A DNA stretch of 37,417 nucleotides from Planctomycetota bacterium (GTDB lineage: Bacteria > Planctomycetota > Phycisphaerae > UBA1845 > Fen-1342): assembly GCA_022574815.1 (NCBI GenBank), contig JACZRH010000006.1, forward strand, positions 1-37,417. Reading direction: 5' to 3'. Of the stretch, positions 1-37,417 are shown one piece after another. The notes beneath the pieces are model-generated. The model did not search any database. It was not told where the DNA came from and saw nothing but the letters and a program-made list of their open reading frames with translations. The translations under genes and the position numbers were made by a program. Every line of letters begins with the position of its first letter. The first letter of the stretch is position 1.

Positions 1-32
1 GTCGATCTGTTGATCCGCCTGCTGGATTTCAC
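1..32 (-). CDS. Possible N-terminus of mreC (partial, runs off left edge)
   Basis: A GTG at 32-30 on the minus strand opens a frame reading Val-Lys-Ser-Ser-Arg-Arg-Ile-Asn-Arg-Ser before the window ends. It lies 36 bases downstream of the mreB stop, in the same direction. A basic N-terminus directly behind mreB is what a MreC start looks like, and mreC usually follows mreB, so the identity is inferred from position alone. Only ten codons are visible and there is no strong ribosome-binding site. Confidence 0.3.
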   Translation of the reverse strand, partial: MKSSRRINRS

Positions 33-68
33 TGGTTGAGCGCCCGTACGCTGTGGCTGGGTCGCGTC

Positions 69-1133
69 CTAGTACTCGTCCTGGTCGGATTCGATGGTCT
101 GCCGCCATTCGTCGAGGTGGTCGAGATAGTCGCTCGTGCCGCGCGCGACGCAGGTGAGCGGTTCATCCACGAGACGGACGTCCAAGCCGGTCGCTTTGGC
201 CAGGACTTCGTCCATACCGCTCAGCAGTCCCCCACCGCCGGCGACGTGAATCCCGTTGTCGACCAAGTCTGCGGCGAGTTCGGGCTCGACCTGCTCCAGC
301 GTCCGCAGAACAACGTCGATGATCTGCCCGACGGGCTCCTTGAGCGCCTCGCGAATCTCCTCGCCGTTCACGACGGCCTTGCGCGGCAGGCCGCTGATCA
401 TGTCGCGGCCCTTCACTTCCATGCTGGGCTCCTCGGCCCGCGGCGAGGCCGACCCGACGCCGATCTTGATCCGCTCGGCCGTTTGCGGCCCGATCATCAG
501 GTTGTAGGTGCGTTTCATGAAGTTGGCGATCGCATCGTCCATGTTATCGCCGGCGACGCGAATCGAATTGCAGATCGCGATGTCGGAGAGGCTCATGACG
601 GCGACCTCGGTGGTTCCGCCGCCGATGTCCACGATCATCGAAGCGGTCGGCTCGTGGATCGGGAGTCCGGCCCCGAGACCGGCGGCCTTGGGCTCCTCGA
701 CGAGGTAGACGCGCCGCGCGCCGGCGCGCTCGGCTGAGTTGTAGACGGCGCGTTTCTCGACGGCGGTGATGCCCGAGGGGATCGCGATGACGATACGTGG
801 ATGCGCCAGCCCGCGGTTGCCGTGCACCTTGCGGATGAAGTAGCCCAGCATCTCCTCGGTGACGTCGAAGTCGGCGATCACGCCGTCCTTGAGCGGGCGG
901 ATGGCCGTGATGCTGCCGGGGGTCCGCCCGAGCATTTCCTTGGCGATCAGCCCGACCGCGTTGCCGTTGTCGAGCACCTGGTTGGTGCCCTTGCGGACGG
1001 CGACGACCGAAGGCTCATTGAGGACGATACCCTCCCCTTTGACGCAGACCAGGGTATTGCACGTACCCAGATCGATGCCCATATCGACGCTGAACAGACC
1101 CAAAAGGCGGCGGAGCAACACCTCCACCTCCAT
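69..1133 (-). CDS. mreB: Rod shape-determining protein MreB
   Basis: Bacterial actin homologue that polymerises on the inner face of the membrane and guides the peptidoglycan elongation machinery. The actin-fold nucleotide-binding motifs are visible: GIDLGTCNT near residue 19, the second phosphate loop DIGGGTTEVAV near residue 168, and the adenosine motif HVAGGGGLLSGMDE near residue 297. The 354-residue length is normal for MreB (about 335-350), the small excess being the N-terminal MEVEVLLRR before the conserved LGLFS segment, so an internal start a few codons later is possible. The gene follows a coiled-coil protein and a small membrane protein on the same strand, and a possible mreC start lies beyond it. 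A perfect dyad at 1187-1204 sits upstream. Most Planctomycetia lack a canonical mreB, which favours a Phycisphaerae-like host. Confidence 0.96.
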   Translation of the reverse strand: MEVEVLLRRLLGLFSVDMGIDLGTCNTLVCVKGEGIVLNEPSVVAVRKGTNQVLDNGNAVGLIAKEMLGRTPGSITAIRPLKDGVIADFDVTEEMLGYFIRKVHGNRGLAHPRIVIAIPSGITAVEKRAVYNSAERAGARRVYLVEEPKAAGLGAGLPIHEPTASMIVDIGGGTTEVAVMSLSDIAICNSIRVAGDNMDDAIANFMKRTYNLMIGPQTAERIKIGVGSASPRAEEPSMEVKGRDMISGLPRKAVVNGEEIREALKEPVGQIIDVVLRTLEQVEPELAADLVDNGIHVAGGGGLLSGMDEVLAKATGLDVRLVDEPLTCVARGTSDYLDHLDEWRQTIESDQDEY

Positions 1134-1186
1134 TGCTGTGTGCTCGAATTGCCTGGGTCCTTGCGGACTCCGTTCCTATCAGACGT

Positions 1187-1204
1187 TCGCGAGAAATCTC
1201 GCGA
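1187..1204. promoter_or_regulatory. Perfect 18-nt dyad upstream of mreB
   Basis: TCGCGAGA-AA-TCTCGCGA: two perfect 8-base arms around two bases, in the 103-bp spacer between the small membrane protein gene and mreB, about 55 bases before the mreB start. It could be an operator or a short RNA hairpin in the mreB leader. No T-run follows it on the minus strand, so it does not look like a terminator. Confidence 0.45.
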
Positions 1205-1236
1205 TTTGCCACACGGCAGTTCGGCCGGCCCTTGCC

Positions 1237-1410
1237 CTAGCTCCCGCCGGGCGGCAGCAGGCCGCCGAACAAGGTCATCGCGCGATAGCCGACGTAGATC
1301 GTGGCGGCGAGTACGAACAGGAACGCCACGAAGATCAGTGCCGTGTAGATGTCGTTTTCGGCCCGCGGTCCGGTCGGTCGCGTTTGGCCGGTATTCATCG
1401 TCGCCATCAT
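1237..1410 (-). CDS. Small single-pass membrane protein
   Basis: A 57-residue product if translation starts at the ATG at 1410-1408; ATGs three and twelve bases later are alternatives. A longer frame up to 1476 would overlap the preceding gene and is unlikely. Residues about 20-47 form one hydrophobic helix (IYTALIFVAFLFVLAATIYV), preceded by a short polar N-terminus and followed by a Gly/Pro-rich tail ending GGLLPPGGS. It starts 22 bases after the stop of the coiled-coil gene and is followed by mreB, so it is probably co-transcribed with them. No family is recognised; an envelope or cell-shape role is only suggested by position. Confidence 0.6.
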   Translation of the reverse strand: MMATMNTGQTRPTGPRAENDIYTALIFVAFLFVLAATIYVGYRAMTLFGGLLPPGGS

Positions 1411-1432
1411 CGCACCCGTCAGAGCTATTTCG

Positions 1433-2290
1433 CTAGTTCTCGTCGTAGACGATCGGATCGCCCGGCCGCACCTCACCCGACAGCAACTCGAGCCGACCGC
1501 CGGCCTCCTTGGGCCGCACGCGGTCGACCACGAGGTCGCCGAGGTAGGTGGTCCCGCGATAAATCATGAACTTCATGCCGGCGACCACGCCCGAGGTGTC
1601 ACCCACGTTGACGCTCGCGTAGCGCCCATCGACATCGACGATCCGGCCCTTGATCGGGCCGGCAACGGTCGAAACGACCGGCGGCCTTGCGCCGCGCTCA
1701 TCGTCGGTCCCGCGCGGGGCCGACGCCAGCCGAGTTCGCAGCTTGGCGTTGTTCTGCTCAGCGGCGAAGAGCTTCTCCTGAAGGTCGCGGGCCTCGTCGG
1801 TGAGGATGGCCACGTTGGCGGTCAGCTCCAGAGTGCGGTCATTCAAACTGATGTTGCGCGTCTGGAGCTCCGTGTTTTCCGTGCTCAGGGCCAGGTTCAG
1901 CTTTTGCAGCCCGCCGCGCTCGCCGGTCGTGACCGCGAGGATTTCCTCGATCAGCGTGCGGCTCGACTCCGACGCGGTCAGGTTGCTGCGCACCGCCGCC
2001 AGCTCGCTGCGCTGGGCGGCGATCTCGTCATTCCGCTCGCGCTGCGTGTCGACCAACTTGACGATCTCCCGGTCCTTCTCGGCCAGCGCGTTGTCCTTCA
2101 TCGCCAGCGCGGCCTCGGCGGCGACCACCATCTGCATCTGGTTGGTGATTGCGGCGTCCCGCAGTGTGGCCATCTCTTGCGCATCGGCCCGCCAATTATG
2201 CCACTGCGCCGAAGCCGAGATGAACAAACACGAGACCGCGATCGACAACACGGAAGTGAGGACCACGAACACCTTGGTCATTGGGCTCAC
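1433..2290 (-). CDS. Membrane-anchored coiled-coil protein
   Basis: A 285-residue protein of unknown function. Residues about 5-27 (TKVFVVLTSVLSIAVSCLFI) form an N-terminal membrane anchor or signal segment. Residues about 35-190 are rich in Ala, Glu, Gln and Leu in heptad-like spacing (coiled coil), and a compact Gly/Val-rich C-terminal domain (about 210-282) contains ASVNVGDTSGVVAGMKF and YLGDLVVDRV, resembling a small beta-barrel. The start is GTG at 2290-2288, fixed by AAGGAG seven bases upstream; an ATG three codons later is less well placed. It heads the same-strand run ending in mreB, so an envelope scaffold role is plausible but inferred. Confidence 0.8.
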   Translation of the reverse strand: MSPMTKVFVVLTSVLSIAVSCLFISASAQWHNWRADAQEMATLRDAAITNQMQMVVAAEAALAMKDNALAEKDREIVKLVDTQRERNDEIAAQRSELAAVRSNLTASESSRTLIEEILAVTTGERGGLQKLNLALSTENTELQTRNISLNDRTLELTANVAILTDEARDLQEKLFAAEQNNAKLRTRLASAPRGTDDERGARPPVVSTVAGPIKGRIVDVDGRYASVNVGDTSGVVAGMKFMIYRGTTYLGDLVVDRVRPKEAGGRLELLSGEVRPGDPIVYDEN

Positions 2291-2400
2291 AAGCGAACTC
2301 CTTGAAAACGCGCCCGAGCGATTCCTCTACCCCATGCCACTCGGTTCCGCCGGCCGACGCCGGCACGCAGCCCGATACCGCGCCCACACGGTTGTGGCGG

Positions 2401-2428
2401 ATTGTACGCTGCCGCCACGGTAATGCAA
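2401..2428 (-). promoter_or_regulatory. Predicted promoter of the coiled-coil/mreB run
   Basis: On the minus strand: -35 TTGCAT (2428-2423), 16-base spacer, -10 TACAAT (2406-2401). It would give a leader of about 105 bases before the GTG at 2290. Confidence 0.45.
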
Positions 2429-2483
2429 CCACGAATGTACGCCAAGCGCCGCGGAAGTGCAATCGCGACTTCTTGCGTGGCGG

Positions 2484-2513
2484 TTGCCAACGTCCGGCCC
2501 CCCGGAATATGCT
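2484..2513 (+). promoter_or_regulatory. Predicted promoter of phoH (leaderless layout)
   Basis: -35 TTGCCA (2484-2489), 18-base spacer, -10 TATGCT (2508-2513). Only eight bases separate the -10 from the phoH ATG at 2522, so transcription would begin at or next to the start codon. Confidence 0.55.
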
Positions 2514-2521
2514 ACTACTGT

Positions 2522-3493
2522 ATGGAACTGTCGATCACGCTTTTGGAGCCCCAGAAACGCACGGAGCTGTTCGGGGCCGCCGATCACCACCTTCGCCGCA
2601 TCCGCGACGCGCTGTCCGTGCGGCTGCAGGCGCGGAATGCCACCGTACGGATCATCGGCGAGCCGAGCAACGTCGCTCAGGCCGCCACGGTGCTCGAGCG
2701 GCTTCAGAACCTCTTGCGGAACCGCGAATTCCTGGATGATGAGACCGTCGAGGACGCCATTGCGGAGGTCCGTCGCAGCGAGAGCGGCGATTCGTCCGAC
2801 ACGATCCAGGTGTTCGCGCGCGAGGCGAACATCAGCCCGCGCACCGACGGGCAGGGACAGTACGTGCGTGCGATGTTCGCGAATGACCTGGTGCTCTGTT
2901 TGGGCCCGGCGGGCACGGGGAAAACCTATCTGGCCGTCGCGGTCGCGGTTCATCTGCTGAAAGCGGCCAAGACCAAGCGTATCGTCCTGGTGCGACCGGC
3001 GGTCGAGGCGGGTGAGCGGCTGGGCTTCCTGCCGGGGGATTTGCAGCAGAAGGTCAATCCGTATCTGCGCCCGCTGTTCGATGCGATGCACGACATGATG
3101 ACCTACGATCAGCTCAAACGCTTCATGGTCAGCGACGTCATCGAGGTGATTCCGCTGGCGTACATGCGCGGGCGCACGCTGAACAACGCGGTCATCATCC
3201 TCGACGAGGCCCAGAACTCGACACCGTCGCAGATGCTCATGTTCCTGACGCGGCTAGGGCATCACAGTAAGATGATCGTCACCGGCGACGACAGCCAGGT
3301 CGATCTCGAGCCCGATCAGCCATCCGGGCTGATCGACGCGGTGTCCCGGCTGGGCGGCTGCCCCGGACTGGAGATCGTTCGCCTGCGCGACTCCGACATC
3401 GTGCGTCATCGGCTGGTGCAGGAAGTGGTGAATCGCTACGCGGCGGGTCCGTCGAAAGCGGCGCGAGATAGGTCAAGGTCCGAAAACAACTGA
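2522..3493 (+). CDS. phoH: PhoH family ATPase
   Basis: Cytoplasmic P-loop ATPase of the PhoH/YbeZ family, thought to act with YbeY in RNA metabolism. The 323-residue product has an N-terminal region of about 115 residues (the YbeZ-type RNA-binding-like part) and then the ATPase core: Walker A GPAGTGKTYLA near residue 129, RPAVEAGERLGFLPGD after it, Walker B VIILDEAQNSTPSQM near residue 224, and sensor-like IVTGDDSQVDL. The start at 2522 (MELSITLLEP) fits the family length; the upstream 40 in-frame codons would cover the promoter. It is followed by a 7TM-HD gene and ybeY, the usual neighbourhood. Confidence 0.95.
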   Translation: MELSITLLEPQKRTELFGAADHHLRRIRDALSVRLQARNATVRIIGEPSNVAQAATVLERLQNLLRNREFLDDETVEDAIAEVRRSESGDSSDTIQVFAREANISPRTDGQGQYVRAMFANDLVLCLGPAGTGKTYLAVAVAVHLLKAAKTKRIVLVRPAVEAGERLGFLPGDLQQKVNPYLRPLFDAMHDMMTYDQLKRFMVSDVIEVIPLAYMRGRTLNNAVIILDEAQNSTPSQMLMFLTRLGHHSKMIVTGDDSQVDLEPDQPSGLIDAVSRLGGCPGLEIVRLRDSDIVRHRLVQEVVNRYAAGPSKAARDRSRSENN

Positions 3494-3577
3494 CCGAAAC
3501 CGTCGCAATCCGCGTCAGCGGAGATCTCCCGGCCGCGGCCGTCAAGACGGACGATCGATTCGACGAGCGCTAGTGAG

Positions 3578-5881
3578 ATGTGGCCTTTCGAGAAGAAGTC
3601 CGCCCGTCGCCAGGAGATTCGGCGCAGCAAGGCCAAACGGCAGGTTGCATGGGTGCGGCGCTGGCGCGAGCGGGTGCGGCCGTGGCCGTTTACGATTGCC
3701 TTGGGCGCGTCGATCGTCGCGGCCCTGATTCTGAACGCCGGCGGGGAGATTCTCGACCTGCACGTGGGCGAGCACGCGCCGCGGGCGATCGCTTCGCGGC
3801 TGGATTTCGAGATTCTGGACGAGCAGCAGACGCGGCTGAGGAAAGTGCAGGCCCGCGACACGGCGCCGAACTTCTACGACCTCGAAACCTCACTTCTCGA
3901 TGACATTCAGGGCAAACTGACCAAGGTGATCGAGTACGCGCGAAAGTACACCAACGATCCCACGACACTCAAGCAGAAGGCGCGAGAGGAACTCAAGATC
4001 GAGCTGGACGACGCCGGCGTACAGGAGTTGCAGCGCCTCGCGGCCCTGCCGGACCCGACCGAGTATCAGCGCGCCGTGGAGCGCGCCATCCAGGCCCTGG
4101 CTGTACAGCCGCTCGTGCAGCCCGAACCGGACGAGCTCGCCGAACGTCGAACGCCGCTCAAAGCCGTGCTGCGCGGATCGGCCGAGGGCGCGAAGCCGCT
4201 GCGCGTCGACTGGGACCAGGTGATGTTTTCGACGCAGGTCGAGGCGGCGGCGCGCGTAGCCGATGCCGCCGCGAATGCCTTTCGCTTTCAGCTTCGCCCC
4301 AGCATCCGCAATTCCATCATCGCGATGCTGCGCGGCGACACGCCGGGCACGCTCAAACCAATCTACGGTTACAATAAAGAGCTTTCCACGGTCGCGGCCG
4401 ACGAGGCGTACGACGACGTGCCCCCGCAAAAACTCGAATACAAAATCGGCGACATCCTCGCGGACGCCGGGGCCATCACCGCGAAGGAAATCGAGCTGCT
4501 GGCCGCCGAACACGCGGAGTTTCAAGCGCGCCAGCACGCGGAGGATCTAGCGGCCAAGCACGGAGTGATCGGCCTCAACGGGTGGGAGGCGCCGCTGGGG
4601 CGCACGTTGCTCGCGTTTCTGATCGTGTTCGGGCTCGCCGGGTACATGTGGCGCTACCACCGCAAGACCTTTGCCCGCCAACTGCGGCTCGTGGTGACGA
4701 CGGCGGTGCTGCTGTTGCTGCTCGGCGCGGGCCGCTTCTGTTACGTGCGCTTCGGCACGCCGCAGTACGCGGTGGGCGCGCAGGCCTTCGCGGCGGCGCT
4801 GCTGGGGATCGTTTTCGCGCAGGGGTCGGTCTTCGCAGTCTGCGGGGCGCTGGCGGCGTTGCTCACCATCGGCACGCAACAGGACGTCGGCTTTCTGCTG
4901 GTGCTCCTGGCGATGTCGGGCGTATTGATCTTCGGCTTGCGCGACGTGCGCAACCGCGGAAAGATCGTCGCGGTGGGGGTCATAGCCGGCGCGGTCGCAT
5001 GGGCGGTCACCATCGCCGCATTGCTGATCGAGCGGCAATTCATCTCGTATGCCGTGGCCCAAGCCCTGTACGCGGGCACGGCGACGCTGGCGGCCGCGTT
5101 CTTGATGGAAGGCCTGCTGCCGGGCATCGAGCGCGTCTTCGGTCTCAGCACGAGCATGACGCTGCTGGAATGGCGCGACTCGAACAAGCCGCTGATGCGG
5201 ATGATGGCCGCCGAGGCGCCCGGGACCTACAACCACAGCCTGCTGGTCGGAACGCTCGCCGAAAGCGCCGCCGAAGCGATCGGGGCCAATGGGCTGCTGG
5301 CGATCGTCGGAGCGTACTACCATGACATCGGCAAGATCAACAAGCCCGAGTATTTCGTGGAGAACCAGGACACGCGCTTCAATCGCCACGAGCGGCTTTC
5401 GCCCGCGATGAGCCTGTTGATCATCATCGGGCACGTCAAAGACGGGATCGAGATGGCCAAAGAGTACGGGTTGCCGCCCAGTCTGCGGCCCTTCATCGCC
5501 GAGCATCACGGCACGACGCTGGTCGAGTTTTTCTATCACGCCGCCTCCAAGGCCCGCAAGCCGGGGGATTCCGAGGTCGCCGACATCCAGTTTCGCTACC
5601 CAGGCCCCAAACCACGCTCGCGCGAAACGGCGATTCTCATGCTCTGCGACGGCGTCGAAGGTGCGGTTCGCGCGATGGCCGAGCCCACGCCCGGCCGGAT
5701 CGAGGAAACGGTCGGCAGCATCGTCCGCAAACGGCTGATGGACGGGCAGTTCGACGAGTGCGACCTGACCTTTCGCGAACTTGAGACGATCGAAAAGAGC
5801 CTGATCAAAAGTCTGTGCGGCATCTACCACGCCCGCATCGTCTATCCGTCGGGCAGGGAAGATGAGAAAGAAGCCGTATAG
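3578..5881 (+). CDS. 7TM-HD membrane phosphodiesterase (PgpH type)
   Basis: A 767-residue membrane protein with PgpH architecture, a family that hydrolyses cyclic di-AMP in Firmicutes. In order: a basic cytoplasmic N-terminus, a membrane helix near residues 37-54, a large extracytoplasmic 7TMR-HDED-type domain (about 60-330), a bundle of hydrophobic helices from about 340 to 520, and a cytoplasmic HD domain. The HD part shows NHSLLVGTLAESAAEAIGAN near residue 552, the metal motif YYHDIGKINKP near 580, and AEHHGTTLVEFFYH near 645, so the catalytic metal ligands appear intact. It lies 84 bases after phoH and before ybeY, matching the widespread phoH-pgpH-ybeY order. Substrate is inferred from the family only; no c-di-AMP cyclase is in the window. 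Confidence 0.92.
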   Translation: MWPFEKKSARRQEIRRSKAKRQVAWVRRWRERVRPWPFTIALGASIVAALILNAGGEILDLHVGEHAPRAIASRLDFEILDEQQTRLRKVQARDTAPNFYDLETSLLDDIQGKLTKVIEYARKYTNDPTTLKQKAREELKIELDDAGVQELQRLAALPDPTEYQRAVERAIQALAVQPLVQPEPDELAERRTPLKAVLRGSAEGAKPLRVDWDQVMFSTQVEAAARVADAAANAFRFQLRPSIRNSIIAMLRGDTPGTLKPIYGYNKELSTVAADEAYDDVPPQKLEYKIGDILADAGAITAKEIELLAAEHAEFQARQHAEDLAAKHGVIGLNGWEAPLGRTLLAFLIVFGLAGYMWRYHRKTFARQLRLVVTTAVLLLLLGAGRFCYVRFGTPQYAVGAQAFAAALLGIVFAQGSVFAVCGALAALLTIGTQQDVGFLLVLLAMSGVLIFGLRDVRNRGKIVAVGVIAGAVAWAVTIAALLIERQFISYAVAQALYAGTATLAAAFLMEGLLPGIERVFGLSTSMTLLEWRDSNKPLMRMMAAEAPGTYNHSLLVGTLAESAAEAIGANGLLAIVGAYYHDIGKINKPEYFVENQDTRFNRHERLSPAMSLLIIIGHVKDGIEMAKEYGLPPSLRPFIAEHHGTTLVEFFYHAASKARKPGDSEVADIQFRYPGPKPRSRETAILMLCDGVEGAVRAMAEPTPGRIEETVGSIVRKRLMDGQFDECDLTFRELETIEKSLIKSLCGIYHARIVYPSGREDEKEAV

Positions 5882-5907
5882 CAGCGCAGCAGCGCGGCGT
5901 AGACGTG

Positions 5908-5949
5908 GGGGTTCGGGGTTCGGGGTTCAGGGTTCAGGGTTCAGGGTTC
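5908..5949 (+). repeat. Six-unit heptanucleotide tandem repeat
   Basis: Three copies of GGGGTTC (5908-5928) run directly into three copies of AGGGTTC (5929-5949), without spacers, between the 7TM-HD gene and ybeY. The two half-arrays differ only in the first base. An array of this type is prone to slippage and could vary in copy number between strains. Confidence 0.9.
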
Positions 5950-6003
5950 ACGCCGATGGGGCGGCGATTGCCTTCCGTACGATCGGTCGCCGCCACAATC
6001 TGC

Positions 6004-6009
6004 TATTCT
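6004..6009 (+). promoter_or_regulatory. Predicted -10 element of ybeY (leaderless layout)
   Basis: TATTCT, seven bases before the ybeY ATG at 6017. No good -35 hexamer is seen 16-18 bases upstream. The position suggests a leaderless transcript. Confidence 0.4.
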
Positions 6010-6016
6010 AGCGGGC

Positions 6017-6577
6017 ATGGGAACGAGCAAGATTCCGCTGGCACGAGCGAACTACCGACGAGCAATCCGCCCGAAAGGCCCTGGGCCGGGCCGTGAACCT
6101 GCAATCAATCGCGACGAGCTGTCGATCGCCGTCGCTTGGCGCCCGCGCACTTCCTGGCGGGCGGTCGCACTGTTGGAACGCTGCGCGCGTCGCACGGCGA
6201 ACGCCGAGGGATTCGATCGTGGAAGTCTCTCGATCGCCGTCGTCGGGGCGGCCGCGATGACGACGCTGCACCGGCTGCACCTCGGTCGCGAAGAGCCCAC
6301 GGATGTTCTGACATTCGACCTGGGCACGGACTGCCGGCACGGCATCCTTGACGGCGAGATCGTGCTCTGCGCCGACATGGCGCGCCGCCGGGCCGCTGCT
6401 CGCGACAAAACGCTGGCCACTGCTCGCGCCGAACTCGCCTTGTATCTCGTACACGGATTGCTGCACCTGGCCGGCTACGACGACCGCGACGCGGCGACGT
6501 TTCGGCGAATGCACCGGCGCGAAGACGAGATTCTCGCGACCCTGGGGCTCGGCGGCGTATTTCAGGACGGAGCGTAG
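6017..6577 (+). CDS. ybeY: Endoribonuclease YbeY
   Basis: Zinc-dependent RNase involved in 16S rRNA 3'-end maturation and ribosome quality control. The metal motif lies near residues 150-160 as HGLLHLAGYDD, followed by RDAATFRRMHRREDEIL. The first two His ligands are present, but the third, usually His (GYDH), is Asp. Upstream signature elements PTDVLTFDLG and GEIVLCADMARR are clear. The product is 186 residues with an N-terminal basic extension of about 30 residues before the conserved domain; the ATG at 6017 is supported by a -10 element seven bases upstream. It is preceded by the 7TM-HD gene and followed after three bases by an ABC exporter gene, probably co-transcribed. Confidence 0.92.
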   Translation: MGTSKIPLARANYRRAIRPKGPGPGREPAINRDELSIAVAWRPRTSWRAVALLERCARRTANAEGFDRGSLSIAVVGAAAMTTLHRLHLGREEPTDVLTFDLGTDCRHGILDGEIVLCADMARRRAAARDKTLATARAELALYLVHGLLHLAGYDDRDAATFRRMHRREDEILATLGLGGVFQDGA

Positions 6578-6580
6578 TCC

Positions 6581-8536
6581 ATGCGAGGACCGTCAAAGGG
6601 AAGTTCCTCCGACGGCCCGCCGCCGAAGTCGTCCAAACAGCGCTATCGCGCGTTTCGACATCCGAAACGTCGGGACGACGCGAGGCATCACGGCCGAACG
6701 TCGAACGTTCGCGAACCGGCGCCGCGCGCCGCGCGGCGAAACTATCTCCGCGCCTACATCCATTGGCTGCGGCCGTATACCTGGAGCATCGTCGCGGTCT
6801 TCGCACTGGCGCTGACCGCCGCCGCCATGAGCCTCGTCCTGCCGTGGGCCACGATGTACATCATCGACGAGGTCCTGCCGAACAAGGACAGAGCGACGCT
6901 GACAATGCTCGGCGCCGGCTTGCTGGTCCTCATCGTCGTCCAGCAGCTCATCGACTTCGTGCGGCATTGGCGGCTCGCCAAGCTCGGCGCCCGCGTCGTC
7001 TTCCGCATGAGGCAGCGCCTGTTCGGCCACCTGCTCAAGCTGCCGCTGCACAAACTCTCGGAGATGAAGACCGGCGGGATCACGTCGCGGCTCTCCGGCG
7101 ACCTCGACAACGCCACCGGCCTGCTCAACGTCGGTCTGGTCATGCCCGGCGTCGCCGCCGCCAAGGTGCTCCTGACCATCGGCGTGTTGTTCTGGATCAA
7201 CTGGCAGATGTCGGTCGCCGCGATCATCCTGCTCCCGCCCATCGTCGCACTGAACCTGCTGACCATCCGCCGCGTGCGGCCGATCTATCGCAGCATGCGC
7301 GGCGACCGGGCCGAGATCGACGGGCGAGTGGTCGAGACGTTCGGCGGGATTCGCGACGTGCGGGCCTTCGGGCGCGAAAAGACCGAAGCGCGGCGCTATG
7401 CCGTCGCGCACCACACCGTCATTCGCAAACAGCTCCTGGCGAACTGGTTCGAGCAGCTCGTGCGGTCCGGGTGGGGGCTGTTCGTGCCTTTGTGCGGGCT
7501 GTTCGTGATCTGGTTCGGCGGGACGCTCCACCTGGCCAACGCCGAGAGCACGACGATCGGCGGGATCGTCGCGTTCCAAATGTATCTGATGATGCTGCTC
7601 ATGCCGGTCTCGATGATCGTGCAATCGTACGGCCAGACGCAGCAAGCTCTGGCGGCGATGGAGCGCGTGTTCGACCTGCTCGAGATCCCCGCCGACAAAC
7701 CCGACCGCCCGGACGCGGTCGCCGTTCCCTTGCGAGTGGGCGCGCCGCGCGCCGGCGCGGCGAGCCGAAACGGCATCGAATCCTTCGAGTTCGACGACGT
7801 CGGCTTCTCATACAGCCCCGGCCAGCCGGTGCTCACTTCGTTTTCGCTGCGCGTCGCGGGCGGCACGTCCGTCGCGCTGGTCGGGCCGAGCGGGGCCGGC
7901 AAGACGACCGTGACCAACCTCGTCGCCCGCTTTCACGATCCGACCCACGGAGCGATCCGCCTCAACGGCGTCGACCTGCGCGACATCAAGCTGGCCGGCT
8001 ATCGCGGGCTGCTGGGACTGGTGCAGCAGGAGACCTTCCTCTTCGACGGCACGATCGGCGAGAACATTGCCTACGGCCGGATCGGCGCCACCGCCGCCGA
8101 AATCGAGCACGCCGCCCGCCGCGCCAACGCACACGAATTCATCCAGGGCTTTCCCGACGCGTACGATACGTTGGTCGGGGAGCGCGGGGTGCGGCTCTCG
8201 GGCGGGCAGGCGCAGCGCATCAGCATCGCCCGCGCGATTCTGGCCGACCCGCAGATCCTGATTCTCGACGAAGCGACGAGCAATCTTGATTCGGAGAGCG
8301 AGCAGCTCATTCAGGCCTCGATGCGCGAGCTCCTCGCCGACCGGACCACCTTCGTCATCGCCCACCGCCTTTCGACGGTCATGAACGCCGACCTGATCGT
8401 GGTCCTGGAGGACGGCCGAATCACCGAATCCGGCACGCACGCGAAGCTGATGGAATCCGACGGACGCTACCGCGCAATGGTCGAGCGGCAACAACGCGGC
8501 CTAACCGAGCCGGCCGCGGCCGACTGGCTCGCGTAG
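6581..8536 (+). CDS. MsbA-like ABC exporter (fused membrane and ATPase domains)
   Basis: Half-size type IV ABC exporter that would work as a homodimer in the inner membrane. The 651 residues comprise a basic Arg/Ser/Pro-rich cytoplasmic tail (about 1-52), six membrane helices (about 60-370) and a nucleotide-binding domain. That domain shows Walker A GPSGAGKTT near 437, Q-loop VQQETFLFDG, signature LSGGQAQR near 540, Walker B ILILDEATS near 560 and H-loop AHRLST near 593; all look functional. The ATG is three bases after the ybeY stop, implying translational coupling. Related exporters move lipids, lipid A precursors, peptides or drugs. The substrate cannot be read from the sequence, but lipid or glycolipid export is plausible beside envelope genes. 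Confidence 0.93.
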   Translation: MRGPSKGSSSDGPPPKSSKQRYRAFRHPKRRDDARHHGRTSNVREPAPRAARRNYLRAYIHWLRPYTWSIVAVFALALTAAAMSLVLPWATMYIIDEVLPNKDRATLTMLGAGLLVLIVVQQLIDFVRHWRLAKLGARVVFRMRQRLFGHLLKLPLHKLSEMKTGGITSRLSGDLDNATGLLNVGLVMPGVAAAKVLLTIGVLFWINWQMSVAAIILLPPIVALNLLTIRRVRPIYRSMRGDRAEIDGRVVETFGGIRDVRAFGREKTEARRYAVAHHTVIRKQLLANWFEQLVRSGWGLFVPLCGLFVIWFGGTLHLANAESTTIGGIVAFQMYLMMLLMPVSMIVQSYGQTQQALAAMERVFDLLEIPADKPDRPDAVAVPLRVGAPRAGAASRNGIESFEFDDVGFSYSPGQPVLTSFSLRVAGGTSVALVGPSGAGKTTVTNLVARFHDPTHGAIRLNGVDLRDIKLAGYRGLLGLVQQETFLFDGTIGENIAYGRIGATAAEIEHAARRANAHEFIQGFPDAYDTLVGERGVRLSGGQAQRISIARAILADPQILILDEATSNLDSESEQLIQASMRELLADRTTFVIAHRLSTVMNADLIVVLEDGRITESGTHAKLMESDGRYRAMVERQQRGLTEPAAADWLA

Positions 8537-8951
8537 CTGGACACTGGTCGACCAGGCGTGTGCGGCGTGCGTTTAACGACCACAATGGAGCCCGAGGATC
8601 TCAGGGTTTGGCGAGTAAACCCAAACCGACCATTCACATGGAGAGCCGACCATCTTCGCGGGCAACGCGTAGGCTGAATGCCCCTCGTAGTCAGAACGGC
8701 TCGCCCGCTCTTCGCACGATTCGGTGTGGCGGACACTAAGGTTGAAAGTGGATCCGGCAGGAATTCTGCTGCGATGAAGGCAGAAATGAACGGGGCCGCC
8801 CCCCGTGGGACGGCCGCATGGACCCCCGACGCCATGGCAAGCCGCCCATCCGAATTGTGACCTGCGCTCACAACGACTCGCGCCGCCGTTGGCCGTCCGG
8901 TGCGGCGGCGTCCGGCACGGTGGTGTGGCTTGGCGCGCGCGGTCTTGCACG
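8537..8951. other. Gene-poor stretch between the ABC exporter and the ECF/TPR scar
   Basis: No convincing gene, hairpin terminator or RNA gene is seen in these 415 bases. Short open frames occur on both strands without recognisable sequence or ribosome-binding sites. Because it adjoins a deletion scar, it may be decayed former coding DNA. Confidence 0.5.
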
Positions 8952-9453
8952 ATGCCGACGTGCGCCGATAATGACCGTACCCCTGTGTCGCGGGCGCCCA
9001 ATCGCACATGTGAGAGCCCTTCGTTGCCGCAAAACGTGCAACAAACCGCCACCCAACTGCTCGCCGCGATGGGCGGCGGCGACGCGCAGGCTGCTGAACA
9101 GATCTTTCCCCTGATTCACCAGGAACTCCGGACCATCGCTGATCGCTACATGCGCCCTGGCCATGGCGCAGGGTGAGTTGGGCCGATGTCTGACCAAGCT
9201 GACACGCTTCGAGGTCGCCGAGCCGATGCTGTTGAAAAGCTATGAATTCGGCCAAGCCAACTTCGGCGATTCCCACGTTCGGGCCCTGGAGCGGTGTCAA
9301 TACCTGGCCGAACTCTACGACGCCTGGAGCAAGCCGGAACAAGCCGCCGAGTGGCGGGCGACCTCCGTCCAACCGATGAAGGGTGGTGCGGATTCAGTGA
9401 CGCCGTCCGCACCCGAAGAACCGGCGACTCGCCGAGCGAGAGACCCACGATGA
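8952..9453 (+). pseudogene. Fused remnant: ECF sigma factor N-terminus joined to a TPR kinase C-terminus
   Basis: Two fragments meet out of frame. From about 9024 to 9160 one frame reads TATQLLAAMGGGDAQAAEQ, then IFPLIHQELRTIADRYMR, the region 2 start of planctomycete ECF sigma factors, and stops soon after. From about 9148 to 9453 another frame reads ALAMAQGELGRCLTKLTRFE and ends with LAELYDAWSKPEQAAEWRA, the usual last TPR of large planctomycete Ser/Thr kinases. ECF sigma and TPR-kinase genes are normally adjacent, so one deletion of the rest of the sigma gene, the kinase domain and most TPRs explains the junction near 9148-9160. The TPR frame ends in TGA overlapping the argH ATG (ATGA at 9450-9453). 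The 5' boundary is approximate. Confidence 0.7.
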
Positions 9454-10829
9454 AAAACAAGAAAAAACGCCTGTGGGAAAAAGGCACCGAGCCCGATGAA
9501 TTGATCCACCGCTTCACCGTCGGTGACGACCCCGAATGGGACCGCCACCTCGTCCACTGGGACTGCCTCGGCTCCGCCGCCCACGCCCGCACGCTCGAGC
9601 GGGCCGGCATTCTCACCGCCGACGAGCGCGGCCGCCTGCTGGCCGGGCTCGCGCAGGTCGATGCCTTGGACCGCGCCGGCGAGTTCGCCATTCCGCCCGA
9701 GCTTGAAGACTGCCACACCGCGATCGAGTCGTTTCTCACCCGCGCGTGCGGCGACGCCGGAGCGAAGATCCACACCGGCCGCTCGCGCAACGACCAGGTT
9801 GTCTGCGCGATGCGCCTGTTCATGCGCCATCACGCCCTCGCGTGGCTCGACGAGCTCGCGCGGTTCGTCCGCGCGCTCCTGGATCGAATGCAGCGCGACG
9901 GCGAAGTCCCCATGCCCGGCTACACACACATGCAGCCCGCGATGCCGTCCAGCGTCGGTCAATGGCTGCACGCCTGGGTCGAAGCCGCGCTCGAACAAAC
10001 GCGGGCCGCGTTCGACCTGCTCGACCGCCTCGACGCCTGCCCGCTCGGCACCGGGGCCGGCTTCGGCGTCCCGCTGCCGCTCGACCGCGAGTACACCGCC
10101 GAACTGCTCGGCTTCGCGCGCGTGCAGCGCAGCCCGATCGACGTGCAGAACAGCCGCGGCCGCACCGAAATCTACTTCGTCCGCGTCGGCGTGGACGTCG
10201 GGGCGCTGCTCGAAAAGCTCAGTTGGGACCTGATCCTCTTCGCCGGCCCGCAGTACGGCTTCTTCGGCCTGCCCGAGGAAATGACGACCGGCTCGTCGAT
10301 CATGCCGCAGAAGAAGAACCCCGACGTGCTCGAGTTGATGCGGGCTCGGGCCGGACGGCTGCGGGCTCGGCTGCACGAGCTCGAATGGGTCGCCGGCAAG
10401 CTGCCGTCGAGCTATCACCGCGACCTGCAACTGACCAAGGAGCCGGCCATCCGCACGGCCCTGGAAGTATCGGAGATGCTCCAGGTCGCGACGCGCGTCG
10501 TGTCCGGGTTCACCGTCAATCGCGAGACCCTCGCGGCCGCGATGCAGCCGGAGCTGTACGCGACCCATGCCGCCGTCGCGCTGACCGAGCAAGGGGTTCC
10601 CTTTCGCGAGGCGTATCGGCGTGTGGCCGACGATTTGCGTGCGGGTCGCTTTCGCGAAGGCAGCGCGACCGCTGCCGATAAGCACACCGGTCGCGTCGCG
10701 GCGGATGTGATCGACGACATACGCTCCGAAGTGGAGCGGTGGTCCGAGCGTGCCCGAGTGATCGGCGCGCGGCACGCGGCGGTTGACACGATCCTCGAAT
10801 CAAGGCCACGCGAAGCGGGGAATGCCTGA
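9450..10829 (+). CDS. argH: Argininosuccinate lyase
   Basis: Last enzyme of arginine biosynthesis, cleaving argininosuccinate to arginine and fumarate; a cytoplasmic homotetramer of the fumarase/aspartase superfamily. The 459-residue length is normal. Conserved blocks are HTGRSRNDQV near residue 107, GYTHMQPAMP near 156 (catalytic His) and the signature loop GSSIMPQKKNPD near 279 (catalytic Ser). The N-terminus reads KRLWEKGTEPDELIHRFTVG instead of the usual LWGGRF, a variant like that of Bacteroidetes-type ArgH. The ATG at 9450 gives the family length; the frame is open farther upstream, but only across the TPR remnant. The 3' end overlaps the convergent GT-C gene by 30 bases. Confidence 0.95.
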   Translation: MKNKKKRLWEKGTEPDELIHRFTVGDDPEWDRHLVHWDCLGSAAHARTLERAGILTADERGRLLAGLAQVDALDRAGEFAIPPELEDCHTAIESFLTRACGDAGAKIHTGRSRNDQVVCAMRLFMRHHALAWLDELARFVRALLDRMQRDGEVPMPGYTHMQPAMPSSVGQWLHAWVEAALEQTRAAFDLLDRLDACPLGTGAGFGVPLPLDREYTAELLGFARVQRSPIDVQNSRGRTEIYFVRVGVDVGALLEKLSWDLILFAGPQYGFFGLPEEMTTGSSIMPQKKNPDVLELMRARAGRLRARLHELEWVAGKLPSSYHRDLQLTKEPAIRTALEVSEMLQVATRVVSGFTVNRETLAAAMQPELYATHAAVALTEQGVPFREAYRRVADDLRAGRFREGSATAADKHTGRVAADVIDDIRSEVERWSERARVIGARHAAVDTILESRPREAGNA

Positions 10830-12845
10830 CAGGCGTTTCGACGAAAGCAACTCGCCGGAGATCATTCGCCGGATTTCCTGCCAGCGCTGAAATGCCTCCC
10901 CGTCCGGCCACCCGTTTTGATACGTCTGGGCCCGCTGTCGGGCGTGTTCGGCGAGCGTCGGGTCCCGCGCCGCCAGCCGCGCTCGCCAATCCGGCCACAC
11001 GTTGATCACGGCGCGCGATTCGAGATAGCCGCGCGGCAACTCGTGCTCGATGTGCCCGATGCGCGAGTCGGGCCGCGCCGGGCAGCGGGCGACGAACGCG
11101 TCGGTCAGACCCAGGATGTCAACCACGTGTACTTCGGGGCCGGCGTGGTAGGGGAAGATGCCCGCCGCGGGCCAGAACATCGCGATCGGGCCGAACTCGC
11201 GCGCATAGGCCGCCGCGTCCCGGCCGAGGTCGATCCACTCTTGGAATTTGGGATTCGGGTGTCGCGCGGGGCCGGTGAAGCGGTTGTCGTTCCAGCGGCC
11301 CGCGTACCACGCCCACTCGTCGGCGATCCCGCTCGGCGGAATCTCGGGCCGCCGCGGCGTCAGATCGAGCAGCGACAGAATGCCGGCCAGCAACACGGCG
11401 GCCGCGGCGCTGGCCACGCCGATGCCACGCGCCCGATCGAGAAGTAGCATACCGAACAGCGCCGCGCTCGTGAGCAGCCCCGCGGTGAGCACGATCGCGC
11501 CGGGCCAGTGTACCTCTCGAAACTCGGCCAAGGCGTACAGGGCGGACCCGTGCAGGGCGAATGCCGTGATGAACAACGCCGATCCGGAGCGTCCGGCCCG
11601 CCAGGAGCGAAGGAACACGACGCTCAGCGCGAGAAAACCGAGTAGAGCGATCAATGAACCGACCGCACTGGCTCGATAGAGCGGTTGGCTCGAGCCGGGG
11701 GCGGCGGGCCTCGCTCCCGCGCCGTCGGCAAAGACCAGTGCGAGCGCGGCGCAGGCCAGCGGCAACCCGACCGCCAGCGCCGTCACGAATGCGCGATTCA
11801 GATCGCGAACGACGCGCGGTCGGCCGAGCAGATGGCACGCTATTAGCACCGCCCCGATCAGGACCGAGTGAAAGAACCGCCCACGCATGAAATCACCGCC
11901 GATGCTGAAAACGTAAACGAGTTGAAACCACAACCCCAACGTCAGACACAGTAGCACCCAGGATTGCGGCTTTCGGTCGCGCGCGTCGCGAAAGGTGACG
12001 AACAGCCCCGCGACGAGCACGGCGACGATCACCAGCGCGTGAAGCGGCTCGTGCAACGCGAAGTCGCGAGCATAAAGACCTCCTTGTGCGACGGCGTGCG
12101 AGAAAGACAAGGCCACCTTGGCATACGCCGTGTTCGGCAGCGGTGTGCCGTAATAAACTGTCGAGAACCCGTGCCAGACCAGCAGCGGCGCCAGGGCCGC
12201 GACCAGGGTTGTCAATCGCCGGAGCGGCTTCTCGCGCCAAGCACGCACGACGAGGCCGATCATCAGCGGCCCGCACAGCAGCAGATGGTCCGGCCGGTTC
12301 AGGAGCAGTAGTGCGCAGAGCAGCATGGACCCGCCCCCGGAGAGCGGTCGGCCGCGCTCGACCCGCGTCAGACAAGAGCCCCAAAGCGCGACGAGCAGCA
12401 GGCTGGTAAGCCCCGTTTCGAGGCCCGACGTCTGAAACTCGACGAAGGTGTGCGATCCGAGCAGCAATCCGGTCACGAACAACAGGCGCGCGGTCGCGTG
12501 ATTCAGGCCGCGCAGAAGACGGCTGAGCACCAACACGACCAGCCCGCCGCCGAGCAGACCGGCGACGATCGCGACCACGCGCAGGTCGAACCACGATCCG
12601 CCGACCAGCAGCAGGAGAAACCACAACGGGTGCGTATATCCCTGAACGCGCTCGCCGACGTTGAACACCGGCCCGTGCCCGTTCAGGCAGTTGGCGACGT
12701 GCCGAAACGTGATATAGGCGTCATCGGACAGCCAGGCCCGCCAGTAGACGAAGCCGATCGCCGCAACGACCAGCAACGCGGTGATCCATCCATAGGCGGA
12801 ACGGGAATCGTCCGGGCGGTGCGTGGAGTGCTCGCTCGTCACCAT
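10800..12845 (-). CDS. Multi-pass GT-C-type glycosyltransferase-like membrane protein
   Basis: A 681-residue integral membrane protein with roughly a dozen hydrophobic helices and a soluble C-terminal part from about residue 530. The first extracytoplasmic loop carries the acidic motif SDDAYITFRHVANCLNGHG, then ERVQGYTHPLWFLLL, an arrangement typical of GT-C enzymes that use polyprenyl-phosphate sugars (as in the mycobacterial AftB-like group). Acceptor and sugar are unknown. The C-terminal region contains GPIAMFWPAAGIFPYHAG and VVDILGLTDAFVAR. The ATG at 12845 is chosen from GGGAGG 14 bases upstream and the predicted promoter; the frame runs on into the divergent mnmG gene but that part is a shadow. 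It converges on argH with a 30-base overlap. Confidence 0.8.
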   Translation of the reverse strand: MVTSEHSTHRPDDSRSAYGWITALLVVAAIGFVYWRAWLSDDAYITFRHVANCLNGHGPVFNVGERVQGYTHPLWFLLLLVGGSWFDLRVVAIVAGLLGGGLVVLVLSRLLRGLNHATARLLFVTGLLLGSHTFVEFQTSGLETGLTSLLLVALWGSCLTRVERGRPLSGGGSMLLCALLLLNRPDHLLLCGPLMIGLVVRAWREKPLRRLTTLVAALAPLLVWHGFSTVYYGTPLPNTAYAKVALSFSHAVAQGGLYARDFALHEPLHALVIVAVLVAGLFVTFRDARDRKPQSWVLLCLTLGLWFQLVYVFSIGGDFMRGRFFHSVLIGAVLIACHLLGRPRVVRDLNRAFVTALAVGLPLACAALALVFADGAGARPAAPGSSQPLYRASAVGSLIALLGFLALSVVFLRSWRAGRSGSALFITAFALHGSALYALAEFREVHWPGAIVLTAGLLTSAALFGMLLLDRARGIGVASAAAAVLLAGILSLLDLTPRRPEIPPSGIADEWAWYAGRWNDNRFTGPARHPNPKFQEWIDLGRDAAAYAREFGPIAMFWPAAGIFPYHAGPEVHVVDILGLTDAFVARCPARPDSRIGHIEHELPRGYLESRAVINVWPDWRARLAARDPTLAEHARQRAQTYQNGWPDGEAFQRWQEIRRMISGELLSSKRLSGIPRFAWP

Positions 12846-12885
12846 GCGTCGCTTTCGAACCTCCCGGCGCCCATCGCGACCGGTT

Positions 12886-12913
12886 ACGATACACGCGCGA
12901 CCGCCGGTCGCAA
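12886..12913 (-). promoter_or_regulatory. Predicted promoter of the GT-C membrane protein gene
   Basis: Minus strand: -35 TTGCGA (12913-12908), 16-base spacer, -10 TATCGT (12891-12886). Transcription would begin about 35 bases before the ATG at 12845, leaving room for the GGGAGG site. Confidence 0.45.
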
Positions 12914-12943
12914 CAACGTATGGCCGAGCGGCACGCGCGGCTC

Positions 12944-12949
12944 TACAAT
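12944..12949 (+). promoter_or_regulatory. Predicted -10 element for mnmG
   Basis: TACAAT on the plus strand, 76 bases before the mnmG ATG, in the divergent intergenic region. The -35 position (TGGCCG, 17 bases upstream) is weak. Confidence 0.35.
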
Positions 12950-13025
12950 CTGCGCCGCTTTGCGATCGAGACCCGATCGAACCCGAAGGGCCCGGCGACG
13001 CCGAGTCGAACCGAATCCGAGCGGA

Positions 13026-14873
13026 ATGAGCCACGTGGGATACGACGTACTGATCATCGGCGGCGGACACGCGGGCATCGAGGCCGCCTGGGCCGCTGCA
13101 AACCTCGGCGCGCGCACCGCGATGGTCACCTTTCGCCGCGATGCCATCGGGCGCCTGTCGTGCAACCCGGCCATCGGCGGCATCGGCAAGGGTCAGATGG
13201 TGCGTGAGATCGACGCGCTCGGCGGGTTGATGGGCCGCATCACCGACCAGGCCGGCATCCAGTTCCGCATGTTGAACCGTCGCAAAGGCCCGGCCGTCTG
13301 GGCGCCGCGGGCCCAGGCCGACCGCGAGATCTACGCGAGCACCGCCCGCCGATTTCTCGAGGACTGCCCCAATCTCACAATCCTGGAAGGCGGCGTTGAG
13401 TCGATCGACGCGCGACCACACGGCAACGGCCGGGGTGCCCGCTGCGTCACCGGCGTCACGCTCGCCGACGGCGCCTTCATCGCGTCACCCACCGTAATCG
13501 TGACCTCCGGGACGTTTCTCGGCGCCCTGATGCACTGCGGCGAGAGCCAAGTACCCGGCGGCCGGCACGGCGAAGCGGCGGCGATCGGTTTGAGCGGCTC
13601 GCTCCGATCGCTCGGGCTCGAGCTCGGCCGGCTCAAGACCGGTACGCCCCCGCGCCTCCTGCGAAGCACCGTCGATTTTGGACGGCTCGACGAACAGCCC
13701 GGCGATGCGCGCCCCACGCCGTTCTCTTTCCTGACCGAGCGGATCACCCAGCCCCAGGTGTGCTGCCACGTCACCTGGACGAACGCCCGCGTCCACGAGT
13801 TGATCCGCGCGAATCTGCACCGCGCGCCGATGTACTCGGGACAGATCGAGTCGCGCGGCCCGCGCTACTGCCCGAGCATCGAGGACAAGGTCGTTCGCTT
13901 CGCCGACAAGGACCGCCACCAGATCTTTCTCGAGCCCGAGGGCTACGACAGCGAGCGCATCTACGTGAACGGTATCAGCACTTCGCTGCCGCGGGACGTG
14001 CAGCGCCAAATGATCGCGATGATCGAGGGCCTCGAGCGCGCGACAATCGCCCAATGGGGCTACGCCGTCGAATACGACTTTGTGCCGCCCGAGCAGATCG
14101 ACGCGTCGCTCATGACCAAGCGCGTCCGCGGCCTGTTCCTCGCCGGGCAGATCAACGGCACTAGCGGATACGAAGAGGCGGCGGGGCAGGGCCTGGTCGC
14201 GGGAATCAACGCCGCCCGTCTGGTCGCCGGCGACGACCCGATCGTACTCGGCCGCGACGAGGCGTACGTCGGGGTGATGATCGATGATCTCGTGACACGC
14301 GGCGTCACCGAGCCGTACCGCATGTTCACCTCGCGGGCCGAGCACCGCCTGCACTTGCGCTACGACAACGCCGACGCGCGGCTGACGCCCCTGGGGCGCA
14401 GAATCGGCTTGGTTGCGGATGTGCGTTGGGCGCGTTTTCAGGAGCGCAAATCGCGCGCCGAGCGGCTTTTGCGAGCCTTCGATTCCTTGCGGTTTGAAGG
14501 CAGGTCCGTACGCGAGTGGCTTCGCCGCCCGAACGAAGATGGTCGCCGACTCGCGGAAAGATTTGAAGAGTTATCAGCCTATTACACCGACCCGGACATC
14601 TGGGCCCGCGCGCTGGTCGAGGTCAAATACGACGGGTATATCCAGCGCCAGCAGCGTGAAATCAAGCGGTGTCGTGAGTTTGAAGCCCACCGGATACCGT
14701 CGGATTTCGACTACGGCTCCATCCCGAATCTTCGGCGAGAGGCGATCGACCGCTGGTCGGCCGTGCTACCGAGGAATATCGGTCAAGCCGCCCGTACGAG
14801 CGGGATTCACCCGACCGATGTCACGCTGCTTATGGTCCAGTTGGCGGCCAAAGAGCGCCTAGTATCCCCATAG
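13026..14873 (+). CDS. mnmG: tRNA uridine-5-carboxymethylaminomethyl modification enzyme MnmG (GidA)
   Basis: FAD-dependent enzyme that, with the GTPase MnmE, installs the carboxymethylaminomethyl group on the wobble uridine of certain tRNAs. The 615-residue length is normal (E. coli 629). The dinucleotide-binding motif DVLIIGGGHAGIEAA starts near residue 7, followed by RLSCNPAIGGIGKGQMVREI near 42 and KGPAVWAPRAQADR; GQINGTSGYEEAAGQGLVAG near 376 is the second FAD signature, and FTSRAEHRLHLRYDNAD is also typical. The ATG at 13026 gives the standard N-terminus; the longer in-frame extension upstream runs across the divergent gene. No mnmE is in the window. Confidence 0.97.
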   Translation: MSHVGYDVLIIGGGHAGIEAAWAAANLGARTAMVTFRRDAIGRLSCNPAIGGIGKGQMVREIDALGGLMGRITDQAGIQFRMLNRRKGPAVWAPRAQADREIYASTARRFLEDCPNLTILEGGVESIDARPHGNGRGARCVTGVTLADGAFIASPTVIVTSGTFLGALMHCGESQVPGGRHGEAAAIGLSGSLRSLGLELGRLKTGTPPRLLRSTVDFGRLDEQPGDARPTPFSFLTERITQPQVCCHVTWTNARVHELIRANLHRAPMYSGQIESRGPRYCPSIEDKVVRFADKDRHQIFLEPEGYDSERIYVNGISTSLPRDVQRQMIAMIEGLERATIAQWGYAVEYDFVPPEQIDASLMTKRVRGLFLAGQINGTSGYEEAAGQGLVAGINAARLVAGDDPIVLGRDEAYVGVMIDDLVTRGVTEPYRMFTSRAEHRLHLRYDNADARLTPLGRRIGLVADVRWARFQERKSRAERLLRAFDSLRFEGRSVREWLRRPNEDGRRLAERFEELSAYYTDPDIWARALVEVKYDGYIQRQQREIKRCREFEAHRIPSDFDYGSIPNLRREAIDRWSAVLPRNIGQAARTSGIHPTDVTLLMVQLAAKERLVSP

Positions 14874-14907
14874 TCCGAAAAACGGCGCTAAAGGACACAT
14901 TTGTCGC

Positions 14908-14936
14908 TTGCCGAAACTTCCTCAACGTGCTATATT
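14908..14936 (+). promoter_or_regulatory. Predicted promoter of the HTH-receiver gene (leaderless layout)
   Basis: -35 TTGCCG (14908-14913), 17-base spacer, -10 TATATT (14931-14936). Seven bases then lead straight to the ATG at 14944, which supports that start and predicts a leaderless mRNA. Confidence 0.6.
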
Positions 14937-14943
14937 AACTAAT

Positions 14944-15585
14944 ATGGTGAATATAGGCAAGGAAGGCCGAACAGCAGGTCGGATCATGACAACCGAACCC
15001 AAACGAAAAGGCTCCTGGCTGACCAAGAGCGTCTTTAGCACCGGTGAAGTTGCTCAGGTCTGCAAGGTCAGCCAACAGACCATCATCCGCTGTTTCGACA
15101 GCGGCAAGCTCAAGGGCTTCCGCGTGCCGGGATCGCGATTTCGACGAATCCCGCGCGACAGCCTCATTCAATTCATGAAGGACAACGAAATCCCACTCGA
15201 CCAGCTCGAGTTGGGCAAGAAACGCGTTCTTGTCGTGGACGATGACCCCGCCATCGTCGAAATGCTTGTCGAACTGCTTGAACGCGACGGCCGCTTCGAG
15301 GTCCAGACCGCCTCGACCGGCTTCGAAGCGGGAATCCGCACCAAGGAATTCCGCCCCGACGTCATGGTGCTGGATTACATGCTGCCGGATATCAACGGCA
15401 ACGCGGTCTGCCGCACAATCCGCGCCGACGAGTCTTTGCGCGGCGTGCGCATCATTATCGTCTCGGGCGTCGTGAATCGCGAAGACGTGGACAAGCTGCT
15501 CGAAGACGGTGCCGATGACTTCCTCCAGAAACCATTCAGCATCGAACAATTGATCAACAGGATTACGGAACTTGTCAGTCGCTAG
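14944..15585 (+). CDS. Response regulator with N-terminal excisionase-like HTH and C-terminal receiver
   Basis: A 213-residue regulator with the reverse of the usual domain order. Residues about 33-85 form a MerR/excisionase-type helix-turn-helix (FSTGEVAQVCKVSQQTIIRC, then KGFRVPGSRFRRIPRDSLIQF). Residues about 92-212 are a CheY-like receiver with the acidic pair VVDDDP, phospho-acceptor Asp in VMVLDYMLP, the Ser of IIIVSGVVN and the Lys of FLQKPF, all intact. The ATG at 14944 is chosen because a strong promoter places transcription start beside it; an ATG at 14986 is an alternative. A histidine kinase gene starts 16 bases after the stop, so the two likely form a two-component pair. Its DNA target is unknown. 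Confidence 0.88.
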   Translation: MVNIGKEGRTAGRIMTTEPKRKGSWLTKSVFSTGEVAQVCKVSQQTIIRCFDSGKLKGFRVPGSRFRRIPRDSLIQFMKDNEIPLDQLELGKKRVLVVDDDPAIVEMLVELLERDGRFEVQTASTGFEAGIRTKEFRPDVMVLDYMLPDINGNAVCRTIRADESLRGVRIIIVSGVVNREDVDKLLEDGADDFLQKPFSIEQLINRITELVSR

Positions 15586-15601
15586 ATCCGAGGTCACGGC
15601 C

Positions 15602-17878
15602 GTGAGTGCCGATTCGCAGCCCGTCGCGGAGCCGGAACTCGTTCTCAGCCACCTCGATGGTCTGCCGACGCTGGCGCCGATCGCGGTGAAGCTGCTGATG
15701 ACCACGTTGGACGACGACGCCGGCGCCGACGATCTGATCAAGCTGATCCGCGCCGACCAGTCGCTCACCGCAAAGGTACTCTCCGTCGCCGGCTCGTCCG
15801 CGGTCGGGGCGCGCTCCCAAATCAAATCTCTCGAGCGCGCGGTCCCGCTGTTGGGCTTTGCCGCGATTCGCAGCATCGTGTTGGCCGTGAAGGTCTTCGA
15901 GTGTTTCGGGTCGCCCGACACCGCCAAGGAAGACCGGCAGTTCGATCGCCGCGAGTTTTGGAAACACGCGCTGGGAGTCGCGTGCGCGTCGAAACGCCTC
16001 GCCGCGCTGTTGCGCGACGCAGACTTCGACCCCGAGGTCGCTTTCGTCGCCGGCCTTCTGCATGACATCGGCAAAGTCGCGCTCGATGCCGTCTTTCCCA
16101 AGGCCTACGACCGCATCGCAGCGCAGGCCGACCAGACCCGCGGCGACATCGCCGATTGCGAGCGCGACACGCTGGGCGTCGATCACACGATCGCGGGCCG
16201 TCACTTGGCCGAGCGCTGGGGGCTGCCGCAGCAGTTGCAGGAAGTCATCTGGCTGCACCACCTGGCGCCCGAGGCGCTTCCTTCGAGCATCAGCGCCGCC
16301 CGGCTGATCGCGACCGTGCAGTTGGCCGACACGCTCGTGCGCGAGCAACGCGTCGGGTACTCCGGCAACCATACCTTCTACGAGTACTCGCCGCGGATGG
16401 CGTCGCGATTGGGCCTGTCGGACGCGGACCTGTCCGCGGTGATAAAAACGCTGGTCGGCGACGTTGCGCACCAATCCGCGCTGCTCGAGCTCGACCGCGA
16501 CACGCCCGAGGCGCTCTATCTCAAGGCGATGACCAGCGCCAACGCCGAGCTGGGCCGCCTGAACACCGAGTTGGTGGTCAAGAACCGGCGGCTCAGTGTG
16601 GCGGCGCGCTACTTCCAGGCGACGCGCGAGTTCGATCAGCGACTCGGCGCGTGGTCCGACCTGTCAGCCGTCGTGGCGGCCATCGCACGCGCCTCGACGA
16701 CCGCCTTGCAACGCCCCCGAGTGGCCTGCTTCGGGCTGCGCGAGCGGTCCGGCGTGGTCGACTTGTGTTGGATCGGGGAGGATCCGTCGCAGCTGAGCGC
16801 GCGGACGCAGAACCTGCCGGCGGAATTCACCGACTGGATGCGCGAGCTGCACGACGGCGGGGGCCACTTTCTGGTGCCGGCACACCACGCCGTGCGAGCG
16901 CTGCTCGCGCCCGCTTTGGAGGACCTGGGCCGCGGCGACCCGTGGCTGTTGCCTATCGTTCACGACGGAGAACTGGCCGGCGGAGTCGTCTTTCTCTCGC
17001 AGGCCGACGAACGCTCGCGCTTTGTCGGCGAGGCCGACGACCTGCGCTCGTTCTTGGCCGGCCTCGGCCTGGCGATCGGGCGCTGCAACGCCCACGCGGC
17101 CGCGCGCAGGCTGGCGGACGATCTGGCAGACACCAACCGCCGCCTTCAGCAGGCCCAAACCGAGCTGCTGCGCTCGCGCACGCTCTCGATGATCGCCGAG
17201 ATGGCGGCCGGGGCCGGGCACGAGTTGAACAGCCCATTGACGGTGATCTCGGGTCGCGCGCAGATGCTCCAACACCAGATCGATGATCCCGACGTGCGCC
17301 GCGCGCTCGACACGATCAGCCAAAAGGCCCATGAGTGCAGCACGATCGTGACCGAGCTGATGGACTTCGCGCGCCCGCGGGCCCCGCGGCTCGCACCCCT
17401 CGACCTGCCGGAACTGCTCGCGCAGGTCCGCGACGAGGCGCTTCAGAACGCGGCGATGCCGCCGTCGCGGCTGCTGCTCGACGTCCCCGGCGAAACGGAG
17501 CCGCCGCTCCCGCCGGTCTTGGCGGACCGCGACCAGATCAAAGCTGTCTTTCACGAGTTGATCGACAACGCGCGGCACGCCATGACCGCCAGCGACGGGA
17601 TCATCACCATACGCTGCCGACTCGCCGCGTCGACCGACGCCCTGGAAATCACCGTGCGGGATGCGGGGTGCGGCATGAGCCCGACGGTTCTGCAGCGCGC
17701 CTTCGATCCCTTCTTCTCGCACCGCAGCGCGGGCCGCAGCCGGGGCCTCGGTTTGGCGCGAGCCCATCGCATCGTCGAAGCCCACGCCGGGCGCATCTGG
17801 CTGGAAAGCCGGCCGGAGGAGGGCACGGTCGCATACGTGGTACTACCCGCCGACACCGATCGATCAGCTTCCGGCTGA
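15602..17878 (+). CDS. HDOD-domain sensor histidine kinase
   Basis: A soluble-looking kinase of about 758 residues; no membrane helix is seen. Residues about 10-220 are an HDOD domain that keeps an HD pair (GLLHDIGKVAL near 150) and VIWLHHLAPEALP near 218. Residues about 330-500 look like a divergent GAF-type sensor, then a coiled coil leads to a HisKA-like phosphoacceptor helix (GAGHELNSPLTVISGRAQML, His near 540) and a HATPase domain with N-box DNARHAM near 654, G1 DAGCGM near 688 and G2 GLGLA near 714. The GTG at 15602 is preceded by CGAGG eight bases upstream; a TTG at 15572 overlapping the previous gene is possible. It is probably the partner of the HTH-receiver protein just upstream. 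HDOD domains often appear in signalling proteins without known enzyme activity. Confidence 0.88.
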   Translation: MSADSQPVAEPELVLSHLDGLPTLAPIAVKLLMTTLDDDAGADDLIKLIRADQSLTAKVLSVAGSSAVGARSQIKSLERAVPLLGFAAIRSIVLAVKVFECFGSPDTAKEDRQFDRREFWKHALGVACASKRLAALLRDADFDPEVAFVAGLLHDIGKVALDAVFPKAYDRIAAQADQTRGDIADCERDTLGVDHTIAGRHLAERWGLPQQLQEVIWLHHLAPEALPSSISAARLIATVQLADTLVREQRVGYSGNHTFYEYSPRMASRLGLSDADLSAVIKTLVGDVAHQSALLELDRDTPEALYLKAMTSANAELGRLNTELVVKNRRLSVAARYFQATREFDQRLGAWSDLSAVVAAIARASTTALQRPRVACFGLRERSGVVDLCWIGEDPSQLSARTQNLPAEFTDWMRELHDGGGHFLVPAHHAVRALLAPALEDLGRGDPWLLPIVHDGELAGGVVFLSQADERSRFVGEADDLRSFLAGLGLAIGRCNAHAAARRLADDLADTNRRLQQAQTELLRSRTLSMIAEMAAGAGHELNSPLTVISGRAQMLQHQIDDPDVRRALDTISQKAHECSTIVTELMDFARPRAPRLAPLDLPELLAQVRDEALQNAAMPPSRLLLDVPGETEPPLPPVLADRDQIKAVFHELIDNARHAMTASDGIITIRCRLAASTDALEITVRDAGCGMSPTVLQRAFDPFFSHRSAGRSRGLGLARAHRIVEAHAGRIWLESRPEEGTVAYVVLPADTDRSASG

Positions 17879-17903
17879 CATCCGCGCCTTCGGGGAGGAC
17901 AAA

Positions 17904-17958
17904 GCTCTGCTTGGCTCTACGACGGTATTCCAAGACTACAAGGCAGAGCATCGTTTTT
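17904..17958 (+). terminator. Possible Rho-independent terminator after the HDOD kinase
   Basis: GCTCTGC (17904-17910) pairs with GCAGAGC (17943-17949), with an inner TTGG/CCAA pairing, and a run of five T follows at 17954-17958. The loop is long, so the call is tentative. Confidence 0.35.
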
Positions 17959-18431
17959 CCTCGTTTGCCAGGCAAAGCCTCGAACTCCCCCTGCCGTACG
18001 GGTCAGTCGAACACGATCGCTACCCGCGTGCGGTCGTCCGGCGGCGGCAAGTCGCAGGCGAAGCCTCAGTTCGCAACCGCACACGGCGGTGCCATTTCCC
18101 TGTCATTTCCAGGGTCTTCAATAATTCCGTGCGCGCATGGTTGTGTGCAGACGGCGACTTGCGGAGTCTCGCTTGACTTCCGGTTGGGGGCGCCCAGCAT
18201 TTGCCGTGCGTTCGGGCGTGAGCGCGCGGCAGGGTCAATTCTCAACGAACGGGTAGCGCTGGTTGGATGGGTTTGGACAGCGTCTCGTGGACGGAGGCCC
18301 GAAATGGGCCGGGCCGACTTGTTCCAATTCGGTTTGTTCTTGCTGATGCCGCGCGGGCCGCCGCGCGGGGACGCCGAGCGACTCGCCGTTTCCTAAGACC
18401 GCAAGAAACTTGAACTTCTTGAAACAAACGC

Positions 18432-18438
18432 AAGGAGG
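18432..18438 (+). promoter_or_regulatory. Strong ribosome-binding site of the FG-GAP gene
   Basis: AAGGAGG six bases before the ATG at 18445. A second, weaker site (GGAG, 8 bases before an in-frame ATG at 18532) offers an alternative start 29 codons later. Confidence 0.7.
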
Positions 18439-18444
18439 CAAAGA

Positions 18445-19896
18445 ATGTCTACGCATTTATTCTTCACAGACAGTCTGACAACGCCCCGCCGGTTGCGAGG
18501 CGTTCAAGAGCCCATTCCACGGAGCCAAACCATGAGAACACCGCAACACATCTCGAAAGCTTGTAAGTCTCGCCGCAATGCCTTGATCGCGGTCGCGATC
18601 GGCTTGAGCATTCTGGCGCTGCAACCGCCCCCTGCGGGCGCGCAGGAAAAGGTGCCGACCTTCAAGAACCCCGTGGTCTTTGACGTCGGCGATCGTCCAT
18701 TCGGACTGGCCGTCGCCGACGTGACCGGCGGCCCCGGCGGCGCCCCGGACGGGTATCCCGACCTGGCGGTCGCCAACGAAAACGCCGGCACGGTCACGTT
18801 CTACGTCAATACGCGCGACTGGAAGCCGGTTCCCGACGGCTTCGGCACCCCGACCACGCTCCAAGTGGGTTCCGGGACCAAGCCCTTGGAAGTGGCGTTC
18901 GCGAAGATCAACAACGACATCTATCTCGACCTGGTCGTGACCGCGTCGGGCGACAACGCGCTCTACGTTTTCCTCTTCAACCCCGACGACCCGCCATATT
19001 CCGCGGGCACCAGGTTTCCGTTGAACACCCCAGGGGTGGGGCCGCGGGGCTTGGTCATCGCCGACTTTGACAACGACGGCTTCAACGACGCCGCCGTGGC
19101 CTCCGAGCTGTTGGACCTGGTCGTGGTGGTGTTTAACGACGGGCTGGGCGGTCTCAGCGGCCATCAGGAGCCCATCCTGCTCAACCTTCTTGAGGGCGCC
19201 ACACCGTATGATCTCGTCGTGGGCGATTTCGAGCGCAGCGACGTCGATTCGCCGCTCTTGGACCTCGCGACCGCGAATTTCGGCGACGACTCGATCTCGG
19301 TGCTCCGCAACAACGGCAACCGCGACTTCACGCCATTGCGCCGGGACCGGCCCTTTGACTGCACGACTCCTTGGTGGGGGTTCGAAGGCATTGCCGTGGG
19401 GCGCTTCGACCTGGGCCTGACCGACGACGTGGCCTGCACCGCCGAGGGCGACGACTTCGCGAACGTGTTCCTCGGCGACGGGCAGAGCGACTTCGACCAC
19501 GATTGCGATCCAACCCGGCGTGACCGCTATCAACTCCATTGCGACAGCCCGGACGCTTGGTGCTGGGGCATCGACGCCGGGCACCTGAATGGCGGGACGA
19601 AGCCGGATCTCGCGGTGGCGCTCGAGCAAAGGGACGTGGTCTCCGTTCTGCTCGGCCTGGGCGACGGGACCTTTCAGAGACCGTCTGCGGGTTGTGCGGA
19701 TCCGCAGGACAGGAAAGGCTACCTGTACAGCGTCGTACCGCCCGGCGGCGGCGCCGACAATCCGATCCAGGTCAAGATCGTGGACCTGAACCAGGACGGC
19801 TTCGGCGACCTGGTGACCAGCAACCAGGATTCCGACAACATCAGCGTCCTGATCAGCACGATGATTGTCGCCGGCGGCCCCGGCGGAGGATTATGA
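18445..19896 (+). CDS. Exported FG-GAP/VCBS-repeat beta-propeller protein
   Basis: A 483-residue exported protein of unknown function built of FG-GAP (VCBS-like) repeats, which fold as a seven-bladed, often calcium-binding propeller. Repeat cores are visible as FGLAVADVTGGPGG..GYPDLAVAN, RGLVIADFDNDGFNDAAVAS, YDLVVGDFERSD..LLDLATAN, CWGIDAGHLNGGTKPDLAVAL and VKIVDLNQDGFGDLVTSN, each with an Asp-rich loop. The membrane-targeting segment NALIAVAIGLSILALQPPPAG ends before AQEK. Two in-frame starts each have a Shine-Dalgarno site: ATG 18445 (AAGGAGG, strong) and ATG 18532 (GGAG), the latter giving a more usual signal peptide length. No C-terminal anchor is seen. It precedes another exported repeat protein. 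Confidence 0.85.
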   Translation: MSTHLFFTDSLTTPRRLRGVQEPIPRSQTMRTPQHISKACKSRRNALIAVAIGLSILALQPPPAGAQEKVPTFKNPVVFDVGDRPFGLAVADVTGGPGGAPDGYPDLAVANENAGTVTFYVNTRDWKPVPDGFGTPTTLQVGSGTKPLEVAFAKINNDIYLDLVVTASGDNALYVFLFNPDDPPYSAGTRFPLNTPGVGPRGLVIADFDNDGFNDAAVASELLDLVVVVFNDGLGGLSGHQEPILLNLLEGATPYDLVVGDFERSDVDSPLLDLATANFGDDSISVLRNNGNRDFTPLRRDRPFDCTTPWWGFEGIAVGRFDLGLTDDVACTAEGDDFANVFLGDGQSDFDHDCDPTRRDRYQLHCDSPDAWCWGIDAGHLNGGTKPDLAVALEQRDVVSVLLGLGDGTFQRPSAGCADPQDRKGYLYSVVPPGGGADNPIQVKIVDLNQDGFGDLVTSNQDSDNISVLISTMIVAGGPGGGL

Positions 19897-19970
19897 ACAA
19901 CCGCGTACGCTAGACGGAGTCGGACGGCGGTGTCGGCCTGTGCGGGCCGGCGCCGCTGCCCGCATTTGAC

Positions 19971-19999
19971 TTGCTTGGGCGCCTCATACGAGGTACGAT
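19971..19999 (+). promoter_or_regulatory. Predicted promoter of the HAF-repeat gene
   Basis: -35 TTGCTT (19971-19976), 17-base spacer, -10 TACGAT (19994-19999). The transcript would carry a leader of about 47 bases containing GGGAG seven bases before the ATG at 20053. Confidence 0.55.
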
Positions 20000-20052
20000 A
20001 AAATGTGTTCGCCGGATCAAGTCAGTGCGAGCCCGTACCTGGGAGAACAGGC

Positions 20053-21288
20053 ATGAGTACACGTGGCAGGAGGCATCTGCAATGGTCGGCGCTCGGGATC
20101 GTATTCGTGCTGGTCAGGAGCGCCTCCGCGTTCGAGATCCTGTACCACGCGACCGAGATTCCGCGCTTCGGTCCCGACGCCGTGGGCTACGACGTCAATG
20201 ACGCAGCTCAGGTGGCCGGCACGACCGAGGGTGGCACGAGCCGAGCGTTCCGCTGGGACTCTGAAACGGGGAAGATCTTGGATCTGGGCACGCTACCCGG
20301 AGGTACCGACAACGCGGGCGCTCGCGGCATCAACAACCTCGGGCAGGTGGTGGGTTCGACCGGTTCGACCCTGGGCGGCGAAGCCTTCCTCTGGGACCCC
20401 GCCTCCGGCATGGTCGGCCTCGGCATCCTGCCGGGCTACCCTGGTAGCGGCGCCAGCAGCGTGAACAATTTCAGCGAGGTCTGCGGCAGCAATTTTGGGT
20501 CGTCCACCGGTGAGCCCGTCGAAGCCTATCTCTGGACGCCGCAGAACGGCATGATCGGCCTGAGCGACCTGCCCGGCGGCGATTTCTGGAGCAGCGCCAG
20601 CGACATCAACGATCTGACCCAAATCAGCGGGAAAAGCCACTCGGCCGCCGGAACGGAAGGCTTCTTCTGGTCCGCCGAGACCGGCATGATCGGGATCGGC
20701 GACCTGCCCGGCGGCGGCTTCCACACCGAGGCCAAGGCCATCAACAACCTCGGCCAGATCGTCGGCATGAGCAGCTCGTCGCTGGGCGCCGAGGCCTTTC
20801 TCTGGTCGCGCAAACAGGGCATGATCGGCCTCGGAAACCTGGGCGGGGTCGGCCCCGGCACCCTAGCGTTCGGCATCAACGATCGCACGCAGGTGGTCGG
20901 CTGGGCCTGGCAGGCCACTCGTCCAGTCGACCACCGCGGATTCATCTGGGACGAGCAAAACGGCATGCGCGACCTGAACGCGCTGCTCGACGCCGCCAGT
21001 CGCCAATATCACGTCGGCTCGGCCCGGGGCATCAACAACCGCGGGCAGATCATCACGCAGGGCCGCGGGGACATGCTGCTGCTCACGCCCTTCGTGCTGG
21101 CCGACATGAACTGCGACGACGCCCTCAACGCCGCCGACGTGGACCCGTTCTTCCTGGCGTTGGTCGACTACGAGCGCTACGAAGGGCAATACCCGAGTTG
21201 CCACGGCGACTGGGCCGGCGACGTGAATCAGGACGCCCGCTTCGACGCCGCCGACATCGACGCCTTCTTCGAACTGCTGGGCGGCTGA
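20053..21288 (+). CDS. Exported HAF-repeat protein with dockerin-like C-terminus
   Basis: A 411-residue exported protein. A signal peptide (WSALGIVFVLVRSASA, residues about 11-26) is followed by at least six copies of a roughly 50-residue HAF-type repeat with the pattern A-f-l-W, G-M-i-G-L-G-x-L-P-G-G and I-N-N-x-x-Q-v-x-G (for example GINNLGQVVGST and AINNLGQIVGMS), probably forming a propeller. The C-terminus carries two EF-hand-like loops (DMNCDDALNAADVDPFF and DVNQDARFDAADIDAFFELL), the dockerin-like tail common on planctomycete exported proteins. Its ligand is unknown. The ATG at 20053 is fixed by GGGAG seven bases upstream; the longer open frame to 20005 crosses the promoter. It converges on a glycerophosphodiesterase gene 78 bases away. 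Confidence 0.87.
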   Translation: MSTRGRRHLQWSALGIVFVLVRSASAFEILYHATEIPRFGPDAVGYDVNDAAQVAGTTEGGTSRAFRWDSETGKILDLGTLPGGTDNAGARGINNLGQVVGSTGSTLGGEAFLWDPASGMVGLGILPGYPGSGASSVNNFSEVCGSNFGSSTGEPVEAYLWTPQNGMIGLSDLPGGDFWSSASDINDLTQISGKSHSAAGTEGFFWSAETGMIGIGDLPGGGFHTEAKAINNLGQIVGMSSSSLGAEAFLWSRKQGMIGLGNLGGVGPGTLAFGINDRTQVVGWAWQATRPVDHRGFIWDEQNGMRDLNALLDAASRQYHVGSARGINNRGQIITQGRGDMLLLTPFVLADMNCDDALNAADVDPFFLALVDYERYEGQYPSCHGDWAGDVNQDARFDAADIDAFFELLGG

Positions 21289-21366
21289 TCCCTCCCCCAT
21301 CGCGAAACATCATCGATCGGGTCGAGTCGCTCGGGGAGGCAATCTCCAAACCGCGGCGCGGCGCGC

Positions 21367-22752
21367 CTATTCGTCGAGGATCCGCAACAACATTCCCGGT
21401 TCGTCGGTGATGATCCCGTCGACGCCGATGCGCACCAGATAGCGCATGTCGGCCGGGTCGTTGACCGTCCAGACGAAGACCGGCAGGCCGGACTCGTGCG
21501 CCAGCCGCGCCGCGGCCGGGTCGACGCGCGTTCTCGTCAGGCCGATGGCCGAGGCGCGGGCGCGAACGGCATCGGCGATGACTTCGCGACGCGCGGCGTG
21601 GCCGGCGGGCAGGTGGCCGATCAGCCAGGTGGTGGGTAGACGCGGTTCGATGCGGGCGATGGTCTCGATCACCTCGAGGTGGAAGGAGAAGATCATCACG
21701 TCGGCCGGCTCGGTCGCCGCGGCGCGAATGGCGGCCACGACCTCCTGCTCCATTCCGGCGGTCTTGACTTCGATCACGAGCCGCAGCCGGCCCTTCACCA
21801 GCTCGAGCGCTTCGGTCAGGGTCGGGATTCGCTCTCCGGCGAATTCCTTGGATTTCCAGCGGCCGACGTCGAGCTGGCGCAGTTTGTCCAAAGACAATTC
21901 GGACACGAGCGCGTCGACGCCCGTGGTGCGTTTCAAATGTTCATCGTGCAGCAGGACGGGCACGCGGTCCGCGCTGAGCCAGACGTCGCACTCGGCCAGG
22001 TCGGCGCCGGTGTCGATGGCCAGACGATAGGCCGCCAACGTGTTTTCGGGCGCCCGGCTCGAAAAGCCGCGGTGGGCAATGACCAGCGGGCGGGAACGGA
22101 GCTTTCGCAAAGCGGTGGTATTCATCGGATCAATCTCTTGGACTTCCACGTTGTCGATCGTAACCGTCGCACCGCTGATGCGAAAGCCGACGCGCCCGGC
22201 GGGTTGAACGTCGGGCCCTCTCGGGCACTCGAAGACCTTTTGGTTGTCGAAGAACGCACGAATCCAGTCCCCGCGCGCTTCGATACGCAGACGATGCGAG
22301 CGGCCGTCGAGAAAACCCCCGTCCACGGCGGCCGTTTGGAAGACGCGCCAACCACTGCCGCCCTTCTTCGGGTTGCGCGCGGCAAGCTCGAGCCCGTTTC
22401 GGCGTTTCGAGTCACGTCGCACGGTGAGCTGCACGCCGGGCCGGCCGGGGCCGCCTTCTCGAATGAGCAGCGCGACCCAACGCGCGTCGTCCTTCGCAGC
22501 GACAAAAGTCACATCGGCCGCGAGCGCGACGTTTCGCCAATCGGATTCGCCGAAGAGGATCGTCGCTTCGCCGCTCAGTGAGTCGCCGCGCAGCCGTCCG
22601 TTTTGGGTGCGCCAGCGGGGGCCGTCGGCCGCCCAGCCCGCGGGGAGCCTGCCGTCAGCGATACCGTCGAATTTCTCGCGCAGAATGACGGTGTCAGCGG
22701 CAGCGTTCAGAGGCGGGAGCAGCAGCAAGAAGACGGAGCGAAGCGCTGCCAC
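21367..22752 (-). CDS. Exported glycerophosphodiester phosphodiesterase with lectin-like N-terminal domain
   Basis: Hydrolyses glycerophosphodiesters to glycerol-3-phosphate and an alcohol, or a related phosphodiester. The 461 residues comprise an N-terminal signal peptide (SVFLLLLPPLNAAAD), a beta-sandwich-like domain (about 22-205) resembling laminin-G/3-keto-disaccharide hydrolase-type modules (FDGIADGRLPAGW, DNQKVFECP, AGRVGFRISGATVTIDNVEV), and a GDPD TIM barrel from about 220. The GDPD signatures are intact: VIAHRGFSSRAPENT, LAECDVWLS, LLHDEHL, VIEVK and the final VFVWTVNDP..ITDEPG. The start is GTG at 22752-22750 with AAGGG seven bases upstream. The lectin-like part may bind cell-wall or extracellular glycans; this is inference. 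Confidence 0.88.
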   Translation of the reverse strand: MAALRSVFLLLLPPLNAAADTVILREKFDGIADGRLPAGWAADGPRWRTQNGRLRGDSLSGEATILFGESDWRNVALAADVTFVAAKDDARWVALLIREGGPGRPGVQLTVRRDSKRRNGLELAARNPKKGGSGWRVFQTAAVDGGFLDGRSHRLRIEARGDWIRAFFDNQKVFECPRGPDVQPAGRVGFRISGATVTIDNVEVQEIDPMNTTALRKLRSRPLVIAHRGFSSRAPENTLAAYRLAIDTGADLAECDVWLSADRVPVLLHDEHLKRTTGVDALVSELSLDKLRQLDVGRWKSKEFAGERIPTLTEALELVKGRLRLVIEVKTAGMEQEVVAAIRAAATEPADVMIFSFHLEVIETIARIEPRLPTTWLIGHLPAGHAARREVIADAVRARASAIGLTRTRVDPAAARLAHESGLPVFVWTVNDPADMRYLVRIGVDGIITDEPGMLLRILDE

Positions 22753-22800
22753 GGCGGTGCCCTTTCTCTCAACCGGCGAGAATCAAATGGCGGCGCCGCG

Positions 22801-22828
22801 AGCCTAACGTGCGTGTCGTTTCGATCAA
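22801..22828 (-). promoter_or_regulatory. Predicted promoter of the glycerophosphodiesterase gene
   Basis: Minus strand: -35 TTGATC (22828-22823), 16-base spacer, -10 TAGGCT (22806-22801). It gives a leader of about 42 bases before the GTG at 22752. Confidence 0.45.
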
Positions 22829-22975
22829 GCCTTTCCGGAACAAGATCATAATATCCCAGCACGAAATGGCACGGAGCGACCGCGCCGAGGCGTCGGAGGC
22901 AGCACGCGCCCCCGGGCTATCGCTGTACGAGTCGGGTCGGGAGAGCTTCAATCCGGCTCGAACGTCCCCGTGCCG

Positions 22976-22998
22976 GCGCCGAAGGCGCAGATTTTTTT
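22976..22998 (+). terminator. Short hairpin plus T-run without a gene in front
   Basis: GCGCC-GAA-GGCGC (22976-22988), then AGA and seven T (22992-22998). It looks like a small Rho-independent terminator on the plus strand, but no plus-strand gene precedes it. Confidence 0.35.
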
Positions 22999-23304
22999 GG
23001 CTGGATGGCGCGCATTTGCGGATTGCTTCCGGTAGGATTCAGTTTAGTGTGTGGCGGCCCCGATGACGGTCCTCAGTTCTGCTTGAGAAAGGATCGCTGC
23101 CGCGAGCTTCGAGCGAAAGGAGGGACACTACCTCGCGCCGGATCCTCGGCAGAAGGCCGCCACCGGAGCCCGGACCTCGGTCTCGTTCAGGTCTGAAGAG
23201 TATTGACGATCGGGCAAACAGAGTTCGAGGTGGCGGTCGAGCTTTTCTGCGGCGGCGCGGCCTCGAAATTACACGGTTAGACACTTTTCGAAGGAGGAGA
23301 GGAA

Positions 23305-24267
23305 ATGATCAGATCGTTCGTTCTTATCCGAGTATTTTCAGTGGTCGGTGGTGTGTGGTTACTGGCGGTTCCCAGTGTGGGCCAGAATTGCGAAACGATC
23401 CCGTCCACCCAGGTAGCACGGTGGCTCCAGGAAGGGGGCCCACAAGGTCCGTTTGTAAGTCTGACGACAGTGAACGTGGGGCCATTTGGACCCGCCACGA
23501 TCTCCATCATCGGGCTCATCCAACCGGGTCCCTTGAATCAAAACACGTCACACCTATTCGATTTCGGCGGCGGCGATACGATTTCCACAAACGATGTCTC
23601 GATACTGGTGGAAGTGGATGAGGAGTGCGACTTCCTTATCCAAGGCACCCTGTCAATCACAGGTGGGACCGGCAGCTTTGTGGGCGCATCTGGATCAATG
23701 ACCGTGTCCGGCAGCGTGCAGTGGCCTCCCTGTAGTGGTAAACCTGTTGCCGTGGCGGAGGTGGTGTATGAGGGCGAAATCTGCCTCCCAGCGGAATGCG
23801 ACGACTGCGACGGGAAGGTCATCGAGCTGACGCTGCGCTACCTCGGGAACACGGCCAATGCCAATGTCGAAGTGTTCCGCAAGCAGCGGGGCCGGTTCTC
23901 CAACTCCCTGTTCAGCGGGATCGTTCAGCCCGGTGGGACATTTACATTCTTCGGCAACGACCGGAAGGGCACGATGGGTCCGGACATCCTGGTCCAGGTG
24001 AACGGTGTCGACAACGCCCGGATTCATACCAGTTGCTCGCAGCCGATCGGGCCGGGGCTGATTCGGGGCGATTTCGAAGTGGTGTCGGGGCAAAGCCGTT
24101 TCGGCGGTCTGCTTTGCCCGCTCGTGTTGGGAGTATCGATCGAGCGCGACGAGGTGCTCAACGTCGAACCGTCGCCGGTGGGCGCCTGCGGCGCCAGTCT
24201 TCTTCCGATGGCCTTGGTGCCGATGATCCTCTTTCTCGCGCGCGGGAGGCCGTTCGGCCGGCGCTAA
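23305..24267 (+). CDS. Exported surface protein with C-terminal CGA/hydrophobic/Arg tail
   Basis: A 320-residue protein of unknown function. It has an N-terminal signal peptide (VFSVVGGVWLLAVPSVGQ), a Cys- and Gly-containing first half with GDTISTNDVSILVEVDEECD, then a beta-rich domain (about 170-270) with CDGKVIELTLRYLGN, GTFTFFGND, and IHTSCSQPIGPGLIRGDFEV, a pattern seen in a domain of unknown function of surface proteins. The C-terminus is a tripartite tail: ACGA, a hydrophobic stretch (SLLPMALVPMILFLA), then RGRPFGRR, resembling sorting signals such as MYXO-CTERM. AAGGAGG seven bases before the ATG fixes the start. A strong terminator lies downstream. Confidence 0.75.
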   Translation: MIRSFVLIRVFSVVGGVWLLAVPSVGQNCETIPSTQVARWLQEGGPQGPFVSLTTVNVGPFGPATISIIGLIQPGPLNQNTSHLFDFGGGDTISTNDVSILVEVDEECDFLIQGTLSITGGTGSFVGASGSMTVSGSVQWPPCSGKPVAVAEVVYEGEICLPAECDDCDGKVIELTLRYLGNTANANVEVFRKQRGRFSNSLFSGIVQPGGTFTFFGNDRKGTMGPDILVQVNGVDNARIHTSCSQPIGPGLIRGDFEVVSGQSRFGGLLCPLVLGVSIERDEVLNVEPSPVGACGASLLPMALVPMILFLARGRPFGRR

Positions 24268-24301
24268 GTCGAGCAATCGGCCTTGTCCTTGCAATCGACT
24301 G

Positions 24302-24346
24302 GGGCGTCACGGGCGATCCGTCCGTGACGCCCGCCTCTTTTCTTTC
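24302..24346 (+). terminator. Rho-independent terminator after the CGA-tailed surface protein
   Basis: A perfect 11-bp stem, GGGCGTCACGG (24302-24312) with CCGTGACGCCC (24322-24332), a 9-base loop, and a T-rich tail (about 24336-24348). Confidence 0.85.
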
Positions 24347-24388
24347 TTGAGTACATCGAGCCTTACGGTGTCGCTGCATTATGCCGAT

Positions 24389-24418
24389 TTGCCCGTGCAG
24401 GCTTGGCGCGGCTACGAT
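24389..24418 (+). promoter_or_regulatory. Predicted promoter of the M28 peptidase gene (leaderless layout)
   Basis: -35 TTGCCC (24389-24394), 18-base spacer, -10 TACGAT (24413-24418), followed after six bases by the ATG at 24425. Confidence 0.55.
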
Positions 24419-24424
24419 ACGTGC

Positions 24425-25825
24425 ATGATGAACAGAATCGGGATCCATCAGGTCGCTCTTCTGCTTCTGTCTCTCCTTGCCGTCGCTCCGCGCGCGATCG
24501 CGTTTCAGGGGCCAGGGCTGGTTCCGGGCCGTTCGCCGCCGGCCGAAGTGCGTCGCATCTTGGGTGACGTTTCTTCGACAAGTGCCATCGGTTATGTGCG
24601 GAAGCACGTTTCATTCGGCACGCGCAACACGTTTTCGGATACGAAGTCCCAGACGCGCGGGATCGGGGCCGCGCGGCGGTGGATCAAACGCGAGTTCGAG
24701 CGCATCGCCGCGGCGTCCGGACGCTCCGGCGACGATGCCATCCGTGTGTACTTCGATTCATACCAACTCGAAGCCGGCGGGCGGCGGATCCCGCGCGACG
24801 TCGAGATCGTCAATATCGTGTTCGAGCTGCCCGGATCGATGGCCGAAGCCCGCCAACGGCGCTACTACGTGATCGGTCACTACGATTCGATCCCCAGCGA
24901 CGACCGGGACGCGCCGGGGGCGAACGACGACGCTTCGGGGACCGCCGTCGCGATGGAGCTCGCGCGCGTGCTTTCCAAGCACCGCTTCGACAGCACACTC
25001 GTATTCATGGCCACCGCCGCCGAGGAGCAGGGCCTGATCGGGGCTCGCAAGCACGCCGAGAAAGCCAAGACCGAGGGCTGGGACATTCGCGCGGTGCTGA
25101 GCAACGACATTGTCGGCGACCCGACCTCGCCCGCCGGTCCGATGTATCGCGAGCAAATCCGCGTGCTTTCCGAAGGCGTGCCGGCGATGGCGTCCGAGCA
25201 GGAATTGGCCGGGTATCGCCGCTTCGGCACATATTCCGATTCTCCTTCGAGGCAGCTCGCGCGCTTCGTGGCCGACGTGGCGGCTTGGGAGAGGACCGCG
25301 GTGCGGCCCATGCTCATTTTCCGGCGCGACCGTTTTGGCCGCGGCGGTGACCACAGCGCGTTCAACCGCAGCGGCTTTCCGGCGGTGCGCTTCTGCGAGG
25401 TTGTCGAGAAATACGACCATCAGCATCAGGTCGTGCGGGTCGAGAACGGCGTGCAGTACGGCGACTTGGCGGAGTTCGTCGACGCCGACTACCTCGCCGA
25501 TATCGCGCGCCTGAACGGGGCAGCGTTGATTCACCTGGCCAATGCGCCGTCGTCACCGACGGACTTGCGCGTGCGCGGCCGCACGGCGCGGACGACACTG
25601 CAATGGAAGCCAAGTCCGGAGCCGGATATGGCGGGATACGAGGTCGTTTGGCGTCAGACCACAAGCCCGTTTTGGCAACACAGCAAGGATGTCGGCAAAG
25701 AGACCGACGCCGCCGTGGACGTGTCGCGCGACAACCATTTCTTCGGCGTGCGGGCGTATGACAAGGACGGGTATCGCAGCCCCGTCAGTTTTTCAGATTT
25801 GTCGGCGAGACGGCGCCGGCTGTAG
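24425..25825 (+). CDS. Exported M28-family zinc peptidase with fibronectin type III-like tail
   Basis: Aminopeptidase-like di-zinc hydrolase of peptidase family M28 (466 residues). A signal peptide (VALLLLSLLAVAPRAIAFQ) is followed by the catalytic domain. Candidate zinc ligands and catalytic residues are in YVIGHYDS (His), GANDDASGT (bridging Asp), TAAEEQGLIG (Glu-Glu), SNDIVGD (Asp) and GRGGDHSAFNRSGFPAVRF (His). Residues about 375-460 look like one fibronectin type III domain (PTDLRVRGRTARTTLQWKPS, GYEVVWRQTT, FFGVRAYDKDGYRSPVS). The ATG at 24425 (another at 24428) fits the predicted promoter six bases upstream. It converges on the Tricorn gene, so two exported peptidases lie side by side. 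Substrate unknown. Confidence 0.9.
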   Translation: MMNRIGIHQVALLLLSLLAVAPRAIAFQGPGLVPGRSPPAEVRRILGDVSSTSAIGYVRKHVSFGTRNTFSDTKSQTRGIGAARRWIKREFERIAAASGRSGDDAIRVYFDSYQLEAGGRRIPRDVEIVNIVFELPGSMAEARQRRYYVIGHYDSIPSDDRDAPGANDDASGTAVAMELARVLSKHRFDSTLVFMATAAEEQGLIGARKHAEKAKTEGWDIRAVLSNDIVGDPTSPAGPMYREQIRVLSEGVPAMASEQELAGYRRFGTYSDSPSRQLARFVADVAAWERTAVRPMLIFRRDRFGRGGDHSAFNRSGFPAVRFCEVVEKYDHQHQVVRVENGVQYGDLAEFVDADYLADIARLNGAALIHLANAPSSPTDLRVRGRTARTTLQWKPSPEPDMAGYEVVWRQTTSPFWQHSKDVGKETDAAVDVSRDNHFFGVRAYDKDGYRSPVSFSDLSARRRRL

Positions 25826-25915
25826 ACCGTACCGACGGGCGGGGCGCCCGCGGCTACATTTCCCGGCACGGCACTTACCCGAATTTTAAACGCACTCGCG
25901 TGAAGCGGCCCGAAT

Positions 25916-28900
25916 TCACTTGCCAACGTTCCCCGGCTTGAAGGATTTGTCCGGGTACTCCGGCACCACCGGCGGCTCGATCGGCGCTTCGGTGATGCGT
26001 TTCTTCAAGAGCTCGATCGCCGCCATGAGCTGAGCGTCCTCACCCTTGAACGTCGCATGCGGCAGGTTATCGACGACGATGTCGGGCTCGACGCCATGAC
26101 CTTCGATCAGCCATTCGCCTTCGGGGCCGTAGACGCCGTACTCGGCGGCGGTAGCGATGCCGCGGTCGACGAGCGTGTTGCTGGAGGTGAGCCAGATTTC
26201 GCCGCCCCAGGTGCGCGTTCCGATGACGGTCCCGAGGCCGAGCCGCTTGACGCCTTCGGTGAAGGCCTCACCGTCGGAGGCGGTGCGCTCATTGCAGAGC
26301 ACGACGACGTGGCCGCGAAAGGCATACTGCATGTTCCACGAGGGCGACTGGCCCACGCGTTGACTCCAGTGGAACCAGGCCTTGCGCAGCAGACGGCCGA
26401 GAATCCAACTGTCGATGTTGCCGCCGCGGTTGTGCCGGACGTCGATGATCAATCCTTTGCGGTTGAAAACCGGGTAGAAGCCCTTGGCCCATTCGGTGAA
26501 ATTGCCGCCGCCCATGGCTCGCAGGTGGACGTAGCCGAGGTCGCCGTCGCCGAGCTCTTCGACGGTCAGGCGGCGAGTGTATTCCCATTCGTGGTAGCGC
26601 AGGTCGGACGCTTGGCGAGTCGTCATCGGTTTGACGATCACGTCGCGGCCTTCGCCGCCGTCACGCGGTTTGATGCGCAGCAGTACCTGCCGGCCGGCCT
26701 GGTGGCGCAGCAGCATTCGGATATCGGGCGCCGACAACACGGGCGTACCATTGACCGTCTCGATCACGTCGCCTGGGCGGACATTGACGCCCGGCCGCGC
26801 GAGCGGGCTTCGCCGCTCGGGCTCGTCCGGGTCGGACGCGTAAATGTGCTCGACGCGATATCCACCCGCCGAGTCGTCGCGAACGAGCCGCGCTCCGAGC
26901 GTTCCCGGCTGCACGTCGTCGTCGCCGCCGCGCAGATCGCCGCCGCGCACGAAAATGTGCAGCGCGGAAAGCTCGGAGACCATCTGGGCGATCAGGTCGC
27001 TCAGCTCGGCCCGCGTGGTGACGCGGTCGACCAGCGGCAGGTATTTTTCGCGCATAGCCTTCCAGTCGACGCCGTGCGTGTCGCGGTCGTAAAAATAGTC
27101 GCGCTCGAGCCGCCAGGCTTCGATGAACATCTGCCGCCATTCCTCGCGCGGCTGGACGGACAGCGTCCAGGCCGACAGATCGACGTCTTTGTCCTCGAGG
27201 TCGGCTTTCTTGGCCTCGGCGTCGAGGATGTAGAGTTTGTCTTTCTTTCGGACGAGCAGCTTCTTTCGGTCCGCCGAGAGTTCGACCGAGCGGATGTCCT
27301 CCAAGACGGTCTTCACTTCAAGGTCCTCGCGTGCGATCTTGACGCCGACGAGCTTGCGGTCGCCTGCTCCGGTCGGCGACTCGCGCCAGAAAAGGTTTTT
27401 CTTGTTCACCAGCAGCCCGCTGTAGTTGCCGGGCTTGATCGGCACCTCGATCAGCCGCTGCGCGATCCCGGCTAGGTCAATCTTCACTTCGGGTACGGCG
27501 TCTTTGTCACCGGCTTTCTTGTCCGCGTCGTTGTCGTTCTTGTCGTCGTTCTCGGCGGCCTCTTTCTCTTGGCCATTCTCTTTCTTGTCATCTTTCTCTT
27601 CGTCGTGCAGCTCATCTTTGGGTGCGAACGGCGAGCGCAAGCCGGGCGTCAGCGCGATGTGGTAGACCTTGGTTTTCTTGTCGAGGTAGGGTTCGGGCTG
27701 GTAGTTGCCCCACGGGCTGCCGACGATGGAGCGCAGATTGCGGTCCGACAGCAGGTAGAGCCATTTGCCGTCCGGGCTCCAGGCGGGGCTGTAGCTGTCG
27801 TACCGATCGCCGGTGAGGTCGCGGACCTTGTCGTCGGCGACGTTGTAGAGCCGGATCTGCCGAAACATGTTGTCGGCCTGGGCAACGTAGGCGAGCCACT
27901 GTCCGTCGGGCGACCAGCGCAACGTGTTGAATCGGTCGATGGGCGATTTGTCGATCTCGCGGTTCTGCTCCGTTTCGATGTTGTAGATGAAAAGTCGAAA
28001 GTTCTTGTCGTGATGCGCGATGAGCTTGCCGTCGGGCGACGGCACGCCTTCCCAGCGCAGAACGTCGCCGTCGTGGGTGAGTTGCTCGCCGCGGCCGACG
28101 CCGTTGGCGGATAGCGTCCACAGCTCTACCTCGCCGGACTCGTCCGACAGTGCGAGCAGGGATTTGCCATCGGGCATGAAGCGGGCGTCGCGGTAGCGCA
28201 CGCCTTGTTGGCGCGTGACCTCGACGAAGCGGCCTTGCCGGTGCGGGGCCACGAAGACGCGGCCGCGCGCGGTCAACGCGACCCGCTCGCCGTCCGGCGC
28301 GATGTGGGCCGAGGTCATGTACGTGATGGGTTTCTTGACCCAGTTCTCGCGGGTCTGGTCGAAGTCGGAGTCCAGCGTGATCGGCACGACGCGGTCTTTG
28401 CCGGTCGCGACGTCGAGCAGGCGGATGTCCGCGCCGAGCTGGTAGACGACGCGGCCGCCCCAAAGCGCGGGCGATTTGACGTCCCAGCCGGTGTGCCTGC
28501 TGTGCTGCCGGCGGTCGCTGCCGTCGGGGCGCATCGACCAGATGTTCATCGTCCCGTCGCGGTCGGTCGCGAAGTAGACGCGGCCTTCCCACCACATGGG
28601 CCGCTTGCTCGTGCCGGGATGGTCGGCGGTCAGGGGCGTGGCTTCGGCGTCACCTTCGGTGAATCGCCAGAGGTTTTGCGCGGTGCCGCCTTGGTAGCGT
28701 TTGGTGTGGCTGCCCTGGAAGGGGAGCCGCGTGAAGAAGAGCGTCCGGCCGGTGTCGTCGAACACGCCGTCGGCCGCCTGGGCGAGCGGGAGCAGCGTGC
28801 GCGTCGGCGGGTCGTCGTCGCTACGGCCGATCGCGATCGTCGTCAGTTGGGTGTTCGGAAGGGTCGAGAAGAGGTTGGTGGAGCAGAGGATCTTTCCATC

Positions 28901-29257
28901 GGGCGTCCAGCCGGCGACGGCGGCGCGGCCCGCGTCGTAGGTGCGCCGCGTGGGCCGCCCGCCGGTCATCGGCATGGTGTAGATCTCCGTCGGCCCTTCA
29001 TAGCGGGCGGTGAAGGCGAGCGTCCGGCCGTCGGGCGAGATGGCGGGGTTGGCCTCGTCGCCGGCGTGGCTCGTGATGCGCGTGGCCACACCGCCGGTCG
29101 CTGGGACGCGCCACAGATCGCCTTCGGCGACGAACACGATCGTGTCTTCGTGGAGCGTGGGTTGGCGGTAATAGCCGAGCGGCGGGTCGGCCGGTGCGAC
29201 ACCGACGGCCATGCACATGAGAAGAAGGGCGCCGTAGAGATTGGGCAGTCGAGTCAT
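25916..29257 (-). CDS. Tricorn-like protease with N-terminal signal peptide
   Basis: A 1113-residue member of the Tricorn (S41) family, which degrades oligopeptides. In order: signal peptide (ALLLMCMAVGVAPADPP), two beta-propeller halves (about 25-560) with repeated SPDG motifs, an acidic Lys/Glu/Asp-rich linker (about 549-592), a C1 region, a PDZ domain (about 780-880) and the protease core. Active-site blocks are SELSALHIFVRGGD near 766 (His), CNERTASDGEAF near 992 (nucleophile Ser) and IEGHGVEPDI near 1054 (Glu), so it looks active. AGAGGA before the ATG supports the start. Exported Tricorn homologues are known in bacteria and suggest periplasmic or surface peptide breakdown, matching the neighbouring M28 peptidase. 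It is followed by a convergent gene end with no clear terminator. Confidence 0.93.
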   Translation of the reverse strand: MTRLPNLYGALLLMCMAVGVAPADPPLGYYRQPTLHEDTIVFVAEGDLWRVPATGGVATRITSHAGDEANPAISPDGRTLAFTARYEGPTEIYTMPMTGGRPTRRTYDAGRAAVAGWTPDGKILCSTNLFSTLPNTQLTTIAIGRSDDDPPTRTLLPLAQAADGVFDDTGRTLFFTRLPFQGSHTKRYQGGTAQNLWRFTEGDAEATPLTADHPGTSKRPMWWEGRVYFATDRDGTMNIWSMRPDGSDRRQHSRHTGWDVKSPALWGGRVVYQLGADIRLLDVATGKDRVVPITLDSDFDQTRENWVKKPITYMTSAHIAPDGERVALTARGRVFVAPHRQGRFVEVTRQQGVRYRDARFMPDGKSLLALSDESGEVELWTLSANGVGRGEQLTHDGDVLRWEGVPSPDGKLIAHHDKNFRLFIYNIETEQNREIDKSPIDRFNTLRWSPDGQWLAYVAQADNMFRQIRLYNVADDKVRDLTGDRYDSYSPAWSPDGKWLYLLSDRNLRSIVGSPWGNYQPEPYLDKKTKVYHIALTPGLRSPFAPKDELHDEEKDDKKENGQEKEAAENDDKNDNDADKKAGDKDAVPEVKIDLAGIAQRLIEVPIKPGNYSGLLVNKKNLFWRESPTGAGDRKLVGVKIAREDLEVKTVLEDIRSVELSADRKKLLVRKKDKLYILDAEAKKADLEDKDVDLSAWTLSVQPREEWRQMFIEAWRLERDYFYDRDTHGVDWKAMREKYLPLVDRVTTRAELSDLIAQMVSELSALHIFVRGGDLRGGDDDVQPGTLGARLVRDDSAGGYRVEHIYASDPDEPERRSPLARPGVNVRPGDVIETVNGTPVLSAPDIRMLLRHQAGRQVLLRIKPRDGGEGRDVIVKPMTTRQASDLRYHEWEYTRRLTVEELGDGDLGYVHLRAMGGGNFTEWAKGFYPVFNRKGLIIDVRHNRGGNIDSWILGRLLRKAWFHWSQRVGQSPSWNMQYAFRGHVVVLCNERTASDGEAFTEGVKRLGLGTVIGTRTWGGEIWLTSSNTLVDRGIATAAEYGVYGPEGEWLIEGHGVEPDIVVDNLPHATFKGEDAQLMAAIELLKKRITEAPIEPPVVPEYPDKSFKPGNVGK

Positions 29258-29449
29258 GCTCTTTCCTCTTGCCGGAGGTTTGGCGGATCCGGGGCTTGTG
29301 GCCCGGCATTACAACATGGCATGGGCAGCGCGCCTAGCTCGGATGCTTCGCTACGCGGGTTTGGTAGGGAGGGTGGGGCGGGCTTACAGCCTGCCAGACG
29401 CATCGGTGGACTGCCCCCATTGGGGTTACAACAACGACGCCGGGCGCGC

Positions 29450-30496
29450 CTACCGTCGCCGCGAAGTGCGTTGCTCCAGGCGGCGAAGGTACTGCTCGAA
29501 CTGCTCGGCCTGCTCCTTGTCCAGGAAGCCGAGAATGCGCTTCTTGGTGTCGGCGGCCAGACCGGCCGGGGCCTCTTTGTCCCGGCGGCCCAGCTCCCGG
29601 CGGGCCATCTGGACCGAGCGCTCGACCTGCCGCAACTCGTCGCGCTGCTCGCGGCGGAGCTTCAGCCGCTTGGCGGCGCGCAACACGTTGCGCACATCGC
29701 CGCCCTCGAGGCTCGGTTCCGTCTCGCGGCTTTCGATGCGGTCGCGAAAGGCGGCAAGGCTCGGCTTTTGCTCCTCGTGCAGAATGCCTTCGAGCTGGGT
29801 GAGAAACTCGCCGAACATGGCGTCCTGATCCGGCCGCGCGTCCTGCAATTCCTGCTCCAGGGCCGCGAGCCGCTCGACGTCCCTCGCGTCATTCGCCGCG
29901 CGCAGTTCTTCGAAAATCGGGCCCAGCTCGAACGGCTGTCGGCCGACCTCGCGCCGGTGTTCGGCCAACAGCCGTTCGAACTCGGCCCGCTGCTCGTCGT
30001 CCAGATTGAGCTCGTTGGGCAGCTTGGTGTCGACGCTGCGGAGCAAGTCGCGGGATTCGCGCCGTCGCTGGGTGTCGGCCCGCAATTCGTTCAGCCGAAC
30101 GAGCTGATCGTCGCGCAGGAAGGGCTCGATCTGGTCGAACACGTTTTCGAGGTCTGCGCTGTGATCGCCGTAGGACGCGCGGGCCTGCTCGCGCAGTTCG
30201 GCGGCGCGCTGCATGTCGCCGGCCTCGGCCGCTTGGCGGACTTCGCGCCAGCGCGGCCCCATCTCACGCATGCGCTCGCGATACGCGTCGGTGACGGCAT
30301 CAAACCGCACCCGCTGCTCGTCGTCGAGCGCCAAATCGTCGGCGATGCGGTCGAACCAGCGGCCGCCCATGGCGGCATGGGAAGCGCCGCCGTCCATGCG
30401 CCCCGGGCCGCGTGGCCGAGGGTCTGCGTCCACCTGCTGCGCCCACGCCGACAGGCCCAGAGCGGCCGTCACAATCATCGCCAGAAGCCGGGGCAT
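29450..30496 (-). CDS. Exported Ala/Glu/Arg-rich helical protein (Spy-like in character)
   Basis: A 348-residue exported protein of unknown function. After a signal peptide (LLAMIVTAALGLSAWAQ), almost the whole chain is amphipathic helix rich in Arg, Glu, Leu and Gln. Internal similarity is visible: DDLALDDEQRVRFDAVTDAY near residue 53, LNLDDEQRAEFERLLAEH near 163, LKLRREQRDELRQVERS near 285. That pattern, L-x-L-x-x-E-Q-R, recalls LTxxQ/Spy-type periplasmic chaperones, but the assignment is weak. GGGAGG nine bases before the ATG at 30496 sets the start, and a consensus-like TATAAT lies at 30587-30582 on this strand. It is oriented with the Tricorn gene, 192 bases away. Confidence 0.7.
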   Translation of the reverse strand: MPRLLAMIVTAALGLSAWAQQVDADPRPRGPGRMDGGASHAAMGGRWFDRIADDLALDDEQRVRFDAVTDAYRERMREMGPRWREVRQAAEAGDMQRAAELREQARASYGDHSADLENVFDQIEPFLRDDQLVRLNELRADTQRRRESRDLLRSVDTKLPNELNLDDEQRAEFERLLAEHRREVGRQPFELGPIFEELRAANDARDVERLAALEQELQDARPDQDAMFGEFLTQLEGILHEEQKPSLAAFRDRIESRETEPSLEGGDVRNVLRAAKRLKLRREQRDELRQVERSVQMARRELGRRDKEAPAGLAADTKKRILGFLDKEQAEQFEQYLRRLEQRTSRRR

Positions 30497-30581
30497 TTTC
30501 TCGGTCCTCCCGATCTCTCTTGCCGTGTGTGCCGGTCGACCCGTCGCCGGCTCACACGATCGTTGTCGTGTCAGAAAGTGA

Positions 30582-30587
30582 ATTATA
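30582..30587 (-). promoter_or_regulatory. Predicted -10 element of the helical exported protein gene
   Basis: TATAAT read on the minus strand, 86 bases before the ATG at 30496. No convincing -35 was found 16-18 bases upstream. Confidence 0.4.
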
Positions 30588-30939
30588 CGTTTCGTGGGGC
30601 CGAATTAGCGGGGCGTTCGCCGGCGCGAGCGGATTTCGCGTGCGATCGCAGACCGCCGGCGCGGGCCGGGCCCGTACCGCACGGCTTACCAGACCCGACA
30701 GAGGCCGAATCGACGTCTTGGACTTTCGAGGCCCCGAACCGGGTTTTGTGAGATGGTGAGCACCGACGCAGAACGCCCGCCAACGCGCAGGGCCTGGAAT
30801 CCTCGCTGGTCGAGCTGGCGCAGGTGAGAATTGTCGCCGCTTTCAACGCGCCGGCCGAGGCAGCCCGCGGCTGATCGACGTGCGGCCCGTGATTCGGCGC
30901 GTTTGACGAGCGCAGCCTGAACCGGCCGGAGCGAGAATC

Positions 30940-30972
30940 AAAAAGCCGGCCGGGGCGTACGCTCAGGCCGGC
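30940..30972 (-). terminator. Orphan Rho-independent terminator on the minus strand
   Basis: Read on the minus strand: GCCGGCC (30972-30966), a 14-base loop, GGCCGGC (30951-30945) and five T (30944-30940). No minus-strand gene lies upstream of it within the window; the neighbouring gene on its right reads in the opposite direction. Confidence 0.6.
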
Positions 30973-30985
30973 GTACTCTTGAGAG

Positions 30986-31014
30986 TTGAGCCACGCCGCG
31001 GGATTCGGTAGTCT
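30986..31014 (+). promoter_or_regulatory. Predicted promoter of the REC-PP2C gene (leaderless layout)
   Basis: -35 TTGAGC (30986-30991), 17-base spacer, -10 TAGTCT (31009-31014), eight bases before the ATG at 31023. Confidence 0.5.
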
Positions 31015-31022
31015 CTGTTCCC

Positions 31023-32294
31023 ATGGAGCGAAGTATCGACAAGTGCAGGCCGGGCCGCCTGCTGGTCGTGGAGGACGAGGAAGATATTCGCGGTTTGTTG
31101 CGCGAGATCCTGGAGCGCCACGACTACATTGTTCACGTCGCGGCGAACGGGGCCCGCGCGCTCGATCTGATTCGCGAGTTCCCGATCGACTTGGTCCTGC
31201 TCGACATTTCCATGCCCGGCAAGGACGGCTTCGAGGTCCTCTCGGCGGTGCGCAAGGAGCACGCCCCGACCAAGCTGCCGGTGATCATGGTCACGGGGCT
31301 GGGCGGGCGGGCGGATATCGTCAAGGCGCTGCAACTCGGGGCCAACGACTACGTCACCAAGCCGCTCGACATGCCGGTCGTTCTCGCCCGCATCCAGACG
31401 CAACTGTCGCACAAGCGGGCGGTCGATCAGATCGTCAGCCTCGAGCAGGACCTCGAACGCCGAAACGAAGAGCTCGAGTCCGCGAATCGCCAGCTCCAAA
31501 AAGTGTACAAGCAAATGAAAGAGGACCTGGAATCGGCGGCGATGGTCCAACGGGCCTTGCTGCCGGATTCGCCGCCGCGAATCGCGGGCGTCGAAATCAC
31601 CTGGGCCTACCGGCCGTGTGAGGAGCTCGCCGGCGATATCCTCAACGTTTTTCAACTCGACGACGACCACCTCGGGCTCTATTTGCTGGACGTGAGCGGG
31701 CACGGTGTCCGGGCGGCGCTGCTCTCGGTGACTTTGAGTCGCATTCTGACGCCCTTGCCGGACCAGCCCAGCCTGGTCCGACGGGCATCGGGAAATGGAA
31801 ACGGTCTCGAGCCGACGCCCCCCAGCGAGCTGGCCGAGGAGCTGAACCGGCGATTTCAACTCGACTTGCGCGCCGAGCAGTATTTCACGCTGTTCTACGG
31901 CGTTCTGAACCTTCGGACATTCGAGTTGCGGTACATCAACGCCGGGCAGCCCGGGCCGGTTTACTTGCCGCGCGACGCGAAGCCGCAGGACTTGACGGAG
32001 CCGGTTTTTGCCATCGGTTGGGTTCCCGAGCCGCACTACGAGGAGCGCCGGCTTCAGCTTCGGCCGGGCGATCGCTTGTATCTTTACTCCGACGGGCTCG
32101 ACGAGTCCGTGAACGACTGCCATGAGCGCTTCGGTAGGCAGCGAATCGTGGAAGTGGTCGAGAGCAGCCGCCGCGTGGGGCTGGCCGAGAGCGTGGCCCG
32201 CATCGTCGGCGCGGCCGAGGAATGGGCGGCGGAGCGCTTCGACGACGACGTTTCCGCTTTGGCGATCGAGATTTCGGAGCCGGCGAGCGGTTGA
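31023..32294 (+). CDS. Receiver-PP2C serine phosphatase (RsbU/SpoIIE type)
   Basis: A 423-residue cytoplasmic signalling protein. Residues about 12-130 are a receiver domain with the acidic pair VVEDEED, phospho-acceptor Asp near 61 in LVLLDISMPG and Lys in YVTKPLD. A coiled coil (about 137-175) leads to a PP2C phosphatase of the SpoIIE/RsbU type: GDILNVFQLDDDHLGLYLLD..GHGVRAALLS near 210 and YLYSDGLDESVN near 350, with the final DDDVSALAIEI near 410 carrying metal-binding Asp residues. Such proteins dephosphorylate anti-anti-sigma factors in partner-switching pathways; no anti-sigma or anti-anti-sigma gene is in the window. The leaderless-layout promoter supports the ATG at 31023. It is followed by a hemerythrin fragment. 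Confidence 0.9.
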   Translation: MERSIDKCRPGRLLVVEDEEDIRGLLREILERHDYIVHVAANGARALDLIREFPIDLVLLDISMPGKDGFEVLSAVRKEHAPTKLPVIMVTGLGGRADIVKALQLGANDYVTKPLDMPVVLARIQTQLSHKRAVDQIVSLEQDLERRNEELESANRQLQKVYKQMKEDLESAAMVQRALLPDSPPRIAGVEITWAYRPCEELAGDILNVFQLDDDHLGLYLLDVSGHGVRAALLSVTLSRILTPLPDQPSLVRRASGNGNGLEPTPPSELAEELNRRFQLDLRAEQYFTLFYGVLNLRTFELRYINAGQPGPVYLPRDAKPQDLTEPVFAIGWVPEPHYEERRLQLRPGDRLYLYSDGLDESVNDCHERFGRQRIVEVVESSRRVGLAESVARIVGAAEEWAAERFDDDVSALAIEISEPASG

Positions 32295-32365
32295 GGCCGG
32301 GCTTGCCTCACATACCCGGGCGCGGCCGGAGTGTGCTCGGCGAAAGAATTCCATTTCGCAGACCA

Positions 32366-32584
32366 ACAGCCCGAAAACTCACGAAGGAGATGGGTGAGGC
32401 GCTGCCGGCGTTCACCGGCGGCGACACGGGGGCCGAGGAGCGTTTTCGGGCGACCGCGAGGCAATACATCGAGTTGTTGACGAACCACATCCATGAGGAA
32501 GACAACTTCCTCTTCACGATGGGTGACAACGTCATGGCCGCCTGCTCACCGTCACGAGGCGATCGACTTCTGCGGCGTCTGTGA
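32366..32584 (+). pseudogene. Remnant of a hemerythrin-like domain gene
   Basis: An open frame here encodes EMGEALPAFTGGD, then FRATARQYIELLTNHIHEED and NFLFTMGDNVM, which reads like the second half of a hemerythrin HHE-type four-helix iron protein (helix with HIHEED carrying metal ligands). The first helices with the other ligands are absent upstream, and the sequence changes character after GDNVM, ending ACSPSRGDRLLRRL. No proper start lies at its head: the ATG at 32390 sits directly behind AAGGAG with no spacing. It is therefore probably a broken relic. Boundaries are approximate, and the fragment ends seven bases before the uppP stop. Confidence 0.5.
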
Positions 32585-32590
32585 TGGTGC

Positions 32591-33418
32591 CTATGAGCTG
32601 CTTCGCGAGAACAGGTCTGTCAGGAAGGTGAGAATCAGGACCGCTGCGCCGAGCAGAATGCGGTAGACTGCGAAGGGCGTGAAGCGCCGCCGCTGCACGT
32701 AGTTCATGAATGCCGCCACGACGAACAGCGCTACGAGAAAAGCGGCCGCGGTTCCGGTGGCGATCATTCCCGCCATGTCCATCGTCAGATCATTGCGGTA
32801 TTTCCAGAGCCGGTAGCCGCCGGCGGCGACCATCGTCGGGATCGCCAGGTAGAACGAGAACTGGGCCGCGACGCGCGGCGTCAGCCCGAGCACCATCCCG
32901 CCCATGATCGTTGCCGCGGCGCGCGAGGTGCCCGGCCACATGCTCAGACACTGTACGAGTCCGATCAGAAATGCCTGCCGCAGCGTAATGTCGTCGAAGT
33001 TCATTTCGCTGCGGCGGCGGAAGACGGCGTCGATGAAGAGCATCAGCAGGGCACCGACGATCAGCGCGCCGGCGACGGCCGTCGGGTTGCCTTCGAGGTG
33101 CTTTTCCATGAAGTCATCGAACGCCAGGCCCAGCACGATGGTCGGCACCAGCGCGGCCGTGAGTTTCGTGGCGATGTGCTGTTTCCACGATCGCGATCGG
33201 GGATGAAAGGTCCGCCGCCAGAGGTCGCGCCAGAAATACAAGACGACCGCCAGGATCGCACCCATTTGGCTGACGAAGAGGAACACGCGCCATTTCGGGT
33301 CTTCCGGGTCGATGCCGAGTAGCGGCTGCGCGATGATCATATGCCCGGTGCTGGAGACCGGGAGGAATTCGGTCAGGCCCTCGATCACGCCGAGAACAAG
33401 CGACTGAATCGTTTCCAA
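32591..33418 (-). CDS. uppP: Undecaprenyl-diphosphate phosphatase UppP (BacA)
   Basis: Integral membrane phosphatase that removes one phosphate from undecaprenyl diphosphate to recycle the lipid carrier used for peptidoglycan and other surface polymers. The 275-residue length matches the family (about 270). Both catalytic motifs are clear: EGLTEFLPVSSTGH near residue 13 and MWPGTSRAAATIMGG near 162; about eight hydrophobic helices are seen. The start is TTG at 33418-33416, with a TATTCT -10-like element about 24 bases upstream. It precedes pgsA in chromosome order but both read leftward, so pgsA lies upstream of it. It supports envelope synthesis together with mreB. Confidence 0.95.
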   Translation of the reverse strand: METIQSLVLGVIEGLTEFLPVSSTGHMIIAQPLLGIDPEDPKWRVFLFVSQMGAILAVVLYFWRDLWRRTFHPRSRSWKQHIATKLTAALVPTIVLGLAFDDFMEKHLEGNPTAVAGALIVGALLMLFIDAVFRRRSEMNFDDITLRQAFLIGLVQCLSMWPGTSRAAATIMGGMVLGLTPRVAAQFSFYLAIPTMVAAGGYRLWKYRNDLTMDMAGMIATGTAAAFLVALFVVAAFMNYVQRRRFTPFAVYRILLGAAVLILTFLTDLFSRSSS

Positions 33419-33499
33419 GCTTTTCTCACTCCGCTCGAATCGAGAATACCAGACGCCGTATGAACAATGGGGTGATCACTCAGTTGAAGGCCTGCAAAC

Positions 33500-33598
33500 T
33501 ATCATTCCGACGGAGCGACGCCACGGAGAAGTCCTGCTATCAACAACGGCCTTTTCGCGTTTGCAGCGAGATCCCGCGCTGCGCTCGGGATGACAGGA
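33500..33598. repeat. Inverted intergenic repeat of the ATTCCGA/GGGATGACA type
   Basis: The arm at 33500-33535 (beginning TATCATTCCGACGGAGCG) and the arm at 33564-33598 (ending GCTGCGCTCGGGATGACA) are imperfect reverse complements, about 30 bases apart. Both match a short intergenic repeat type common in many bacterial genomes with the core TGTCATCCCGAGCG. It lies between uppP and pgsA, in otherwise non-coding DNA. Confidence 0.55.
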
Positions 33599-33638
33599 TG
33601 AGCCGGCAGCACTTCGGGGCCGACTCAGCGTGGGAGGA

Positions 33639-34361
33639 TCAGGACGCCGCTCCTTTCCCGTTCTCGCTCGGCGAAGAGTCGACCTCGGAATCCACGCCGC
33701 CGCTGGTGTCCGGCCCGGCGGTTGGTTGCGACCCGCCCAGCGCCTCGCTCGAGAACAGGAACTCCTGCGCCCGCCGTACGTAGGAGATGATCGAAAGGGC
33801 CGTGAAGATTATGGTGAGCCAGACGCAAGCGCTTCGCAAGGGGTCGAGGTTCGGAAGGTCGAAGCCGAGCACGCCTAGAATCACGCAGACCGTCGTGGAT
33901 TGGATGACCATCTTCACCTTGCCGACCCAGTTGGCCGCGAAGTCGCGGCCTTGCGACTCGCTGTGCGAGCGGATCGCGGACACGAGCAGCTCGCGTACCA
34001 GGATCAGGACCACCATCCAGGGCTCAACGCCGGAGATGTTTCGGTTGGCCGCGCCGTCCCAGAAGATCGGGCTCCCGAAGTAGGCGAAGGCCCCGCAGAT
34101 CATCACCTTGTCGACGACCGGGTCGACGATCCGCCCGAACGACGTGACCTGTTTCAACAGACGTGCGAGGAACCCGTCCAGGTAGTCCGCCAGGGCCGCA
34201 ATCAGGAACACCCAGAAGCACACTTGCAGGATCAGCCGTTGCGCGCTTTCCTCTTCCGCATTTCTCAGTTTGTCGGCCGAAAACAGCAGCAACACGGCGA
34301 AAAAAACCACCGCGAGAACGAGTCGGCCCAACGTAATTTGATTGGGGACGTTGATTCTCAT
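33639..34361 (-). CDS. pgsA: CDP-diacylglycerol-glycerol-3-phosphate 3-phosphatidyltransferase
   Basis: Transfers a phosphatidyl group from CDP-diacylglycerol to glycerol-3-phosphate, the committed step to phosphatidylglycerol and cardiolipin. The CDP-alcohol phosphatidyltransferase signature D-G-x2-A-R-x8-G-x3-D-x3-D is complete in DYLDGFLARLLK..SFGRIVDPVVDK near residue 60. The product has 240 residues with several membrane helices; the C-terminal 35 residues are a polar Ser/Gly/Pro-rich tail not typical of the family. The ATG at 34361 gives the usual IN/P-start (MRINVPNQITLGRL); a GTG 21 bases upstream is possible. CDP-alcohol transferases can differ in substrate, so pgsA is the most likely member but not proven. 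Confidence 0.88.
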   Translation of the reverse strand: MRINVPNQITLGRLVLAVVFFAVLLLFSADKLRNAEEESAQRLILQVCFWVFLIAALADYLDGFLARLLKQVTSFGRIVDPVVDKVMICGAFAYFGSPIFWDGAANRNISGVEPWMVVLILVRELLVSAIRSHSESQGRDFAANWVGKVKMVIQSTTVCVILGVLGFDLPNLDPLRSACVWLTIIFTALSIISYVRRAQEFLFSSEALGGSQPTAGPDTSGGVDSEVDSSPSENGKGAAS

Positions 34362-34608
34362 CTTGACCGCTGCAAAACCCACGAGACCGCGCGTGACCCC
34401 AGTCTAACGCCGCCCGCGTCTCGGCGGAAGCCGGTGCAAATTGCGACGGCGATCGGGTAGCCGGTCAGTTTGCGTCAGAGCGGCGCTGTCCCCAGGGTGG
34501 ACGCCGCAAAGACGCGGCGGCTCTGTCAAATTGACCCATTTCCTACGATCGACGGAGTGGCACTGGTCGCGCCCACTTTCAACGAATTGTCGTTCTCGCT
34601 GCATCCAA
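34362..34608. other. Intergenic region between the VOC gene and pgsA
   Basis: No gene is supported. A hairpin with CGCCGC and GCGGCG arms (about 34502-34519) and a short dyad GTCAA-A-TTGAC (about 34525-34535) are present; neither has a T-run on the minus strand. Confidence 0.4.
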
Positions 34609-35010
34609 TCACAGCGGTCGTGATTGCCGAAGCTCGACCAGATGCCCCACGGGGTCGGCGACGAGGATGCAATGATCGGAATAGCCCAGCCCACGCCGTC
34701 GGACAAAGGGCCAATTGCGTCCGCCCAATCGCTTTGCAACCGCGTCCAACCCAGGCACCGTGAGTGCCAGGCGTCGTCGCATGGGTTCCACGCGGGGATC
34801 ATGTCGGAATTCGAAAAGAACGCCGCAGCGGGCTTCCCCCACGCCCCAGCCACCGGAAATCTGGCACGCCGTCGGCCAGGGGCGCAGACCGAGCACGCCA
34901 CGATAGAAGTCCTCGATGTCGCCCAGACGTTCGATGGGAATCCCGATGTGCATCTCGCGAATGCACTGCACGGTCCCGCGACCCTCGTCTTTTCGCGTCA
35001 GGATCGGCAT
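34609..35010 (-). CDS. VOC-family (glyoxalase/dioxygenase-fold) protein
   Basis: A 133-residue protein with one vicinal-oxygen-chelate fold. Visible elements are MHIGIPIERLGDIEDFYRGV near residue 20 (candidate metal ligand His), GEARCGVLFEFRHD near 60, and DHCILVADPVGHLVELRQ near 112 with a second His and a Glu. VOC proteins include glyoxalase I, ring-cleavage dioxygenases and bleomycin or fosfomycin resistance proteins; the reaction here is unknown. The ATG at 35010 is chosen because TACAGT lies seven bases upstream (leaderless layout); the frame continues farther upstream without family sequence. A following gene, pgsA, reads the same way but is 247 bases off. Confidence 0.8.
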   Translation of the reverse strand: MPILTRKDEGRGTVQCIREMHIGIPIERLGDIEDFYRGVLGLRPWPTACQISGGWGVGEARCGVLFEFRHDPRVEPMRRRLALTVPGLDAVAKRLGGRNWPFVRRRGLGYSDHCILVADPVGHLVELRQSRPL

Positions 35011-35436
35011 GCGGCACACTGTACCACGGGCGTAGCCCATTGACAGCATCGCTTCGCAACCGCCGCCCGCCCTTCGCTCCCGAAGGCGGCACAGATCTTG
35101 GGTCGGCGTTTGCGCGCGATGGCACCGCGGCCGTGTCCGGTTGGAAACCCGCGACGAAGCATCACCGCATTGGTCTTCGACGGCGGGGTTCGTAACCGGT
35201 TCCAGGCGCCCGGTGGAAGCTATCGCCCCACCTTCGCCGCAAAGACTTGGTGTCGTGCCCCCTGCCTCCAGCGAGCGTCGAAATCGAGTCCGCGCCCCTT
35301 GCAAAGCCGTGCGCCCGATGCTAGAAACCGACCCGGCGGTCGCGGTGTTGGGTTGTAACCTGCGCGCGGACGGAAAATCCCATAAATCAGGCGGTTGACG
35401 CGGCGCGCAGAAGGCCGCAGCGGCGGCCGGCCAAGC
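35011..35436. other. 426-bp intergenic region between the VOC and Hc1-like genes
   Basis: Divergent intergenic region. No gene, RNA or clear hairpin is supported. It holds the VOC -10 element at its left edge; an AT-richer patch near 35380-35391 may belong to the promoter of the Hc1-like gene. Confidence 0.4.
35018..35023 (-). promoter_or_regulatory. Predicted -10 element of the VOC gene (leaderless layout)
   Basis: TACAGT on the minus strand (35023-35018), seven bases before the ATG at 35010. No good -35 hexamer was found. Confidence 0.4.
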
Positions 35437-35631
35437 ATGGAGAACAGCATGGAGGAGTACCAAAAGCTTCGCCGGATGGTCGAAGAGGTCGCGGACGACG
35501 TGGACAAAGCCTGCGGCGGCAACAAGGCGGCCGGGACCCGCGTGCGCAAGATCATGCAGGACATCAAGAACGCGGCTCAGGACGTGCGAAAACGCGTATT
35601 GGACATGCGCGAGCCCGAAGCCGCGAAGTGA
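35437..35631 (+). CDS. Short histone H1-like (Hc1-type) protein
   Basis: A 64-residue protein. Its body, MEEYQKLRRMVEEVADDVDK followed by ACGGNKAAGTRVRKIMQDIK, matches the N-terminal helical part of the chlamydial Hc1 histone-like family (the GNKAAxxRVR motif). Unlike chlamydial Hc1 it has no Lys-rich DNA-binding tail and ends REPEAAK. Similar short forms occur in other bacteria. The product is mainly helical; a nucleoid role is inferred from the family only. The ATG at 35437 gives full family coverage; an ATG at 35449 is an alternative. The FabZ-like gene begins 58 bases after its stop. Confidence 0.75.
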   Translation: MENSMEEYQKLRRMVEEVADDVDKACGGNKAAGTRVRKIMQDIKNAAQDVRKRVLDMREPEAAK

Positions 35632-35689
35632 ATTTGCCTCGGACTGGCGACGGGCACATCCGGCGCAGCGGCTCGCCCGAAGAGCGGTA

Positions 35690-36163
35690 ATGCCACCACC
35701 GGCCATTCTTGACCCGACATCGCTCGATTTCTCCAACGTGATCGCCGATCGCGCCGCTATCCTGCGCGTGAACCCTCAGCGGCACGAGTTCGCCTTCCTG
35801 GACGCGATCGTACATCGCGACACCGAAGCCCAAATCTACGCCGGCTACCACGACATCCGTGAGGATGACTGGTGGGTGCGCGGCCACATACCGGGCCGTC
35901 CGCTGTTTCCCGGCGTGCTGATGATCGAAGTGGCGGCCCAACTGGCCAGCTACATCGTGCATACGATTCGTCAGGACGACGCCTTCGTGGGGTTCGCGGG
36001 CGCGGACGTGACCAAGTTTCGCGGGACCGTGTGTCCGCCTTGCCGCTTCGTCGTGCTCGGCCGCGCGCTCAAGATCAGGCCTCGCCGGGTCGAATGCGCG
36101 ACGCAGGGCTTTGTCGGCGCGACGATGGTGTTCGAGACCGTGATCACGGGGATGATGGTGTAG
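35690..36163 (+). CDS. FabZ-like hotdog-fold 3-hydroxyacyl-ACP dehydratase homologue
   Basis: A 157-residue hotdog-fold protein. The core motif GHIPGRPLFPGVLMIEVAAQLASY near residue 65 contains the catalytic His and the P-G-V-L-x-I-E/x-x-A-Q pattern of FabZ, in which a Glu in the helix also takes part; here that position is the E of IEVAAQ. Further family features are FVGFAGADVTKFRGTVCPPCRFV near 100. Length and motif fit the beta-hydroxyacyl-ACP dehydratase family in fatty-acid elongation, but FabZ relatives with other roles exist and no fab cluster is here. The ATG at 35690 has no clear ribosome-binding site. A UvrC-like gene follows about 60 bases later. Confidence 0.83.
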   Translation: MPPPAILDPTSLDFSNVIADRAAILRVNPQRHEFAFLDAIVHRDTEAQIYAGYHDIREDDWWVRGHIPGRPLFPGVLMIEVAAQLASYIVHTIRQDDAFVGFAGADVTKFRGTVCPPCRFVVLGRALKIRPRRVECATQGFVGATMVFETVITGMMV

Positions 36164-36225
36164 CTCTGTTTGCCGACGAGCTGACAGAAAACCATCAATG
36201 GTCCGGCCGGCCGGCCGCGGCGGAC

Positions 36226-37320
36226 TTGGGTTCGCTACCGGGGTGCCCGGCCGTCTATCTTCTCACCGATGCCGGCGGAGCGCCGGTCCAACTCGCGTCA
36301 ACCCAACATCTGCGACGACTCGCGCTATCGCGCCTGGTCGATGCGGACACACCCAAACGGGGGAAGACCGACTTGGCTGCGATTGTACGCGGGCTGCGCT
36401 GGCGGCCGGTCTGTGCGCCGTTCGAGGCCCGCTGGTGGTACTATCGACTGGCCCGGCAACTGCACCCGTCGGGCTATCGACGGCTTGTTTCGTTCGGGCC
36501 TTCCTGGTTTCTGAATGTCGACTGGACGAGGCACGTGCCTGAGATTCGCGTGACGCAGCGCGTCTGGTGCGAACCCGGCGAGTGCGTCGGCTCGTGGGCG
36601 ACACGGCGCGAGTGTCAGCAAGCGCTGGAGGGTCTCTGGGACCTGTTCGATCTCTGCCGCTACCCGGAGCAGGTTCGCAAGGCGCCGGCCGGTCAACGCT
36701 GCGCCTACGCCGAAATGGGCCGCTGCGACGCGCCCTGCGATGGCTCGGCCCCATTGGACGACTACTCCGCCCGCAGCCGGGCGGCGTGGCGGTTCGTGTG
36801 CGGCGCGATTGACGAGTGGACCGCCGCCGCGGAAACCCGCATGAAGGCCCAGGCGGCGAATCGAAGCTACGAGCGGGCCGGTCAGATCAAGCAGCAGATC
36901 GCGTTCGCACGGCGTTGGCGCGAGAAGTGGTCGCCGCGCTTGCGACGAGCGGACGAGCTGAATTGTCTTCTGGCGGTACCGGTCACGCGAAGACGGGCCT
37001 GGAAGTTGTTCGCGTTTCGCCGTGGCGAGCTTCGGGCTGGGCCGATGCTCTCAGATCGAAAGCTGCCGGTCGATGGGCCGCGCTGGCTCGCTGCGCAGGT
37101 GGAACGCCCGATCGCCGAGCTCGACGACATCGTGCGGATGGAACAGACCTGGCTCGTAGCGCACTTCCTTCGAAGCCCGGAGAGCGAGCGGGCGTTGACG
37201 AAAGCGCTCCCGGCTTGGACAGTGCCTGGACACTTGGAAGCCGAATGGCGCGCCGAACTGGCCGAACGGCGTCGCAAGGGGGCCGGCTTGCAGCAGCCGT
37301 TTCCCGAAAACATCGCTTAG
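36226..37320 (+). CDS. UvrC-like protein with degenerate GIY-YIG domain
   Basis: A protein of about 364 residues related to the N-terminal half of UvrC, the excision-repair nuclease. The start resembles UvrC (LPGCPAVYLLTDAGGAPV), but the Tyr-Val-Gly and Asn-Leu-Arg block of GIY-YIG is replaced by QLASTQHLRRL, so the usual 3' nuclease residues seem lost. The middle has the UvrC Cys motif QRCAYAEMGRCDAPCDGS near residue 165, then a UVR motif (KAQAANRSYERAGQIKQQIA near 207) and a segment ending FRRGELRAGP. The RNase H-like and HhH parts of UvrC are absent. The start is uncertain: TTG at 36226 is the best placed. It follows the FabZ-like gene and may be co-transcribed; function unknown. Confidence 0.65.
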   Translation: MGSLPGCPAVYLLTDAGGAPVQLASTQHLRRLALSRLVDADTPKRGKTDLAAIVRGLRWRPVCAPFEARWWYYRLARQLHPSGYRRLVSFGPSWFLNVDWTRHVPEIRVTQRVWCEPGECVGSWATRRECQQALEGLWDLFDLCRYPEQVRKAPAGQRCAYAEMGRCDAPCDGSAPLDDYSARSRAAWRFVCGAIDEWTAAAETRMKAQAANRSYERAGQIKQQIAFARRWREKWSPRLRRADELNCLLAVPVTRRRAWKLFAFRRGELRAGPMLSDRKLPVDGPRWLAAQVERPIAELDDIVRMEQTWLVAHFLRSPESERALTKALPAWTVPGHLEAEWRAELAERRRKGAGLQQPFPENIA

Positions 37321-37375
37321 TTCTATCGCGGCATCGGTTTGTGCGCGTCGCTCGGCCCGCACTTGCCGTTTACGT

Positions 37376-37404
37376 TTGACCTCGCGGCAAACGCGGCGAA
37401 TACT
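37376..37404 (+). promoter_or_regulatory. Possible promoter for a gene beyond the right edge
   Basis: -35 TTGACC (37376-37381), 17-base spacer, -10 AATACT (37399-37404). The gene it would serve is outside the window. Confidence 0.35.
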
Positions 37405-37417
37405 TGAACGTAGCGAG

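Follow-up and report, generated by a model that had tools for sequence, protein, structure and literature searches.

Activation of ECF sigma factors by a neighboring Ser/Thr kinase is described in two reviews (PMC8103513, PMC8999054). One of them lists ECF43, 59, 61, 62, 217 and 283 as phosphorylation-regulated (PMC8999054). In EcfP, the studied case, the phosphorylated threonine belongs to an STTA motif, which region 2.2 contains in place of the acidic DAED motif (PMC8103513, PMC8999054). Here, we analyzed a locus in the window, i.e., the whole 37,417-nt stretch of contig C61 from a draft planctomycete genome (379 contigs, 84.2% complete, 3.6% contamination). Compared with ECF sigma factor and Ser/Thr kinase pairs, the locus shows the same gene order and the same orientation of its two stumps; however, only the two ends of the pair are left, and neither protein is whole. 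With high confidence, we regard one deletion inside a sigma–kinase pair as the best explanation for the locus.

We examined intact sigma–kinase pairs for gene order, spacing and motif. The genome contains 18 matches to PF07638, six of them with E<1e-20. One of these six strong sigma factors (C374) was left out because it ends approximately 170 bases before the contig end, and a same-strand PF00069 kinase follows all five evaluable ones (C297, C309, C354, C363 and C375). In the opposite direction, 26 loci retrieved by the kinase tail were inspected, and 23 were evaluable after leaving out L118 and L120, which run off their contigs, and L124, which has no kinase. A sigma factor lies directly upstream of the kinase in 13 of the 23, including weak sigma matches in L062 and L125 and a partial match in L119; the other 10 have none. 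An earlier note on this DNA had described the two genes as normally neighboring, and these counts support it. All 12 loci picked for hits by both halves in the right order on one contig carried an intact pair. The interval missing here spans 1,937–4,306 bp (median 2,942) in 24 intact pairs, which include the 12 chosen for hits by both halves.

Immediately ahead of L[VI][HN]E, 24 of 26 intact sigma factors, for example at L058:13410-14048 and L146:2999-3685, had QPTA (20), QATA (2), EPTA (1) or QTTG (1), and the remaining two showed GTAS before LVHQ. By our own alignment, we take the position of this QPTA-type motif to be the place of DAED in other ECF sigma factors. In the sigma factors paired with a kinase, the motif is uncharged, contains a threonine (QPTA in most) and resembles the STTA of phosphorylated EcfP. 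The remnant itself is without a QPTA-type motif because the motif lies just past the junction.

The N-terminal stump of the ECF sigma factor (9024-9155, plus strand, approximately 44 codons) was detected with PF07638, TIGR02999 and a profile of intact sigma factors. The residues encoded by 9027-9173 matched Pfam PF07638 (Sigma70_ECF) at positions 2-39 of 185, with an E-value of 9.6e-6 and 26.1 bits against a cut-off of 21.1. The match to TIGR02999 covered positions 3-39 of 183 (E 9.1e-7) and was under the whole-protein cut-off. The whole-genome scan with PF07638 also recovered the stump (E 3.4e-4), with the match ending at 9155. TTG at 9024 and GTG at 9036 are the candidate start codons, and the frame runs past the end of the match to a TGA stop at 9174-9176. 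Complete sigma-2 and sigma-4 domains were not found in the stump, in which PF07638 positions 2-39 of 185 alone are present; without them, the remnant presumably cannot act as a sigma factor. No second copy of the fragment occurs in the genome, the next best match being 41% identical. Among the sigma-fragment matches listed across the order, the frames had at least 177 residues, except for G106:C420 and G042:C80, which lie near contig starts, and the present locus.

The C-terminal stump of a TPR Ser/Thr kinase follows at 9154-9450 on the plus strand, in a frame that is one over from the sigma frame. Its ORF runs from ATG at 9163 to TGA at 9451-9453 and contains the last TPR and a conserved C-terminus to approximately 9369, followed by approximately 27 unconserved residues. 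The translation of 9163-9450 matched TPR_12 below the cut-off (E 1.9e-5), and the tail scored 97.7 bits with a profile of 27 homologue tails from which the present locus was left out. The same genome holds tail paralogues in eight further places (E down to 4.3e-15), and 87 of the 114 genomes of the order showed tail matches at E<=0.001. In the proteins of five of these paralogues, TPR repeats share a frame with a Ser/Thr kinase domain. Likewise, a kinase domain was in frame with the tail in 24 of the 26 inspected loci, the exceptions being L118 (contig end) and L124 (a remnant). These matches to kinase C-termini confirmed the proposal of the earlier note that the continuation in the other frame is the last TPR of a large Ser/Thr kinase; the search of both halves against ECF sigma factor and TPR kinase families, which it had suggested, returned matches for both.

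Pfam gave no Pkinase match in the tail, and none of the 34 PF00069 matches of the genome lies on contig C61. Thus, the remnant has no catalytic domain and presumably cannot act as a kinase. The tail fragment, too, has no second copy in the genome (next best match, 49% identical), and a wider contig scan with the tail found one distant kinase, also 49% identical, in a Phycisphaerales bin. The two best tail relatives outside the genome (L112:3175-5717 and L113:1270-3668) are unusually short kinases of approximately 560-590 residues, and their partner is a divergent type of sigma factor.

The two stumps meet with a change of frame at 9151-9157. We located this junction with profiles of 14 intact sigma factors and of the 27 homologue tails, the present locus being excluded. 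The sigma match ended at 9155 and the tail match started at 9154; the latter position changed to 9151 or 9157 with the model settings, and in one setting, in which stops were read as X, the sigma match extended to 9164. The breaking point of the sigma N-terminus, previously placed near 9148-9160, was thereby verified. All sequence at the transition is thus accounted for by one half or the other, and the matches barely overlap. Since the sigma and tail matches abut without spare sequence, one deletion suffices, as the earlier note had supposed. Upstream of the junction, the kinase frame has a stop codon at 9112-9114, and the residues between this stop and 9151 showed no match to the kinase profile. 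No repeats were found at the junction, but a deletion would remove one copy of a short repeat.

Deletion has also left TPR kinase pseudogenes, as tails lacking a kinase domain, in other genomes of the order. Within the stretches examined, this was the case at L132:5652-5813, L134:2576-2782 and L145:11062-11277; at L137:4045-6622, the sigma factor is whole, but the kinase match is without its first half and a different frame encodes the tail. The present locus resembles the first three, and L137 in part, in having the C-terminus without a catalytic domain in the examined stretch. However, none of the four joins a sigma N-terminus to a tail.

We then assessed wear on the fragments. Scored over the same columns with a leave-one-out profile, the tail reached 96.4 bits and ranked 14 of 28 (range 57.6-112.5), and the sigma fragment ranked 5 of 15. 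Both fragments score mid-range among intact homologues, which suggests a young scar. At third codon positions, the tail has a GC content of 0.71, equal to the lowest value of seven paralogue tails (0.71-0.81) and not informative on decay. Besides the missing middle, no damage is visible, suggesting that the event is young or that the comparison is too weak for older wear. The stretch between the end of the ABC transporter gene (8536) and the sigma stump (8537-9023, 487 bases) is gene-free, as had been noted for the bases preceding the scar: its seven ORF translations had no Pfam match better than E 0.12, and GC was nearly equal across the codon positions of 8537-9026 (0.66/0.63/0.64). Beyond being gene-free, this region gave no support for the local decay also suggested for it, and the fragments score as intact homologues do. 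The promoter of the lost sigma–kinase genes was presumably located in this stretch; a scan of 8500-9500 for sigma-70-type promoters found none.

An intact argH (argininosuccinate lyase; 9450-10829, plus strand) follows the tail. It matched TIGR00838 with 305 bits, over the cut-off, and its start is placed as in relatives; as read from the sequence, its ATG (9450) and the tail stop overlap in an ATGA. The genus consists of this genome alone. An argH match is present in all 27 family genomes, the weaker matches probably being other lyases, and we read the surroundings of the 15 best-matching ones outside this genome (L043-L057). None of the 15 loci has a sigma–kinase pair near argH, and sigma factor, kinase and YbeY genes are all absent there; a distant ABC transporter match occurs in L046 alone, over 11 kb away from argH. 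In 13 of the 15 loci, argH is directly preceded by a gene for an M20 peptidase match, possibly an arginine-pathway deacetylase (five proteins were checked with Pfam), and in several of them this gene overlaps argH in the ATGA manner. In the present genome, the M20 gene does not adjoin argH. Elsewhere in it, the best M20 matches reach 30% identity, or 41% within a 90-residue stretch close to a contig edge, compared with 57-71% identity among the M20 proteins of relatives; either the gene was lost or it is in the part that the draft does not cover. With no close copy of the M20 gene in the draft, next to argH or elsewhere, argH has changed neighbors in this lineage. Its neighborhood is unlike that of all 15 relatives, implying a rearrangement at some time, earlier or later than the deletion. 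A plasmid search gave no match.

We propose that the ancestral locus consisted of an ECF sigma factor gene, then a same-strand TPR Ser/Thr kinase gene and then argH. A single deletion of approximately 2-4 kb, most likely near 3 kb, would have taken the sigma gene from codon ~45 onward together with the kinase gene as far as the last TPR, and would have joined the stumps one frame apart at approximately 9151-9157. The remnant would be dead, and argH is probably still transcribed through it. The following observations count against the single-deletion reading: 10 of the 23 evaluable kinase loci have no upstream sigma factor; no relative has the same locus intact, in a genus of one genome and among 15 argH loci of the family; and the fragments show no further wear, though a dead remnant would gather wear in time. 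Two separate deletions, or one deletion as part of a longer rearrangement, would leave the same picture as a single one.

Alternatively, the assembly may have misjoined reads from one intact pair or from two distinct pairs, and the cell would then have no deletion. The draft state of the genome, with the contig number, completeness and contamination given above, speaks for such an error, as do the undamaged look of both fragments and the richness of the genome in sigma factors (18 matches) and kinases (34 matches). However, the junction 16-mer occurs once even with up to one mismatch allowed, the whole window contains no N, and no start-less sigma fragment begins at a contig edge. Moreover, the overlap of the two profile matches amounts to only a few bases, which makes it unlikely that they have a long word in common at the junction. 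We therefore consider an assembly error unlikely.

The deletion could also have given argH a new control region, consisting of the old sigma–kinase promoter and the short, overlapping translated leader frames 9024-9176 and 9163-9453, which lead via the ATGA at 9450 into argH, in place of the M20 gene found in 13 of 15 relatives. We consider this very unlikely. Still less probable is a kept relay of short frames, in which the stumps are translated serially (9024-9176, then from ATG 9163, then through the ATGA at 9450) as a leader carrying ribosomes into argH. The sigma-frame stop does overlap the start region of the tail ORF (ATG 9163) and the tail stop overlaps the argH start; both stumps are stop-free and score like intact homologues, and in 13 of 15 relatives another gene lies close upstream of argH, in several with overlap. 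However, the same short frames were found in no relative among the matches listed, and the overlaps can be leftovers of the intact kinase gene. Finally, an ECF42-like sigma factor with a C-terminal TPR extension, broken by a frameshift, can practically be dismissed: such sigma factors exist according to a review (PMC8103513), but the tail corresponds to the last repeat of Ser/Thr kinases, and a frameshift alone is insufficient because more than three quarters of the sigma factor are missing. The locus has no complete sigma factor with TPR repeats following in frame; the sigma match stops at 9155, and the other frame encodes the tail.

On the single-deletion reading, the locus is an ordinary gene remnant. 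The main consequence is for annotation, in which its short ORFs are to be labeled remnants rather than a small sigma factor or a TPR protein. The locus also adds one example to show that the numerous sigma–kinase pairs of the order undergo loss by deletion in addition to gain.
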